A DNA stretch of 64,000 nucleotides from NCBI RefSeq assembly GCF_026248685.1, contig NZ_CP111040.1:248001-312000 (forward strand), given 5' to 3'. Made by a program: the position numbers and the translations under genes. Of the stretch, positions 1 through 64,000 are shown one piece after another. The notes under the pieces were generated by a model that saw only the letters and a list, made by a program, of their open reading frames with translations, had not been told where the DNA came from and searched no databases. The stretch's first letter is position 1; every line of letters starts with the position of its first letter. Source of the stretch: Haladaptatus caseinilyticus. Its GTDB lineage: Archaea; Halobacteriota; Halobacteria; Halobacteriales; Haladaptataceae.

Positions 1-1
1 G

Positions 2-352
2 TACGAAGCGGAACGTCTCGAGACAGGTGACGAGAGCACAAATGGCAAGAGTGCAAAAGAACTCGGCCTTGATTCGGCAATTAAACAAAAGACTAGTGAA
101 GGCAAGGCTAATACCCAAAATGGCCAGAAAGACCGTATAGCTGGAACAATTTGGGTACAGATTAAAGAACTCGTCCCCGGTCGATATATGAATGCCTTCA
201 TGTACGTGCTTCCAGCATGGATGGGACCAACCGAGGTGTTTGCCCTCCTCACTTTCGGCCTGATATCGATTGTATGGGCTGTTACTGAGTGGCGTTGGTC
301 ATCACGGTCGCTCTCCATCCCGTGGACGATAAATATCGATCGGAAAGGATGA
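2..352 (+). CDS. C-terminal fragment of a membrane protein (5' end outside window)
   Basis: An open frame runs from the window edge to a TGA at 350-352 (116 codons, no internal stop). The visible protein has a hydrophilic stretch rich in Lys, Gln, Ser and Gly over about the first 60 residues. A hydrophobic segment of roughly 25 residues follows (around 80-105), and a short basic tail ends the protein. It ends 37 bases before the next same-strand gene, a GT39-like glycosyltransferase, so the two may be co-transcribed. The family cannot be named from this fragment; a membrane-bound glycan enzyme is possible from context only. Confidence 0.6.
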   Translation, partial: YEAERLETGDESTNGKSAKELGLDSAIKQKTSEGKANTQNGQKDRIAGTIWVQIKELVPGRYMNAFMYVLPAWMGPTEVFALLTFGLISIVWAVTEWRWSSRSLSIPWTINIDRKG

Positions 353-389
353 TCATGTTCGAACAAACCTCCATGATAGGTGATATCTG

Positions 390-2027
390 ATGTCACACGG
401 TATCAACGAACGACAAAGTTGGACTATCACATCGAAGCTTGCAGAGCTCGCTAGTGACAAACGTGCGTGGCTTGGTGTGGCGATAGGAACAGGAATACTT
501 GTTCATATCGTTTATCTCATAACCCATCCATATCCTGCCTACGGGGCTGGTTTGTACCTTCAAATCGCAGAGGAAATTAGCACACATGGATATGATTTGC
601 CAGAACGGATTCCTCTCTATACGAAGGACGGAATTCCATTCGCCTATCCACCATTGATGTATTACGTTTCGGCGGTAGTGATGGATATAACAGGGGTTGA
701 TCCAATCACGCTAAGCCGACTGTTACCCGGTTTCGTGACGGTTCTGTATCTCATTCCTTTCTACTATCTTGCACGTGAAATATTGGACTCGACTCCACGA
801 GCTGGATTTGCGACGTTCGTGCTAGCTGTAACACCCCCTGCTCTTCAATGGCATCTGTCAGCTGGGGGTGTTGTACGTGCTCCGGCGTTCTTGTTTGCCC
901 TGACTGGAATATACACTGGTCTAAAACTGTTCAAAACCGACGATCGAAAATGGATTATTCCTTCGGCGGTCCTGTTCGGAATGACAATTCTCACTCATCC
1001 AGTGTACACTGTCTTTTTCGGGACGACGTACCTCGTGATGTTTGTCTATTTCAATCGCACTCCTCGAGGTCTCATTTACGGTGCAATTGTCGCTGGAAGT
1101 GGTATCCTTCTGGCATCCCCCTGGTGGCTTCAGATTGTTGCTACCCATGGTGTTGGAATTTTCAGTGCAGCCTCTGGAACACACACCGGGCTTGGTGGTG
1201 GTCTCGGTCGACTGCTTAGTCAATTTGTATATCCTTTTGAGCCAAACCTTCCTGTCATCTTTTTCCTTGGATCATTCACCGGGATGGTGTACCTTTTGAA
1301 ACAGCGTCGTATCTTCCTCCCGTTGTGGCTAGTCACAGCTGCATTCGTACTGGGGAAAGTTCGATTCCAATTCCCAGCCGGGGCAATGATGATTTCAATT
1401 CTCGTCTTCGAACTCATCGTGCCACGCATTCGATCTGTAGTGTCGAAATCGCGCTACTCGCGATCAGCACCACTGGTCGTCGTCCTAGTAATTGTGTTGT
1501 TGATTTCGAGTGTTGGTATCTCATTTGCTGCTAGCGGACTCAACTCTCATCATGATAGTACCACGCAACCTGCATTTATGGACGACAATGACATGGCTGC
1601 AATGGAGTGGATTGATGAAAACACCGCTTCAGATTCTGATTTCGTTGTTCTCGGGGATGCCGCAGAGTGGTTCCCACTCCTGACTGATCGGGCCATTCTC
1701 GTCGGTCCGTGGGGCGTTGAATGGGAAGGCCACAAAAACTATCGCCACCATCTCGGCTTGTATAAGCGGATGTCACGGTGTCCTGGGAAAGCTTGTCTCA
1801 CAAAGAAGTTGATCTCGAACGATGTGAATCCGGATTACATCTACATTCCAAAGGGTCACTACACGGTCCGAGGTATCGATGAATATCAGAAACCTTGGAT
1901 GCGAGGCCATCTTGTGGACTCTGATCGTTACAAATTGGTTTATGAAAATGAGGGTGCAATGGTGTTCCGGATTGAAGAACCGATGGAGCCGGTTGAAATC
2001 CCGGAGAACGGCCCACAACCAGTCTGA
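390..2027 (+). CDS. GT-C family membrane glycosyltransferase (GT39/PMT-like)
   Basis: A 545-residue polytopic membrane protein. An N-terminal cytoplasmic stretch of about 25 residues is followed by a first membrane helix and a long first external loop of the GT39/ArnT type (the Ala-Gly-Leu-Tyr to Tyr-Pro-Pro region, about residues 50-92). Roughly ten more hydrophobic helices reach residue 385. A soluble C-terminal domain of about 150 residues follows, with an Ala-Glu-Trp-Phe-Pro segment that I associate with haloarchaeal members of this family. Enzymes of this fold take sugars from dolichyl-phosphate carriers and transfer them on the outer membrane face; substrate and acceptor cannot be read here. 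A GGTGA element sits about 8 bases before the ATG. The gene lies upstream of glmM on the same strand. Confidence 0.8.
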   Translation: MSHGINERQSWTITSKLAELASDKRAWLGVAIGTGILVHIVYLITHPYPAYGAGLYLQIAEEISTHGYDLPERIPLYTKDGIPFAYPPLMYYVSAVVMDITGVDPITLSRLLPGFVTVLYLIPFYYLAREILDSTPRAGFATFVLAVTPPALQWHLSAGGVVRAPAFLFALTGIYTGLKLFKTDDRKWIIPSAVLFGMTILTHPVYTVFFGTTYLVMFVYFNRTPRGLIYGAIVAGSGILLASPWWLQIVATHGVGIFSAASGTHTGLGGGLGRLLSQFVYPFEPNLPVIFFLGSFTGMVYLLKQRRIFLPLWLVTAAFVLGKVRFQFPAGAMMISILVFELIVPRIRSVVSKSRYSRSAPLVVVLVIVLLISSVGISFAASGLNSHHDSTTQPAFMDDNDMAAMEWIDENTASDSDFVVLGDAAEWFPLLTDRAILVGPWGVEWEGHKNYRHHLGLYKRMSRCPGKACLTKKLISNDVNPDYIYIPKGHYTVRGIDEYQKPWMRGHLVDSDRYKLVYENEGAMVFRIEEPMEPVEIPENGPQPV

Positions 2028-2178
2028 AGATCAGACAAGAGCGAACCAATCAATAAACTGGTGATAGTGATCTTCGTTATCAACTTCACCTCCTATCTTC
2101 TTGGCCCCCATCAAACCGTGCGTGTGTGGTTTTCACACAAAAGGAACTCTTTTCCCCACTCCGGATGACGTACGACCA

Positions 2179-3492
2179 ATGTTTGGTACAAGCGGAATCC
2201 GTGGACCAGTCGGTGAAGTCGTCACGGGCGACCTCGCACTGTCAGTTGGTCGTGCTCTTGCCACAACGGGTGCAGAGCGGGTTGTCATTGGACGCGACCC
2301 TCGTGATAGCGGTCGATTCCTTGCAGATGCCCTTTCGGCCGGACTACGAGAGTGTGGATCTGACGTAATAAACATTGGTCTTGCTGCCACACCAACTGTC
2401 GCACGAAGTGTTAAATGGAAGAATGCTGACGCTGGTGTTTCTATTACCGCATCACATAACCCCTCGACTGACAACGGTATTAAACTCTGGAACCCGTCTG
2501 GACAAGCATTCGATGCAGAGCAGCGTTCGGAAATAACACGCCGAATTGAAGAAGAAGACTTTGATTTGAGTGCCTGGGACGAAACCGGCGAAGAAAAACG
2601 CTGGAATGGTGCGAATGATCAACACGTCAAAACACTCGCTGAGACGGTTGATGTCGATAGCCTCTCTGTTGTTGTAGACGTAGGCAATGGTGCAGGGGGT
2701 GTCACTGCAGATGCGCTTTATGAACTCGGTTGTGATGTAGAGACATTGAACGCTCAGCCTGACGGCCGGTTTCCTGCACGACCAAGTGAGCCAACAGCAG
2801 AAAATTGTCAATCACTGTGCGACCATGTAGACGCAACTGACGCAGATCTTGGAATCGCTCATGATGGTGATGCAGATCGTATGATGGCCGTAAACGAAAA
2901 CGGAGAATTCGTCTCTGGCGATGTTCTTCTTACTTTGTTTGCTCGTCAGCGTGCAGGTGAGGGTGAGACGATTGCAACACCCGTGGATACAAGTCTGATT
3001 GTCGAGGATGTCCTTGCTGAGCAAGGTGGAGATGTGGTTCGAACACAAGTCGGTGATGTATACGTTGCTGAACGCGCTACTGAATCAGGCGTTGTTTTCG
3101 GGGGAGAACAATCTGGTGCATGGATTTGGCCAGACCAAACACTTTGTCCTGATGGACCACTTGCAGCGTGCCGGCTAGCAGAACTCATCGCAAAAGAAGG
3201 ACCACTGTCGGAACTTGCCGCTGGCGTAGGTGAATATCCTATCCGCCGCAAAAACATCGAAGTTGAAGACAAAGAAGAGTTGATGGCTGCACTCTCTACA
3301 TCAGTGACTGACCGCTACGACGACACCACTACGATTGACGGTGTACGTGTTTCACTTCCCGAAGGATGGTTCCTCATTCGGGCCAGTGGAACTGAACCGT
3401 TAATTCGAATTGCGGCTGAGGCTCGAGACCCAGATGCTGCTGACGAAGTATTTACAATGGCAGATACGTTTGTCACCGACCATTTGAACTGA
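2179..3492 (+). CDS. glmM: Phosphoglucosamine mutase / phosphohexomutase
   Basis: Interconverts glucosamine-6-phosphate and glucosamine-1-phosphate, or a related hexose phosphate, on the route to UDP-GlcNAc. The ATG at 2179 gives 437 residues and begins at once with the family N-terminus MFGTSGIRG. A TTG 26 codons upstream would add a non-conserved extension. Family motifs are all present: TASHNP with the phosphorylated Ser92, the metal loop DGDADR, the sugar-binding GGEQSG segment, and the C-terminal phosphate-binding RASGTEPLIRI. It sits 150 bases after the GT39-like gene and less than 1 kb from glmS on the other strand. Phosphomannomutase activity is an alternative, since archaeal members of this superfamily are often ambiguous. 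Confidence 0.85.
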   Translation: MFGTSGIRGPVGEVVTGDLALSVGRALATTGAERVVIGRDPRDSGRFLADALSAGLRECGSDVINIGLAATPTVARSVKWKNADAGVSITASHNPSTDNGIKLWNPSGQAFDAEQRSEITRRIEEEDFDLSAWDETGEEKRWNGANDQHVKTLAETVDVDSLSVVVDVGNGAGGVTADALYELGCDVETLNAQPDGRFPARPSEPTAENCQSLCDHVDATDADLGIAHDGDADRMMAVNENGEFVSGDVLLTLFARQRAGEGETIATPVDTSLIVEDVLAEQGGDVVRTQVGDVYVAERATESGVVFGGEQSGAWIWPDQTLCPDGPLAACRLAELIAKEGPLSELAAGVGEYPIRRKNIEVEDKEELMAALSTSVTDRYDDTTTIDGVRVSLPEGWFLIRASGTEPLIRIAAEARDPDAADEVFTMADTFVTDHLN

Positions 3493-3814
3493 GGTAGTAA
3501 CAGCTCATTGGCTTATGATTTTTAGTATGAAACAATAGATCATATACTAATACCTGCGAGCGTGTTTAAAGTGTGGAGTAAGGAATGGATGACAGTTGGT
3601 CTCCGTCGGCGTCTGCCACGGCGACGACGGGACAGTTGTTCATACGGTGTTCTACTAGTAATAATTTTTGGCTCTATCGAACTGGATTATTCAAATGTCG
3701 TTAACGTCATTATAGCTAACCTGCTCTGTTGATCGGCACGAGTGGATGATAATAGAAATTGAGCACGAATTTAGCCCCCCGATAATAATACTTATTCTGC
3801 TCGTCTAACCGACG
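3493..3814. other. Intergenic region after glmM
   Basis: A 322-base gap. It holds an AT-rich stretch at 3513-3572 that resembles a stretch downstream of the GT-C gene at 13,9xx. There is a GC-rich patch at 3600-3640 with a short inverted repeat (CCGTCG/CGACGG). A weak 39-codon open frame runs 3585-3704 with Ser/Thr/Ala-rich start and no homology I recognise; I do not call it a gene. A TATA-like ATAATACTTATT at 3785-3796 serves the small gene that starts at 3815. Confidence 0.4.
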
Positions 3815-3997
3815 ATGACCAGTCTTGATTGGAGTAGCCGATATCTTGGTCTTGCAATCATGAGCACTACCGGAACGCTTGTTGCATGGTTTATCAGTAG
3901 CATTCACATCATTTCTATTGCATACCTAACAATAATCGGATTTGCAACACTCGCATTGTTTCATGCACGTCATCTCGAGAAATCACCGCTCCATTAG
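3815..3997 (+). CDS. Small two-helix membrane protein, unknown function
   Basis: 60 residues with two hydrophobic segments (about 11-30 and 32-50) and a basic C-terminal tail with His-Arg-His. The AT-rich element at 3785-3796 is centred about 26 bases upstream of the ATG, the spacing expected for an archaeal TATA box and a leaderless transcript. That is the main reason to believe the gene is real. It is convergent with glmS, ending 49 bases from its stop. No family is recognised. A similar-sized two-helix protein occurs at 29467-29652 behind a glycosyltransferase. Confidence 0.45.
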   Translation: MTSLDWSSRYLGLAIMSTTGTLVAWFISSIHIISIAYLTIIGFATLALFHARHLEKSPLH

Positions 3998-4046
3998 AAA
4001 CGAACCCATTAGCCTCCTGGATTTTATACCAGGTGAAATAACGATA

Positions 4047-5861
4047 CTATTCGACTGTTACGCTTTTCGCCAAGTTTCGTGGCTTGTCTATCGGTCGACC
4101 AAGATTTTTAGCAGCATAGTAAGATACCAATTGGAGTTGTACATTCGCTAATAATCCTGACCACACCGGATGTGTGTTAGGAATTTCGAGGAAGGAGTCT
4201 GCTATATCTTTTGACGGGTGGTTTGGTGCTGCCACGGCAACAATAGGCGCACTGCGAGCTTGTGCTTCCTCTGCATTTTGTAACGTCTTTTTATCGTTCT
4301 CGCCGTTGAACAGAGCAAATATCGGTGTATCTGCTGTTACGAGTGCTAATGGCCCATGTTTTAGCTCACCAGAAGCAAACCCTTCAGCATGTTCGTAGGT
4401 GATTTCTTTGAACTTCAGTGCACCTTCTTTCGCGACGGAGTTATTCAACCCTCGTCCAATGAAGAAGTATGCCTGACTACCGGTGTACCGACTGGCAATA
4501 CGCTTTGCTTCCGTGGTGTCAAGAACTTTTTCGACATTATTTGGAAGCTCTTCCAAACTTTGTAGAAGGTCAGCTTTGTCTTCTGGTGGTGTCCCCGTCT
4601 CAATATCCTCAGCAAGCCGGATCGCAAGCATAGAGAGTGTTACTGCTTGGGAAGAAAACGTCTTTGTCGCGGCCACTCCGATTTCAGGACCTGCTCGGAT
4701 GAATAGTGCATCGTCAGCTTCGCGAGCTGCAGTTGATCCCATTACGTTCGTGACTGTAACGACACGGGCACCTTGCGATCTTGCCTGTCTGAGCGCTCCG
4801 AGTGTGTCTGCAGTTTCACCACTTTGTGTAACTGCAATTGCGAGTGTGTTCTCCGTTACTGGTCCTGGGTTAGAATCAACATACTCACTGGCACGGAAAG
4901 CTTGTGCTCTAATGTTTGCTCGGTTGAGCATCTGCTGACCGTACAATGCGGCATGATATGAGGTACCGCAGGCAATAAAGTGAACATCATCGATTCCGTC
5001 GAACGTACCTTCCGGGAAGTCTTCCAAAACGACTTCACCGTCTTGTACACGCCCCTCAATGGTGTTTGAAAGGGCGTTCGGTTGAGTATTGATCTCCTTG
5101 AGCATGTAGTGTTCGTATCCACCTTTGCTAGCATCTTCAGGGTCCCAATCGATGCGCTCAATGTCCCTGTTAATCAAATTCCCGTCAATATCCGTCATAG
5201 AAACGCCATTGGGCTCCAGAATGGCTATATCTCCATCCTCAAAGTAGACGACTCGATCAGTGTGATCGAGGAAGGCAGGGACATCACTTGCTAGATAATA
5301 CTCATCGTTATCGAGCCCGAGAATGAGCGGTGATCCTTGCCGCGCAGCGTAAATGGCATGTACTCCATCAACCATTGCAGCGACTGCATAGCTCCCTTCG
5401 AGTTCCTGAATAGTCTTTCTGAAGGCGTCTTCGATAGTTGCCTCCGTTTCGAGGTTGTACTCAAAGAGATGTGGAATTACCTCCGTGTCAGTATCGCTTG
5501 TAAACTCATGACCTTTTGACTGAAGCCACTCTTTGAGTTCGGCGTAGTTCTCGATGATTCCGTTATGGACTACTGCCACATTGTCTGTTTCACTCGTGTG
5601 AGGATGGGCGTTTTCGTCAGTCGGTGGGCCGTGGGTACTCCAACGCGTATGACCGATTCCGACCTCGCCTTTTGGAACACTACCAACAATACTATCTTTC
5701 AGCTCCGAAATTTGCCCGGACCGCTTGTAGACTGAGATTCCAGATCCGTTTTGGACCGCAATACCCGCTGAGTCATACCCTCTATATTCCAGGTTTTCAA
5801 GACCCGTAACGAGCTTTGTGATTGCATCACCTTCGCCAATTCGAGCGATGATTCCACACAT
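4047..5861 (-). CDS. glmS: Glutamine--fructose-6-phosphate aminotransferase (isomerizing)
   Basis: Makes glucosamine-6-phosphate from fructose-6-phosphate and glutamine, the first committed step to UDP-GlcNAc. The 604-residue length is normal. The N-terminus MCGIIARIGEG supplies the catalytic Cys2 of a class II glutamine amidotransferase, with the expected GHTRWSTHGPP and HNGIIENY segments. Two SIS sugar-isomerase domains follow, including FIACGTSYHAALYG, TQSGETADTLGALR and the C-terminal PRNLAKSVTVE that positions the substrate. A GGAGGAG element lies about 9 bases before the ATG. The gene stands alone, convergent with the small gene at 3815. Together with glmM and the GlmU-like gene at 30921 it completes the UDP-GlcNAc route. 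Confidence 0.95.
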   Translation of the reverse strand: MCGIIARIGEGDAITKLVTGLENLEYRGYDSAGIAVQNGSGISVYKRSGQISELKDSIVGSVPKGEVGIGHTRWSTHGPPTDENAHPHTSETDNVAVVHNGIIENYAELKEWLQSKGHEFTSDTDTEVIPHLFEYNLETEATIEDAFRKTIQELEGSYAVAAMVDGVHAIYAARQGSPLILGLDNDEYYLASDVPAFLDHTDRVVYFEDGDIAILEPNGVSMTDIDGNLINRDIERIDWDPEDASKGGYEHYMLKEINTQPNALSNTIEGRVQDGEVVLEDFPEGTFDGIDDVHFIACGTSYHAALYGQQMLNRANIRAQAFRASEYVDSNPGPVTENTLAIAVTQSGETADTLGALRQARSQGARVVTVTNVMGSTAAREADDALFIRAGPEIGVAATKTFSSQAVTLSMLAIRLAEDIETGTPPEDKADLLQSLEELPNNVEKVLDTTEAKRIASRYTGSQAYFFIGRGLNNSVAKEGALKFKEITYEHAEGFASGELKHGPLALVTADTPIFALFNGENDKKTLQNAEEAQARSAPIVAVAAPNHPSKDIADSFLEIPNTHPVWSGLLANVQLQLVSYYAAKNLGRPIDKPRNLAKSVTVE

Positions 5862-6226
5862 CTATACTCCTCCGCTATGAACTGTAGATTGCTCACACTG
5901 CACCTTCACGGCGCTTGGGCTCATAGTATTCTGAGCCGATCCGGAACGAGCACCTATACGTTCGTTATTAGTTGAGTAGTTCATGGGTGTGTCCTATTGG
6001 CCATGCCGTCCCCAGTTATTGGAACAACGGCTGGCTCTTACCCAAACATTTCACTCTAGCCCCATTACTATAGACTGATTAAGGGGGTGGCTTAGTAGGG
6101 CTATAATCCAAATGTATGGCTTTTCAGAACTGTCTCATCGTGGTCTTATGTATTACCAACGTAGAAAATTTGAGAAAAAACTATGGTCACGAATGGATTT
6201 TCACGAAACTCAATTATGACGGGTCT
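5862..6226. other. Intergenic region with glmS leader
   Basis: 365 bases between the glmS start and the end of the calcium-repeat gene, both on the minus strand. It contains the glmS ribosome-binding site (5868-5876 region). A short inverted repeat GGCTCA/TGAGCC lies at 5918-5937 with an 8-base loop. A TATA-like AT-rich patch sits near 6093-6105. Nothing resembling the conserved core of the bacterial glmS ribozyme was recognised. Confidence 0.4.
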
Positions 6227-7666
6227 TTACTTGTCTTCATTCTCCGAATGCGCCATATTATTTGGCTCTTGTCCGTATATGATGACGATGTTCTTCCGAC
6301 CAATATTTATCTTGCTAATCTTTTTCTGGTCTTCCATCTTCGAAAGTAACCGGCTAACTTTGGATTTGGACCATCCGGTTTCTTCAATGAACTGTCCTTG
6401 AGGAAGTCGACCACCGTTTTCTCGTAGGAGAGAGAGGACTCGGTCTGCATCTGTCACCACTTCATTCGATTTTTTCGTTCCCGACTGTTGAGTCTGTTTT
6501 TGGTTATTATCTCTGAATAAGTCTGAGAACCAATGCACGCCATTACGCTGAATAAGCACCGCACATCCGACAAGGAAACTCAACAATACAAGATATAATC
6601 CACCCGCGATGATAGGGCTATTAGGGTTTGTTCCAAAGTGGTATTCTAGCCCGTCGTCAAGTCCATCATCGTCCGTATCCTCGTTGAGTGGGTCTGTCCC
6701 AATTTCAATTTCCTTTGCATCGCTAACGCCGTCACCATCTGTATCTACTTTTGTTGGATCTGTGTTGTACTTGTGTTCATCCCCATCGTTGAGCCCATCT
6801 CCATCTGTGTCGGGTTCTAATGGGTCTGTTTGTGATTCTAATTCAGCTGCATCAGCTCTGCCATCTCCGTCTGTATCGTTTTTAGTTGGATCAGTCGCTG
6901 GCTCGAGATTAATCTCCTTGGCATCAGTTATTCCATCATCGTCGGTATCCGCAGCACTTGCATTTGTTCCGAGTTGCTCTTCTTGTCCATCGATTAATCC
7001 ATCAGCATCTGTATCTGGTTCCGTTGGATCGGATCCTACCTGTATTTCCTGGGCGTCTCGAAGACTATCGTTATCTGTATCAGGGCTTTTCGGGTTGGTG
7101 TTATAATCCACGATCTCTGAGCGATCCTTTAGCCCATCTTTATCGGTGTCCTCGCTTGTGACATTAGTTCCTAATTTAATTTCTCGATTGTTAGGAACCT
7201 GGTCGTCATCTTCGTCTCCAGTTTTGACCATGACATAAACAGGAACGCTCTTTCTGGAAACTTTGGAGTCTCTATCTTTGACCGTAACGACTGCAGTCCG
7301 CTTTCCACTTATGTTATTTCCGAACTTGCTATAGCTGAAGTTGACCCGTTGAACAGTATTGGGTGTTAGAGATATATCTCGACACGTATTCGGATCCTTC
7401 GAGTTGTTACTCTGTTTCACATACTGTGTACAAACTTTGTGATTTCCTGAGCGATTTCCCGTGTAAATTGTCACACTCAGAATGTGCGGTTCTGATTGCC
7501 AGAGAAATGTGTTGTTCTCGTTAGTTTCAGCGACAGCTGCTCCCCCGTACGTGATGTTTTGAACGGTGAGTTGATTTCCCGTCGGTGATGATGCCACTGT
7601 CGTGGGTGTTACGGTGGCGAGCAGGAGTAAGAATACATATACTACTATTACAATTCTGTTTGTCAT
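6227..7666 (-). CDS. Membrane protein: extracellular TSP3-type calcium repeats plus cytoplasmic winged helix
   Basis: 479 residues. An N-terminal signal peptide (about 1-26) is followed by a beta-rich region (30-147). Eight to nine thrombospondin-type-3-like repeats of the form DTDxDGxxD lie at about 151-347, then one membrane helix (about 352-373), a linker, and a C-terminal winged-helix domain (about 405-468). The last part closely matches the C-terminus of the protein at 43496 (shared WSKSxVSRxLSKME and IGRxN segments). The predicted topology puts the calcium repeats outside and the DNA-binding domain inside, so the protein could be a one-component sensor-regulator. That role is inferred from the architecture; the calcium-binding motif and winged-helix pattern are directly visible. 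No partner gene is adjacent. Confidence 0.8.
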   Translation of the reverse strand: MTNRIVIVVYVFLLLLATVTPTTVASSPTGNQLTVQNITYGGAAVAETNENNTFLWQSEPHILSVTIYTGNRSGNHKVCTQYVKQSNNSKDPNTCRDISLTPNTVQRVNFSYSKFGNNISGKRTAVVTVKDRDSKVSRKSVPVYVMVKTGDEDDDQVPNNREIKLGTNVTSEDTDKDGLKDRSEIVDYNTNPKSPDTDNDSLRDAQEIQVGSDPTEPDTDADGLIDGQEEQLGTNASAADTDDDGITDAKEINLEPATDPTKNDTDGDGRADAAELESQTDPLEPDTDGDGLNDGDEHKYNTDPTKVDTDGDGVSDAKEIEIGTDPLNEDTDDDGLDDGLEYHFGTNPNSPIIAGGLYLVLLSFLVGCAVLIQRNGVHWFSDLFRDNNQKQTQQSGTKKSNEVVTDADRVLSLLRENGGRLPQGQFIEETGWSKSKVSRLLSKMEDQKKISKINIGRKNIVIIYGQEPNNMAHSENEDK

Positions 7667-8478
7667 TTTTACTTTCGAGGTCCGACTGCTGATTCTCGAG
7701 AGCGAATCGTCCTGTATTTGGTATCTCTGTGGGGAGTATTTTTCTTTTGGGGTTCAATTTCTATTGTATATACCTTTTGGATTAATCCAGAACTTGTCAA
7801 CTCATCCACGATCAATGGACGCTCTTTCCCGGCTAATTTCGGGCCCCAAGTCTGTATCGTGATTCGAGCATCGATCAATGTTAGTCAGAAGCTAAAGCCC
7901 TCTTCTCTACTACTTATTACCCCAATATCTACTAAGATGTGTCAAATATTTAGATAATACACCATGGTTTAGTCATCTACAAAACATAAGGTATGGGTTG
8001 GAAAGTATATGTGGTGCTTCATTGCAATTATGACTGTATGAAATATCCCTTTACACTGTAGTGGGTTCTAACTCACCGTTTAAGTTGTTCTGACAACCTG
8101 ATTCCAGTGCATCTTCGTTTTTTAAATCGAAAGAGGTTTTCAAATCAATACTTCCTCACTTGGTCCTACAAATGAACCGGTCATCCCGCGCTTATTTCGA
8201 ATTTACCTTTTTATGCCACCAAATAATTGGTGCGAATTTGACACCACGGCCGAGTTTGGGCATGTGTTTATCTGGCACGAAAACTCTCACTGAAAATCCG
8301 TCTTTTCGACACTGAGGAGCTTAGTCACTGTATAATAAAGCCCACAGGGTATCATGGGTTGGTTGAGGAAAGCGTCTGACCGGAAATTGAAGGCTATACA
8401 CCTCCGAAATGCCTGCTACCGGTCGATTCAATGCCGTATACTTGGCGTTGAAGAGCGAACGACGGAGGATTATCATCC
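7667..8478. other. 812-base intergenic region between divergent genes
   Basis: This region serves the minus-strand calcium-repeat gene and the plus-strand dehydrogenase operon. It is AT-rich. A clear TATA box (TATAATAAAGCCC, 8331-8343) points rightward. A 42-codon frame at 8354-8482 (starts MGWLRKASD, basic) ends in an ATGA overlap with the dehydrogenase start. The TATA spacing predicts transcription starting near 8360, just inside that frame, so its translation is doubtful. No other gene is supported. Confidence 0.45.
8331..8343 (+). promoter_or_regulatory. TATA box for the UDP-sugar dehydrogenase operon
   Basis: TATAATAAAGCCC. The same core (TATAATAAA, often followed by GC) recurs upstream of several glycan-locus genes, on the minus strand at 16477-16487, 26858-26870 and 37196-37210 and on the plus strand at 28514-28528. 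The usual archaeal spacing puts the transcript start near 8360, giving a leader of about 120 bases before the dehydrogenase ATG. Confidence 0.55.
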
Positions 8479-9846
8479 ATGAACTCGACGATAGGAGACA
8501 CCGAAAGACAGCCGGAGATTGCAGGAAGTGAAGAAAACGAGGTCATAGAGAGTCGAGACGCAACGATTTGTATTGTGGGTCTCGGTTACGTCGGCCTCCC
8601 ATTGGCTGTCGGATTCGATCAAGAGGGGTACAACGTTGTCGGCTTTGACGTCGATGACAGAAAAGTCGAAACCCTCCAAAGTGGTATCGACACGACGGGC
8701 GATCTCGGAGACGAAGCCATTGTTGAGAGTAAGATCGCATATACGACCGACCCTGACGAAATTGCAAATGCGGACTACGTCATGATCGCGGTTCCTACAC
8801 CCGTCGATCAAAACCAACAACCAAACCTCGACTTTGTCAAGAGCGCTGGGGAGACCGTGGGCAAATATATGTCTCCAGAAACAACGGTCATTCTCGAATC
8901 AACTGTTTATCCGGGTGCGACGCGTGAAGCGCTTATACCTGCACTTGAAGCTGCTTCTGGATTGACTTGCGGTGAAGACTTCTATGTTGGTTATTCACCT
9001 GAGCGTGCTACACCGGGCGATCCTGAGCACGGTCTACGCGACGTGGTCAAAGTTGTGGGTGGTATGAATGACGAGGTCCGCGACAATGTTGCAAACCTAT
9101 ACGAGACGGTTATCGACGCCGGTGTTCATAAGGCGGCGTCATTGGAGGTTGCAGAAGCGAGCAAAGTCGTTGAAAATATCCAGCGTGACCTGAATATTGC
9201 TCTGGTGAACGAGCTAGCGATGGCTTTCGACGGTATGGACATGGATATTGACACGCGTGACGTTCTCGAAGCGTCGGGAACAAAGTGGAACTTCCACGAC
9301 TATCGTCCCGGCCTGGTCGGTGGTCACTGTATCCCTGTCGATCCTTACTTCTTCATTCACCGATCTAAGCAAGCTGGCTACGCACCCCATCTTATCGAGC
9401 AGAGTCGAATTGTGAATGAATCAATGCCAGCTCATGTTTCCGACATGATGATAAAAGAACTAAATCGAGCAGGAAAAACCTTGCGTGACAGTCGAGTCCT
9501 CATTCTCGGCCTCACCTACAAACCCGATGTTGCTGACATTCGGACCTCAAAAGTAGAAGGTATTATCCGTCAACTTCAGGAATACGATATTGAGACAGTT
9601 GGCTTCGATCCGTATGGCGATACTGGTTTGATGCGCGATCAATTCGGCATTCCTGTTCAAGAGGACGACGTCTGCTTCGATAATTTCGACGGTGTCATTC
9701 TTGCTACCCCCCACCGTGTCTTCTACGATCTTGATATCGTGGATATGGCAAGTAAAATGAATGATAATCCGGCATTTGTGGATGTGACCGGTGCGTTTGA
9801 TCCTGAGAAGGTTTCTGAATCTGGCTTCTCGTATCGGAGGGTGTAA
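8479..9846 (+). CDS. UDP-sugar 6-dehydrogenase (UDP-ManNAc/UDP-Glc dehydrogenase family)
   Basis: NAD-dependent four-electron oxidation of a UDP-sugar to its uronic acid. The 455-residue protein begins with about 27 acidic, poorly conserved residues. Next comes the Rossmann motif GLGYVGLPLA (about 34-43), the central domain with STVYPGATRE and GYSPERATPGDP, and the catalytic Cys284 in GGHCIPVDP. A C-terminal UDP-binding domain contains GLTYKPDVADIRTSK. GGHCIPVDP and SPERxxPG are typical of the UDP-N-acetylmannosaminuronate/N-acetyl-hexosamine branch, which fits a locus rich in amino-sugar genes, but UDP-glucose is not excluded. A GGAGG lies about 9 bases before the ATG. The next gene starts one base after its stop, so this leads a tight operon reaching at least 11862. 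Confidence 0.88.
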   Translation: MNSTIGDTERQPEIAGSEENEVIESRDATICIVGLGYVGLPLAVGFDQEGYNVVGFDVDDRKVETLQSGIDTTGDLGDEAIVESKIAYTTDPDEIANADYVMIAVPTPVDQNQQPNLDFVKSAGETVGKYMSPETTVILESTVYPGATREALIPALEAASGLTCGEDFYVGYSPERATPGDPEHGLRDVVKVVGGMNDEVRDNVANLYETVIDAGVHKAASLEVAEASKVVENIQRDLNIALVNELAMAFDGMDMDIDTRDVLEASGTKWNFHDYRPGLVGGHCIPVDPYFFIHRSKQAGYAPHLIEQSRIVNESMPAHVSDMMIKELNRAGKTLRDSRVLILGLTYKPDVADIRTSKVEGIIRQLQEYDIETVGFDPYGDTGLMRDQFGIPVQEDDVCFDNFDGVILATPHRVFYDLDIVDMASKMNDNPAFVDVTGAFDPEKVSESGFSYRRV

Positions 9847-9847
9847 G

Positions 9848-10804
9848 ATGTACGAAGGGCACACGATAGGCGTCGTCGTGCCCGCGTACAACGAAGAAGG
9901 GTTTGTCGGCGATGTACTTGATTCGCTTCCCGACTTCGTAGACCGCGTCTATGCCATCGACGACGCCTCGACAGACGATACATGGGAGGAGATACGTGCG
10001 CACGCCGCTGTTGAGCGGGCACCACGTGCTGGTGTAAGTGATGATACTGATGGAAAAGTCGTTGCCATACGCCATCAACAGAATCGAGGTGCTGGTGGTG
10101 CTATCAAAACCGGCTATCTCGCAGCACGGGATGACGGTATTGATGTAACAGTCACCATTGATGCAGATGGTCAGATGGATCCTGGGATGATGACGCAGTT
10201 CTTGGACCCAATTGTCGCTGAGAAAGCTGATTACACGAAGGGTAATCGACTTTCGAATTCAGAGTTTCGCAGCGCGATGCCGCGTTTCCGATTGCTCGGA
10301 AACTGGTTATTGACTGGATTGACGAGAATTGCCAGCGGTTATTGGGATATCACTGACCCACAAAATGGGTATACCGCTATCTCATTACAAGCACTCGAGG
10401 CAATTGATCTTGAAGAAATGTATGAATATTATGGTTATTGTAACGATATCCTTGTGAAACTAAATGTGGCCGATATGCAAGTCGCTGATGTAGATATGCC
10501 TTCGGCATATGGCGACGAAGAAAGTAGTATCGAGTATGATGACTATATTCCGAAAGTGTCGATCATGCTCCTCAGAAACTTTTTCTGGCGACTTGGATCG
10601 CGGTATCGTACTCATCCACTCGGAATCGCTTACGCTCTCGGAATCCTGAGTGCATTGGCTGGCTTTGCTCATGGTTTCCGTGCTATTGGTTCCATTTTCT
10701 CTGGGTCGGAGACCGACAATGCCCAAAAGTCGCTCACATCACTTGTGTTGGGTGTCATCGCCATTGCCATTGGAATCATTCTTGACCGGAGGGAAAGTCG
10801 ATGA
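9848..10804 (+). CDS. GT2 family glycosyltransferase with C-terminal membrane helices
   Basis: Probably transfers a sugar from a nucleotide sugar to a polyprenyl-phosphate lipid at the cytoplasmic face. The ATG at 9848 gives 318 residues and starts right at the GT-A fold (IGVVVPAYNEE). An upstream in-frame start would overlap the dehydrogenase by about 56 bases. Visible motifs are the IDDASTDDT segment and the metal-binding DADGQMDP, with an NGYTAIS segment further on. Two hydrophobic helices near the C-terminus (about 265-285 and 295-312) suggest membrane attachment, as in dolichyl-phosphate sugar synthases. It is separated from the dehydrogenase by one base and overlaps the next gene by ATGA, so translation is probably coupled. 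Confidence 0.85.
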   Translation: MYEGHTIGVVVPAYNEEGFVGDVLDSLPDFVDRVYAIDDASTDDTWEEIRAHAAVERAPRAGVSDDTDGKVVAIRHQQNRGAGGAIKTGYLAARDDGIDVTVTIDADGQMDPGMMTQFLDPIVAEKADYTKGNRLSNSEFRSAMPRFRLLGNWLLTGLTRIASGYWDITDPQNGYTAISLQALEAIDLEEMYEYYGYCNDILVKLNVADMQVADVDMPSAYGDEESSIEYDDYIPKVSIMLLRNFFWRLGSRYRTHPLGIAYALGILSALAGFAHGFRAIGSIFSGSETDNAQKSLTSLVLGVIAIAIGIILDRRESR

Positions 10805-11862
10805 AGGTATTTGTTACAATTCAACATCCCGCTCACGTACACTTCTTCCGCAATGCGATTGCGGAATTAGAAGACGACGGGCATGACGTGCACGTCTTTG
10901 CCCGAGAAAAAGAGATGGCTGTTGAACTCCTCCAGTTATACGATATTGAACACGAAGTCTTAGCTGGAACTGCGTCTGGGCTATCACAGTTGGCCCGAGT
11001 TCAGGCAACCTACGAGGCACGTTTGCTACATCGAGCTATCCAATCAAAGCCTGACGTAATAGCTGCAATTGGCGGCGTTGCGGCGGCTCATGTTGCAAAA
11101 GTTGTCGGAGCACGGAGTGTCATTTTCTATGACACGGAGCATGCGTCACTTATTCAAAATCTCGCATTCCCGTTTGCGAGCGTGGTCTATACACCTGACT
11201 GTTATCGAGGTAGTATTGGCCCAAAGCAGGTACGATACTCCGGATATCACGAACTCGCGTATCTGCACCCTAATCGTTTCGAACCGGATCCTACCATTGT
11301 TTCCGACCTAGGACTTGACCCCGACGATACGTTTGTCGTCCTTCGGCTCATTGAGTGGGGAGCATCTCACGATGTAGGTCAGGGTGGATTCGGCGATGTA
11401 AAGGACGTAGTTACACAACTCGAAGATGCTGGTGCTGAGGTGCTAATCACTTCCGAACGGTCCCTTCCTCCGGAAATCGAATCTCGACGTGCAACGGTTG
11501 AACCGCACCGAATGCATGACCTCCTGGCATTCGCCAATCTTTTTGTTGGCGAGGGAGCAACGATGGCTGCGGAGAGTGCAGTACTCGGTACGCCGGCAAT
11601 CTATGTTAATACCCTCACGATGGGTTACACAGATGAACTTGACGAGCGCTATGGTCTATTATTCAATTACCAGGATGAAGATCGTCATAAGCTAGCGCTT
11701 AAAAAAGCAATCTCAATTCTCGAGGGAGATGAGGATTGGGACGCACGTCGTCAACAGCTGTTGTCAGACAAGATTGACACAACGGATGTAGTTCTCCGCG
11801 GTATAAAAGGTCATTCCCGGCAGTCAAACGACCAATCACAAACACCGGATATGGAGGCTTGA
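10801..11862 (+). CDS. DUF354 family protein, putative glycosyltransferase
   Basis: A 353-residue soluble protein matching the DUF354 family, a GT-B-like group common in archaeal glycan clusters. It starts MKVFVTIQHPAHVHFFRN and carries the conserved CYRGSIG, YSGYHELAYLHP and VVLRLIEWGASHDVG segments. The GEGATMAAESAVLGTPA motif near residue 260 corresponds to the donor-binding loop of the UDP-GlcNAc 2-epimerase/MurG-like fold. The start overlaps the preceding stop by ATGA. It is the third gene of the dehydrogenase operon. The fold suggests a glycosyltransferase or nucleotide-sugar enzyme; the reaction is unknown. Confidence 0.8.
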   Translation: MKVFVTIQHPAHVHFFRNAIAELEDDGHDVHVFAREKEMAVELLQLYDIEHEVLAGTASGLSQLARVQATYEARLLHRAIQSKPDVIAAIGGVAAAHVAKVVGARSVIFYDTEHASLIQNLAFPFASVVYTPDCYRGSIGPKQVRYSGYHELAYLHPNRFEPDPTIVSDLGLDPDDTFVVLRLIEWGASHDVGQGGFGDVKDVVTQLEDAGAEVLITSERSLPPEIESRRATVEPHRMHDLLAFANLFVGEGATMAAESAVLGTPAIYVNTLTMGYTDELDERYGLLFNYQDEDRHKLALKKAISILEGDEDWDARRQQLLSDKIDTTDVVLRGIKGHSRQSNDQSQTPDMEA

Positions 11863-11904
11863 GTACTATGACAAAATCACGAATTAATAGACGGAGGAAA
11901 TAGT

Positions 11905-13890
11905 ATGCCCAGTAGAATGACCGGTTGGCTTCAGCAGCGGCGTTTCGACGTTGATGCTGCAATCATCGGCTTTGTAATTGCGCTTGGGCTGTTTCCACTG
12001 CGCTTTTTCGCCTCCCAGATTTATATCCAAACGATCCCTATCGTTCTTGGACTGGGCTGTGGTCTTTATTTGCTTGCTGTACGCAGCAACAATGAATCGT
12101 TGGAACTGTTCCCGTCTTTTTCTCAGCCTGTCGCACAAATATTACCTAGCGTTGTCTTCGTGATAACCACACTGATGGTAGGCGCTGCGCTCTTTTCAGG
12201 AGAGCGTTCGCTGTTGTTTCATATCCTCTCGGGTATCGCAGGGACGCTCATTATTCTTCAAATCCTGTTCACCGATGACGAGGATTTCCTTCCTGCACTG
12301 TTACTCACCCAAATTCTAGTCTTAGCGTTTGTCATCCGGTTTATGGCGATTTACACGACGCCGTCATTCATTGGGATTGATATTTGGACACATATGACCC
12401 AGTTGGCTCAGGGTGTACTCAACGAACATTCGCTGTCTGCGATGCAGGGTAACAAACACATTGCAGCACCACTCTATCATCTATTGGTTGCATCCTCGGC
12501 AATGTTATATGATGTTTCACTCCGGAACGCACTGTATCTTTCTGTCGGTGTGGCAATGCCGATGGTTGTGCTGTTCGTTTATGGAGCCACGAAATTACTC
12601 GTTCCAACGCGATGGGCGGTGTTTGCTGCAATGCTCTACTCGATTGGTGATTATGTCATCGAATGGGGTATCCACGTTATCCCGACCAGCCACGGATTGT
12701 TGGTCTTCCTTGCTATTCTCTACGCACTTCTACGAATTATGCGGTTAGAATATAATGCACGGGACTTCGGATTGCTTGTATTCCTCTCTATTGCAATCAT
12801 ATTGACTCACCAGGTCTCGACGTTCATCATGCTAGTCGTCCTTTTATCGGGACTAGTTGCACAGTTCGTCTTGCGATTTGACCTTTTCCGAATGTCGACG
12901 CCAAAAAGACCGGGTGTCTACCGCCAAATAGAACCAGTCAATCTTGCTGGTTTACTGGCGTTCGATATGGGACTTATCACCTTCATGTGGTCGTTCACCC
13001 CATATAATGGAGACTCATTCCTTGCAACCGTGCTGTCCTACCTTGGGGAGACCCTGCGGTCGAGTGCTGGTGTATTAAATCTGGCCAGCAACAATGCCGA
13101 AGGTATTACGCTTCCTCCAGCAACGTTTGTCGAAACTGTGGTATCGTACATCGACACCATGGGATTCCTGTTACTGTTTGGGCTGACCGTTGTTGGTTGT
13201 CTGTACGTTCTCCGCAGAAAGAGCATCTCACACTCGGTATTCACACTATTGTTTGCCACTGTTGTGATGACCGGCTTTACGCTTGGATTGCCCCTATTTG
13301 GCATCCGTAATTTCATCCCACAACGGTGGTTTGCATTCCTCTACGCACCAATGGCTATCCTAGCTGCGATCGGCGTTGGTTATCTTGTTCACAATCTTAA
13401 TCGAAATGTGCTAGTGGCCGCTTTACTCGTAATCGCGCTTATTTATCCAAGTGTGATGGTGATGTCTGGTCACGGAACACTGGATAGCCCAGTATTCAAA
13501 GAAGAGCAAGAGCGACTCGGATACACCGAACCCGAGATGGCAGCTGTCTCTACTATTGCGTCTATGACTGGATCCACTGATTCTTCAAACGTGTTGCCAT
13601 CACAGGTGCTTCGGACAGATCATCCATATCAGACTGTATTTGCTAGAACAGGGGCCTATCCGGCGGATGCATTCAATATTTCCGTAGACGGTGGCCCGAC
13701 GAACCATCCCCTCACCCTCTATAGGAAATACCAGACCGAGGGAGCACCACAATACCGTCTGGTCAACGAATCTGAAAATGCGAGCGTTCCCGTGCGTCGG
13801 ACTGTCCCAAAACAGCAAGTCTGTCGCCCAAGTCAGAGCGTGCTCTACACGAATGGTGATGTTGTGATGTGTGCAAATCAAACGGTCTGA
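11905..13890 (+). CDS. Large polytopic membrane protein, GT-C-like
   Basis: 661 residues with about twelve hydrophobic helices across the first 520 residues, then a soluble domain of about 140 residues. An acidic Asp-Ile-Trp-Thr-His motif (D159-H163) lies in a loop after the first helices, where GT-C glycosyltransferases keep their catalytic acid. This supports a membrane glycosyltransferase or polymerase, though I cannot match it to a named family. The C-terminal domain carries two Cys residues near the end (Q-V-C-R-P and V-M-C-A-N). A GGAGG 8 bases before the ATG and a 42-base gap from the DUF354 gene suggest the same operon. Confidence 0.7.
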   Translation: MPSRMTGWLQQRRFDVDAAIIGFVIALGLFPLRFFASQIYIQTIPIVLGLGCGLYLLAVRSNNESLELFPSFSQPVAQILPSVVFVITTLMVGAALFSGERSLLFHILSGIAGTLIILQILFTDDEDFLPALLLTQILVLAFVIRFMAIYTTPSFIGIDIWTHMTQLAQGVLNEHSLSAMQGNKHIAAPLYHLLVASSAMLYDVSLRNALYLSVGVAMPMVVLFVYGATKLLVPTRWAVFAAMLYSIGDYVIEWGIHVIPTSHGLLVFLAILYALLRIMRLEYNARDFGLLVFLSIAIILTHQVSTFIMLVVLLSGLVAQFVLRFDLFRMSTPKRPGVYRQIEPVNLAGLLAFDMGLITFMWSFTPYNGDSFLATVLSYLGETLRSSAGVLNLASNNAEGITLPPATFVETVVSYIDTMGFLLLFGLTVVGCLYVLRRKSISHSVFTLLFATVVMTGFTLGLPLFGIRNFIPQRWFAFLYAPMAILAAIGVGYLVHNLNRNVLVAALLVIALIYPSVMVMSGHGTLDSPVFKEEQERLGYTEPEMAAVSTIASMTGSTDSSNVLPSQVLRTDHPYQTVFARTGAYPADAFNISVDGGPTNHPLTLYRKYQTEGAPQYRLVNESENASVPVRRTVPKQQVCRPSQSVLYTNGDVVMCANQTV

Positions 13891-13979
13891 AGATTGAACT
13901 TCTAGCGTGAAACAATATTCTTTTAATTGCATGAAAAATCATACACTATGAGCGTTGTTTGAATGTCTTGTACCTAGCT

Positions 13980-14087
13980 ATGGAACGAACTTTTGGAGAC
14001 CACCTTGGCGAACCCCGGAGCAAGAAGCAATTTTGGACAACTCTCTCGAAGACCTCGTCAGATCAGGTGAGGATTCAACTCCAATGA
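13980..14087 (+). pseudogene. Short ORF cut off by an IS right end (gene remnant)
   Basis: A 35-codon frame (MERTFGDHLGEPRSKK at its start, 13980) whose TGA stop at 14085-14087 is the terminal TGA of the IS1341-type right end that follows. It probably is the residue of a gene interrupted by the element. The family is not recognised and the frame is short enough to be chance. Confidence 0.25.
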
Positions 14088-14118
14088 CATCCTCCCCGGC
14101 GTAAACGATGGGGTTTTC
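14085..14118 (-). repeat. IS1341-type right end (copy 1)
   Basis: Plus-strand TGACATCCTCCCC followed by a GC-rich segment. Read on the minus strand it ends GGGGAGGATGTCA. It lies just beyond the 3' end of the minus-strand tnpB remnant, where the right end and guide-RNA scaffold of such elements are expected. Copies 2 and 3 share the terminal GGGGRGGATRTCAC. Confidence 0.6.
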
Positions 14119-14905
14119 TCCAAGAGGAATACTTGACTGATTGGTTCGGTTTTTAGACGCATACGCACCGAGCGTCATCTGTGTCGGTGCGCTCTGCTTG
14201 GGTCAGTCTTACGGTGGTGTCACAACCGCTCCCTTCCCGTGGTAAGTCATCCTCACAATTTCCAAGTGCAACTCTCTTCTCACGGGTTCAACCCGTTGCG
14301 TAATGCTTGCGGCGTCACTGATATCCGTCTAAAACGTCGAAACGCGACAGTTGTCGTTCGTACAGCGGAACTCCGCTTGCGACCACCCTTTCCGATGTGA
14401 CGACATTCATGACATGTTTGGCTTGTGTAGGCGGGGTTGATGTATTCGACGGGGATACCTACGTCCGTTACTTTGTCCTCGATACGGCTCTGTAGCCGCG
14501 CAAAGGGCCATGCGTGCAACCGGCGGTTCATGTACTTGCCGTAGTTCAATCGTTTTCGGAGGGACATCAAATCCTCCATCACGATTACCGGATTCTCGAA
14601 TCCAGTAGCGTAGTCTACCACATCACGATTGGCTTCTCCACGATATCCATCAGTGCATTCTGGTAGTAGTTGAATCGCTCGTCAATTCGCCAATCTACAT
14701 TGCGTTCCTGTAGTCGCCAAAAGCGTGGTGGACATCTCCTTTCGGAGGTGCTTCGCACGCCTGTCACTCCAAAGAACGGGCCTTGTCAGTGTACTATGCT
14801 TACGGCCACAGGCCGTAATGAGCACAGTCTCACTGATATCAAGTTCGACTGGTGTAGTGTCACCGTCCGTTGTTGGTTCGTCAGTCGATTGCTTGATGGT
14901 GACTT
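14119..14905 (-). pseudogene. Degenerate TnpB (IS200/IS605, IS1341 group), minus-strand remnant
   Basis: A C-terminal half of a TnpB RNA-guided nuclease in several frames. From high to low coordinate: a segment with TPVELDISETVLITACGRKHS and RAKHLRKEMSTTL (to about 14710); a frameshift to RLQERNVDWRIDERFNYYQN; another frameshift to VVDYATGFENPVIVMEDL and NPAYTSQTCHECRHIGKG; and a further frameshift to the second half of the zinc finger, FRCTNDNCRVSTF. A TAG then replaces the expected Gln before TDISDAAS. The N-terminal half is missing; the sequence beyond about 14905 is a different TnpB remnant in opposite orientation. The gene is clearly dead. Confidence 0.8.
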
Positions 14906-15197
14906 GGAGTACCCGATTTTCCCGACAAAGACTGCTATGTATCGACATTCCCTGTAGATATTAACGCGGTGGCGAACATCGTCACTCGCGTAGACCCGTA
15001 AGGTAAGAGCGTTTCATAGAACTCGAGATGCAATAACACATCACTGGATGGGAACGGTCGTGATACCGCCACAGTATACCGGAAATCAAACGCGAAACCT
15101 ACACGGATGACGCTTTCGGCGTCCTCAGGTTAGATCCACAGTAGCAAGGCAGATCACCTTAAAAAAAGCTCAGGTGTGTAGACTGGGGAGGATATCA
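14906..15197 (+). pseudogene. TnpB C-terminal remnant with right end, plus strand
   Basis: A plus-strand frame over 14912-15003 reads PDKDCYVSTFPVDINAVAN and ends IVTRVDP-stop. This is the tail of a TnpB zinc finger and RuvC C-terminus, where DINAAANI is the family motif. The next 190 bases resemble degenerate 3' sequence of an IS1341-type element. They end in a right end, GGGGAGGATATCAC, at 15185-15198. No upstream part of this TnpB remains; it abuts the minus-strand remnant head to head, so two different copies were fused by deletion or nested insertion. Confidence 0.65.
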
Positions 15198-15198
15198 C
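15185..15198 (+). repeat. IS1341-type right end (copy 2)
   Basis: GGGGAGGATATCAC. Its terminal TCA (15195-15197) is, on the minus strand, the TGA stop codon of the DUF1616 gene. Confidence 0.6.
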
Positions 15199-16451
15199 GA
15201 CGTACTATAATCACCTTCGTGAGAAGCAAACAGTCCGTCGTCGGTTGTTGTCGAAGTAGTTGTACTGGTGCGCTGAGTTGTCTGCCTTGTTGTGAACCCG
15301 GTTTGTGATGTCGTCGTTGTGAATCTAGGTTGGGTTGTGGTTGTTCCAAAGGTGGACTGGGAAGTGGTTGTCGTAAATGGTGGTTGGGTTGTTGCGCTGC
15401 TTGTTTGTGTTTCTGTATCTGGCGAGGATGTGCTTGAGGGTGTGCTAGTTTCAGTAGGTTGGGTTTCCTCATCACCTTCACTTTCATCATCACCGCCGTT
15501 TGTGGTTCTAGCTTCTGTCGCGCTACTCTGTTGAGAAAGCCAAAGTCGCAATACTTTGTATGGGCTGCCAGATGGTTCGCCTTTGTATAGTAACAGGCGG
15601 ACCCGAACATTATCGCCCGAAAGGGACCGATCAGTAGTGAAAGTCACCTGCTTTTTCTGCTCAGACTCGATTGTCACCTGCTGTTCGCCAATCTGTGTTT
15701 GTTGGCTCACACTCCCATCTTGAACTCGCTCTAATACTGCCACAACAGTGTACCTTGTCCGCTCACCTTCGTGGTTAGTAACGTTAACCGTTAATCCACT
15801 ATCGAGATCAACTTGATAGAATGTCTCTGTGTTACTGTTGATATCTTGCCCTTCAATATTGAATTCAGTAAACTGCTCCCCCTGTGGTGGGTTAAGAACT
15901 GCAAACCCAACGCTACTCGCGACCAATAGAAAACTAATAACAATTCCAATATTTATCATTGAGGTCGTTTTTCCACTCACTCGTCTGTCTGTTGAATTAA
16001 AGAGGAGTCCGGGCAATCCGGGCGAATATCGTTGATAGGAAGGCACTCTCCAGCGGCGAATAAAAGCAATAAGAGTTGATAAAATTGTAAAACAAACAAC
16101 TCCAACTAAAATCGGCATCAATCGGACACCCCATGGTGTGAAATTCGCTAACGCCGCAACCATTGGCACAATAGCGATACTTGCTACGACAGCGAGACCA
16201 ACTCTTTCAGGGCCGCCAACTGCATACTCTACATCGGTTGTGTCGTCTCCAAATACTCGAATCTCACCTTCTCCACCTTCTGGGAAGAGCGCAGATATAA
16301 AAACGTATCCCGGCAAAAATACGACGAGCGGTAGCACGAGTGCAACACGCAATCGCCCACCGACCCCTGCAATCACTGCAAATCCGCTTATACCGGTCAG
16401 TATGAGGGTTAGCACGAGATCTATAAACCACCAGCGGCTATTCGTACTCAT
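15195..16451 (-). CDS. DUF1616 membrane protein with Thr-rich C-terminal tail
   Basis: 418 residues. Four hydrophobic helices lie in the first 140 residues, including the family stretch VALVLPLVVFLPGYVFISALFP, followed by a basic loop and a fifth helix near 165-185. An extracytoplasmic beta-rich domain (about 190-315) then gives way to about 100 residues dominated by Thr, Ser, Pro and Gln (from about 320). The first part matches DUF1616, common near haloarchaeal glycan genes. The tail looks like a mucin-like O-glycosylation target or a wall spacer. The stop codon lies exactly in the IS right end at 15185-15198, so the 3' end of the gene has probably been replaced by the element. A TATA box at 16477-16487 gives an almost leaderless transcript. 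Confidence 0.8.
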   Translation of the reverse strand: MSTNSRWWFIDLVLTLILTGISGFAVIAGVGGRLRVALVLPLVVFLPGYVFISALFPEGGEGEIRVFGDDTTDVEYAVGGPERVGLAVVASIAIVPMVAALANFTPWGVRLMPILVGVVCFTILSTLIAFIRRWRVPSYQRYSPGLPGLLFNSTDRRVSGKTTSMINIGIVISFLLVASSVGFAVLNPPQGEQFTEFNIEGQDINSNTETFYQVDLDSGLTVNVTNHEGERTRYTVVAVLERVQDGSVSQQTQIGEQQVTIESEQKKQVTFTTDRSLSGDNVRVRLLLYKGEPSGSPYKVLRLWLSQQSSATEARTTNGGDDESEGDEETQPTETSTPSSTSSPDTETQTSSATTQPPFTTTTSQSTFGTTTTQPRFTTTTSQTGFTTRQTTQRTSTTTSTTTDDGLFASHEGDYSTS

Positions 16452-16476
16452 TGTAATCTAGGTCGCGAGAAACGGG

Positions 16477-16487
16477 TTTTATTATAC
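16477..16487 (-). promoter_or_regulatory. TATA box for the DUF1616 gene
   Basis: Minus-strand GTATAATAAAA, centred about 30 bases upstream of the ATG at 16451. It fits a leader of only a few bases. It has the same core as the elements at 8331, 26858, 28514 and 37196. Confidence 0.55.
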
Positions 16488-16496
16488 GGCTCCTAA

Positions 16497-18218
16497 TCAG
16501 TGCTCGGATCGAATTTCGTCTACTTCATTATCGTCAGTTGGTAAATGAAGAACGTCAATTGGACTGACTACCGTTTCAGAGCATTGACCAACCCAACCGA
16601 CCATATCATTAATCCGAAGCTTGTGTCGAGGCGGTAACTCGTGAATCGACTCGTACTCCGGAAACAGTCGCTGATCCAAATTATACCGGTCGTATACCAA
16701 CTTACGGTCCGGCCATGCCGGTTCGAAATTCTTCACGAATGGAAGTTTTCGTCGTGCAAATCGCTCCATTTCCGAAAGGAGTGTCGACATATATGGCCGG
16801 TCTGGCGGTCGGTGGCGGAAGATATCTGTATCTAATTGCCGAATCGCACGGATGAATGTCGCTGTGCTACGGTATTCCGGTGGTGTCTGCAGATGCCACT
16901 CCAATAGTTCTGTGTCTGCTGCAATGAATGATTCAAGGTAGTTGTCCGCGAGATGTGTGCGGAACGGAATCGTGGGTTGATTGCTAATACTGAACAGCGA
17001 CAATGCATTTTGTATTGAGTCAGTGCGTTCCCAACATCGGTCGAATTCATTGGCAATCGCATCGCTCACGAATTCATTAGCTGCGTCCAAGTCATCCGTA
17101 TACTGCTCGGCGATGAATCGGCTCTTATCGGGAAGGTAGCCGAAATTGTCGAACGAAGCTTCAACTGGATCTGGGTCCATTTCCATCTGCTTCAGTGGAA
17201 TACGCTTCCCAAGTAATTCAAACTCCTTTCGCTTTTGTCCAAACCCACGGAGAAGCGTATCAAATAGGAGACCATGATACATTGTATCTACTTCGATGTC
17301 ACTGTTGTATCCCGCGTGGTGGATGTGGATTGATTCTTTGATGCCGTTAGTGTCTCTGACCTTTTCCTCACCGGGAACGATGTAGCGGTCATTCGTTACT
17401 AGTGTAGTATGATTGACGCCATACTGCTTGGCCAGTCGTCGAGCGACTTTAACCTCCTGTGCATCTGGCACGCCGACCGTATAACAGTGCTCAATTTCTG
17501 GAAACTGAGACAATAGTGTCCGCGAGTCATATCCTGCAGACAGGAGCAACCCCTTCCTCCCAGGTTGACGCGACCGGCGGCGGATCGCTCGCTGCATTCG
17601 ATCTGCTAGCTCGCTCGCGTAGTCCATCTTCTGTTCATTATAGACGAACCGGTCAAGTTCACCAACTTCGTCTCGTGTTAGATAACCATCAAATGAAGTA
17701 CGATGAAGCTCATGAAACAGCGTTTTGTTACCAAGAACGACACCCATGTGCAGAAATTCGCCAACCGATTGTCTGCGCATCGTTGGGTTATCAATGGTTT
17801 TGGCGACTTCTGCTGCGTCCGAACCAAACACTCGAACCCCAGGACCATCGGTATAAAAGCATTCCCACGACCGAATTGGATCAGTGAGAACGACGGCGTC
17901 TCCCTCATGTTCGATAAATGCAAGATAGGACCCGTTGAGAGCTTCAATCGCTTCTTTTCCCTTTTTTTCATACTGTTCAAGCAACCAGCGAGCAGGCTCT
18001 GACCATCCACGTTTATTTGGATATGCCTCTCCCCAGATAATGCACGATCCGCGCTCTCCAGAATAAGAAGCGCTTCGTCCAGGAATCCCAAGTCCAGTAT
18101 CCCGAATTCCAACTGTTGCAATGTCGCTTGTTACAACATCATCAAACTCTCGGTCAGAACGGAATCGCTCAAACTCATCCCGGTCGCCGAATACACCGAA
18201 TATTTCCTTATTCATCAT
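16497..18218 (-). CDS. Asparagine-synthase-like amidotransferase lacking the glutaminase cysteine
   Basis: 573 residues from the ATG at 18218 (a second ATG at 18215 is equally possible; a GAGGTG lies just upstream, and a longer TTG frame to 18296 is less likely). The N-terminal 190 residues follow the class II glutamine amidotransferase fold (MNKEIFGVFGD, LNGSYLAFIEHEGD), but no Cys occupies position 2. The C-terminal part has the ATP-pyrophosphatase loop as SAGYDSR (about residue 225) and the family helical region after it. Without the Cys nucleophile it should use ammonia, or work as an amide/ester-forming ligase like other asparagine-synthetase homologues. In sugar clusters such enzymes can amidate uronic acids, which fits the dehydrogenase at 8479; this is inference. 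It is transcribed away from the FkbM gene at 18852. Confidence 0.75.
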   Translation of the reverse strand: MMNKEIFGVFGDRDEFERFRSDREFDDVVTSDIATVGIRDTGLGIPGRSASYSGERGSCIIWGEAYPNKRGWSEPARWLLEQYEKKGKEAIEALNGSYLAFIEHEGDAVVLTDPIRSWECFYTDGPGVRVFGSDAAEVAKTIDNPTMRRQSVGEFLHMGVVLGNKTLFHELHRTSFDGYLTRDEVGELDRFVYNEQKMDYASELADRMQRAIRRRSRQPGRKGLLLSAGYDSRTLLSQFPEIEHCYTVGVPDAQEVKVARRLAKQYGVNHTTLVTNDRYIVPGEEKVRDTNGIKESIHIHHAGYNSDIEVDTMYHGLLFDTLLRGFGQKRKEFELLGKRIPLKQMEMDPDPVEASFDNFGYLPDKSRFIAEQYTDDLDAANEFVSDAIANEFDRCWERTDSIQNALSLFSISNQPTIPFRTHLADNYLESFIAADTELLEWHLQTPPEYRSTATFIRAIRQLDTDIFRHRPPDRPYMSTLLSEMERFARRKLPFVKNFEPAWPDRKLVYDRYNLDQRLFPEYESIHELPPRHKLRINDMVGWVGQCSETVVSPIDVLHLPTDDNEVDEIRSEH

Positions 18219-18851
18219 TCTCACACCTCTTTTCACTATTGGAATGTCGTCCCGTGTCACGACGATTCCTGGTGGTCGACAGAATTCGTCTTGCATCAGT
18301 TAATCTCGTTCGTGTCACGGTTGGCTCTATTCATAGCTATCGTGTTTATCGTGGTTAACTATACACAGTATAATATCATGGCTATTGTGTTTAGGAACAA
18401 CTAAAACCTGTTTTCTTGCTTGGTCCATCTCTCGGTCAGATCAGTGTTTTTGACCAAATTTGTTTTTACTGACTCATTTTCAGTTACTATCAGAGGGTTC
18501 TCACATGTCCTTGGAGAATCACCCTCATCTGATTTGGTTTCGTTTTAATCTTCATCATTATCTAGTCATCTGTTATTGTATGAGTATTCCAGTAGTCAAG
18601 TTACACTATCACAGTTAAATCAAAGTTCGACTTCTAGCTTAAGCCGGGGTACCAAGCTGTACGTAGGTAATTTCAGAAAGCTCTGGTTCATATTAATACT
18701 CAACAAGTTTTATTCATCGATCTAAAATAATTCAATATGTACCAAAATCGGAATGCAGATCGTATTATGAACCTATTAAGCCTCTTTTGTGACTTTCTGC
18801 GGCGATTTATCCGTTATATATATTTATGATTCCCCCTCCAGATTGTCCCAT
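18219..18851. other. 633-base AT-rich divergent promoter region
   Basis: Lies between the asparagine-synthase-like gene (minus) and the FkbM gene (plus). An imperfect inverted repeat at 18489-18532 pairs ATCAGA..GGGT..TCTC with its complement. A TATA box for the plus-strand gene lies at 18814-18825. No coding potential was recognised. Confidence 0.4.
18814..18825 (+). promoter_or_regulatory. TATA box for FkbM methyltransferase
   Basis: TTATATATATTT, about 25 bases before a predicted transcript start near 18845. It supports the ATG at 18852 as start and excludes the upstream GTG at 18789. Confidence 0.5.
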
Positions 18852-19658
18852 ATGCTTAGTTTGGAGAAACGGGCCGCAAAAAGCCACCTCTGGAATTTAT
18901 GCAAACGTGTGGGCGTTGCGCCTCTTCTCGCGACTATCTATTGGCAAACCAAGCTTGCGATCCATCTCTGGTCCGTATCAATGACAATCAAAGGTCAAAC
19001 GGCCGAATTCGCAGCTGATACGCGGACTGAGTATCAACGTGCTACATCCCTTGTTGGTGAGCTTGCAGTAGTAGAATCACTACTCGATGATGTCCAAGAG
19101 TCCGACGTCGTATACGATATTGGTGCGAATATTGGAACGCATACTTGCTTTATTGGAAAGCGTCTCAAGAGTGGTATGGTTGTCGCATTTGAACCCATGC
19201 CGAAAAACGCGACTCGCCTCAGGTATAATCTTTCAACAAATCTACCAGCCGATCGATGGCAAATCGCTGAATTCGCACTTTCAAACAAAGACGGTTCTGG
19301 AACACTCGCGGTCAAGAGCCAGAATTACGGCGAAGGAAAGCACTCTTTGTCCGCAGATGGCGAACTCAAAATCGATGTGATGCGGGGTGAAACACTAATC
19401 GCCAAAGAACGATTTCCGACACCAGATATTCTAAAAATTGATGTTGAAGGTGCGGAATTGCAGGTTCTAGAAGGGTTTGGTGAGCAGCTCTCCGACATTC
19501 GTATCGTGTATGCAGAACTCCACCACGACTTGAGTGAGAAGTACGGAACCTCCACGGATGAGATCGAAGCGTACCTTCGCAACAATGGATTTGAGATCGA
19601 AAGACTTAGCGAGCGGTCGGATGCCTACCATATCAGAGCCGTTCAGAAGCAGCAGTAA
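18852..19658 (+). CDS. FkbM family methyltransferase (copy 1)
   Basis: SAM-dependent O-methyltransferase family, probably methylating a sugar hydroxyl of the surface glycan. 268 residues from the ATG at 18852. The N-terminal 70 residues are basic and partly hydrophobic. Then comes the SAM-binding motif VVYDIGANIGTHTCFIGK (about 90-107), an acidic loop VAFEPMPKN, and the family block LKIDVEGAELQVLEGF near residue 200. It has the same length and layout as the gene at 22912 (FYDIGAYIGSYTCFAAK; VKIDVEGAEVDTIHGL), so the two are paralogues. The pair flanks the secreted beta-helix and deacetylase genes. Confidence 0.85.
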   Translation: MLSLEKRAAKSHLWNLCKRVGVAPLLATIYWQTKLAIHLWSVSMTIKGQTAEFAADTRTEYQRATSLVGELAVVESLLDDVQESDVVYDIGANIGTHTCFIGKRLKSGMVVAFEPMPKNATRLRYNLSTNLPADRWQIAEFALSNKDGSGTLAVKSQNYGEGKHSLSADGELKIDVMRGETLIAKERFPTPDILKIDVEGAELQVLEGFGEQLSDIRIVYAELHHDLSEKYGTSTDEIEAYLRNNGFEIERLSERSDAYHIRAVQKQQ

Positions 19659-19694
19659 TAGTCCGAGGAACAGATTATAGCCGGTCTGTGATAA

Positions 19695-21236
19695 TTAGAA
19701 CTCGTTACCCCAGCCGTCGTAGCCGTCAGAGGACCGGTCGTCGATACCGTTCTCAAGATGAGATTTCTTGACGTAGATATCTTTTGCCTCATCTTTGAGT
19801 AGCAGACCCACATCACCACGTCGTGAACGAGCAGAGACTCCTTCAAACCATGTTCCCTCGCCACCGTCCTCGATTGGGTGGTCTTCGGAGACGTAATCTC
19901 CTTCGTAAACAAGTACGTCGTTTCCGAAGTTTGTCAGTGCGCGTCGGCCTTTTCCACCTCCATGATTGACATTCACACTACGGAACTCACACCCATCACG
20001 GTCGTTGTGGATCGCACTCCGGCTACCATTTGTTGGTGCTTCACCCGTAACAGTCACATCTTGCAAGTACACCGGCTGATCACCTTCTTTGATTTTAATG
20101 GCCGGCCCGCCACCGCTCTCGTGTTTTACCTGGGTGTGTTTGATACGGGTTTGCCCCCCAGACGAACGGATGGAAATCGCAGCTGTTGGTTCATCTGTGC
20201 GCACAGTAACCGTTGAATCTACAATATAACAGTATTCTGCACCGTTCGTAACCCAGATCGAGGGACTTTCTCTTACGTTGGTTTGGAAATCAACATTGCG
20301 TGCGACGAGCACATTTCCTTGCTCCATGCGAAGGCCGCGCTGTCCGATTCCATGTGGATCTTGTTGATCGACGATGATTGTCGCGTCTTTGATGTAGCTT
20401 CTATTCCCACCGAGACGGACGTTCGCACCCATGCTGTTCTGAAAGCGTCCTCCTTCGATTTGAATTGAACCGGAACCGTTTGCAGCATAAAGGCCATTAT
20501 CCGGGAAACTTCCGAGAATGCAATCACGGAACGTCATCGTCCCCTTGTTATAATCGTTACAGAGGATACCAGTTGGACCACGCCACAGTGAGTCTCCAGG
20601 CGTTTCTCCGGTCCAGTCTGCACCATCGGGTGCCTCGAACCGTTCTACGATCCCCTCACCGTCAGAATCGGTAATGACGAAGCGTGCTGGGCCAAATGTA
20701 CCACTGTCATGTCGTCCAATGATCTCGATATCCCGAACGATGAGCCCATCAGTTATTTCTGCTTCAATAACACGGATGCCTGTTTCGTCAGCCGTTTGGT
20801 CGATGGTGAAGCCCTCTATGCGTAGATCGGTGCCCGGGTCATAGTCTACGCCCATGCGGAACAACCGATGGTTTCCGTCACCCTCATCGTCGAATGTATG
20901 GTAGTTTGCAGGGACAATTTCCGCGTCGTCACCGACCATGCCGAAATTCTTGAAGCCAGTGAAACGGAACTGTTTGTCCATATAGTAACGTCCCGATGGG
21001 AAATAGAGCAGCGTATCATCATCTGCATACTCTTCAAGTACGGGCGTAATAGACTCATCTCCACTGTCATCTGCTCCCACTTCCGTCACATCAATAACAG
21101 TACCATACTGATCGTCATATTCTGACTTATTAGCAGATGCAGAACCAACAATTGCGGATGATGCTGCAATTGCTCCAGCTAGTTTAAGATAAGTTCTACG
21201 AGACGTTGCATTTCGATTTCGCTTGTCTGACGCCAT
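19695..21236 (-). CDS. Tat-exported right-handed parallel beta-helix protein
   Basis: 513 residues from the ATG at 21236. A Tat signal (RNATSRRTYLKLAGAIAAS) ends in an Ala-Ser-Ala region near residue 35. The rest is a pectate-lyase-like right-handed beta-helix: the first part resembles the glycosyl-hydrolase-28-like start (VIDVTEVGADDSGDESI, LLYFPSGRYYMD), then many short beta turns of the form xDCxxGSFPDNGLYAAxGS. Such proteins bind or cleave acidic polysaccharide. Catalytic residues cannot be assigned by eye. It is convergent with FkbM copy 1, 36 bases apart, and divergent from the polysaccharide deacetylase gene, so all three may process one glycan. Confidence 0.8.
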   Translation of the reverse strand: MASDKRNRNATSRRTYLKLAGAIAASSAIVGSASANKSEYDDQYGTVIDVTEVGADDSGDESITPVLEEYADDDTLLYFPSGRYYMDKQFRFTGFKNFGMVGDDAEIVPANYHTFDDEGDGNHRLFRMGVDYDPGTDLRIEGFTIDQTADETGIRVIEAEITDGLIVRDIEIIGRHDSGTFGPARFVITDSDGEGIVERFEAPDGADWTGETPGDSLWRGPTGILCNDYNKGTMTFRDCILGSFPDNGLYAANGSGSIQIEGGRFQNSMGANVRLGGNRSYIKDATIIVDQQDPHGIGQRGLRMEQGNVLVARNVDFQTNVRESPSIWVTNGAEYCYIVDSTVTVRTDEPTAAISIRSSGGQTRIKHTQVKHESGGGPAIKIKEGDQPVYLQDVTVTGEAPTNGSRSAIHNDRDGCEFRSVNVNHGGGKGRRALTNFGNDVLVYEGDYVSEDHPIEDGGEGTWFEGVSARSRRGDVGLLLKDEAKDIYVKKSHLENGIDDRSSDGYDGWGNEF

Positions 21237-21422
21237 CAAAATCGAAAAAACAAGCCCGGGTATTAGTTATCAGGGTCTTAGTTCACTTTCTCCCTGTGTT
21301 CCCTCTGTTGGAAACGTTGTAAACGGTCTCTAACCGGCCGCATTTCCCCCTGGTTAACAGTTTACATCGTAGTCTTAAGCGCCATATAAGAAAATACCTA
21401 TGTCTGTTTTGGTAGGGTAGCG

Positions 21423-22736
21423 ATGAAACGACAGACTCGACGTACGTTCCTGACGACGGTCGGTGCCGCCGGTACTCTTAGTCTTGCTGGTTGCTCCGCC
21501 CTTAGCGACTCTGATGGTCAGGAGACAACCTCAAAAACTACCAGTCAAACGGGATCGCCCTCCACAACGTCTGATAACGGTAAGGAAACTACCACGCAGC
21601 CAAGTCAAGGCCCACAAACCTTCGAAAGCTTCGAAAAGCTTGGCTCTTGGAGTGCCGTCGATAGACAGGGGAAGCTCAAGAAAAGTACAAAACAAAAGTA
21701 CGAAGGATCACAGTCGGCTCACATTGTTGGAAGTCAGCAAACAAAAGAGGGCCACATTTACCGTGCAGATTTTGCACAGGATGGTAGTCCGGAAGACTTC
21801 AGCAACAAAAATCTCTCTCTGGCATTCAAGTGTACATCGCATGATTTCGTGAAGATCGCGGTTCAGCTGTATGCTCCTGATCGCGGCCACATCGTCGAAA
21901 TGAAGCGGACTCTCTATGGGCCAAAGGGGAAGTGGGTTCGTGTTAATCTCGGTGTCACGAGTGCTCAGCGACAGCAAAGCGTTGATCTCTCGAAGGTGTA
22001 TGAGATGAGAATCATCGGTCGTCCAAGAGACCCCAATACAAGTAAGCCCATTGAATTCTATGTTGATGATATGAAAACCGTTCCTGCACCAAAGAAGGGA
22101 ATGGTGATGCTTACTTTCGACGATGGCCTCGAATCTCATTTCACGAAGGCCCATAAAATGATGAATAAGTATAATTTCGGCGGCGTTGACGCCATTATTA
22201 CGGATGCCGTTTACGACGACGGCTTCCTAACACAGGGTCAAATGCGTAAAATGGTCGAGAGCGGTTGGGATATGATTGCCCACCCGAACACCCAGGCACA
22301 ATCGATGAACCAACGACCGGCCAAAGAGCAAGAGCAGCTCATGATGGAATCCAAAAATTGGCTGAAAAAGTATGGATATAACGGTCACAAATATATGGCC
22401 GTTCCGAAAAATGTCCTCGGACCGAATACGTTTGACCTTGCTCAGAAGCATTTTGATGCAACGCTTTCATTCGGTGCGGCTCCAAACGCAGCTCCTGTTA
22501 TTAAAAAGGACACCATTGTCTCGCGAATGTACGGGGATAGCAGCGTTCAACAAACCAAGAAGATGATTGACTACGCAGCCAAGTACAAGCAACTGTCCCC
22601 CTTCCTGTTCCACAAAATCGGCGGGCAAGATGGATTCCCAGAGAAGAAGTTTGAGCAGATTCTGAAGTATATCAAACAGAGTAATGTTGAAGTTGTCACG
22701 CTCACAGATCTGGCTGAGCGCAACATGCTCATCTAA
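21423..22736 (+). CDS. Tat lipoprotein polysaccharide deacetylase
   Basis: 437 residues. The N-terminus MKRQTRRTFLTT has a twin-arginine signal and a lipobox LAGC with Cys24, so the protein is lipid-anchored outside. A Ser/Thr linker (about 30-65) leads to a beta-sandwich carbohydrate-binding-like domain (about 65-220). A NodB/CE4-like domain follows with TFDDG (about 229-233) and an AHPNT segment that stands for the metal-binding HxxxS/T motif. CE4 enzymes remove N-acetyl groups from GlcNAc-containing polymers, consistent with the amino-sugar pathway in the locus. A TATA box (CATATAAG, about 21383-21390) gives a leader near 10 bases. It is divergent from the beta-helix gene. Confidence 0.85.
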   Translation: MKRQTRRTFLTTVGAAGTLSLAGCSALSDSDGQETTSKTTSQTGSPSTTSDNGKETTTQPSQGPQTFESFEKLGSWSAVDRQGKLKKSTKQKYEGSQSAHIVGSQQTKEGHIYRADFAQDGSPEDFSNKNLSLAFKCTSHDFVKIAVQLYAPDRGHIVEMKRTLYGPKGKWVRVNLGVTSAQRQQSVDLSKVYEMRIIGRPRDPNTSKPIEFYVDDMKTVPAPKKGMVMLTFDDGLESHFTKAHKMMNKYNFGGVDAIITDAVYDDGFLTQGQMRKMVESGWDMIAHPNTQAQSMNQRPAKEQEQLMMESKNWLKKYGYNGHKYMAVPKNVLGPNTFDLAQKHFDATLSFGAAPNAAPVIKKDTIVSRMYGDSSVQQTKKMIDYAAKYKQLSPFLFHKIGGQDGFPEKKFEQILKYIKQSNVEVVTLTDLAERNMLI

Positions 22737-22911
22737 GCATTTCTCAACGCGGCTTTGTCTACTTTTGTGGTTGTAAGAAACAGCTGTGCGTCAAAATTGT
22801 CTTCCCGTCCTGTCGTCGTCATATCGTCACTGCTTAGATCCTCATTTTGCTTTCAACCGTACTCAATAGGGGAAGTAGTCTCACAATCGAATAGAGAGAA
22901 TCTCAAGACAT

Positions 22912-23721
22912 CTATTTTTCCGCTCGAATAAAGTACTCCTCGCCCCGTTGGTGTATTGTTTCGACTGTAAACCCATAATCCGTTAGCGCCCTTCTAACGT
23001 CGTCCTCATTCGCATTATACTCCCCAATAAAGGTTGGATGTACTTCGCAATATACTAACCGGCACTCGGGCCGTGAGAGCGTCTCTGAAAGACCATGAAT
23101 GGTGTCCACTTCTGCACCTTCCACGTCAATTTTGACAACGGTTGGTGGTGGTACCTCGCCTGCCTCCACTAATTCATCACCACGTTTCAATATGACTTGC
23201 TCTGTTCCACTCTTGGAAAGTTGTGCAACCCCATCCGTCGAAAATCTCGCCTTTCCTGATTTGTTTGAAAGTGCTTCTTGTCGTATCTCTGCATGTAAGC
23301 TGTTACGTGTGAGATTTGCGTTAATCTGAACGGCTTTTTGCTCACGTGGTTCAAAAGTAACGACCTGCCCCTCCGAAATCGCCTTTGCGGCAAAACAGGT
23401 GTAGCTCCCGATGTATGCGCCAATATCATAAAAGACATCTTCTGGCTTTAAGCGAGAGAGCAAGTCATCTAAAACGGGACGTTCGTCGACAAGTGTCCTA
23501 TAGTGTCGGTAGTCATCCGCATTTGTTGCATAAAAGTTCAACTTGACGTCCCTAACTTGCTGTGTGTATCTTCCACCACTGAAGCGAAAGAGAAGCTGCC
23601 AGTATACTTCTGAAAGCGTCGATTGGAGGCCAAGGTGGTTTATGATTGATTGTATCGGTGGTGTGGCAAGCACACGTCGTCCAGCTCGTAACACCTTAAC
23701 TGGGAAGTTGGTAGAAGACAT
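22912..23721 (-). CDS. FkbM family methyltransferase (copy 2)
   Basis: 269 residues. Motif I is VFYDIGAYIGSYTCFAAKAI; VTFEPREQKAVQINANL and VKIDVEGAEVDTIHGL are the remaining family blocks. It is paralogous to the gene at 18852 with matching length and a similarly basic N-terminus. SAM-dependent methylation of a glycan sugar is the likely role. The gene stands alone: 175 bases separate it from the deacetylase stop, and the region upstream is a 380-base non-coding stretch and an IS remnant. Confidence 0.85.
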   Translation of the reverse strand: MSSTNFPVKVLRAGRRVLATPPIQSIINHLGLQSTLSEVYWQLLFRFSGGRYTQQVRDVKLNFYATNADDYRHYRTLVDERPVLDDLLSRLKPEDVFYDIGAYIGSYTCFAAKAISEGQVVTFEPREQKAVQINANLTRNSLHAEIRQEALSNKSGKARFSTDGVAQLSKSGTEQVILKRGDELVEAGEVPPPTVVKIDVEGAEVDTIHGLSETLSRPECRLVYCEVHPTFIGEYNANEDDVRRALTDYGFTVETIHQRGEEYFIRAEK

Positions 23722-24100
23722 CGTTTCATATTGGATTCTCAGCCGATTTTAAAAAACTTCTGGGTTAAATAGTGAGTGGTACCGGTAGAATTCTCTTTGG
23801 ATTATCAAACCCTCCCGAGAGGTAATTAATCACTTTTAGGATCTGATTCATGCTGCCTGATTACCGATATGGCGAGAATCGGTAAACAACCGAAAAAGGA
23901 TATTGCTATTGTTCGGAATAACCATCTTATTCTCGTATTCGATATCGTAGTTGTTGCACTCCGCTATGTAATAGTCGGGATCATTAACGTTATCCCATTG
24001 CCAACTAAGCCGTTGACGTACGTAGCGTGTTTGTTGCCGTAGTCTATCTTTAAACGGCGAGCGTGAATCGCGTTCGCTTAGTGACGTAACTACCGTCAGT
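23722..24100. other. Intergenic region before IS remnant
   Basis: 379 bases, AT-rich. An 87-codon minus-strand frame (23848-24111, starting MAMQLTVVTSLSERD) crosses most of it, but it has no recognised family or promoter and is not called. The upstream AT-rich stretch at 23745-23790 should hold the promoter of FkbM copy 2. Confidence 0.3.
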
Positions 24101-24561
24101 TGCATGGCCAAAACTCAAACGCTTAGTACACACCGTGACGTGCCTAATATAATGAGTTACGTTGGCTTCCGGCACTTGCACGGAAGTACGAGACGCGCTG
24201 AAATCAGCGTCCTGAATATTTCGGGGCGTCGGTTCCCACAATCGGATGGAACACGGTTCATCGGATGCGGGGTTCGCGTCGTTCGCAAGCACGGTAAACC
24301 GCCCCCCTGGGCGGCTAAGTGTGACCGAACCGCCTTCGACCGCGAGGTTGACGCCTTGGGTGAGAGCCGCCCGGTGAAATCGGGCGGCGGTGACACGCTT
24401 GGTGATGGGAGCACCCGTGGCAGTGCCACAGGACGCTTTTGGAAGAGTGGTGGCGTGAAACCCGCGCTTTGACGCCGAAAGAGACAGTCCTAAAACCTGC
24501 TCGGTAGCGGGCCGGGTTTCCTCCTGTGTGGGGAAGTCCCGTTGTTTAGGATGGGGGGGAT
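24101..24561 (+). mobile_element. Degenerate IS200/IS605-type remnant (3' part with right end)
   Basis: A GC-rich island (about 24170-24540) between AT-rich neighbours. It contains a frame with ALGESRPVKSGGGDTLGDGS, resembling the C-terminal tail of haloarchaeal TnpB proteins, and ends in a right-end-like sequence at 24529-24565 (GGGGAAGTCCC, then GGGGGGGATGTCAC). A strong inverted repeat CCGCCC/GGGCGGC pattern at 24300-24385 is typical of the structured 3' end. No complete TnpB or TnpA is present. The assignment rests on the shared terminus and the tail pattern. Confidence 0.5.
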
Positions 24562-24566
24562 GTCAC
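24552..24566 (+). repeat. IS1341-type right end (copy 3)
   Basis: TGGGGGGGATGTCAC. Its TCA at 24563-24565 is the TGA stop codon of the flippase gene on the minus strand, the same arrangement as copy 2 and the DUF1616 gene. Confidence 0.55.
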
Positions 24567-26782
24567 TGAGCAGACGTCGTCGTCAATGTGGTTGTTGCTA
24601 TTGTCGGAAACGATGAAGTTGTCGTACTTAATGAAGTTGTAGTAGTGCTCAATGGGGTTGTAGTCCTGCTAGACTGTGTCGTCGATCCAGTGCCTGGTGC
24701 TTCGGTCGTTGAATTACTACTAGATGTCATTGTAGTCGTAGGACTAGTTGTAGATGGCTGGGTAGTTGTTTCCGATGTGGTTGTGGATGGTTGAGTTGTA
24801 CTAGTTGTGGGCGGTTGGGTCGTAGTTGTGGATGGTTGTGTCGTACTGGTTGTAGATGGTTGAGTAGTAACTTCTGATGTTGTTGTGGGCGGTTGGGTCG
24901 TACTGGTTGTGGATGGCTGAGTAGTTTCTTCCGGTGTCGTCGATGGTTGGGTCGTACTTGATGTCTCTGTCGGCTCCGCAGTTTCTTCAGGTGGTGTCGT
25001 GGATGGTGGTCTTGTTGTACTCTCTGGTGGCTTTGTCTCCTCAGCAGTCGTGGCTGGAGGGGTCGTACTGGTGATTGTATCAGTGGCTGTCGTGTTCGTT
25101 GGTGGTTGTGTAGTCGGTGCTGGATCGGAACTGCCGCCGAGCCCTCCTAATCCGGGGTTAAGGAATGCGTATCCAATACCCGAAATAAAGAGTAGGATTC
25201 CGGCGACAATCATCATTTTCTGTATTGAATCGGATGACATTGTATCGTTGTTGGCGTTTGCTTGAAGTGTTTCGGCACGAGAGCCGACTGGTTCAGGGAA
25301 CGAAGACAGCGTATTGAGGACTTCACAGACTCCCAGCGCACCCATTGCAAAGGCGAAGAATAGAAACACAATGAAGCCAAGTGGTGGGACGAGTACAAGT
25401 GAAAGCGGTACTTCGATTCCAAAGAGTTCTGGTCGGACGTCAAGAAATTGTGCTAAGACAAAGATAGGTGGTGCGGAGAGAACTGTTGTTGCAATAACCC
25501 GGCCGAGTCGGGCATCTGACAAGGGGTCAAACCCAATTCTTCGTGCACTCCATAAATGGAAGACAAACATCGAACCATATCCCATGCTGGTAGCAATTGC
25601 CGCTCCGTGCATTCCAAAGCGAGGAATAAGAATGAGATTGAGAATTAGATTTATACCTGCCGCAACTCCCGTGGCGATGATTGGATATTTCAGATTACCC
25701 TTTCCTTGTGCTATCGCAAGGATAGGTCGCGCAACTGCAAAACCAAGCGTCCCTGGCAAGAGAAGCAATAACGGTGTGATCGCTGGTGTAAAATCGGAGC
25801 TGAAATACACTGGGACAGCAACATTCGCGAGTGCTGCAAGACCTATTGACATGATACCAGTAAGAAGGAATGTGTATCGCGTCGTTCGTGCCGCCAATTT
25901 CGATATTTTCTCCGTTTTGTCGTTCGACCACAATTCAGAAGTTGAGTGGACAAATACCGTCTGAAGTGCCAGTGGAATGAACCAAAGAAACTCAGCAAGC
26001 TTTAGTGCAGCTCGGTAATACCCGACTTGTTTGCTCCCTGATATCAATTGGAGCATAAGGATATCGACGTGGTATAGCGACATAAGCAAGAATATTAACA
26101 CAACAGATAGCGAATTGAACGTAAGCATTGTGCGCCGCGGGAACTTTTCTGGAGTTGTTCGGAAGACTCCTCGCAAGGAGGTCCGTCGTGCGATTATTGT
26201 CAGCCCTGCGACCGTGACCACACCCCCAGCCGCGATTTTTCCGGCAAGTGCGCCGTTTACACCAAATCCAAAATGAACGAGTGGAATCGCTACTGCGACG
26301 AATGCCAGTTGCTGCAGTACTTTTAGTGGCTCGGAATATCGTTCTAATCCAAACCCCATTAGCGTTCGCCGAGAGTAAGCACGGAATTGATCAGTTATCA
26401 CAAGAATTGTGAGGACGTAAAAGTACAGCTCGAATCCTGGCCCGAACACTTTTTCGACTAATCCAACCCACGTTGCAAGCGCGAGAACAATCGCTCCAGC
26501 TACTGAGAGCGAGAATGCTAGCCGGAAATAAAACCCGACAACATTTTCTTCCCAACAATCCATATCTCGATCTTCGGCAAGGAATTTTCGAACTCCATCA
26601 GCGACGCCGGAGCTTACGAGAATCATAAAGAGTGAGAACACCGAGAGAACGGTAGTGTACACACCAACGCCTTCTGGTTGGAGAAGACGGTAAAGTATCG
26701 GTGTCGTCAGTAATCCAACGATGAGTGTAAGTACTTTAGTTCCTGCTACCGATAGAACTCCACTTAGAATACTTCTCTGCAT
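24563..26782 (-). CDS. Oligosaccharide flippase with an extra helix and Thr-rich mucin-like tail
   Basis: 739 residues. Residues 1-500 form a MATE/Wzx-type polysaccharide flippase with about 14 hydrophobic helices (starting QRSILSGVLSVAGTKVLTLI). It would move lipid-linked oligosaccharide across the membrane. Such proteins are usually about 480-500 residues. This one adds a further membrane helix near 520-540 and then about 190 residues of almost only Thr, Ser, Pro, Gln and Glu, in repeats like TTQPSTTS. The DNA of the tail (about 24700-25110) is an imperfect tandem repeat. The stop codon coincides with an IS right end, so the 3' end may be truncated. A promoter element lies at 26858-26870. 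Confidence 0.85.
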   Translation of the reverse strand: MQRSILSGVLSVAGTKVLTLIVGLLTTPILYRLLQPEGVGVYTTVLSVFSLFMILVSSGVADGVRKFLAEDRDMDCWEENVVGFYFRLAFSLSVAGAIVLALATWVGLVEKVFGPGFELYFYVLTILVITDQFRAYSRRTLMGFGLERYSEPLKVLQQLAFVAVAIPLVHFGFGVNGALAGKIAAGGVVTVAGLTIIARRTSLRGVFRTTPEKFPRRTMLTFNSLSVVLIFLLMSLYHVDILMLQLISGSKQVGYYRAALKLAEFLWFIPLALQTVFVHSTSELWSNDKTEKISKLAARTTRYTFLLTGIMSIGLAALANVAVPVYFSSDFTPAITPLLLLLPGTLGFAVARPILAIAQGKGNLKYPIIATGVAAGINLILNLILIPRFGMHGAAIATSMGYGSMFVFHLWSARRIGFDPLSDARLGRVIATTVLSAPPIFVLAQFLDVRPELFGIEVPLSLVLVPPLGFIVFLFFAFAMGALGVCEVLNTLSSFPEPVGSRAETLQANANNDTMSSDSIQKMMIVAGILLFISGIGYAFLNPGLGGLGGSSDPAPTTQPPTNTTATDTITSTTPPATTAEETKPPESTTRPPSTTPPEETAEPTETSSTTQPSTTPEETTQPSTTSTTQPPTTTSEVTTQPSTTSTTQPSTTTTQPPTTSTTQPSTTTSETTTQPSTTSPTTTMTSSSNSTTEAPGTGSTTQSSRTTTPLSTTTTSLSTTTSSFPTIATTTLTTTSAQ
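24700..25110 (-). repeat. Imperfect tandem repeat coding the flippase Thr-rich tail
   Basis: Units of about 24-48 bases based on GTTGTGGATGGTTG(A/G)GT (plus strand) repeat with variation and encode ThrThrGlnProSerThrThrSer blocks. Perfect identity between neighbouring units over 15 or more bases makes slippage and copy-number change likely. Confidence 0.7.
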
Positions 26783-27103
26783 ATCATCACCACCCTAAGT
26801 ACCTCTTTTCGTGATCTACTTCTAGTGACACTCATTTCGTAGTTTTTGCTATAGGGGCTTTATTATACACTGACTAGACCGTGCGTTGGATCGAACACCA
26901 TCGCTACTATCCAGCAAGAGTGTTAGGAACGAATTCTTGGGCTTTGTCCCTTCTCGTACGGTATATTGTGTTTTTAACATCGCTTTGGTGTGACTCATTG
27001 TGTTGCGGAGGGTTTGGGGAGCTTGATTTTAGAGCAATAGATACGTTCTTGCTTTCGAAAACTTCTCTGTTTTGTCAACCATATTTTTCAACAACGACCC
27101 TTA
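26783..27103. other. Intergenic region upstream of flippase
   Basis: 321 bases between the flippase start and the GT4 stop, both minus strand. It holds the TATA box at 26858-26870 and otherwise AT-rich sequence without a gene. Confidence 0.4.
26858..26870 (-). promoter_or_regulatory. TATA box for the flippase gene
   Basis: Minus-strand GTGTATAATAAAG, identical in its core TATAATAAAG to the element at 8331-8343. It predicts a leader of about 55 bases. Confidence 0.5.
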
Positions 27104-28411
27104 CTATAAGCTTAGTAATTCGGCGTAGAGATGGACAATATCGACACAAACACGCTCCCACGTGAATTGCTTGGCGTGTGCTTCGATTCTATCTCGATTC
27201 CAATCTTTACGAAGTGCACGAATTATTGCGTCTGTTAATGCGTCGTGGTCGTCTGGAGTATCAATGAGGAATCCATGATCTTCAGAAGTGACGACTTCCT
27301 CGCTTCCACCGTTGATTGTCGAAACAACAGGTGATCCACAGGCCATCGCTTCTAACTGCACGAGACCAAAACTCTCACTATAACTTGGAAGGACGAATGC
27401 GTCACAGGCGCTCATCCAGTATTTCAACTTCTCATTAGATACATATCCGAGTAGTTGAACATGGTTTTCTAAATCAAACTCCTCGATTTTTTCTTCAAGT
27501 TCGGACTGCATGCCGCCGTGGCCACCAATTGCACATATCACGTCTCCTTCCTGCTCTACGATTTCGGGCATGACATCAACCAGGTGCTGAAATCCTTTTC
27601 TCTTTTTCAGATGCCCAAGTGCGAAAAGCAGCTTTGTCTCGCTTTCGATACCAAGTTCCATTTTTGCCTCAGCTTGTGGTACCCTATGTAATCTCTCCTG
27701 ACTGAAGCCGTTTGGAATATAATACACTGCATCATTGAATTGCTGGAGTGTGTCCTGATCCTGCCGGTTCACACGGACGATGGCATCAGCGTTTTTCCAT
27801 GTTTGATTTATTTTATCATTTGAGGATTCGAGTTGGTCAACAAATAGATCGTGGTTTTCATGAACTGTGAGAATAGACGGGATTCCTAGCTCGCGTGCGA
27901 GAATAGTCCCGACATAGCCTGCAGTCCAGGTCAAATGGCTATGTACCACGTCGAATTCAACAGGAATCTTAGAGACGACCTTTTTTACTCTTCGTGCGTG
28001 TTGGTCGCCAAGATATCGCCGGTGCAGGTCAATTGGCAAATAGAGTAATGGTGTGCTAATGACGGTGAGATTTTCTGGTTTATCTTCTTGATTAATCTTC
28101 GCATTTTTGCTAAAAGGTTTGGCGTAATCTATTGGGAGGTATTTTGAGATATCTGCAAACCGGTTGTATCGAACGAGGACGTATACTTCGTTGAAATAAT
28201 CGGCAAGAACATCTACTTGCCCCTTAACAAAGTGATTATAGCTGTGTGAAACAATAAGTAAGTTCTTGTCCCCTAGAGCCTCCAGATTGTGGCTTTGCGG
28301 TACATCCCCCATATCCGGTGGTTCGGTAATCTGCGTGTCCGCATCACTCGACATAACTAGAGCAACTTCGTGGTCGATGTTTATTATCGGGTGGCTAAGT
28401 ATGTCCTCCAT
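27104..28411 (-). CDS. GT4 family glycosyltransferase
   Basis: 435 residues as drawn; an ATG at 28354 would remove 19 residues and is equally plausible because neither has a clear ribosome site. GT-B fold: N-terminal domain with LLIVSHSYNHFVKGQVDVL, VVHSHLTWTAGYVG and TVHENHDLF; C-terminal donor-binding domain with NGFSQERL, ALGHLKKRKGFQHL, LLGYVSNEKLKYWM, and the family signature PSYSESFGLVQLEAMACGSPVV. Retaining GT4 enzymes transfer sugars from nucleotide donors at the cytoplasmic side. It is divergent from the GT2 gene at 28556. Confidence 0.88.
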   Translation of the reverse strand: MEDILSHPIINIDHEVALVMSSDADTQITEPPDMGDVPQSHNLEALGDKNLLIVSHSYNHFVKGQVDVLADYFNEVYVLVRYNRFADISKYLPIDYAKPFSKNAKINQEDKPENLTVISTPLLYLPIDLHRRYLGDQHARRVKKVVSKIPVEFDVVHSHLTWTAGYVGTILARELGIPSILTVHENHDLFVDQLESSNDKINQTWKNADAIVRVNRQDQDTLQQFNDAVYYIPNGFSQERLHRVPQAEAKMELGIESETKLLFALGHLKKRKGFQHLVDVMPEIVEQEGDVICAIGGHGGMQSELEEKIEEFDLENHVQLLGYVSNEKLKYWMSACDAFVLPSYSESFGLVQLEAMACGSPVVSTINGGSEEVVTSEDHGFLIDTPDDHDALTDAIIRALRKDWNRDRIEAHAKQFTWERVCVDIVHLYAELLSL

Positions 28412-28513
28412 TCACATGAATAACAACCATTTGTGACGGAGCAGAACAGAGGCTGGTGAAATTGCTGATATCGCCTTTTGATATTTGCTGGTAGTGGATC
28501 CCCTGATTAAGAG

Positions 28514-28528
28514 GCCGATAATAAAGCA
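28514..28528 (+). promoter_or_regulatory. TATA box for GT2 gene
   Basis: GCCGATAATAAAGCA, centred about 35 bases before the ATG at 28556, giving a leader near 9 bases. It shares the ATAATAAAGC core with other glycan promoters. Confidence 0.5.
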
Positions 28529-28555
28529 TAGAGAAAACGCACATTATGGCAACCA

Positions 28556-29470
28556 ATGCCCCCGACTGTGAGCGTGATCGTGCCAACATACAATCGGGCA
28601 CACTCGCTGCCTCGAACCATTGAAAGCGTTCTTTCCCAGACACTTGAAGATATAGAACTCATCATCGTTGATGATGCATCTGACGATAATACAACAGAGG
28701 TCGTTGCGTCGTATGACGATGACCGAATCCGCTTTTATAAACACGAAGAAAATCAGGGCGCAAGTGCCGCACGTAACACAGGGATTGAGCACGCAGAGGG
28801 ACAGTACATGGCGTTTCTCGATTCAGATGACGTATGGCTCCCGACAAAACTCGAAAAGCAAGTTCTTACTCTTGAATTGCGATCTGATGACTGGGTTGCT
28901 GCCTACTGCAAGGCAGAAACGGTCCACCCAAACGGTCAAAATGCGATTGTAAAGTGGGCTACGCAGCTTATTTCACGACGAAATAAAACTGAAGGTGCAG
29001 AGGGTGGAAAAGAACTCATCGGTTCGGTCCTTGATGATACTCTTCACACAAGTGCCGGATCTTCTCTAATTGTAAAAAGTGATATTGTAAGGGAAATTGA
29101 TGGTTTTGACGAGTCATTTAACCGCTTTCAGGATCCTGAATTTCTCATTCGTGTGCTTAAACAGGGTAAACTCGCATGCGTCAATGAAACTCTTCTCCTT
29201 AGATACGAAACTGGTTCCCCTCCAGCAGATTCGGTTGCAAAAGCAGATGATCACTACCTTCGGACCTTTGCTGAGGACGTTAAACGCCTCGAAAAGCAGG
29301 GAATAGATGTGACTGGTGCACATAATTATATTCTCTCCAGACAATATTTCAATGAAGGTAAATTTCGGACTGGATTCCGATATCTCAAGCGTTCGAAAAG
29401 GCCCGAATTACGGCAGATTCCAGGCTTAATAATGAATCTGTATGCAGGAGCAAGAGCAAATATTGAATGA
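28556..29470 (+). CDS. GT2 family glycosyltransferase
   Basis: 304 residues. Begins directly with the GT-A motif VSVIVPTYNRAHSLPRTIES; nucleotide-binding IIVDDASDDNT, GASAARNTGIEHA and the DxD motif as FLDSDDVWLP. Acceptor-side residues near GGFDESF... (DGFDESFNRFQDPEFLIR) follow the family pattern. It likely adds a sugar in the glycan built by this locus. An ATG at 28546 lies in another frame and stops quickly. The stop overlaps the next small gene by ATGA. Confidence 0.88.
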   Translation: MPPTVSVIVPTYNRAHSLPRTIESVLSQTLEDIELIIVDDASDDNTTEVVASYDDDRIRFYKHEENQGASAARNTGIEHAEGQYMAFLDSDDVWLPTKLEKQVLTLELRSDDWVAAYCKAETVHPNGQNAIVKWATQLISRRNKTEGAEGGKELIGSVLDDTLHTSAGSSLIVKSDIVREIDGFDESFNRFQDPEFLIRVLKQGKLACVNETLLLRYETGSPPADSVAKADDHYLRTFAEDVKRLEKQGIDVTGAHNYILSRQYFNEGKFRTGFRYLKRSKRPELRQIPGLIMNLYAGARANIE

Positions 29471-29652
29471 CTATGCAAAAAATCCACTATGCACACTTTT
29501 ATCTTGCATTGTCAATCTTTTCAACACTTATGTTTAGCTGTACGGTACTCAACCTGGGTCCACTCAAACAGCTCACGACGATTCAATCAACCGGTGTCAT
29601 CATTGCGCTATTTAGTTTGTTAACACTAGTACAATCGCTAAGAAGTGGTTAG
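29467..29652 (+). CDS. Small two-helix membrane protein coupled to GT2 gene
   Basis: 61 residues with two hydrophobic segments (about 9-29 and 37-57). Its ATG overlaps the TGA of the GT2 gene (ATGA, 29467-29470), a classic translational-coupling arrangement that supports it being translated. No family is recognised. Length and topology resemble the protein at 3815, but the sequences are not clearly related. It could anchor or regulate the soluble GT2 enzyme; that is speculation. Confidence 0.55.
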   Translation: MTMQKIHYAHFYLALSIFSTLMFSCTVLNLGPLKQLTTIQSTGVIIALFSLLTLVQSLRSG

Positions 29653-29832
29653 TTACTCTCTATCACTTGAGATTGTTTGTGAAATTGTGAATTTGTTACT
29701 TATACAATCCATAATTTAGACTCGTTCAAATCGTACAATCGCCAGACGTAAACGGAATGCAACTAGCCGAAAAAGATTGAGAGGGTCGCTTTATTTATAT
29801 GGTAGCCCTGTCTGGGTTTTGTCGAAGACAAC

Positions 29833-30417
29833 ATGAGCGCTACGACGCAGACTCTCTCTGATAAATCGTCATTGGAAAACGGCGACGAATCATACGAGCT
29901 GTCGAAGGACAAAATATTTCATCTCCTGCAAACTCAACGCAGGCGATACGCACTTCGTTATCTCAAAGAACAAGATGGGCCAGTTGAAATGCGCGACCTC
30001 GCAGAACAAGTTGCAGCTTGGGAAAACGATACAACGGTACAAGCACTTGCTTCGAATGAGCGCCAGCGAGTATACATCGCACTGTATCAATCCCATTTGC
30101 CAAAACTTGACAATGAAGATATTATAGATTATAACCAAAGTCGTGGGATTGTCAAACGCGGCCCACTTGCTGACCAATTTGATCCGTATCTTGAATTGAA
30201 CGACACAACATCTGATGAATTGTCTGATACGGAGGACAAAATAGATAGCGACCGCTGGTTCAGGTATTATCGTTGGGTGACTGCAATGAGTGCTGGGACG
30301 TTTGCCGCCGTCTGGTTGAATGTCCCGATTATCTCATCTGCGCCTATCCAAACTCTCGGTGCAATGACTGTTGGCCTTTACGCATTTATCTCCAGTGCTC
30401 AGTTTGCACTACGGTGA
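29833..30417 (+). CDS. DUF7344-like winged-helix membrane protein (copy 1)
   Basis: 194 residues. An N-terminal hydrophilic stretch leads to a winged-helix-like domain (about 24-125; IFHLLQTQRRRYALRYL, VEMRDLAEQVAAWEN, RQRVYIALYQSHLPKL), then two C-terminal membrane helices (about 150-168 and 172-192). I recognise this as the haloarchaeal family usually labelled DUF7344. The first 120 residues are nearly identical in pattern to the protein at 45056. A TATA box (TTTATTTATATGG, about 29790-29802) is spaced for a leader of about 11 bases. A membrane-tethered regulator is plausible, but no target is known. Confidence 0.75.
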   Translation: MSATTQTLSDKSSLENGDESYELSKDKIFHLLQTQRRRYALRYLKEQDGPVEMRDLAEQVAAWENDTTVQALASNERQRVYIALYQSHLPKLDNEDIIDYNQSRGIVKRGPLADQFDPYLELNDTTSDELSDTEDKIDSDRWFRYYRWVTAMSAGTFAAVWLNVPIISSAPIQTLGAMTVGLYAFISSAQFALR

Positions 30418-30605
30418 ATTCCGTATAATAGTTGAACGTACGTTTCACACCTAATTCACCTACAAGTCTGTATCTGTTATAGCGAGTTACATTTAATATC
30501 AATATTGGAATAGAAATTTACTACACAATGGTACAAAACAGTTAGATCAATCTCTTATTACTACTCTGTTGTAGTTCGTTTTACGCAGTTAACCGGACGA
30601 TAATA

Positions 30606-30860
30606 ATGGTAGGGGCCTCAGATATGACTAACACCATGTCGACGGACCTGAGCGAAACTCGAAGCGTCGATGACAGTAAAACGGCAGACACCCGGTGTCG
30701 TAATTGTGGATCGTTTGTGACACCACAATTCACCCGTGTTTTCGGAAATAACCAAAACCAGATCTTTGGCTGTTTTGAGTGTATGACTGCGACTGACGTG
30801 AAACAAGGGAACGCAAACAATCCTAAGGAAGCCGATCGCGCTCGTGAGAAAATGCGATAA
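30606..30860 (+). CDS. Small CxxC zinc-binding protein (DUF7563-like)
   Basis: 84 residues; a later ATG at 30624 could also be the start. The core has CRNCGSFVTPQFTRVFG then GCFECM, two Cys pairs about 25 residues apart as in a zinc ribbon. The pattern (VTPxFxRxFG) is shared with the protein at 40066 (VTPKFVRTFG), so they belong to one small haloarchaeal family. The function is unknown; nucleic-acid or protein binding is typical of such ribbons. The gene stands alone, convergent with the GlmU-like gene. Confidence 0.6.
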   Translation: MVGASDMTNTMSTDLSETRSVDDSKTADTRCRNCGSFVTPQFTRVFGNNQNQIFGCFECMTATDVKQGNANNPKEADRAREKMR

Positions 30861-30920
30861 TGGCAAAACTGGACCATCTTTCATTTCCTACGTGAAAATA
30901 CGGGGTGCGGTCGCGTTGTA

Positions 30921-32102
30921 CTACTTGTCTCGTTTTACAACTTCGCCTGGAAGCGTCTTCGCTTCCGTCGAGAGCTTCAGTCCTGGAGTGAGACTTGTAT
31001 TGATGCCTGTTTTTGCGTTGTCACCGGCAATAACACCGAATTTTCGCCGTTCGGTGGAGACACGGTCACCTTTAACTGTAAACTTGATGTCTGCGTCGTC
31101 GTGGCGGAGGTTCGCTACGTTGGTACCTGCACCGAAGTTCACATCTCGCCCGAGGACGCTATCACCAATATACGAAAGATGGCCAACGGTCGCACCTGGA
31201 GATAGAATGCTGTTTTTAACTTCGACACTGTGTCCAACTTTCGCTCCTTCGCTGACGAGTGTCGCCCCACGAATGTAGGCATTTGGTCCAATATTGGCAC
31301 CTTTACGAATCAATGCAGGACCCTCAATAACGACACCCGCCTTCACTGTTGCACCCTCTTCGACAACAACATTCCCTTCGAGAACGGCCTGTTCGCTCAC
31401 GTCTCCCTGCACGTCACGTTTCAGTTCTGCCAGTTTCCATTCGTTGGCTTCCAGTAGTTCCCACGGTCGTCCGACGTCAAGCCAGCGTTCAACTTCGACT
31501 GCAGTAACATCATATTCCGAAATGACGCGCTCGACTACATCTGTAATTTCGAATTCACCACGTTCACTTTCCCCAACATCGAGCCAATCACGTGCCCTTT
31601 CTGGGAATACGTATGATCCGGTATTCGCGAGGTCAGTTGGTGGGTCATCTGGCTTTTCTACAATATCGGTTACATAGTTTCCATCCGTTGAGATCACACC
31701 ATAATTCGAGGGATCTTCAACTCGGTACGTTCCTACGCTTGGTCCATTACTTAAGAGGCGTTTTACAGCAGCCGTATCATAGAGATTGTCACCGTTGAGT
31801 ACAGCAAATGGTCCATTGATATGATGTTGTGCTGCACGAACAGCATCAGCCGTACCACGTTGTTCCTCTTGGACGGCGTATTTGACGGGAACTCCAGCGT
31901 ACTCTGTGCCGAAATATTCGCGAACTGTGTCTGCTTCATAGCCAACGACGAGAACGATCTCTTCAGCCCCAGCTTCGATAGCAGCTCGTGTCGTATGAGC
32001 GACGAGTGGTTCATTTGCAACCGGCAACATTGGTTTCGGAACCGACCCGGAGAGTGGTCTCATTCGCGTCCCTTCACCCGCCGCAAGAACAATTGCCTGC
32101 AT
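30921..32102 (-). CDS. Bifunctional sugar-1-phosphate nucleotidylyltransferase / acetyltransferase (GlmU-like)
   Basis: 393 residues. N-terminal nucleotidyltransferase with the signature LAAGEGTRMRPLSGSVPKPMLP, EEQRGTADAV and VLNGDNLYD. The C-terminal half is a left-handed beta-helix of hexapeptide repeats (GNVVVEEGATVKAGVVIEGP, GHSVEVKNS, FGAGTNVANLRHDD) as in GlmU acetyltransferase domains. The predicted reactions are acetylation of glucosamine-1-phosphate and UMP transfer to give UDP-GlcNAc; a dTDP-sugar role is the alternative for archaeal members. With glmS and glmM in the same window the UDP-GlcNAc pathway is complete. It is a single gene starting at an ATG 350 bases from the next upstream gene. 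Confidence 0.85.
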   Translation of the reverse strand: MQAIVLAAGEGTRMRPLSGSVPKPMLPVANEPLVAHTTRAAIEAGAEEIVLVVGYEADTVREYFGTEYAGVPVKYAVQEEQRGTADAVRAAQHHINGPFAVLNGDNLYDTAAVKRLLSNGPSVGTYRVEDPSNYGVISTDGNYVTDIVEKPDDPPTDLANTGSYVFPERARDWLDVGESERGEFEITDVVERVISEYDVTAVEVERWLDVGRPWELLEANEWKLAELKRDVQGDVSEQAVLEGNVVVEEGATVKAGVVIEGPALIRKGANIGPNAYIRGATLVSEGAKVGHSVEVKNSILSPGATVGHLSYIGDSVLGRDVNFGAGTNVANLRHDDADIKFTVKGDRVSTERRKFGVIAGDNAKTGINTSLTPGLKLSTEAKTLPGEVVKRDK

Positions 32103-32482
32103 ATCAGTACATTTCGATAGAAGAGGTATAATTATTCACGGGCTAACCAACCAACTATTGCCATTATAATTCAAGAAATTGCCAATCTATTCATTATCAA
32201 AATGATGTCTATTGATACTGCCATTAGAATGAAATAAACAGCCGCTTTCATCGAGGCCAATTTTATTCTGACGACGAGAAACCTTGTCATTATTTATAGA
32301 GGATCACCCGCAAATAGTTTGTCTCTATTCACTTTGCAGACAGTCTTCTCTAACAACCAGTGAACGATATAAACCGAGCAAACTATTCGGCTAATTCGCA
32401 ATTTTAGTGGTTCATTAGTGGATACAACGGTATGAAACCGTAATCCCTCTTTTTGACTGTAGAAGACATAGGGTTAGACAGA
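32103..32482. other. 380-base AT-rich intergenic region
   Basis: Divergent region between the GlmU-like gene and the small gene at 32483. No coding frame or clear repeat; an AT-rich run near 32160-32240 would hold the GlmU-like promoter. Confidence 0.35.
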
Positions 32483-32779
32483 ATGAGTACGACTGAAAGC
32501 CGCCATAAGGTTTCTACTTTGGTTGATGCGTTTGTTGGTCTTAAGGTCGATGATCCCCTCCAAATCACAGTAAGTGATATATCTATTGACTGCCATGTTC
32601 ACGATATTGATCGAACGGACGATCGATATACTCTTCTATTGAAGACGTTCTCTGGTGATTTCCTTCGCATCGAAACTCAATGGGCACGGGGGTGGCTTGA
32701 TCCGCAAGTAGATCGACTCAAACCCGTTGCAGAAGAGCGCCAACCACTTGGTGAATTACAGAGTATTGAAGTGAACTAA
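32483..32779 (+). CDS. Hypothetical 98-residue acidic protein
   Basis: Starts at the ATG at 32483 (a TTG 10 codons upstream is less likely). The composition is soluble and acidic, with alternating short beta segments (LKVDDPLQITVSDISIDCHV, RYTLLLKTFSGDFLRIETQW) suggesting a small beta-barrel. No family is named. Typical haloarchaeal amino-acid use and no overlap with other genes make it credible. It is convergent with the PH-domain gene. Confidence 0.5.
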   Translation: MSTTESRHKVSTLVDAFVGLKVDDPLQITVSDISIDCHVHDIDRTDDRYTLLLKTFSGDFLRIETQWARGWLDPQVDRLKPVAEERQPLGELQSIEVN

Positions 32780-32860
32780 ATCAAAAATCGGGTTTTAAAT
32801 CTATTAGTTGTATATGTTTATAATTAGCGAAGCACAACCTAAACGGTAGAAAAGATACCG

Positions 32861-33355
32861 TCATTGTATGGATACACGTCCTAGTTGTTCCGTTAATAGT
32901 TTATTTACTGACTGAGGATTGGAAATATTTGAAAAAACGAGATCCATCGTTCCAGATCCGGCAGTATATACGGTGACGTCTCCGTAATCAAATATTCGCT
33001 CAATTAGGGATTGAGTGCAAGCCGTATTCTGTATTCGATCAAGTCGTATTTGTGTGACGTCTGTAGAAATAATGCCACGCTTGTGGTATATCTCTTCGGT
33101 TGTGAGAACATACCATTCGAAACGCCATCGGAGAATCGACGGTAAGGCAATGACACATCCGACCAATATGAAAATCACCCCAAGCCACCGTGCTTGTCCA
33201 AGAATGTTGCTCCCAGTTAGCCCTATACCAAGGAGAATTACGATGAATCCAGCTGTTATAACCGGTAAAATGCGATAAATGCTTTGATGGCCCATCCAAA
33301 GTACTTCTTCTTCAGGTGTGAGATGAAGCCATGACGCATCGGAGTTTTTCTCCAT
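32861..33355 (-). CDS. PH-domain (bPH2/YdbS-like) membrane protein
   Basis: 164 residues from the ATG at 33355; a TTG start at 33400 would add 15. Two hydrophobic helices (about 29-47 and 55-74) are followed by the bacterial PH-type domain: WYVLTTEEIYHKRGIISTD, IRLDRIQNTACTQSLIERIFDYGDVTVYTAG. This is the DUF304/bPH2 signature. Proteins of this family sit at the cytoplasmic membrane face; the role in archaea is unclear. It is divergent from nadE. Confidence 0.8.
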   Translation of the reverse strand: MEKNSDASWLHLTPEEEVLWMGHQSIYRILPVITAGFIVILLGIGLTGSNILGQARWLGVIFILVGCVIALPSILRWRFEWYVLTTEEIYHKRGIISTDVTQIRLDRIQNTACTQSLIERIFDYGDVTVYTAGSGTMDLVFSNISNPQSVNKLLTEQLGRVSIQ

Positions 33356-33677
33356 CGTATTTCGAAAAGAGGAACGCGAGTGACTTACACTTTGTTTCAA
33401 TAGAATGCCAATTTGTCGTCGGTAGTCGATGAAGACCTATGAATCTGCGGCTTTTTCAGATTTTGTTATCTGATTTTGCATAGAGTTCAAGAGAAAGATA
33501 ATGAGAGCAAGAAATTCCACTATTATAACAATAATAATCGTAGCTCAGTTTGCCCTTAGACCTAAATTTATCAACATAACTGTGGTTTGAAAATTTGCGC
33601 TTTTGAGAATGGACATCACAATTCATACCAGCAGACACGGCTTTGCTAATCCGGAGCTAACTCCTCACAAGAGAGCT

Positions 33678-35360
33678 ATGACCGTACTACGGATTGCAAT
33701 TGCCCAACAGAACTACACTGTGGGAGATGTGGCGGGAAATACCAAAAAGATAGTGTCGGCTGTCCAGCGTGCACGTGAACAAAATGCTGGCCTTATTGTG
33801 TTTTCAGAACTTGCCCTTGTTGGTTATCCACCACAAGATCTGATCAAACGTGAATCATTTGTTAATGACCAGCGTAATGCTCTCGACCAAATTGCGGAGG
33901 AAGCAACTGATATCACCGCACTTGTAGGGTTCGTGGCAGGCAACCCACACGAATACGGCAAACCAGTTCGGAACTCGGTTGCAGTATGTCGAGATGGCAA
34001 TATCGTTAGTCAAATCGGAAAACGACTGCTTCCAACCTACGACGTGTTCGATGAAGACCGATATTTCGACTCGGTAGATCGTCAACCAGTTATCTCATTC
34101 CCTGGGCCCGGTGCTACTCTTAATTTGGGCGTGAGTATTTGTGAGGATGCATGGAATGAACCCGACATATGGGAGCGACCAGCATATGACGTAGACCCAA
34201 TTGATGATCTAGTAAGGGGCGGGGCCGACTTGCTGATCAACTGTTCTGCGAGCCCCTTCTATGGTGGCAAGGGACAGTTTCGAGACAAACTATTCAGTGC
34301 ACACGCTACCGACCACAAAAAGTGGCTCATTTTCGTGAACCAAGTTGGAGCAAACGACGAACTGATATTTGATGGGCGGTCGTTCATCATCTCTCCAGAC
34401 GGAACCATTGTCTGTCGACTTGCAGCGTTCAAGGAGGATTTCACTGTGTATGACCTGCCACTTACCAAAAATTCATCCAACGAGAGCACCATCTCTGACG
34501 ACCCCAAAAAGGGTCCCAACGAAATTCGGAAGGCACTCGAACTTGGTATTCGCGATTATCTCCACAAATCCGGATTCAAACAGGTACTTGTGGGCCTTTC
34601 GGGTGGTATCGACTCATCAGTAACTGCGTCGCTTGCCGTTGAAGCTCTTGGGGCGGATAACGTCCTTGGGGTCGCGATGGCTACTAGATACACTAGCAAC
34701 GAAAGCAAGGTTGACGCCCGTACTCTCGCTTCAAATCTTGATATCGACTTTATCGATGCACCTATTGAGAATATCTTCGAATCGTTTGAATCTGCACTCA
34801 ACCCTATCTTCGATGCTACCTCGGAAGTCGCGGAGGAGAACATACAGGCGAGAGTTCGCGGGACGACACTTATGGCAATCGCCAACGAACAAAATAGGCT
34901 TCTCCTCGCAACTAGCAACCGGAGCGAACTCGCAGTCGGTTACTGTACCCTCTATGGTGACATGTGCGGCGCACTCGCGCCACTCGCTGATTGCCCGAAA
35001 ACACTCGTATACGAACTCGCGGAAATAATAAATGAACGTGGGACAGTCATTCCACAGCGTGTTATCGACAAACCACCTTCTGCTGAACTTCGTGCCGACC
35101 AAACCGACGAGGACGACCTGCCACCCTACAAAATCCTCGATTCGATTTTGGCGGGGTACATCGATGCTGGCAAAACTGCCGACGAATTAGTCGAATCAGG
35201 GCATAACCGTGAAACAGTTCGGCGAGTGCTTTCGATGCTCCATCGATCAGAGTACAAGCGATTTCAGGCCCCCCCTGTTTTGAAGGTGTCCCCGAAAGCG
35301 TTCGGTATCGGGTGGCGGTATCCATTGGCGGCCGAGAATGAGAACCTTCTCCCGAAGTAA
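33678..35360 (+). CDS. nadE: Glutamine-dependent NAD+ synthetase
   Basis: Converts deamido-NAD to NAD with glutamine as nitrogen source. 560 residues from the ATG at 33678, immediately before LRIAIAQQNYTVGD; upstream starts add a non-conserved basic leader. The N-terminal nitrilase-like glutaminase domain shows the catalytic triad Glu44 (FSELALVGYPP), Lys115 (GKRLLPTYDVFDE) and Cys155 (VSICEDAW). The C-terminal synthetase has the ATP loop SGGIDSS at 308-314 and ends with the conserved KxRxxPPVLKVSPKAFG-type tail. Many haloarchaea have a short ammonia-dependent NadE instead, so this two-domain, bacterial-looking form may have been acquired. It is a single gene divergent from the PH-domain gene. 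Confidence 0.92.
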   Translation: MTVLRIAIAQQNYTVGDVAGNTKKIVSAVQRAREQNAGLIVFSELALVGYPPQDLIKRESFVNDQRNALDQIAEEATDITALVGFVAGNPHEYGKPVRNSVAVCRDGNIVSQIGKRLLPTYDVFDEDRYFDSVDRQPVISFPGPGATLNLGVSICEDAWNEPDIWERPAYDVDPIDDLVRGGADLLINCSASPFYGGKGQFRDKLFSAHATDHKKWLIFVNQVGANDELIFDGRSFIISPDGTIVCRLAAFKEDFTVYDLPLTKNSSNESTISDDPKKGPNEIRKALELGIRDYLHKSGFKQVLVGLSGGIDSSVTASLAVEALGADNVLGVAMATRYTSNESKVDARTLASNLDIDFIDAPIENIFESFESALNPIFDATSEVAEENIQARVRGTTLMAIANEQNRLLLATSNRSELAVGYCTLYGDMCGALAPLADCPKTLVYELAEIINERGTVIPQRVIDKPPSAELRADQTDEDDLPPYKILDSILAGYIDAGKTADELVESGHNRETVRRVLSMLHRSEYKRFQAPPVLKVSPKAFGIGWRYPLAAENENLLPK

Positions 35361-35704
35361 CAACGGAGCGAACCATCATCGGTGATTTTTGGTGTGGTAC
35401 AGTTTCGCCTACCGATGATACTCTACTGTAGGAGATAGCCTGTTAGTATGAATGATGCGTAAGGTGCAGTACAGCAGTTTTCTATCTGGGCCAAAACTAT
35501 CAAGAAAATTGCTATCAAATATCGAAAACAGTGACGAAAACTCCGCCAAACGATTCGAGAGATACTCGAAGCAATGGATCCCTAGCGTTGGTTCGGCGAA
35601 TTACTGAAACTGTGAGACGGTAGCATCGAAGTGTAACTGAGGATTTTTGCAACACTGTTAGCTGAAATAACCCGTCTACTGAAATGACCCATGTAACTCA
35701 CCCT
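35361..35704. other. Intergenic region between nadE and metalloprotease
   Basis: 344 bases between convergent genes. A 51-codon plus frame at 35452-35607 (MMRKVQYSSFLSGPKL at its start; basic N-terminal half) is open but has no recognised family or strong promoter. I keep it only as a candidate. Confidence 0.3.
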
Positions 35705-37147
35705 TTATCGCTTCCACACGCGCTCGATTAACCTTGATATGTATTGTGCTAACGTTAGCCCAAACATCAGTCCAATGAGGCCGAGACCACACGACAATAT
35801 CAACGTAGAAGAAAGGTCCCCAGTCATCGTGGAAAAACGGTCGGAATTAGAAATACCGTAGTTTCGATCCCTATTGGAGGCTTTTCCGTCGTTCGAACTT
35901 CTGACGTCACCGGATTCTGAATACCCGCCGAGACCGCTCGTAATATCTTGCAGTTTTGGTGTTGCGGACGTGGTAACATGCTCATTGAGCCACGAGTTCA
36001 TCGACTGTTCTGCGACATTCGCGACGATAGCTCGGAAGTCGGCGTATGAAATTGGTCCCTTGTGAGCATTCATACGTTCGAAGACGTCGAACAGACTTCG
36101 GTCTCCGTCAGTCGCTTTTCGAATCTTCGCGTCCAACGCCCACAGCGCGTAGGCACCTCGGTAGTACGGCACTTCGTTGCTCGCCCATGTGTTCGACTTG
36201 GATAGCACCGATTCGTCGAACCCGTTCCTAGTAAGCATCTGTGCAACGTCTGATTTCGACGTTCGCCCCTGTTCCATCGTCAAATTGGATGCGAAGTAGG
36301 CGGCACTGGCTTCGCGGAACCACGCCATTCTATCTCCGAGTTTGAACGACTGTCGCGTATGGACGTATTCATGAAGCCAGAGATTTTGCGGGTCGGAGAG
36401 GTGTGCATCCTCATGTACCCAGATTTCGTCGTGAGACGGCGAGGCGTACCCACCGCGCCAACTGGGATCCGGCAGGACGAACGCGAGCACTTTGTCTGGT
36501 GACTCACCCGGCAGACGCTTGCTCGCTGAGGTGAGCGATTTGAATACTTTGCCGGGCGAATCGGAAGGTGATGCCCCGTCGACGACGATCATCCGAAATC
36601 GCTGGCCATCCGCGTGGTGAGTGTGCTCTTTGTACGCACCAATGTAGGTGAACGCTGAGCCAAGCACACCGCGATCAGCGAACTTAATCGTTGCATCGGG
36701 ATAATCGTTCTCAAGCGGATGTCGGTACTTCCACTCATCATCTCCCGACGGCATCCAGGCAACCGTCAGTCGTGGAGTCGGTGCGAGTATCCACCTGTCG
36801 GTGGACGTGAACTCTCGACCGTTCCCTTCGTCTATATCGGTAGTAACTGTAACTGACGGTGATTCGGTTTCGCCATTCCAGCGAAGCGCGTGCTCACTGT
36901 TCTTCGTTTCGCCGGTAACAAAGCCTTCCGAGGACACTATGTTTCCAGTGTAGTTAATCAGCCAGAATGATTTGGTATTCTGAAAATTTTCAAAAATAAG
37001 CCGATATTGAACCGTAGTCGAGTCACCAGCAGTCCGTTCGATCGAAATGGAGACGTTCGGAGGCTCCCCCTTGGATTGCGCCATCGCTGGCGGCGCGAGT
37101 GTGCTTGAGACGAGTAAACACACTACTACAACCGATACTGTCTTCAT
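35705..37147 (-). CDS. Secreted, C-terminally anchored HExxH metalloprotease-like protein
   Basis: 480 residues from the ATG at 37147, which has a GAGG just upstream and begins a standard signal peptide (MKTVSVVVVCLLVSS to AMAQ). An in-frame ATG at 37171 is an alternative. After a beta-rich domain comes a gluzincin core: HEYVH at 259-263 with the third zinc ligand in WFREASAAYF (Glu279), arranged as in M1/M61 aminopeptidase-like proteins. A helical domain, a Ser/Asn-rich linker and one C-terminal membrane helix with a basic end follow. The protein is predicted to face outside. Substrate unknown. Confidence 0.8.
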   Translation of the reverse strand: MKTVSVVVVCLLVSSTLAPPAMAQSKGEPPNVSISIERTAGDSTTVQYRLIFENFQNTKSFWLINYTGNIVSSEGFVTGETKNSEHALRWNGETESPSVTVTTDIDEGNGREFTSTDRWILAPTPRLTVAWMPSGDDEWKYRHPLENDYPDATIKFADRGVLGSAFTYIGAYKEHTHHADGQRFRMIVVDGASPSDSPGKVFKSLTSASKRLPGESPDKVLAFVLPDPSWRGGYASPSHDEIWVHEDAHLSDPQNLWLHEYVHTRQSFKLGDRMAWFREASAAYFASNLTMEQGRTSKSDVAQMLTRNGFDESVLSKSNTWASNEVPYYRGAYALWALDAKIRKATDGDRSLFDVFERMNAHKGPISYADFRAIVANVAEQSMNSWLNEHVTTSATPKLQDITSGLGGYSESGDVRSSNDGKASNRDRNYGISNSDRFSTMTGDLSSTLILSCGLGLIGLMFGLTLAQYISRLIERVWKR

Positions 37148-37195
37148 GGAGCCTCGAATCTCAAGCGTCATCAAAACAGATGGTGATTCGGATCC

Positions 37196-37210
37196 GCTTT
37201 ATTATATGTC
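37196..37210 (-). promoter_or_regulatory. TATA box for the metalloprotease gene
   Basis: Minus-strand GACATATAATAAAGC. It puts transcription start near 37177, compatible with either candidate ATG, and matches the TATAATAAAGC motif of the glycan genes. Confidence 0.5.
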
Positions 37211-37663
37211 ACCTGAATAATGGAGCGGGAATTACAGGACGGCCAGACTGTTTCTCAACGAAACCGTACTATCAACCTGCGACGGGTCCATCGTAGTATC
37301 ACCACATCGAATTGTGTAAATCGTCGTATCCGGACCACTCGCTCGATATTCTTCGTCGGGCTTGACACCCAACCTCGGTTATTAAAGTGAAATGTATCGT
37401 CCTCATGATCCAAAAGGCTCAGATCGGTCAGGTGGTCAGTAACGTCGCCATTTCCATTATCATGTATATCGAGACTGTGGTCTCGAATCAGTGTGATCGG
37501 CGAACAGGCACCTATCTGTAACAGCACGCGGACCGGTAGTACCGCGCGAATTCCCATCGTAGGCTTCGGCAATTGACACAAGTTTGTGAACTTCGATGGT
37601 TTGAGGATTTGAACGCTATTGCGGAGCCGGAAGATAGCCAAATGTAAATCAGTTGCCTCCGAA

Positions 37664-38977
37664 ATGCCGCATATGGATACCTTCGAGAGTCTAAAAGGAT
37701 TTTATGACCGCTACCCAGCAGAGTGGTCGGCGTGGCGCGAACTCGTGGACACCGTTGAGGAGACGGGTAGGGAGTTTGGGTTTCGCGAAATCGATGCACC
37801 GAGCGTGGAACCTACCGACCTATTTAGGGTAAAGTCTGGAGAAGACATCGTCGAGGAGACCTACAGTTTCGAAGACAAGGGTGGGCGTGAAGTGACACTC
37901 ATCCCAGAACAGACACCGACTCGGGCTCGACTGGTCCAACAACGTAAGGACTTGGGAGCCCCCATTAAATGGTTTGACACATCCAAACGCTGGCGTTACG
38001 AGGCGGTACAGAGAGGTCGTGACCGTGAGTTCTTCCAGACCGACTTCGACATTTTTGGCGTCGAATCCGTGGAGGCGGACGGGGAAATCATCGCCTGTGC
38101 TAGTACCATCTTCAAAAAGCTCGGTGTTGCTGATTCAGTTGAGTTTAAACTTAATGACCGTCAGCTGCTCGATGCATTGCTCCGAGGAATCGGCGTCGGC
38201 GAGAGCAAGGACGTAATGCGCGTCATTGACAAGAAGGAGAAAATTAGCCGCGATGAGTTCCTCGCCAAACTTGAAGCCGAGGGGGTTGACCGGGCAACTG
38301 CCGAGGAAATCGACGAACTAACCGCCATCAGTGGCGAGATGGAGAGCGCGCTGGTCGAACTCTCGGACAAAGCCCCCGAAAACGAGGCTGCGAACGAGGC
38401 AATCGACCGAATGCACGGCCTCTACGACGTACTGTCAGCTTATGGCGTCGAATCGATGTGTTCGTTCGACCTCTCTATCGTTCGAGGGATGGATTACTAC
38501 ACCGGTCTCGTATTTGAGGCGTTTGCCACCGAAAGTGACCTCCGTGCCTTGTTTGGCGGTGGTCGCTACGACGAACTCATCGGGCAGTTCGGTGGCCAAG
38601 ACGTTCCAGCAATCGGATTTGCGTTCGGCTACTCGCCGACGATGCAATTGCTGAAGGAACTCGACGAATGGCCGGAGGAAGCGATTTCGACCGACGCCTA
38701 TGTTCTGACGATTTCTGACTCCGTACGCGAAATCGGACTGGAGTATGCGATGGAACTCCGTCGTGGTGGACTGAAAGTCGAAACTGACCTCACCGACCGA
38801 AGTGTTGGGGAGCAGTTCGGCTACGCCGACCGCATCAACGCGGAATACACTATCGTCGTCGGCGAGCGAGACTTGAACGAGGGTGTCGTGACGGTACAGA
38901 ACATGGAATCAGGCGAGGAAGAAAAGGTTCCAAAAGATGAGGTCGTAGAGCACGTCCTTAAAATCCTGCCGCGTTAA
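37664..38977 (+). CDS. hisS: Histidine--tRNA ligase
   Basis: Attaches histidine to tRNA-His. 437 residues from the ATG at 37664; an ATG three codons later (37673) is equally possible. Class II synthetase motifs are present: motif 2 RYEAVQRGRDREFFQTDFDIFG, histidine-binding SIVRGMDYYTG and GGGRYDELIGQFGG, motif 3 AIGFAFGYSP, and a normal C-terminal anticodon-binding domain to LKILPR. The sequence is of the type expected for haloarchaea, and its base composition is higher in GC than its flanks, like the core genes. It stands alone. Confidence 0.93.
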   Translation: MPHMDTFESLKGFYDRYPAEWSAWRELVDTVEETGREFGFREIDAPSVEPTDLFRVKSGEDIVEETYSFEDKGGREVTLIPEQTPTRARLVQQRKDLGAPIKWFDTSKRWRYEAVQRGRDREFFQTDFDIFGVESVEADGEIIACASTIFKKLGVADSVEFKLNDRQLLDALLRGIGVGESKDVMRVIDKKEKISRDEFLAKLEAEGVDRATAEEIDELTAISGEMESALVELSDKAPENEAANEAIDRMHGLYDVLSAYGVESMCSFDLSIVRGMDYYTGLVFEAFATESDLRALFGGGRYDELIGQFGGQDVPAIGFAFGYSPTMQLLKELDEWPEEAISTDAYVLTISDSVREIGLEYAMELRRGGLKVETDLTDRSVGEQFGYADRINAEYTIVVGERDLNEGVVTVQNMESGEEEKVPKDEVVEHVLKILPR

Positions 38978-39137
38978 TAATTAAATTCCTTCTATTGGCT
39001 GAAAACTACGGCCCAAAGGTGAACTCCAGCAAACAACCGGTTCATACAACTAAAATATAGCATACGGAGTCTATTTCTAGTCATGATGTTCAGTGATCAA
39101 CTATTAGCTGACCGCGAAACACTCTGAGAACCGCAAA
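38978..39137. other. Intergenic sequence between hisS and the tenA remnant
   Basis: 160 bases of AT-rich sequence with no recognised element. Confidence 0.3.
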
Positions 39138-39623
39138 AGACACCATCCGTTCGGAATTTCACACGCGATTCTCGTGGACGTGTTAGAATTACATTGGAAG
39201 TTCGCCGAAGAATACGGCATTTCGTGACTGGAGCTCCAAGGAGTGACGAAAGCTCCGACCTGTGTCGCGTACACGTATTTCCTCCTCCGGGCGGCCTACA
39301 AGGGATCGATCGCCGAACTTGCTGCGGTGATATATCCCTTTGGCTTGGGCGATCTCTACATTGTGGACCATATGAAGACAATGCCAAGTCCGTTGACCAT
39401 CAGTACACACTCTTCATTCAAGAGTTACACCAGCGACGGGATTCGTGAATCGACTGCGTGGATGCGCACGCTCGTAAATCAATGCGCCGAATCATTCTCC
39501 GGTGAACGCGACGCTATGCGAAAATGTTTTTTAACAGTACGCGCCTCGAAACGGCGTTTTAGGGAATATTCTACGATAGGGGAAGACATGGAAATGAACT
39601 CGATAACGACCCACGCAAACTAA
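39138..39623 (+). pseudogene. tenA: Broken tenA (thiaminase II / aminopyrimidine aminohydrolase)
   Basis: In one frame, APTCVAYTYFLLRAAYKGS, VIYPFGLGDLYIVDHM, YTSDGIRESTAWMRTLVNQC and SGERDAMRKCF match the C-terminal two thirds of TenA proteins, which salvage thiamine pyrimidine. The usual Cys of the P-C-x-x-G active-site segment is replaced (PFGLGD). An in-frame TGA interrupts at 39225-39227, with WKFAEEYGIS upstream of it. The N-terminal third is largely deleted, with only traces such as HHPFGISH. The remainder from 39243 is open for 126 codons, so a truncated product could be made, but it lacks key regions. Confidence 0.65.
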
Positions 39624-39869
39624 TAAAGGCAAAAAACCACTCAAACTAGTAATACTATCAGAATGAGATATAAAGCCAAAACAGTCCAGGCTATTTAAAC
39701 TGTCTGGTGCGAATCGTCACTCGTTTGTTTTATTCACTTTCACCTAACGGTAACTATGCCTATCGTAGGAATACCGGCCTCTGCAAAGGTCATACGTTGA
39801 AGCTGATTCTTTTCACTTTCACTCTGGATAAGACTAGATGTTTTGAGGAAAATAATCGTAAGCTATCGC
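39624..39869. other. Intergenic sequence before the zinc-finger pair
   Basis: 246 bases, AT-rich; an inverted TTTAAA-type patch near 39695-39710 may be a promoter. Nothing else seen. Confidence 0.3.
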
Positions 39870-40073
39870 ATGAGTGTACATGAAATCGATACGCCGATGG
39901 CGAAATGGCGGTACACCTGTCCTAACGGACATACCAGTTGGGAACCAACCAACAGCCACTTCTGGTGTCATCAGTGTAGTCGACTTCCCGACATTGATGC
40001 AGAATTCTGGAAACTCCGCGATAGAAAAACTGGCGAGGAAGTCCGTCGCGAGAAGGTGGTTCTCGATGGGTAA
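39870..40073 (+). CDS. Small zinc-finger protein
   Basis: 67 residues from the ATG at 39870. It carries CPNGH (about residue 22) and WCHQC (about 38), a CxxxH-type and CxxC pair, and then a charged helix (FWKLRDRKTGEEVRREK). No named family is recognised. It overlaps the next gene by 8 bases (ATGGGTAA), so both are probably one transcriptional and translational unit. It may be a nucleic-acid-binding protein. Confidence 0.55.
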   Translation: MSVHEIDTPMAKWRYTCPNGHTSWEPTNSHFWCHQCSRLPDIDAEFWKLRDRKTGEEVRREKVVLDG

Positions 40074-40329
40074 AGCAGACCGGCTCGACAACGATAGCGA
40101 CCAGATCTATCGAAAGCAAATGGTCTGGAAGCCGAAGTCGAATTCGAGTCGATACGTGAACTGTCGAAATCCAGCGTGTAAAAACAAACACGTTACACCG
40201 AAGTTCGTTCGGACGTTCGGAGCTGATGGGGTTGTCCATGCATGCCCTGAATGTGCACCCTGGGCAGCACTGAAAAGTGGCGCCGCCGCGGACCCGACGT
40301 TCGCGCGTCAAACGAATCGAAGACAGTAA
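40066..40329 (+). CDS. Small zinc-ribbon protein (DUF7563-like)
   Basis: 87 residues from the ATG at 40066; longer upstream frames would overlap the preceding gene heavily. The core CRNPACKNKHVTPKFVRTFG then ACPEC gives two Cys pairs. The VTPKFVRTFG part matches the protein at 30606, marking a shared family. Translation is likely coupled to the 39870 gene by their 8-base overlap. Function unknown. Confidence 0.6.
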   Translation: MGKADRLDNDSDQIYRKQMVWKPKSNSSRYVNCRNPACKNKHVTPKFVRTFGADGVVHACPECAPWAALKSGAAADPTFARQTNRRQ

Positions 40330-40538
40330 CGTCACAGCTGAAGACTGTTATGCAGTCGAATTTTGGCTGCTACCCATCAGTTGAATACTGAATTCATTGA
40401 GAGACTTCTTAAAACCACAGTACCTTTTTAAGGGTTGTCAGTACAAACACTGATTGATTGCCACACATGAGGTTGGATTCACAAAACAATTTTCTATCTT
40501 ATATTTGAACTAGAAAAAGCATCAATCCCAAATGGGGG

Positions 40539-41957
40539 TTATTCTGTTTCTTTATCGAGCTGCATACCTCTTATTTCGAATCTAGCTCCACCCTTGCTTC
40601 CCTCAGTGACTTTGATATCCCAACCATGGGCCTCCACGATTTGCTGTGCAATGGAGAGGCCGAGACCGGTTCCGTTTTCCATCGTGTACCCACTTTCGAA
40701 CACGGAGTCATAGTGTTCTGGCGAAATCCCTGGGCCATCGTCTTCGACGTAAACCCCATCTGAGAGGCGTCCGACCCTGACGGACACATCTTCACCTACG
40801 TGGTCCACAGCATTTCGAAATAGGTTGTCGAATACCTGACTCAATCGGTCCACGTCTGCTGAAATTTCGACATCGACATTCTCTAACATCAGGGTCGCCT
40901 TGGGTGGAGCAATACGCGACCATGCGCTTTCGATGATATCGTAGAACTCTGTTCGCTCTGTATCATTAATTGCCTCCGGTCTTCTTGCAAGATCGAGCAT
41001 CTCGTTTATCATCTGTTCCATACGCTCGAGTGCCTCGTGGACTTCTTCGAAGGCGTCTTCTGACCCCTCCGACTCTGCAACCCGAAGGTATCCCTGTGCT
41101 ATTCCTAGTGGATTCCGAAGCTCGTGTGCGAGCATACTAGCAAATTCGTCTAACCGTTCGTTCTGATGCTGGAGTTCTTGCTTTCTGTGTTTGTGCTCGG
41201 TTACGTCGCGGAAAATTCCGATAATCTCTGGACGTTCAGTGTCAAACTGCATTCTGGCGGTATTGATTTCTGCATATCGCGTCTCACCATCCGGCGCTGT
41301 ATATGTTATAGAGTAAGGCGGGAGTTTGTCGTCTTCGTGTTGATAAATGTCTTCAGTGAGCTGCTCCAGCGACTCGTTCGGGAACGCAGGAATGCTCTCA
41401 ATTGGCTCCCCCAAAATACTTGCTCGATCGAGTCCAGATACTTCACAAAATGCGCTATTCACTGATTGGATTTGCCCGTCTATATCGAGAACGAACACAG
41501 GATCAGGCGCTGTTTGAAAGAGAGTTTTGAATCGCTTTTCACTTTGTTTTTTATCTTGCTCAATTTCAACAGAGAGCCTTCGGCGTTCCAGTAATCCATT
41601 TATACGTGCTTGCAATACTGCTTTCTCAATCGGGGTTGTGATAACTTCATCAACCTCTTCCCACATCTCCGGCGTTTGTGCAGGCGAGGTCGTTGAAGTA
41701 ATGAATAAATATGGTAGAAAACTTGGTGACGTAGTTTCTTTTTGTGTTATTAAATCGTCACGATATTGAGAAAATGATGATTCATCCACAATACAGAGAT
41801 CGAACGAACTTTCGATACTGGATTCTGGTGTGATAACATCATATTCTGGCTTGAGCCAATCAGCGAGTAGCCGACGATTTTTGCGGTGGTTAATGAGCAA
41901 TAGGATTCTTCCTTTTGAAACAGGCGATTGCTTATGTTTTGGATTATATTTGCTCAT
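40539..41957 (-). CDS. PAS-domain sensor histidine kinase with degenerate receiver
   Basis: 472 residues, soluble. The first 120 residues are a receiver-like fold whose phosphate-accepting residue sits in LCIVDESS, not the usual LLDxxMP context. A PAS domain (about 143-255; PDPVFVLDIDGQIQSVN) is followed by the HisKA helix with phosphorylated His278 (MLAHELRNPLG). The HATPase domain has the N box (DNLFRNAVDHV), G1 (DDGPGIS) and G2 (GTGLGLSI). No transmembrane segment is seen, so it senses a cytoplasmic signal. The HalX response regulator 250 bases upstream on the same strand is the obvious partner. Confidence 0.9.
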   Translation of the reverse strand: MSKYNPKHKQSPVSKGRILLLINHRKNRRLLADWLKPEYDVITPESSIESSFDLCIVDESSFSQYRDDLITQKETTSPSFLPYLFITSTTSPAQTPEMWEEVDEVITTPIEKAVLQARINGLLERRRLSVEIEQDKKQSEKRFKTLFQTAPDPVFVLDIDGQIQSVNSAFCEVSGLDRASILGEPIESIPAFPNESLEQLTEDIYQHEDDKLPPYSITYTAPDGETRYAEINTARMQFDTERPEIIGIFRDVTEHKHRKQELQHQNERLDEFASMLAHELRNPLGIAQGYLRVAESEGSEDAFEEVHEALERMEQMINEMLDLARRPEAINDTERTEFYDIIESAWSRIAPPKATLMLENVDVEISADVDRLSQVFDNLFRNAVDHVGEDVSVRVGRLSDGVYVEDDGPGISPEHYDSVFESGYTMENGTGLGLSIAQQIVEAHGWDIKVTEGSKGGARFEIRGMQLDKETE

Positions 41958-42211
41958 TTTCTCACCTCATCGCTTTATGTGGATTAGCAATTGCATGCCC
42001 GGATTTTCAAAGTGCCGTTACCACTTCTGGAAATTCACAGAACAGTGCAAGTTTCATACAAACTGAAATACTATTTTTCGCTATGCAACGAAAGATCAAT
42101 TTCACACATGGTATCTAGCTTGGATATATTCGATATACGGGCTCGTTCCATGGTTGGTATTACTCATACAAATGTCAACAAATTATTATTCACGACGGTA
42201 GGGAAATCATT

Positions 42212-42826
42212 TTACTCTGAGCTATCGAACTGCCCCGATGACTGCCTTAATTTTGAACTAGAGGTATTCTGATCGTGAAACTCTGCACGGAGGTCGTTAT
42301 CATCTAAATTAGCTACTGTGCTGGATAGATCACCTTGGAGCGATTCTAATTCAGACGTAAGGTTGGAATATTCTTCATTTTCTGAAAGCTCTCCTGAACC
42401 TTTCCGTCCTTCCAGGGCCGCCTTTTTTGATGCTAAGGCTAACATTTCTTGTAATTGCGAATCATATGTGGACCGCGTTTCGAGCGATGAAACAACCTCA
42501 CGAAGCTGCTCTGGATCTGAAACTGGTTTGCAAATATAGGCATCAAAACCAAGCTCAAGAATATCGAAATCGGGTTCGATCGCTGTTACCATCGCCACAC
42601 GGCAGTCAAACTCTTTGCTACGTATTTCATCAAGTACCTCTTGACCAGAACAATCAGGCATGCGTCGGTCGAGAAGGACTACGTCTACGGAGTCATCAAT
42701 CTGGTCTAGCGCCTCTGTTCCATTATACGCTTTCTTGATATCGTAGGATTCCTCAAGCCATCGGGCATGTAGATCTGTAATCGCACGCTCATCGTCAACA
42801 ATGAGGACCGAAGTATTGCTAGACAT
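42212..42826 (-). CDS. HalX-domain response regulator
   Basis: 204 residues. Receiver domain: acidic pocket Asp11/Asp12 (VDDERA), phospho-acceptor Asp53 (LLDRRMPD), conserved Lys100 (YICKPVS). The C-terminal part is a HalX-type helical domain (about 115-185; LQEMLALASKKAALEGRKG, LTSELESLQGDL), known only from haloarchaea. No DNA-binding domain is visible, so output goes through protein contacts. It lies upstream of the histidine kinase on the same strand. Confidence 0.9.
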   Translation of the reverse strand: MSSNTSVLIVDDERAITDLHARWLEESYDIKKAYNGTEALDQIDDSVDVVLLDRRMPDCSGQEVLDEIRSKEFDCRVAMVTAIEPDFDILELGFDAYICKPVSDPEQLREVVSSLETRSTYDSQLQEMLALASKKAALEGRKGSGELSENEEYSNLTSELESLQGDLSSTVANLDDNDLRAEFHDQNTSSSKLRQSSGQFDSSE

Positions 42827-43495
42827 CTGCTATGGGTGCATTGATCGTTTTTATCTTCTTATGTGTGCCAAACTTATCTAAATCCAAATGAATTTTGCGA
42901 ATGTCCGTCATTGCCAAAGTGACCTCGATTTCAACTAATCTAAGCGTCGTTTGGCTCTTTATATAGGCCTTTTGGTACTCTACCACCAATATTAGTGGGC
43001 GCAACCAAGCCAAGTCATAACAAGTCACAACAAATATAACATGTGTATTGACCAAAAAGACCATGAATAATTACTACAAACGATCTTGGTGACAAAAGCT
43101 CCCTTGCATTTGCAAGGGAATGGTTTTTTATATGTGAGTGATTAGTGGGGATTGACAAAGGTTGGACATTGCGTGCATGAGCATTAGTAGATGTACACGT
43201 ATGCGTAAGTTCCTAACCACACTTGGGGTAGACATGAATAATCAAAACGGAACAGACATCAGGATTAGAGATTTGAGTCTGAACTTCATGGATTTTAAAG
43301 GAGCCTTAAACATGGCTTATCTCCAATGTTGAATAAACAACAATACATTAATGCAATGATTTCTGGTCATAAAATGACAAAATATAAATGTATATAAGAC
43401 CTGAAGTGGGAAAACAACAGATTAATGTTCAGTGACACCTCACAGAAAACAATCGCATGTCCAGGAATACAGCCATATTGTGACAAACATAATAT
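42827..43495. other. 669-base AT-rich regulatory region
   Basis: Divergent region between the HalX gene (minus) and the winged-helix gene at 43496 (plus). It holds a perfect inverted repeat at 43101-43118. A TATA-like run CTTTATATAGG lies at 42956-42966. A 51-codon plus frame at 43177-43332 (its second Met begins MRKFLTTLGVDMNN) is open but unrecognised. The minus frame 42819-43064 is not called. Confidence 0.4.
43101..43118. repeat. Perfect 8-bp inverted repeat, operator-like
   Basis: CCCTTGCATTTGCAAGGG: two 8-base arms around TT. The short spacer makes it more like an operator than a terminator, although a run of T follows at 43123-43129. It lies 275 bases upstream of the HalX gene and 378 bases upstream of the 43496 gene. 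Confidence 0.5.
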
Positions 43496-44560
43496 ATGAA
43501 TATTCGAAACTTAATAAATGACTTCCAGGGTGTGTCCAGCATTCTTGTACTCGCTCCTTTGACGCCAAAGGGGAATCAAGATCACATCGAACTGGTAGCT
43601 TCTGCGTTACCAGAAATTGAGAACCTTGCGGCAGTCACGTATACTCAACCACCAGAACAATGGTTTGCAGATTGGAAACAAACTGTCGGACCCATACCTC
43701 CAAAATCTAGATTTATTCATGCAAGTGGCATGGCTCAGTCTCAATCTTTCGGTGAACACACGCCGGCAAATGTAGATACAACAGTTGTCGATCCAGCAGA
43801 TCCAATGGAGATTATCGTACCTCTAAGCAACCATTTAAAGGACCGGACTGAATCTAAGAGTAGAGCTGTTATATCGATACAAACACTTACAGTTCTGCTT
43901 GAATATGTTGATTTTGATACTGCATTTCGGTATCTACACATACTCACACATCGAATACAAGCCGCAGGGGCAGTCGGCTTTTTCCAAATGGACCCCGATA
44001 TCCATGACCCTGAAACGATAAATACACTAAAAACACTATTTGATGTTGTTATTGAGGTTACGGAAGAGGGAGCTGAGTCAAGGTCGTCAGAAGCGTATAC
44101 ATCCACCAATCAGGTAGCCGAAGATAATCAATCAGTTGAAACAGATTCCGAAAAACAGCCTGAAAAGACTAACCCATTTTTGGGATTATGGAAATCACTT
44201 TCGAAGCTTTTCACTTGGAACAATAACGATGATGTAGTAGTTCATCAAGAAATTGATTCGGAAGTAGATGCCTCGGATGACCCGGTAGAAAACACGCCAC
44301 AATCGACAGTTGATAATCTTGTGGACGAAGACATGCTCACTGACGAAGAACGAATACGTTCTTTACTTATTCATTATGGTGGGAGAATGAAACAAGCAGA
44401 TATTACTGCAGAAACTTCGTGGTCAAAGTCAACAGTAAGTCGAAAGCTCTCAAAAATGGAAGAGAATGAGGAAATAACACGAGTTCAAATGGGTCGTGGT
44501 AATCTTGTCTTCCTCAATGGGTCTGAGCCGGAAGCATCTAAATCACCCTTTGAGGCATGA
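43496..44560 (+). CDS. Winged-helix protein with N-terminal RecA-like (DUF7504-like) domain
   Basis: 354 residues, no membrane segment. The N-terminal domain (about 1-190) has alternating beta-alpha pattern (SSILVLAPLTPKGNQDHIEL, RAVISIQTLTVLLEYVDF, AAGAVGFFQMDPDIHDPE) typical of a haloarchaeal RecA-like family that I associate with DUF7504; no Walker A motif is evident. An acidic linker (about 195-280) leads to a winged helix (about 285-345; RIRSLLIHYGGRMKQADI, WSKSTVSRKLSKMEENEEI). This last domain closely parallels the cytoplasmic domain of the calcium-repeat protein at 6227. It probably regulates genes; targets unknown. Confidence 0.75.
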   Translation: MNIRNLINDFQGVSSILVLAPLTPKGNQDHIELVASALPEIENLAAVTYTQPPEQWFADWKQTVGPIPPKSRFIHASGMAQSQSFGEHTPANVDTTVVDPADPMEIIVPLSNHLKDRTESKSRAVISIQTLTVLLEYVDFDTAFRYLHILTHRIQAAGAVGFFQMDPDIHDPETINTLKTLFDVVIEVTEEGAESRSSEAYTSTNQVAEDNQSVETDSEKQPEKTNPFLGLWKSLSKLFTWNNNDDVVVHQEIDSEVDASDDPVENTPQSTVDNLVDEDMLTDEERIRSLLIHYGGRMKQADITAETSWSKSTVSRKLSKMEENEEITRVQMGRGNLVFLNGSEPEASKSPFEA

Positions 44561-45055
44561 TCTACATTTGTTTTCTTACTCAAAACGCGAGGGAAGTCAG
44601 TGTCATGAGCGCTAGTTACCCTCGCGGCCGGATATTTGGAACGCCTCCGCACTAGGCAACAGTCTATAGTTGGTTGTACGTAATAAGTATAGGGCTGTTA
44701 AACCTCTAATAGGACGAAAGACATAATTACTGAATTCGTTAATGAATATACAATCTTTCTTAGATTCTGTTGTAGAACGTTTAATGTTTAGTTCAAGTGG
44801 TGAACAACCGGGACCTGACTCAAACCATTACTGATTAGTTGGATATTGTACTATTTGGGGGAGACACCAAGCAAATAACGACATTGTACATTGCTTACGC
44901 ATGGTGTTCTATTCAATGAACTTTATTTTTACGAAATCTGCCATCTGTGCCCTTAATAGTCTATTAAGAAACTCAAAAGCATATCAAAAACAGTCTGCAA
45001 CAGAATGGGAAAGATTTATTGGTTTATTATTCATTGTATCACTAATTAAAACGTC
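44561..45055. other. 495-base AT-rich region with 3' hairpin
   Basis: Downstream of the 43496 gene lies an inverted repeat, CGCGAGGG (44586-44593) with CCCTCGCG (44619-44626), 26 bases after the stop codon, so it may help transcript ending or stability. A TATA-like GGTTTATTATTC at 45021-45032 lies 25-30 bases before the ATG of the next gene. No coding frame seen. Confidence 0.4.
44586..44626 (+). terminator. Candidate 3' hairpin of the winged-helix gene
   Basis: 8-base GC-rich arms (CGCGAGGG/CCCTCGCG) with a 25-base loop, placed 26 bases after the stop at 44560. There is no strong T run directly after it, so termination is uncertain. Confidence 0.3.
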
Positions 45056-45646
45056 ATGAGTGCAGCAGAAGCCCAAATTGATACCAGTGAAAGCCACGAT
45101 GCTGATGGAAAGAAAGCTAATCCTGAGCTCTCAAAGGATAAAATATTCCATCTCCTTCAAACACCACGACGACGGTATGTTCTTCGCTATCTTCAAGAGT
45201 ATGATGGAACTGTTCAAATGCGGGATATCGCAGAGCAAGTAGCAGCGTGGGAAAATAATACGACGCTGCAGGAGCTAACCTCTGACCAACGGCAAAGAGT
45301 GTATATCCCATTGTATCAATCGCACTTACCGAAATTGGATGAAGAGGGGATTATTCAATATGACCAGAGCCGTGGCACAGTGAAGCGGACTGAGGTGGCA
45401 GATCAATTTGACCAATTCTTGCTCATCGATGAATCGGCCAAAATAGAAACACAAGTAGAAAATCAAATTCGGTGGGAGACATACTATCTTGGTGTGTCAG
45501 TAGTTAGTACCATTCTTCTCGTTGCCTCAGCCTTTGGCCCATCTATTGTTGAAACCATACCTTCTGGAATCGTTGGGGGAATCATTGTTGCCATGTTTGC
45601 GATTATAACGCTTGCGCAATTTGTCACTGAATATGATGAAAATTGA
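45056..45646 (+). CDS. DUF7344-like winged-helix membrane protein (copy 2)
   Basis: 196 residues, same layout as the protein at 29833: winged-helix-like domain (IFHLLQTPRRRYVLRYLQE, MRDIAEQVAAWENNTTLQ, RQRVYIPLYQSHLPKLDEEG), then two C-terminal membrane helices (about 140-160 and 168-188). The helices diverge more than the soluble domain. The TATA-like element at 45021-45032 implies a leaderless or nearly leaderless transcript. It opens the regulatory cluster around the TFB gene. Confidence 0.75.
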   Translation: MSAAEAQIDTSESHDADGKKANPELSKDKIFHLLQTPRRRYVLRYLQEYDGTVQMRDIAEQVAAWENNTTLQELTSDQRQRVYIPLYQSHLPKLDEEGIIQYDQSRGTVKRTEVADQFDQFLLIDESAKIETQVENQIRWETYYLGVSVVSTILLVASAFGPSIVETIPSGIVGGIIVAMFAIITLAQFVTEYDEN

Positions 45647-45698
45647 ATTTTCAATTACTGCATCGTTCACCCGATAGCCTAATTTTAGCGTCTATTTG

Positions 45699-45932
45699 TC
45701 AGTGAACCTGTGGTATCTGTTCCGTTTCTTGTGCAGTCATTTCTCTGGTTAGGCCATTAGCGAGTTTGAATACTGCCTTTTTGTGATCCGATTTTGAGTG
45801 ATGGATTGACGTTGGGTGTACACCAGCTGAATCATAATCTTGAAAATCCAATGTTTCTTCGTTTCGCACTTTGTAGTTATTCCGAATTTCAACGAGCAGC
45901 CCGTGAAGGTGGATTAGTTCTTGCTTCTTCAT
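45699..45932 (-). CDS. UPF0058 family protein (copy 1)
   Basis: 77 residues. Matches the small archaeal UPF0058 family: MKKQELIHLHGLL at the start and HPTSIHHSKSDHKKAVF in the middle, with many His residues. Function unknown; a metal-binding helical fold is plausible. It is nearly the same as the protein at 48745 in the first 20 residues and the His-rich block. Convergent with the DUF7344-like gene and divergent from the PadR gene at 46137. Confidence 0.8.
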   Translation of the reverse strand: MKKQELIHLHGLLVEIRNNYKVRNEETLDFQDYDSAGVHPTSIHHSKSDHKKAVFKLANGLTREMTAQETEQIPQVH

Positions 45933-46136
45933 ATCAACGGTAGGTTTATGGTTCGAACCTAATATCCTCTTGGGCCGCTAGCCGTAGTTGGTTGGGAAAA
46001 TCCTGCTAATGGGCCGACCATATGATGTCATAATTTAGTATTTATCATAGGATGGCTATAGTTCAAATCCGTTTATGATCTAATTAGTGGGACTTATTAT
46101 GCTCTTAACTAATACCTTGTAGTCATTATGTAGAAA

Positions 46137-46442
46137 ATGGATATGTACGATCTGACCGGCTTCCAAAGGGATCTGTTGTACGTAATTAACGGTCTGGACG
46201 AGCCACATGGTCTTGCAATTAAAGAGGAATTGGAAGATTATTATGAAAAAGATATTCACCACGGTCGACTCTATCCAAACCTAGATACTCTTGTCGATAA
46301 AGGACTAGTCGAAAAGGGTCAAGTTGATCGTCGCACGAACTACTACACTCTAACCCGTCGTGGACAGCGTGAAATTGATGCGCGTAGCGAATGGGAAGCA
46401 CAGTATATTGATGAGAAAGAATCGATAGAAGCAGCTAATTAA
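46137..46442 (+). CDS. PadR family transcriptional regulator (copy 1)
   Basis: 101 residues (an ATG two codons in is also possible). Winged-helix PadR signature: LTGFQRDLLYVINGL, HGLAIKEELEDYY, HGRLYPNLDTLVDKGLVEKG, RRTNYYTLTRRG. Short members of this family bind DNA as dimers. It is a paralogue of the protein at 47947 (HGRLYPNLDTLIERGLVEKS). The pair flanks the TFB gene, and each lies beside a UPF0058 gene, suggesting a duplicated regulatory unit. A TATA-like GACTTATTATGC at 46091-46102 precedes it. Confidence 0.88.
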   Translation: MDMYDLTGFQRDLLYVINGLDEPHGLAIKEELEDYYEKDIHHGRLYPNLDTLVDKGLVEKGQVDRRTNYYTLTRRGQREIDARSEWEAQYIDEKESIEAAN

Positions 46443-46677
46443 TTAAAAAGCACCGCTTAAGGTGCATTTTCCTAATTAAACTCCGTAGTTAAAAATCCAA
46501 CTTTATCTATTATTGTGGTTGATGCCATGAAGTGATTGAAGTGCAAAGCAGTCACGCAAGCTCATCTACAGCTTGATATTTTTCCGAGGTTTGAAATTGT
46601 CTCTTCATTATTACTCCCTATACCATGTTGGAATTTTCAGTCTAGTATGGTATTGGACCGCAAGATCTAATCCGGGG

Positions 46678-46685
46678 GTTTAAAT
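46678..46685 (+). promoter_or_regulatory. TATA box for tfb
   Basis: GTTTAAAT, centred about 26 bases before the ATG at 46707, so transcript start and start codon nearly coincide. Confidence 0.5.
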
Positions 46686-46706
46686 GTTTGCTGTGAGTAT
46701 AGAACA

Positions 46707-47666
46707 ATGATGAAACGGTCCACTCGCCAACGGGAGCGCCGCGCGGAGCAAACCGAAACCGAGGAGGAGGGAGTCAAGGGCTGTCCTGAGTGCGGGTCGA
46801 AGGAGCTCGTCAACAGCGCTGACCAGTCCGAGATTGTTTGTGACGACTGTGGATTGGTTGTTGAAGAAGATCACGTCGACCGTGGGCCGGAGTGGCGCGC
46901 GTTTAATCACAGCGAGCGACAAAGCAAGTCTCGCGTAGGCGCGCCAACCACACAAACGATGCACGATAAGGGGTTGACCACTACCATTGACTGGAAAAAC
47001 CAAGATGCGTATGGTCGGTCACTTTCATCAGAAAAACGGAGTCAAATGCATCGTTTGAGGAAATGGCAAGAACGTATCCGGACTAAAGACGCTGGCGAGC
47101 GCAACCTTCAATTCGCACTTTCTGAAATTGACCGTATGGCGTCTGCACTAGGCGTCCCACGATCGGTACGTGAAGTCGCCTCCGTCATTTATCGTCGAGC
47201 ACTCGCAGAAGACTTGATACGAGGACGTTCGATTGAAGGCGTTGCAACGAGCACTCTATATGCAGCTTGCCGACAAGAGGGGATTCCACGGAGCCTTGAG
47301 GAAGTTGCAGAAGTATCTCGCGTTGATCAAAAGGAAATTGGTCGGACATATCGCTACATTTCGCAAGAGCTCGGATTGGAAATGAAGCCAGTGGATCCTA
47401 AGCAATACGTACCACGATTTTGCTCGGATCTTGGTGTTAGTGAAGAAGTGCAGTCGAAGGCGAATGAAATCATCGATACAACTGCAGAACAAGGCCTACT
47501 TTCAGGAAAATCTCCCACAGGTTATGCAGCTGCTGCGATTTACGCTGCTTCGCTTCTATGTAACGAAAAGAAAACTCAGCGTGAAGTGGCAGATGTTGCT
47601 CAAGTGACTGAGGTTACTATTCGCAACCGATATCAAGAGCAAATCGAAGCACTCGGAATTCACTAA
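46707..47666 (+). CDS. tfb: Transcription initiation factor IIB
   Basis: Recruits RNA polymerase to TBP-bound promoters. 319 residues. A basic start is followed by a zinc ribbon with Cys26, Cys29, Cys45 and Cys48 (CPECG, CDDCG), the B-finger region ([12 protein letters not shown]), then two cyclin-like repeats (about 120-210 and 215-310; LPRSV-type [57 protein letters not shown]). Haloarchaea carry several TFB paralogues that diversify promoter choice. A TATA box GTTTAAAT (46678-46685) is spaced for a leaderless start at 46707. Confidence 0.95.
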
Positions 47667-47946
47667 CTTTCTCTACTTCAACGCGGTTTGAAAATAACCA
47701 ACATGTCTCACCTCTTCTAGATAATTCTTTTGCAATTGTATTTGGCCAGTAGTTAAATAGAATACCGATAATGATATGGATAGATTCAAGCTACGAAACT
47801 GTGACTATCTCAAGTAGATGGTGCTATTGTAGTATTTTTTGCGAGCAGGTATTATGTGTTAGATAATTTTTGTAACCTCGGTCATAAATATTGCTCAGAG
47901 CAGTAAGGTTTATATCCTTTGTCAATCAAGACAACACCATCGGACC

Positions 47947-48309
47947 ATGTCAGAGGCAAAAACTATTACCGATCCGAAGACCACCGCGCGTGATCTTACT
48001 GCATTCCAACAGAACGTCCTCATAGTCCTTTCTGAGGAGTCTCGATACGGTCTCGCTATCAAGCGAGAACTGGAAAGCTTCTACGACGAGGAGGTAAACC
48101 ATGGCCGCTTGTACCCCAATCTGGATACCCTCATCGAGCGTGGATTGGTCGAAAAAAGTGAACTCGACAAGCGGACGAATGAGTACGGCATCACCGAGGA
48201 TGGTATAGCTGTACTGCTTGACTCGTTTGAATGGCGGTTCGGCAAGTTCATCACGGACAATGATCGTGCAGAACAGCTCCGTGACTTAATCGAAGCAGAT
48301 CAACAGTAA
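47947..48309 (+). CDS. PadR family transcriptional regulator (copy 2)
   Basis: 120 residues. PadR winged helix as in the 46137 gene: LTAFQQNVLIVLSEES, YGLAIKRELESFYDEEV, HGRLYPNLDTLIERGLVEKS, KRTNEYGITEDG. It has an N-terminal extension and a longer C-terminal helix than copy 1. A TATA box (GGTTTATATCC, 47908-47918) gives a leader of about 9 bases. It lies 280 bases after tfb. Confidence 0.88.
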   Translation: MSEAKTITDPKTTARDLTAFQQNVLIVLSEESRYGLAIKRELESFYDEEVNHGRLYPNLDTLIERGLVEKSELDKRTNEYGITEDGIAVLLDSFEWRFGKFITDNDRAEQLRDLIEADQQ

Positions 48310-48744
48310 TTCTTTAGCGCATCTTGAGCGCTATTTATTGATAATGCTTTCCTACTAGGCAATGCCATTGTGAGATTAAGTTCACGTTGTTATACCGATC
48401 TGTGCTGAAAGTCATCTTTCTCGGCAGGAATACAACGCAAGGATCAATCTTTCCTTGCACATTAAAATTGATATGATAAATTTAATTGAATAGAGTGGTG
48501 TATTTCATATTCTATCTATATTTGATTCTTATTTCTCGTTTCATAAAAACATTAAAATAGATAAATGGTCAATATACTAAATATATAGTCGAACGACATT
48601 AGTTGCTATAATAATTATTATTGGTGTTCATAAAATCATATCTCATTTTCTTTTCTATGATATAGCTTTCTTTGGAAAGCCAGTACCTGTGTTAATACTA
48701 CTCAAGGAAGTACTATACGGCTACAGTCGTTAGTTGACTTCGCG
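48310..48744. other. 435-base very AT-rich region
   Basis: Between PadR copy 2 and UPF0058 copy 2, both plus strand. Long A/T runs at 48480-48640, no coding frame or inverted repeat that stands out. Confidence 0.35.
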
Positions 48745-48981
48745 ATGAAAAAACAAGAGCTCATTCACCTGCATGGCCTTCTTTCAGAAGTACGAACTCG
48801 ATTTGAAACAAAGACTGATTCCGAATCCGATTTTTCAAGCTATGACGAACAAAAAACACGACCAACTTCTATTCACCACTCGAAAAACGATCACCGAAAT
48901 GCAGTGCTTACAATAGCTGATGATCTCACAGCTAATATGATGAAGACGGAGTCAAAGACTGTCGCGCCTCACGCTGATTGA
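48745..48981 (+). CDS. UPF0058 family protein (copy 2)
   Basis: 78 residues. MKKQELIHLHGLLSEVR start and RPTSIHHSKNDHRNAVL block match the protein at 45699. Function unknown. It stands in the same strand as the PadR and tfb genes, while copy 1 is inverted, so the duplicate modules are not simple tandem copies. Confidence 0.8.
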   Translation: MKKQELIHLHGLLSEVRTRFETKTDSESDFSSYDEQKTRPTSIHHSKNDHRNAVLTIADDLTANMMKTESKTVAPHAD

Positions 48982-49147
48982 ATTCCAGACCAAGCATAGT
49001 CTCTAATTCAAATGATAGTACATAGTATTGGATGAGACCAATCTTTATTCATAGTCTCAATTAATTTCTCCAGCTTTAAATTCACCACAAAATTTCGTAT
49101 AAACAGGTGTAATATTTTATTCTTATAGGGTAAAAATGTTATTGATG

Positions 49148-49384
49148 CTACGATTTAGAAAAATAAAGCGATCCACCAGTTGTGATTCCAATCACGCCAA
49201 TCCACATTAGGCCAAGTGCCACTCCTACTCTTGACTGAGTAACAATCCCACTTTGATTGACGAGTGATGAACTCAGTACCCCCACCATCACACCAAATAA
49301 AACTACACTGAAAAGCGAACCACTGACAAGGAACATTGAAAAAGAGAAACTAGAGGTTCTTTGAAACGAACTTGACCGGTTCAT
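49148..49384 (-). CDS. Small membrane protein, unknown function
   Basis: 78 residues with a Ser/Phe-rich start and two hydrophobic segments (about 16-37 and 52-73). The start ATG at 49384 follows an AT-rich stretch. No family recognised. The hydrophobic pattern and the lack of a competing frame support it. Confidence 0.45.
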   Translation of the reverse strand: MNRSSSFQRTSSFSFSMFLVSGSLFSVVLFGVMVGVLSSSLVNQSGIVTQSRVGVALGLMWIGVIGITTGGSLYFSKS

Positions 49385-49608
49385 TACTAATTACTTTTCC
49401 ACCGCTCATTATGTGCGTTACTATTCCTTTGTCTTGGTGGTACAGTTCCATTTCACTTGTCCGGCCAAGATTAGGTGGATAACGACCTCAACAAATTTAG
49501 ATGGGCGGCGTCAAAACTGCTGAACGTCGGCTACTGAAGGTAAAGATCGTTGGGATATGACTGGCGAGGTATCCGATTACAGAGAGCTCACATTCGATCA
49601 CGATAGCT

Positions 49609-49794
49609 ATGAGCGCTATACGGACCTTCATTTTCAACCCAGTCAATACTCCCAAAGAGATCGCTGTAGCGTTTACCGGCGAATCAGTAAGCGTTGGAAC
49701 AACAACGGTTGCAGATCGCCCGGATTCCGTAAACAGAGTGTTTTACGGCTATATTCTACGTTGTGTTCTTATTGGCTGGCTTCAAGCTCGATAA
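49609..49794 (+). CDS. Possible 61-residue protein, unrecognised
   Basis: Starts MSAIRTFIFNPVNTPKEIAV and ends with a hydrophobic helix (VFYGYILRCVLIGWLQ). The composition looks protein-like, but a longer frame (49557-49829) overlaps it in another register and neither has a recognised family. It may be a gene remnant. Confidence 0.25.
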   Translation: MSAIRTFIFNPVNTPKEIAVAFTGESVSVGTTTVADRPDSVNRVFYGYILRCVLIGWLQAR

Positions 49795-49952
49795 CCAATA
49801 ATAGCCGTTCGGTTCTCAAGGGTTCGTAACAGCAAGGAACATTAATATGGATTTATCCTGGATGAGTATTCTTGTTCTCCAAAATAGGTTATTAACCACA
49901 AACTGTGGTATTACAATTTACGGAATTCGGTTGATTTAGCGTGAGAAGATTA

Positions 49953-51056
49953 TCAACGGAGTACTATCCGACAATAATCTCCAATAGAGATAGATTGGAA
50001 ACCTGTACTATCTGTGTCTGATTCAGACTCATCCCCTGACTGTTTGTCGTCTTCTTTATCTTCCTTACTGGATGAAGTGGTACTGTCAGACGTTGTCTCC
50101 TTCGATGGAGAGATATTTTCTGATTGATCCTCGTTACTCTTTTGACTGCCACTCACACTAGTGGATTCGCTTGTATCGCTGCTAGACGAATCATTATCAG
50201 TGGTGTTGGATTCGTCAGAGGTTGAACGATCTGGTGATTCTGATGGTTTGTTCTCTTCGTTGCTAGAGCTATCCGTTGAGGTACTTTCGTTTGTGCCTTG
50301 CTCACTAGATGGTTCTGAATCATCACCACTTGTACTCTCAGTGTCTGTTGGTTCAGATGCACTCGAGATTCGTTTCCCAATCCAGCTTAGCAGATCGTCG
50401 GTATCATGATGAGGTGCGTAAGTTTCGCCATTGAGAACCATTGTTGGCGTGAAACTCACATCATAATCACCAGCCGAATAGCGGCTTTGCTCAACACTTT
50501 CGGTGTAATTGTCTGACGAAGCGCGATCTACAATCTCATTTCGGTCCGACACATCTGCAGATTGCATCCGATTTTCCATTTCACTGAATGACACATTCCC
50601 TGAGATAAGATCTGAGAACATGAAATCGAAGAAATTCCAATAATCATCAGGTGAAACGTCCCAAACACCCATAGCAGCTTCCGAAATAAGTGGATCACTG
50701 TCGGAGATATAGTAGGTCGAACTCCCATGAGAGGTGGTACCTGGCGGCTGATACGCAAGCGCCCGAAATTGTACGTTTAGGTCACCAGTGGTCACATATT
50801 CGTTTATTACTGCTTCGAGGTTGCCATCTTGAACAAATTTTTGTGTGTATGGACATTTGAAGTTCCCATAAACGACAGCGGTTGGGTTGTCTTTGGCTGT
50901 TCCCATTGTCGCATACGTTAGGTCATCAGTTGTATCTGGAATAGGAGCATCAGTAACATTTGCTGCACTAGCTGGGATTGTACTGCTTAGACCTGCTGCC
51001 GTTACGATACCCACTGTTTTCAAAAACTCTCTCCGCGACGAATTTCGCTCTGACAT
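49953..51056 (-). CDS. Tat-exported DsbA-like protein with CPYT site and Ser-rich tail
   Basis: 367 residues. A twin-arginine signal (SRREFLKTVGIVTAAG) ends near Ala32. A thioredoxin-fold DsbA-like domain (about 45-225) has an active-site motif CPYT (Cys68), so the second cysteine of the usual CxxC is Thr; the cis-proline segment is SFTPTMVLNG. A tail of about 120 residues is almost all Ser, Thr, Asp, Glu and Asn. The last residues include a lone Cys362 (DYCRIV). A one-thiol site suggests reductase/isomerase or monothiol exchange. It is divergent from the CPNC lipoprotein. Confidence 0.85.
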   Translation of the reverse strand: MSERNSSRREFLKTVGIVTAAGLSSTIPASAANVTDAPIPDTTDDLTYATMGTAKDNPTAVVYGNFKCPYTQKFVQDGNLEAVINEYVTTGDLNVQFRALAYQPPGTTSHGSSTYYISDSDPLISEAAMGVWDVSPDDYWNFFDFMFSDLISGNVSFSEMENRMQSADVSDRNEIVDRASSDNYTESVEQSRYSAGDYDVSFTPTMVLNGETYAPHHDTDDLLSWIGKRISSASEPTDTESTSGDDSEPSSEQGTNESTSTDSSSNEENKPSESPDRSTSDESNTTDNDSSSSDTSESTSVSGSQKSNEDQSENISPSKETTSDSTTSSSKEDKEDDKQSGDESESDTDSTGFQSISIGDYCRIVLR

Positions 51057-51390
51057 CTCTTTTATCCTAATCTCGTACTGTTATAGAACCAATCAATCGT
51101 TTGGAGGATTTCGCGAAATTGAACCTTTGCACAACAGTTCTGGACTCTTTCAACTAAATAGAAAGAAGATTGTTATGGATCTAGTGGAATAGATACTAGA
51201 GAACTTCTTGGAATATATTGTTTAATATACTTTGACAAGTGTACGTGGAGTTTGATAATATTGTTTTACTCAACAACTTTGTTAACGACATTTTGTATCT
51301 ACTCTTGATCCATACTCTGGAAAAACGCCAGAATAGGTCTAAGCAATAGTTCTAAGTAGCAGGGGTATAATTCTAAAAAAGTTACGCATA
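51057..51390. other. Divergent promoter region of the two DsbA-like genes
   Basis: 334 bases. A TATA box (GGTATAATTCT, 51364-51374) lies about 25 bases before the ATG at 51391, implying a leaderless transcript. The rest is AT-rich; no gene seen. Confidence 0.45.
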
Positions 51391-52233
51391 ATGAACCGAC
51401 GATCTTTCCTCACAAAAACCGTTCCCGTCGGGCTATTGCTCGCTGGCTGTACATCAAATGAATCAAACAATAACCCAACGACATCACCTACTTCAGTATC
51501 GAGAACCGTAACAAAAACCAGCAGTACCACTGTGGGTAAGACACAATATTCGAATGCGCCAACTACACACTCTCAGACTACATCTCCCCAAGCGACAACC
51601 TCTACCAGTGAGAAAACAAGCGAGTCAGAAACCCAGAAACCTACAAAAGAATCTACGACGTCTAATTCTAACCCTAATCATTCATCTGCAAGGGGTGTTT
51701 TTGATGAGCCAACACGTGGTCCTGTCCCATTTAGCAACAAAGGAACTTTGATTGTATTCGAGGACCCATCTTGTCCAAATTGCTTGCATTTTGAAAAAGA
51801 AACATACCCCAAATTAAAGCGCAATTATATTGATAAAGGGGATTTGTCATTGGTTTATAGATCGTTTCCAGTAGTGGAAAAATGGGGCGTAGATGCGACT
51901 CATGCTCTTGAGGCTGTATATCTCAAAAATGAACAGTCATTTTGGAATCTTAAAAAATATTACTTTGATAACCAAGATCAGTTCGACACTGATAATATAT
52001 TTGATAAAACGAAACGATATTTGGAGAAAAACACTAGTTTGAATGGTGAAGAGATTATTCGGAATGCAGAATCTAAGGCAGTAAAGGCAAATATTAATGA
52101 AGATTTAACTGTGGGAAAGCGGGCGGGTATTCGTGGTACGCCAACATTCTTTGCTTTCCGTTCGGAACGGTATATTACCGAAATTATTGGGAGGCAGAGC
52201 TATAGTATATTTAAGAATGTACTTGGTTTATAA
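51391..52233 (+). CDS. DsbA-like thioredoxin-fold lipoprotein with CPNC site
   Basis: 280 residues. Lipobox LLLAGC with Cys20 follows an RR-containing signal (MNRRSFLTKT), so it is probably exported folded and lipid-anchored. A Ser/Thr linker reaches about residue 100. The thioredoxin-like domain has the dithiol site CPNC (Cys128, Cys131) and a cis-Pro segment GTPTFFAF. It would form or exchange disulfides in exported proteins. It is divergent from the CPYT protein, and the two make a natural pair. Confidence 0.88.
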   Translation: MNRRSFLTKTVPVGLLLAGCTSNESNNNPTTSPTSVSRTVTKTSSTTVGKTQYSNAPTTHSQTTSPQATTSTSEKTSESETQKPTKESTTSNSNPNHSSARGVFDEPTRGPVPFSNKGTLIVFEDPSCPNCLHFEKETYPKLKRNYIDKGDLSLVYRSFPVVEKWGVDATHALEAVYLKNEQSFWNLKKYYFDNQDQFDTDNIFDKTKRYLEKNTSLNGEEIIRNAESKAVKANINEDLTVGKRAGIRGTPTFFAFRSERYITEIIGRQSYSIFKNVLGL

Positions 52234-52279
52234 CCTTACTGACCATCCTTTGTATATTCTAAATTAAACGTAGGCTATT

Positions 52280-53158
52280 TCACCGACTTACTTTCATCCC
52301 ATTTTGCTCAAGCAGGTTTGCTACGATTGCTGTTTCCCATTCAACCCGCGTCTCTAATTTTGTTCTATATCGAGTGGCTTCAACCAAAAAGCCAGGAATC
52401 TCGAGATCTGCACCAACTTTATGAGTTAACAGAGGACGAGTTCCGTACAGCGTGTTTCCAACTTTGAAATCATATATTGACCGGAATGATTCTAGTTGTT
52501 GGTTCATATATTCCACGGTACGTGACGCATTTGATCGTGCACTGTCAATATATGTTGGATAGATAGCTTGTCCAACTCCTGATGGGCCTTCAAATTCATG
52601 GAGAATCCCTCGTGATGTATGAAGGCTGAAAAACACATCCGGGTTAGCTTGTTCGATAACTTCCCATAGTACCTGTGCAAGCTCTGTCGTGGGTTCTTGT
52701 CCAGGGGGGAATTGGTCGTTTAAATCTCCATTGTCGTTAATATATGTGCCTCGTTCGATAGCAACCGGATTTATCTCTGGGAGCACAACTAATTTCCCAG
52801 AATTGATCGACCAGTCTTTTACTTGGTGGGCCGCATTCCAGGTTGCTGGTTCATTACCCTGAACACCACCAACAACGACTGCAGTTGGCCCTGGAATACG
52901 TGATTCTGTGGTATATATTTTGACCTCTTCTTCGGTCCCTTCTAATAAAGTGTCTTCCGAGTGTGATTGCCTAATTGGGCAAAATTCGTCATCTTCTCCA
53001 ACAACAGACCCTGCTTGATTGATCCCAAATGTTGAGGCAGCAATCACTCCTGCAGACTTAGTTATGAATGACCGACGCGATTGATTCGATACTTCACTTT
53101 TTTTATCATCATTTCTCGAACAATTCTTCTCTTCCAACTTTGTATTGTTAGATTCCAT
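52280..53158 (-). CDS. Tat-exported succinylglutamate desuccinylase/M14-like protein with altered metal site
   Basis: 292 residues. Twin-arginine signal (SRRSFITKSAGVIAAS). The core follows the M14/AstE-AspA zinc hydrolase pattern: GGVQGNE where the family has GGxHGxE, so the first zinc ligand His is Gln; INPVAIERGTYINDNGDLNDQFPPG where DLNR is expected, so the Arg is Asp; and the second His in FSLHTS. The general layout and length are otherwise normal. It may be inactive or use another metal geometry. It is convergent with the CPNC lipoprotein. Confidence 0.75.
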   Translation of the reverse strand: MESNNTKLEEKNCSRNDDKKSEVSNQSRRSFITKSAGVIAASTFGINQAGSVVGEDDEFCPIRQSHSEDTLLEGTEEEVKIYTTESRIPGPTAVVVGGVQGNEPATWNAAHQVKDWSINSGKLVVLPEINPVAIERGTYINDNGDLNDQFPPGQEPTTELAQVLWEVIEQANPDVFFSLHTSRGILHEFEGPSGVGQAIYPTYIDSARSNASRTVEYMNQQLESFRSIYDFKVGNTLYGTRPLLTHKVGADLEIPGFLVEATRYRTKLETRVEWETAIVANLLEQNGMKVSR

Positions 53159-53308
53159 GTATTAATTCTTAATACGAATATTTCTACTTCGTATCACTTT
53201 GTCCAATATCGACCGTATTAATTAACTTTTCGTTTTTACTTAATCATATAAGAAAAAGTGAATAAAATTGGATGTATTGAACTCAAACCTACTACAGAGA
53301 TTATTATT

Positions 53309-53911
53309 TTAAAACCCTATTGGACAGTCTCGGCTATTACTTCTATCTATTGCGTCTGCGAGCCGATACATTGAAAGTGTAAAGATAATAAGCGCAATTA
53401 TTGAAAATGAAAGTCCGTCAAACGGCAAGAGTGTAAGTATACTAGTTGCCCCAAGAAACGATAGAAGTCCAGTCAGCATGACAGAGCCACAAGCAGCACA
53501 TCCTGCCCCAAGCGTTCCAAATAGCATTCCTATTGCACTACCTGTACCACTTTGCAAGTTCAACTTGTTATTTCTGAAATGATATATAATCATTGAAAAA
53601 TTCATGCCAAAGAATGCTGAACTGACAAGTAGAAACCACGCTTTAATCGGTGTAAACGCTGACCCAATAATGGGAAACAAGTGTGCTAAGACAGACAATT
53701 TCTGCGGGGCTGTCATATATTTTCCAAAAATAACTGTTTGAACAAGTTCAATATTCTGTGATATAACGAATACAGACAAGCCAAATAGAAATGACGCTAT
53801 AAATAGTGCGGCATATCGAGGAATAGAGAGAATGTGGCGAATTGTACGTCCAGTCATCCATATATCGTCTTTTTGGATCGGAATATTATTCAGTATGTGT
53901 GAATATATCAT
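53309..53911 (-). CDS. Membrane protein with an intramembrane CAAC motif
   Basis: 200 residues with five hydrophobic helices. The segment GAGCAACGSVMLTGLL (Cys138, Cys141) places a CxxC pair at a helix start, a layout seen in membrane electron-transfer or thiol-relay proteins. No family name can be given; a weak likeness to the vitamin-K-epoxide-reductase/DsbD idea is only in function, not sequence. It stands next to the M14-like and DsbA-like genes. An ATG at 53854 (after DDIW) is an alternative start. Confidence 0.6.
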   Translation of the reverse strand: MIYSHILNNIPIQKDDIWMTGRTIRHILSIPRYAALFIASFLFGLSVFVISQNIELVQTVIFGKYMTAPQKLSVLAHLFPIIGSAFTPIKAWFLLVSSAFFGMNFSMIIYHFRNNKLNLQSGTGSAIGMLFGTLGAGCAACGSVMLTGLLSFLGATSILTLLPFDGLSFSIIALIIFTLSMYRLADAIDRSNSRDCPIGF

Positions 53912-55036
53912 AATAAATAACTTATTAAAAATTTATATTACTCTTCTGGGTTATGGCCATTCTCTTATTGGGAAATGCGATGGCTTTTATAAAAATATTT
54001 TGGTTAAAAGTCGTCTTAACTAATGAAACTATTATAAAAGCAGGTTTTACCCTAACTACATCTTTATTCTGTCATATTTGGCGAGAGAAAATACATAAAA
54101 TATAATTAAGTACCCAATTACTGGTGTTTATTTTGACTAATGGTTATCAAAGCACTGACTGTAAAGATCATCTCATCTGTAATGATTGTATATTTAATAT
54201 CGAAAAGCAAAATTGTTATTAATGCATTGATAATATCTTTGAATAATACAGTTATAGTGCAAGTTTACGTTGGGTAAATTGAGGTGATTAATACACCTTC
54301 GATAGTTTCAGCTGTTGCAAAAATGCTGGGTGTTCTGTTTTCCCCTACGTTAGGCCCTATATCGATTGCAACCATAAAATATTGACATTTCTGTTGGCTT
54401 GGTAGCGAGGATAACGATGTCTAATTTACTCCTTAACACAGATCAATGAATCCAATATATAATAAAAATGGGGGTTGCTGACGCTTTATCTATGTTTGTT
54501 TCCGAAACAAAAGATATATCTCTTTGTAAAAACTCGTAATTTAATGCCGGGTTATCTGATTTGGTCATCGATACTCGGCCCTGTGAGGATCCAGTAATTT
54601 GAACACTGATCCTCACGTACCTTTCAGACTAAGTCTGCATGGTCTATTACTTTATGAAATCTTCATTTCAGGCGGGTTCAAAAATCACGCATTCAAGCAA
54701 ATTGTGACATAAAAACCGATAGACATTGTTTAATTACAATTGAACGGAGCTTCATTGGCTCCAAAGGTAATTATTCTGCCTTTTACAATCTTTCCTAGGT
54801 TGTGTTTTATATACAAATTTGGACCATGTGTTATGCATTGAATTGCAAATGATGGTGGAGATTATTGTTTTGATTTGAATTGACTGGATATTCCTTTATC
54901 TTTCCGGATGAAACCTTCCATTTGACTACTAATTGAATAATAATCTTATGATCATTAACTCATTGCTACTAAATATCATCTGTGATAATACATTTTCAAT
55001 CGGTAACCAGTCAATAACTATGTATTAATTGACTGT
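53912..55036. other. 1.1-kb very AT-rich intergenic region
   Basis: Between the CAAC membrane protein (minus) and the lectin-like protein (plus). It contains the hairpin at 54583-54616. A 36-codon minus frame at 54265-54375 (MVAIDIGPNVGENRTPS at its start) is protein-like but too short to call. A TATA-like TGTATTAATT lies at 55021-55030. No RNA gene recognised. Confidence 0.4.
54583..54616. repeat. Strong hairpin in AT-rich gap
   Basis: GTGAGGATCCAGT and ACTGATCCTCAC can pair over 12 bases with one bulged C around a 9-base loop (AATTTGAAC). It could be the core of a small RNA, a terminator or an element end. Confidence 0.45.
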
Positions 55037-55048
55037 ATGTTAAACTGC

Positions 55049-56134
55049 ATGCAACGTGCAAGTGAAAACGGAGAGAGTAGAATTAAACGACGAAACTATT
55101 TGAAGTCAGTCGCTGCAGCTGGTGTTGGACTTGGTGGAATCGGAACTGGAACAGTCTCAGGCCAAGTTGCTGGTATCGACCTCGTCATTGGTGAGGTCGG
55201 AACAGAAAATCAAAGCCAACCGGATCGTGGAACCTGGCACTCTGTAGAGTTTGACAATCTATTAATTAACGCTATCGGCATTTTAGGGGATCTTCTGGGC
55301 TTAGAGGTTAAGCCAATTATTACAATGAAGCCGGTCTCATATAACGGGGTACAACCATGTCACATTAGGCTTCGAAACGTTACTTCTCAAGGATTTGAAT
55401 ATCGACTTGAAGAATGGGATTATCAGGATGGTGGACACGCACGCGAACTCGTGTACTGGACTGCCATTCTACCCGGTGTGTATGAAATTCCGGGGGTATC
55501 TGGTACTCTCACTGGTATTCAAGCTGGACGGGTGTCTACTACGACTGATCCTGAGACTGTTGAACTCACGGCACCATTTTTCACTGGCAAGCCAGCCGTG
55601 TTTGCACAGTCTCAGACGTTTAACGGTAAGGCAGATTCAATTGTTACCCGTGTTGATGTGGCTTCTGAGGATCGGTTTACTGTTAGGCTACAGGAACAAG
55701 AATCGCTTAATGATTACCACCGGTCGGAAGAAGTTGGGTATGTCGCAGTCGATGTGCCTGCAATCGGTACATTCCCGACTAATTTCCTCGATGGGGTTGT
55801 TGATACCGAATTCGAGGCCCGCCGTCCTACGCGACCTGCACGCGATAGTGCAGCGACTGCTTCCCGGTATCCATTCCAATCGAATGGTGGCAACGGATTT
55901 ACTCGAAATCCCCGAGTGGTTGCAGATATCCAAACCAGACGCGGGCCACAACCGTGTCAACTCAGATATACGGAACTTGAACGAGATCATTTCAACGCTT
56001 TTGTCGAGGAAGAACAGAGTGCAGATGAAGAGACGACCCATGCTCCTGAAGATATCGGATATATGGCATTCGGGTCCAATGGCCTAATTCCAGGTATTAC
56101 GGTTGATCTCGATCTAATTCCTCCACTTCTATAG
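55049..56134 (+). CDS. Tat-exported protein with three lectin-like repeats
   Basis: 361 residues from the ATG at 55049, chosen because the TATA-like element at 55021-55030 gives a leaderless start there; an ATG at 55037 is possible. Twin-arginine signal (IKRRNYLKSVAAAGVG). Three repeats of one beta-rich unit follow: about 85-160 (VTSQGFEYRLEEWDYQDGGHA), 180-250 (FAQSQTFNGKADSIVTRV, FTVRLQEQESL), and 290-345 (VADIQTRRGPQPCQLRY). The pattern (QTFNG..., ...E.VGY) resembles H-type-lectin-like domains of secreted bacterial proteins. Carbohydrate binding is inferred. Confidence 0.65.
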   Translation: MQRASENGESRIKRRNYLKSVAAAGVGLGGIGTGTVSGQVAGIDLVIGEVGTENQSQPDRGTWHSVEFDNLLINAIGILGDLLGLEVKPIITMKPVSYNGVQPCHIRLRNVTSQGFEYRLEEWDYQDGGHARELVYWTAILPGVYEIPGVSGTLTGIQAGRVSTTTDPETVELTAPFFTGKPAVFAQSQTFNGKADSIVTRVDVASEDRFTVRLQEQESLNDYHRSEEVGYVAVDVPAIGTFPTNFLDGVVDTEFEARRPTRPARDSAATASRYPFQSNGGNGFTRNPRVVADIQTRRGPQPCQLRYTELERDHFNAFVEEEQSADEETTHAPEDIGYMAFGSNGLIPGITVDLDLIPPLL

Positions 56135-56337
56135 AAGTCTTTAGGCATTAGACGCTCCATTTTTAATTCCGCACATAGTGATATCCTGTGAATGGATAGT
56201 ATCTAATCAATTCTAAGTATCATTTAAATCAATATGTTAGTTAATTCTAATCATTTGAACAAATGTGCGACAGCCAGTTAATACTACAGACGTATTCATG
56301 GCGAATCCTTTAGTGGGTAGTTAGTGTACATGTGACG

Positions 56338-56694
56338 ATGCTCGCATCCTTTTACCAATACCAACATGAAGAGGTTGCGGACGGGAACCGAACGGCAGGA
56401 GAGTCACAAACTGAGGATTCGGTGAACAAGGACTCCGAAGAATATTTCGGCACGAACATCGCCGAACTTGATGTGGAAACGTGGGAGACGGTCGAACACA
56501 ACGGCGACCCGATTCAGCGGCGAATCGTCACGCTTGACGAGGTGGTTGCGATTTCCGTTCCGAAGGAACCCGCCGACGACGATGACCCGGATTTGCCCGG
56601 TCAAACGATCCAGATTCGTACCGGCGGAAGTGAGGAATTTCTCTCACAGGCCGAGATAGTTGAAGTACAAGATGCGAACCCTGACGAGCCCTGA
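56338..56694 (+). CDS. Hypothetical acidic protein
   Basis: 118 residues from the ATG at 56338. Very acidic, with Gln/Thr/Asp-rich start and a conserved-looking core ETVEHNGDPIQRRIVTLDEVVAISVPK. No family recognised. Its GC-rich codon use matches the genes to its right, so it marks the start of the core-like region. Confidence 0.5.
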   Translation: MLASFYQYQHEEVADGNRTAGESQTEDSVNKDSEEYFGTNIAELDVETWETVEHNGDPIQRRIVTLDEVVAISVPKEPADDDDPDLPGQTIQIRTGGSEEFLSQAEIVEVQDANPDEP

Positions 56695-56800
56695 GAGAAA
56701 CGTCCGCTCGCAGAGCGTCTTTTCCCATCGACGGCGACGATACCGGAACGATTGACCGGACTCGGTATTCTTAGTTCGCTGAGTCACACACGTTGTTTCA

Positions 56801-57988
56801 ATGGAAGCAGAGTCGCAGTCGTTACGAACCGCGAAAAGCTGGCGTTCGGTAGCGACGGTCGCGGGGTGGCAGACGGCTGCGAGTCTCTGCTACTACACGG
56901 TCTTCGCCGCAACTGGGTTTCTTCGCGATGCGTTTTCCCTCTCCGAATCGCTCGTCGGCGTTTTCCTCACGGCAACATTACTGGGATACACGGTCATGTT
57001 GTTTCCGAGCGGAGCGGCTGTCGATGGTTTTGGCGAAAAGCGCATGATGAGTGTCGGACTCGTCGCACTCGCTGTTGCGGCTATCGGCGTGTCGATTGCA
57101 CCTTCCTACGGTCTCTTGCTGGGTGCGGGGGGAATCTTGGGTGTCGCCTACTCGACGGCGATGCCAGCTTCAAACCGCGCAATCGTTGCCAGTTCACCCG
57201 ACGGACGTGAGGGTCTCGCGATGGGACTGAAACAGGTGGGCGTCACCGCTGGAAGCGGTGCTGCCTCGCTCGTTATCACGGGTATCGCAGCCATTGCCGC
57301 TTGGCAAATCGGATTCTGGGTTGTCGCGGCTCTCGCGGGCGGCTATGCGCTCGGTTTTATCGCTCTGTACGACGGATCCCGCGGGAGTGGCGAGTTCTCA
57401 TTGCCGAATGTCTCCCATTTCGGGACGAATAGAGCCTACATTCTACTCGTCGCGTCCGGTCTCTTCGTTGGGGCATCCATCTTTTCGATGCTTGGATATA
57501 CCGTTCTCTACGTGCAGGACGCCGTGAACGCGAGCGCCGCCGCGGGCGGTCTCGTCCTCGCAGTAACGCAAGTAACGGGTAGTGTCGGGCGTATCGGCGC
57601 TGGAAACCTTGCGGACCGCCTAGGCGGTGCGAAGGGTGCAGCCACCGTCGCTCTCGGCCAGTTATTGCTCTCGGTCATCCTCTTTATTGGTCTCGCCGTC
57701 GGCGACTGGTCGCTTCCGGTCGTCGTCTTGCTCTTTACCGGTCTCGGTCTCTCGATTCACGGCTCGACTGGTGTCTTCTATTCCTGTCTCTCCGAACTCG
57801 TCGATGCCGACGATATTGGGGGGGCCACGGCAGGTGGACAGACGGCAATAAACACTGGTGGATTGGTTGCACCGCCGCTATTCGGCCTGCTCGTCGAAAC
57901 GAGCGGTTACAGGCTGGGTTGGGGACTACTCGTTGGTACGACCCTTTTTGCGGCCGTATTGCTCGTAGGTGTTCGGCGACAGACGTGA
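56801..57988 (+). CDS. MFS transporter
   Basis: 395 residues with about 12 hydrophobic helices. The MFS signature between helices 2 and 3 appears as DGFGEKRMM, and the pseudo-repeat near 270 as NLADRLGGAKG. Exports or imports a small solute; the substrate cannot be told. Helix 1 starts WQTAASLCYYTVFAATGFL. It is single, 10 bases from the convergent asparaginase gene. Confidence 0.85.
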   Translation: MEAESQSLRTAKSWRSVATVAGWQTAASLCYYTVFAATGFLRDAFSLSESLVGVFLTATLLGYTVMLFPSGAAVDGFGEKRMMSVGLVALAVAAIGVSIAPSYGLLLGAGGILGVAYSTAMPASNRAIVASSPDGREGLAMGLKQVGVTAGSGAASLVITGIAAIAAWQIGFWVVAALAGGYALGFIALYDGSRGSGEFSLPNVSHFGTNRAYILLVASGLFVGASIFSMLGYTVLYVQDAVNASAAAGGLVLAVTQVTGSVGRIGAGNLADRLGGAKGAATVALGQLLLSVILFIGLAVGDWSLPVVVLLFTGLGLSIHGSTGVFYSCLSELVDADDIGGATAGGQTAINTGGLVAPPLFGLLVETSGYRLGWGLLVGTTLFAAVLLVGVRRQT

Positions 57989-57998
57989 CTGCTACGTA

Positions 57999-58988
57999 TT
58001 AGACATTGTCGTCGGAGAAATACTGCTGTACTTCGGATGGCTCATTGACTCGGAGAAGGGCCAAGAGCAGTTTGAGACGTGCTTTGTGAGCAGGAAGGTC
58101 GTCACCGCCTATCGCTCCGTGCTCCGCAAGGGTTCGACCGCCACCATCCGTCCCGTACACCGGTACTGTCGTCCCGGCGTAACAGCGTGACGTGACGACG
58201 ACGGGAACATCGGCCGAAACGGTTTGTTCGACGGCGTCACCCAGTTCAGCCGTCACGTTTCCGATGCCCGTTCCTTCAAGGACGATTCCATCGACACCCG
58301 CGTCGAGCGCTTCCTCGATTTGGGCGTCACCGACGCCCACACCGGAGTTGACCACCCGAACGTCGATATCCGAGGGGTCGCCATCGACATCGATATCGTC
58401 CGAGTAGCTTCCAGGCGTTCGGACGTACCGAATCTCATCGCGGGTTACCGTGGCTACCGGCCCTTTTCCGGGCGAGTCGAAGGCGTCGAGTTTGTGCGTG
58501 TGTCGTTTCGTCACGTCGCGGGCAGGGTGCAGTTCCTCGTCGAATACAACGTAGACACCCCCCGATTTTCGAACTCGTTCGTCTACAAGTACCCGAACTG
58601 CGGTGAGGAGGTTCGACGGTCCATCCGGGCTAACTTCATCGGGGCGTCGTTGTGCGCCGGTAAAGACGACCGGCGCGTCGATATCGAGCGTCAAATCGAG
58701 ATAGTACGCCGATTCTTCCATCGTGTCCGTTCCGTGAGTGACGACGATGCCATCGGCACCATTCCCGATGATTTCCCGGATCGTTCCTCGAAGTGATTCG
58801 ATCGTCTGGAAGTCCATACTAAAACTGGGCTTTTGAGCGACTTCACGCACGTCGATTTCCGCGTCGTCGGCGAGTTGTGGGACGGCTTCGACCAGGGATT
58901 CACTACTCATGGTCGGCTTCGCTCCATCTGCATCGTCGGTGCTGGCGATGGTACCGCCGGTTCCGAGTATCGTGATGGTAGGGCGCAT
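57999..58988 (-). CDS. L-asparaginase (bacterial type, AnsA/AnsB family)
   Basis: Hydrolyses asparagine to aspartate and ammonia. 329 residues. The two catalytic threonine motifs are GTGGTIAS (Thr13) and VVTHGTDTMEE (Thr87, Asp88); also VVFTGAQRRPDEVSPDGPSN, VYVVFDEELHPARDVTKRHT, and a C-terminal LEGTGIGNV. No signal peptide, so it is cytoplasmic. Closely related GatD-type proteins have extra N-terminal domains, absent here. Confidence 0.88.
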   Translation of the reverse strand: MRPTITILGTGGTIASTDDADGAKPTMSSESLVEAVPQLADDAEIDVREVAQKPSFSMDFQTIESLRGTIREIIGNGADGIVVTHGTDTMEESAYYLDLTLDIDAPVVFTGAQRRPDEVSPDGPSNLLTAVRVLVDERVRKSGGVYVVFDEELHPARDVTKRHTHKLDAFDSPGKGPVATVTRDEIRYVRTPGSYSDDIDVDGDPSDIDVRVVNSGVGVGDAQIEEALDAGVDGIVLEGTGIGNVTAELGDAVEQTVSADVPVVVTSRCYAGTTVPVYGTDGGGRTLAEHGAIGGDDLPAHKARLKLLLALLRVNEPSEVQQYFSDDNV

Positions 58989-59180
58989 ACTGTGGTCGTT
59001 GGCCTGCTTTTACAATAGTCTACTCACCGGTTTCAGCGCCCGTTTCTGTTCCGGTCGTCGGCGATATATCTCATGAGGGCGACCGGTCAAATCACCCATC
59101 ACCGACGAGAGGAGTGTGAGCAAAACTCGTGGGTTCGAAAACTTCTAAGACAATCGACGCCGTGCTATTAGTTTCCAACA

Positions 59181-60080
59181 ATGAGTGATATCGACGTCGC
59201 GATCGGCATCGACGCCGACTGCGTGGCAGGATGGCTCGGCTCGTATGGTGGTGAAGACTCCCCCGCCGACCTCTCTCGGGGTGTGTCAGCGGGAAAGGAG
59301 GGTATCCCGCGCCTCGTTCAACTGTTCGAAGACGAAAACATCGATACGTCGTGGTACATCCCCGGTCACACGATCGAGACGTTCCGCGACGAAGTCGAAG
59401 CCGTTGCGGCGGGTGGGCACGAAATCGGAGTCCACGGCTATTCACATGAGAACCCGACCGACCTCGCCCGTGAACAGGAGGACGAAATCCTCGAAGCCTC
59501 TATCGACCTCATCGAGGACGTGACAGGGGAGAAACCCGCCGGACACCGTGCGAGCTGGTGGGAATACAGCGAGAATACGCCCGAACTTGTCGAGAAACAC
59601 GATTTTCTCTACGACAGCAGTCTGATGGAAACGCAGTTCGAACCGACGTGGATGCGGAAGGGCGACTCCTGGAAAAAGATACAGTACGACCAGTCCCCTA
59701 AGACGTGGATGGAGCCGTACCAGTACGGCGAGGAAACGGACGTCGTCGAAATCCCGATTAGCTGGTACCGCGACGACATTCCGCCGATGCTGTTCGTCAA
59801 ACAGCCGAACTACCACGCCGGCTACAAGGATCCGGCGATGATGTACGAACAGTACTACAAACGGCAGTTCGACTTCCTGTACAACCGACGCAAAGCGGGG
59901 GTGTACACCCTGACCATTCATCCCGACCTCCACGGGCTCCCGCACATGATACCGCATCTCGAGGAGTTCATTCAGTACGTAAAGGGACACGAGAACGTCG
60001 AAATAACAACGCTTGAGGAAATCGCAAAGAAATTCAAAAACGATCCCTCGGTGTACGAGAGTAAGGGGAAGTACGTATAG
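59181..60080 (+). CDS. Polysaccharide deacetylase family protein (PuuE/PgdA-like)
   Basis: 299 residues, cytoplasmic. Metal site: Asp11/Asp13 in GIDADC and HGYSH (His85, His89); also SWYIPGHTIETF, PAGHRASWWEYSENT and TIHPDLHGLPH. This subgroup without signal peptide resembles PuuE allantoinase and Helicobacter PgdA; some members are cyclic-imide or allantoin amidohydrolases, so the substrate may be small. The leaderless-looking start at 59181 has no ribosome site. Confidence 0.8.
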   Translation: MSDIDVAIGIDADCVAGWLGSYGGEDSPADLSRGVSAGKEGIPRLVQLFEDENIDTSWYIPGHTIETFRDEVEAVAAGGHEIGVHGYSHENPTDLAREQEDEILEASIDLIEDVTGEKPAGHRASWWEYSENTPELVEKHDFLYDSSLMETQFEPTWMRKGDSWKKIQYDQSPKTWMEPYQYGEETDVVEIPISWYRDDIPPMLFVKQPNYHAGYKDPAMMYEQYYKRQFDFLYNRRKAGVYTLTIHPDLHGLPHMIPHLEEFIQYVKGHENVEITTLEEIAKKFKNDPSVYESKGKYV

Positions 60081-60165
60081 CTGTCTGGGTGTCCCGTCGA
60101 ATCCATCACCGCCGAACCGCTACGGCTGACTGGTAACTCTCAACGTTCGAGTTTCGACCTGTGGC

Positions 60166-60525
60166 CTATTCGCCAACTATCGGGTCTTTGAGGGCGGCGA
60201 CTTCGCTCATAACTACGTCGACGTTGTCGTTGTCTACACCGTTTTCCCGGAGTGCCGCTTCGAGATACTGACCAACGATGTCGAAGTCAGCCTCGTCGAT
60301 ATCGAGATGCGCGTGCGCTTCACGCATGTTCTCGCCCGTATAGTCGGTTGGCCCTCCCGCGACCGCACTAACGAACTGGACTTGGTGGGCGTGTAACTCA
60401 TTCATCTCCAATCCGTCGAAGTACGGCCTGAGTCGTTCGTCCGCCAACACTCGGTCGTAGAAGTCGCTAACGACTGCTTCGACCGCGTCTCGGCCGCCGA
60501 TTTCACGATAAATCGATTGTGCCAT
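60166..60525 (-). CDS. Truncated hemoglobin, group I
   Basis: 119 residues. Two-on-two globin fold: SIYREIGGRDAVEAVVSDFYDRVLADERL, PYFDGLEMNELHAHQVQFVSA, and the proximal His71 in MREAHAHLDI. Binds heme and may detoxify nitric oxide or bind oxygen. Single gene, 159 bases downstream of the HTH-10 regulator on the same strand. Confidence 0.9.
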   Translation of the reverse strand: MAQSIYREIGGRDAVEAVVSDFYDRVLADERLRPYFDGLEMNELHAHQVQFVSAVAGGPTDYTGENMREAHAHLDIDEADFDIVGQYLEAALRENGVDNDNVDVVMSEVAALKDPIVGE

Positions 60526-60684
60526 TGGGTTCAGTCGTTCGTTGTCGTAGCATCGGAATATGGACGGGTGCTAGTATATCCGGTCTTTTTTAAGCAATCG
60601 CTGGATGATAGCATCCATCTCGATGGGGTCGATACAGGCCGAAAATGGAGTTTCGTTCCGATCGAAGGGACAACTATCTCCAGA

Positions 60685-61329
60685 TTAGTCAGTCAATAGC
60701 TGATCCAGCAGTTTCGTTTGGGCGATCGATAGATGCTCTACGAACGTCGTGACCGAAATTCCCAACGCCTCGGCGACCGCTTTCGAGTTCGCTCCTTTCG
60801 GCGATTCGAAATATCCCATCCTGTGGGCAGTCCGAAGAACGTCGTATTGGCGATCAGTGAATGCGTTCCGGTCCACGAACAGCAGTGACCGAGTCCCGTC
60901 GATGGATTGTGATTGCGTGAGGCGGCGGACCGTAACGCCGGAACAGCTGGCTCGCAAATCGGACACGACGTTCCGAAGCGTCTCTAGATCCGGTGCAATA
61001 AACGAGAGAACGAGACGTCCGGTATCGACGCGAAGATTTCGGATCGGGCATCCGTGTTTTGGAACATGCGAACAAGGACACTCCCCGTCCGTGTGGCTGT
61101 ATCGGTACACCGATTTCGAATCATCGGAAAACACTTCGTCAGCGTGTTGCTCCTTCCTTTTAGCGTCTTCACCGTGGTCTACCGTGACCTCACCGACGAT
61201 TTTTGATCGCTCGGGGGTGCTATGCTGGTTCACCGTCACGGATTCGACCTCACACTCCTCGCTCATCGAAGCCGCAGGACAGCCGTTCACATCGCGAACT
61301 TCGATCTGTGCGTGGACACCTGAACCCAT
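60685..61329 (-). CDS. Bacterio-opsin-activator-type (HTH-10) regulator
   Basis: 214 residues. The C-terminal 60 residues are the HTH-10 domain: LFVDRNAFTDRQYDVLRTAHRMGYFESPKGANSK then VAEALGISVTTFVEHL. The N-terminal part is a ligand or sensor domain with many Cys and His residues (CEVESVT, CPCSHVPKHGCPI), so metal or redox sensing is possible. It lies next to the globin and the dioxygenase on the same strand and may control them; that is inference. Confidence 0.85.
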   Translation of the reverse strand: MGSGVHAQIEVRDVNGCPAASMSEECEVESVTVNQHSTPERSKIVGEVTVDHGEDAKRKEQHADEVFSDDSKSVYRYSHTDGECPCSHVPKHGCPIRNLRVDTGRLVLSFIAPDLETLRNVVSDLRASCSGVTVRRLTQSQSIDGTRSLLFVDRNAFTDRQYDVLRTAHRMGYFESPKGANSKAVAEALGISVTTFVEHLSIAQTKLLDQLLTD

Positions 61330-61448
61330 ACGCGGAAGGACCGACGGGTGTGTGATAAATGAATCCGTCCACTCGCGAGGATGTAGACCATCGTGTCGTA
61401 TCGTCCCGGCACGCCTATCTCCGATTTCGAATTCCCTTTATCGGTCGA

Positions 61449-62609
61449 TCATTTTGCGGGTGACGAAATCCGACTGTCCTCGGTGTCGTCGGTAAACGTC
61501 CGGAGGTAGCGACTGAACGGCGTTCCACCCGTGCCTTCGCTCTCGTCGAGTGGTCCTTCGATGTACTTCGCGACCACGTCGATGTGGTCGTCGCGGAAGA
61601 CGACCATGCTATCGATACAGTCGTTGTAAGCCGCTTTGAGTTCTTCATCGGCGTTCGAAACGTACTCACGAATGTCCGGCCCTGATCGAACGGTCTCGAT
61701 GAATTCCCGATGGGCGGTGGGCATATCCCTTCGAAGTGTGCGGAGGTGCCCGACGAGTGGATTGTTTCCGTGGTCGATTCCCAACGCGGCGTCCAACGCC
61801 GGGAGAATGCTCGACTGTGCACCCGACGCACCGCGGAACGACTGGCGGCCGTCGAGAGCCGCAACACCCTCGTACTCGACGCCAGTGAGCGGCTTGAGAT
61901 ATGGTCGGAACCCGTTCCCATACATCTCGGGCTCGTTGCGCTCGGGCATTCGATTTAGGATGTCTGTAATCTCACGCAGCGACTGTTTCATCGTTCGAAG
62001 GGCATCAGCGACCCGGACCGGATCGTCTTCGAGGACTCCTTGTTGTGCGTCGCCAATCGCCGCGATTGCTGGTCCCGCTCCGTTTTCGATAGCGACGTGA
62101 ATCGCGATGAACCAGCGCTCGTCCCCCGGCGCGAAGAAGTTCGTGATGGACCGAACGTTCTGCGGGAGCAGATCGTGTTCCGAGTCCTCACGGATCCAGT
62201 TGTAGAGAACGTAGCCATCGTAGGAGAGTACTGGCGTCGCACCAAGTCGAGCAGTCGATTCGTACAGCGGAACGGCCACTCCCGCTGGAATGGTCTTGGC
62301 GGTATTGGCGTCGATTTTGTGAACGTACGCGTTCGCGAGAAATCCAGTGACGGTATAAATGCGGGCGAGTTCGCGGTCAGTCAAGCCGTCGAAGAATTCG
62401 CTCGATGGTGCTTCGAGACCACGAACTCGTGGTCTGAGTTGGTCAGTTTCGAGCAGCTTGGGAAGACTCGTACCCAACTCGTCGAGTTCGTTTAAAAACG
62501 GCTGGGCGTCCGCCCCGAACGACGCGAGGGGTTCGGTATTTGGCAGGAACCCACGGTTCGGGTCGATGTTAAACCGCTCGTAGTCGAGCGCCGCAACGCG
62601 TTCGGCCAT
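61449..62609 (-). CDS. Indoleamine/tryptophan 2,3-dioxygenase (IDO family)
   Basis: Opens the indole ring of tryptophan to N-formylkynurenine using heme and oxygen. 386 residues. IDO-type blocks are visible: LSYDGYVLYNWI, FFAPGDERWFIAIHVAIE, QSFRGASGAQSSILPALDA, MPTAHREFIE and FRDDHIDVVAKYI (proximal His about 341) followed by GTGGTPFSRYL. It is the IDO rather than the bacterial TDO family. With kynU nearby it gives a tryptophan-to-anthranilate route. Same strand as the methyltransferase upstream, 155 bases apart. Confidence 0.88.
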   Translation of the reverse strand: MAERVAALDYERFNIDPNRGFLPNTEPLASFGADAQPFLNELDELGTSLPKLLETDQLRPRVRGLEAPSSEFFDGLTDRELARIYTVTGFLANAYVHKIDANTAKTIPAGVAVPLYESTARLGATPVLSYDGYVLYNWIREDSEHDLLPQNVRSITNFFAPGDERWFIAIHVAIENGAGPAIAAIGDAQQGVLEDDPVRVADALRTMKQSLREITDILNRMPERNEPEMYGNGFRPYLKPLTGVEYEGVAALDGRQSFRGASGAQSSILPALDAALGIDHGNNPLVGHLRTLRRDMPTAHREFIETVRSGPDIREYVSNADEELKAAYNDCIDSMVVFRDDHIDVVAKYIEGPLDESEGTGGTPFSRYLRTFTDDTEDSRISSPAK

Positions 62610-62764
62610 GTCTGGTTTCGATACGATGCTCCGATCCTTAAAGCATGAAGTTCTAGATCGCTGTCAACTCTGGTGGACAGGGACCGATTCAGTACACTAC
62701 GACACACAACTACGCAGTACGGGTCGTAACTGGGCCCCCGAAATTACAAACGAGTACGCCCAAC

Positions 62765-63382
62765 TCACAACACCCGAAACACACGAACCGTATCACGATT
62801 CCCAGGTTCGCACACCAACTGTGCGAGGCCGAGGTCGGTAAACACCTGCTTCCAGTTCCGGTGATAGAGCGGGAAGTCGTCGTGGACGTAACTCACTTCG
62901 GCACCTGACCGACCGCGCTGGGGGCTGTTACCCTCGTTCTCGGCGGTGATGAGGATATCACTCGTAACGCGAATCAGTTCCTCGAACACCCACGTGTTTT
63001 CGGGATGAATGTGCTGGAGGGTTTCGACCGAGTAGACGACGTCGAAGGCGTCGTCGGGGAACTCTGGGAGTACGTCCTCGATTGCGCCGGTGTGGAACGT
63101 CCCCGTCGCGGCAAGGCGCGGATACTGCTCTGCCATTACGTCGAACGACTCGTCGTTGATGTCGATACCCGTGAGGTTCTCATAGCCGTCATCGAGGAGA
63201 TGGGCGAGGTGACGGCCGGAACTACAGCCAATCTCGAGGATTTCAGCGTCCTCGTCCGCGTAGTACTCGAATACGCTGGCGAGGGTGTCGCTTACCTCGT
63301 TCGACCCGATTTGGGCGTAGTACTCGGGTGAAAACTCCCCCGAGCGTTCGGCCCAACTGCGATGATTGTCCTCCGGTTCCAT
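62765..63382 (-). CDS. Class I SAM-dependent methyltransferase
   Basis: 205 residues. SAM motif I EILEIGCSSGRHLAHLL (about 48-64), then GIDINDESFDVM, and the motif DAFDVVYSVETLQHIHPENTW. The C-terminal part FPLYHRNWKQVFTDLGL is typical of small-molecule methyltransferases. The target is unknown; it lies between the IDO and kynureninase genes, so a kynurenine-pathway or anthranilate product is possible. Divergent from kynU by 126 bases. Confidence 0.85.
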   Translation of the reverse strand: MEPEDNHRSWAERSGEFSPEYYAQIGSNEVSDTLASVFEYYADEDAEILEIGCSSGRHLAHLLDDGYENLTGIDINDESFDVMAEQYPRLAATGTFHTGAIEDVLPEFPDDAFDVVYSVETLQHIHPENTWVFEELIRVTSDILITAENEGNSPQRGRSGAEVSYVHDDFPLYHRNWKQVFTDLGLAQLVCEPGNRDTVRVFRVL

Positions 63383-63508
63383 ACTGACCCTCTCGTAGCC
63401 AGAGGGTTAAGTGAGTCCGGAAATTTCGTCGGCGATGAAACGACGTTCTTCGCGGAGGTTTTCCACGCTCTCCGAAAAATACACCCCATTGGGGGTGCCA
63501 CTCGAAGC

Positions 63509-64000
63509 ATGGACGACGAGTTCGAACTCGGGCGTGACCACGCCCAACGACGCGACGACTCGACTGACGTGATGGTTCGCGACCGGTTCTACCTCCCCGA
63601 CGACCTCTATCTTGACGGCAACTCCCTCGGGCCGCTTTCCACCGATGCCGAAGAGAGCCTCGAACACGTCCTCGACGAATGGCGCGAACTCGGTATTCGC
63701 GGGTGGACGGACGGTGACCCGTCATGGTTTCACTACGGCGAACGCCTTGGCGAGCGCCTCGCGCCGATGGTTGGAGCCCGCGAGGATGAAGTCGTGGTGG
63801 CGAACTCCACGACGATCAACATTCACACCCTCGTCGGCACGTTTCTCGACCGCTGTGCCCGCGAAGAGCGTGGACAGAAAGTCGTCGTGAACGACTTGGA
63901 CTTCCCGACCGACCATTACGCCATTCGTTCGCAGTTACAGACTCGGGGTCTCGATCCCGACGAGCACCTCATCGTCGTCGAGTCGCACGATGGACGAACC
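63509..64000 (+). CDS. kynU: Kynureninase (3' end outside window)
   Basis: 164 visible codons from the ATG at 63509, open to the window edge. PLP-dependent cleavage of kynurenine to anthranilate and alanine. The N-terminus shows the family blocks FYLPDDLYLDGNSLGPLS, WTDGDPSWFHYGERLG, VVVANSTTINIHTLVGTF and DLDFPTDHYAI. The PLP-binding lysine would lie beyond the window. Divergent from the methyltransferase. Confidence 0.9.
   Translation, partial: MDDEFELGRDHAQRRDDSTDVMVRDRFYLPDDLYLDGNSLGPLSTDAEESLEHVLDEWRELGIRGWTDGDPSWFHYGERLGERLAPMVGAREDEVVVANSTTINIHTLVGTFLDRCAREERGQKVVVNDLDFPTDHYAIRSQLQTRGLDPDEHLIVVESHDGRT

Follow-up and report, generated by a model that had tools for sequence, protein, structure and literature searches.

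The flippase gene and its locus

The window analyzed here, a stretch of 64,000 nucleotides from Haladaptatus caseinilyticus, lies on a contig of 607 kb that is probably a megaplasmid. A single uninterrupted open reading frame on the reverse strand (24563–26782) encodes a MOP-type flippase of 739 amino acids. From the N- to the C-terminus, the protein is composed of a core of ~484 residues with ~14 transmembrane (TM) helices (residues 1–484, 25331–26782; delimited by Pfam, AF2 and PDB fold matches), a loop with short helices assigned to the cytoplasmic side (residues 485–516, 25235–25330; AF2 secondary structure and deduced topology), a 15th TM helix (TM15; residues 517–541, 25160–25234; hydropathy, homologs and AF2) and a 192-residue tail rich in Thr, Ser, Pro and Gln (residues 548–739, 24566–25141; composition, AF2 and genus-wide position). 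All these segments are encoded on the reverse strand. A MOP flippase is usually no more than a compact core. Elsewhere in the same genome, flippases have reading frames of 480–568 codons and lack a tail of this kind. A frameshift or assembly artifact as the source of the tail was rejected because the frame is clean and the orthologs are alike.

Pfam matches were confined to residues 6–437 (Polysacc_synt, E 2.5e-13; MurJ, E 7e-9). The families matched by the core were Polysacc_synt, Polysacc_synt_3 and MurJ (PF01943, PF13440 and PF03023), and the curated cut-offs were exceeded for PF01943 (50.5 bits vs 28.2) and PF13440 (45.8 vs 23). Scores for the NCBIfam equivalogs were far below their cut-offs (HfsF, 41.9 vs 700; MurJ, 25.7 vs 235.55; WzxE, 25.7 vs 325). 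A search of solved structures with the flippase sequence returned no match, and a fold search was used instead. With the AF2 model, whose core has a pLDDT of mostly 80–95, Foldseek retrieved WzxE (E 3.9e-9, TM-score on target 0.83) and MurJ (E 1.9e-8, TM-score about 0.7–0.8). These structure matches place the protein in the MOP fold. The flippase is a Wzx-like member of the MOP superfamily and is predicted to flip lipid-linked glycans or sugar chains outward, which is probably its function and agrees with its gene neighborhood.

The flippase is surrounded by genes of polysaccharide synthesis. Upstream of it is a GT4 glycosyltransferase (27104–28411, reverse strand), with counterparts close to the flippases of Haladaptatus, Halomicrococcus and Haloferax, followed by a GT2 glycosyltransferase (28556–29470, forward strand). 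On the other side are an FkbM methyltransferase (22912–23721, reverse strand), a polysaccharide deacetylase with a lipobox and a Thr-rich linker (21423–22736, forward strand), a right-handed beta-helix protein (19695–21239, reverse strand), which is the most constant neighbor of the flippase, and a DUF1616 membrane protein with a Thr-rich C-terminal tail (15195–16451, reverse strand). A second FkbM methyltransferase, an asparagine-synthase-like protein, a DUF354 protein and a UDP-sugar dehydrogenase are also encoded nearby. The gene block after the flippase recurs in other Haladaptatus and, in part, in Haloarcula, Haloferax mediterranei and Natrialbaceae. The locus resembles an exopolysaccharide rather than a protein-glycosylation locus, because its gene set matches general knowledge of such sets, and we infer an exopolysaccharide as its product. 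An exopolysaccharide cluster is known in Haloferax mediterranei (PMC9769981, PMC8387396), which we do not equate with the flippase-type locus of that species.

Several other features of the region were recorded. The Thr-rich end of the DUF1616 protein is also present in the H. halobius ortholog (L101:11807-13105) and absent from the Haloarcula and Haloferax mediterranei orthologs. Between a membrane protein and the DUF1616 gene, positions 13950–15150 contain an apparently degraded transposase-like sequence that is TnpB-like by eye. No Rfam families were found in 13900–24700. A histidyl-tRNA synthetase-like gene is located at 37619–38977 of this plasmid-like contig, and hisS adjoins the tailed flippase on plasmids of Halomicrococcus (L134) and H. 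halobius (L143).

Composition, repeats and length of the tail

The tail consists of 42% Thr, 17% Ser, 15% Pro and 6% Gln, together 79%, and is disordered in the AF2 model (pLDDT about 30). The Thr-rich stretch begins ~6 residues past TM15 and is thus adjacent to a membrane anchor. The original prediction of an added helix followed by about 190 Thr/Pro/Ser/Gln residues is confirmed. Its placement of the tail was also correct, with the exception of the span given (24700–25110), which the real tail exceeds at both ends. Chance as the origin of this composition was rejected, the composition being common to all members of the genus. Sorting of the flippase by a PGF-CTERM signal (PGF motif, TM segment and basic end) was rejected as well: the protein has no PGF motif, ends in TTTSAQ and shows a hydropathy of 0.42 over its last 17 residues. 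Two N-glycosylation sequons are present, NTT at residue 563 (25088–25096, reverse strand) and NST at residue 690 (24707–24715, reverse strand), which is not above chance in this tail (2 observed vs 1.5 expected).

The DNA of the tail is repetitive beyond coding needs. Repeated 12-mers cover 45 positions of the whole tail DNA, compared to 7.1 ± 6.7 in synonymous-codon shuffles, and none of the 2,000 shuffles reached 45. Tandem Repeats Finder detected repeats only at 24780–24958 (reverse strand), the strongest tract, with periods of 21–57 and 73–86% matches. The best in-frame repeat offset is 19 codons, at which codon identity at identical residues is 43%. Therefore, the repeat is decayed, and its earlier description as near-perfect was overstated. 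As judged from these sequences, the repeats appear to have been copied first and to have drifted afterwards.

The end of the tail coincides with a remnant of a mobile element of ~510 bp (24054–24566), of which 86% identical copies exist on other plasmids. The conserved end of this element (GATGTCAC) is common to six copies with unrelated flanks, and the flippase stop codon (24563–24565) is located inside it. The insertion therefore set the last residue of the tail and the stop codon in the window genome. A continuation of a longer tail was looked for on the far side of the element and was not found there. Copies occur on plasmids of Haladaptatus, Natrinema and Halorubrum, and a partial copy is present elsewhere in the same genome (G000:C5:590415-590636). 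By eye, the ends of the remnant are IS200/IS605-type-like.

A change of tail length between strains had been predicted and was seen in a relative of the window species, Haloferax gibbonsii, where the single strain pair examined differs by entire repeat units of the tail. The flippase comprises 853 residues in strain ARA6, where it was read across the origin of the circular plasmid record, and 865 in strain LR2-5. The first 1,798 nt align without gaps at 99.2% identity, and all three in-frame indels (36, 18 and 18 nt) fall in the tail. Across ten close pairs, 0–2 gaps were counted in the core and 3–16 in the tail. The S-layer gene of LR2-5 acquired in-frame tandem duplications of 15 bp and 48 bp in a Thr-rich motif under virus selection (PMC9973310), and Thr-rich tracts can therefore change length quickly. 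After that gene, the flippase tail is a second Thr-rich coding tract with strain-to-strain length change.

The extra helix and the tail among relatives

Flippase homologs were found in 145 of the 342 genomes of the order. The nearest relatives are all from Haladaptatus, several of them on named plasmids; each species was represented by a single genome, and no close copy of the plasmid was found. Orthologs are present in all nine Haladaptatus genomes as open frames of 736–790 codons, each with the tail at the same position. Tails were also read in the frames of Halomicrococcus, a genus taken to be Halorussus from its named plasmid relatives, Haloarcula/Halomicroarcula, Haloferax and further families. 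About 20 Natrialbaceae-type orthologs with a core identity of 60–65% end after the extra helix, without a tail. The helix and the tail are therefore separable. More distant homologs have neither. On the tree, the tailed flippases group together, but at least six changes are required by well-supported branches, a count that does not separate gain from loss. A literature search, with subscription journals outside its coverage, found no description of tailed haloarchaeal flippases.

Among 75 sampled homologs, 37 have the helix and a tail, 22 the helix only, 13 neither, and 3 an extension without the helix; these proportions are not population frequencies because part of the selection favored long frames. 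A helix equivalent to TM15 is thus present in 59 of the 75, and it is standard in the subfamily even where the tail is lacking, contrary to the original prediction, in which a normal relative would lack it. The hydropathy maximum of TM15 is 2.28 (Kyte-Doolittle, over 19 residues), and the equivalent helix reaches 2.0–3.0 in every homolog that has it. AF2 builds TM15 as a helix with low confidence (pLDDT about 40–55); in a tail-less homolog the extra helix was likewise formed, and the confidence was still low.

All 37 tails rich in Thr, Asp and Asn and poor in Lys and Arg (0–4%) sit behind the extra helix, and no Thr-rich tail without this helix was found among the 75 homologs sampled. The three extensions without the helix contain 10–12% Lys and Arg and are charged, with a coiled-coil-like end. 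They belong to Natrialbaceae-group paralogs (L079, L080 and L081), in which an acidic linker is followed by the conserved charged coiled-coil-like segment IERQNERIE.QR.TIEQLIDELRRGR.

Sequons are enriched in the 37 tails when these are pooled (198 observed vs 117 ± 8 after shuffling), although repeat copying inflates the pooled count. The excess comes from several lineages with almost all of their Asn residues in sequons. Two tails, those of L082 and L071, are almost wholly composed of sequon repeats (IGDGNESDDGGS and DDNTTADNTT, respectively) and are candidate model substrates for archaeal N-glycosylation. In the tails of Haloferax, Haloarcula and one Halorussus-group homolog (L047), the tail closes with another hydrophobic segment, behind which Arg usually follows; an outer loop with an anchor at each end would be expected to look like this.

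Side of the membrane and possible role of the tail

Both termini of WzxE and MurJ are cytoplasmic, and the 15th helix should therefore end outside. In the flippase loops as assigned, with the AF2 helices split by hydropathy into 14 core helices, 20 Lys/Arg residues are on the inner side and 5 on the outer side. Taken together with this positive-inside distribution, the co-occurrence of helix and tail and the sequon enrichment in relatives place the tail outside the cell, a predicted location with strong but indirect support. The earlier proposal of an outside tail is thereby supported by the fold, the loops, the helix co-occurrence and the sequons of relatives. Comparable arrangements in the same genome agree with it: one protein (L022:1921-2976) combines a single TM segment, a Thr-rich linker and a malectin domain (PF11721), and Thr-rich stretches precede PGF-type C-termini. 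Regarding architecture and topology, a mucin-like tail predicted to lie outside is well supported for this haloarchaeal flippase of exopolysaccharide type.

The reading that we favor, and hold to be somewhat probable, is that the tail is a glycosylated extracellular stalk or brush on this flippase. TM15 would carry the C-terminus across the membrane, and the disordered Thr/Ser/Pro tail would project into the space under the S-layer. There, hydrophilic and glycosylated, it would most likely function as the Thr-rich spacer of S-layer glycoproteins does, holding the wall and the polymer away from the flippase exit and keeping its surroundings open. Selection would maintain the composition, which is hydroxyl-rich and free of positive charge, rather than the sequence, and the length would drift as repeat units are gained and lost in frame. 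Glycosylation and the spacer function are both inferred. The original prediction added that the tail could be O-glycosylated by the system it serves, which here would be of exopolysaccharide rather than protein-glycosylation type. Flipping itself appears independent of the tail, because Natrialbaceae-type orthologs in a similar neighborhood are tail-less. A recurrent mucin-like outer tail that is absent from close, helix-keeping orthologs offers a ready comparison for its role.

A cytoplasmic tail is the least probable alternative and very improbable. Here, the tail would be a disordered cytoplasmic extension behind a hydrophobic segment that forms a re-entrant or peripheral helix. The low model confidence of TM15 would permit this, and the charged extensions of L079–L081 show that cytoplasmic-type extensions exist in the family. 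However, depletion of Lys and Arg, sequon enrichment and terminal hydrophobic segments with Arg occur only alongside the helix, and the hydropathy of the helix is high wherever it is present. It is also improbable, if slightly less so, that the tail is a covalent acceptor, with the polymer flipped by the core joined to its Thr or Asn residues. The flippase would then be a self-glycosylated anchor that holds the exopolysaccharide on the cell, and tail length, altered by repeat slippage, would tune the coat. Many potential acceptor residues do lie beside a flippase exit, within a polymer locus, and the tails of several relatives are sequon-rich; against this, tail-less orthologs exist, and no oligosaccharyltransferase was recognized in the subset of window proteins that was scanned.

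Neutral accretion has to be taken more seriously. Thr-rich repeat DNA might grow and shrink freely behind TM15 without any specific job, because an unstructured, uncharged tail outside the cell would be tolerated. The tail sequence is unconserved, its length ranges from 161 to 334 residues across species, tail-less orthologs occur in the same kind of locus, and in the window a mobile element took over the stop codon and the tail end. Moreover, Thr runs are widespread in the same genome, as sampled by a T6 pattern search and 20 stretches, and the tail may be unspecific because such tracts are common there. Neutrality nevertheless accounts poorly for tails of at least 160 residues that are retained by each of the nine genus members and over deep branches, and for their strong clustering on the tree. 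The composition is kept, with 0–4% Lys and Arg throughout, across repeat units as different as TTQP, TETA, DNTTADNTT and DGNESDDGG. In the reading frame, the tails contain ~1.5% Lys/Arg/His and no stops, whereas the other frames show 40% and 28%. None of the 36 tails checked has an in-frame stop, and most have stops in other frames. Our interpretation is that selection acts on composition and leaves the sequence free, and we consider neutral accretion a serious rival that is possible but on balance unlikely.

The candidate glycosylated stalk has its closest functional analog, by likeness, in the Thr-rich O-glycosylated spacer unit of the haloarchaeal S-layer glycoprotein, which bears galactose-glucose disaccharides (PMC2913515). 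This spacer, the Ser/Thr linker of Sulfolobus SlaB (PMC6911244) and the flippase tail are all Thr-rich, disordered, located by a membrane anchor and predicted outside. In contrast to the other two, which belong to wall proteins, the flippase tail hangs from a polytopic transporter, is C-terminal to its anchor and has no folded domain beyond it. PGF-CTERM surface proteins of the same genome (such as L114, L118 and L120) likewise carry a Thr-rich stalk beside a membrane segment, but behind their stalk comes a PGF-TM-Arg signal at the C-terminus, which the flippase tail lacks. The tailed flippase is a transporter that may be a substrate of archaeal O-glycosylation, a process whose machinery was essentially unknown according to a review (PMC2913515).

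With Wzx/MurJ-type MOP flippases, the window flippase shares the core fold, the family assignment and the polysaccharide-synthesis neighbors. Known members stop after the core, in the cytoplasm, whereas the window flippase adds TM15 and the mucin-like tail. Haloferax Agl15 and AglR (PMC5867893) have a role in haloarchaeal glycan translocation, as predicted for the window flippase. They serve protein N-glycosylation, whereas the window locus looks exopolysaccharide-like and not agl.
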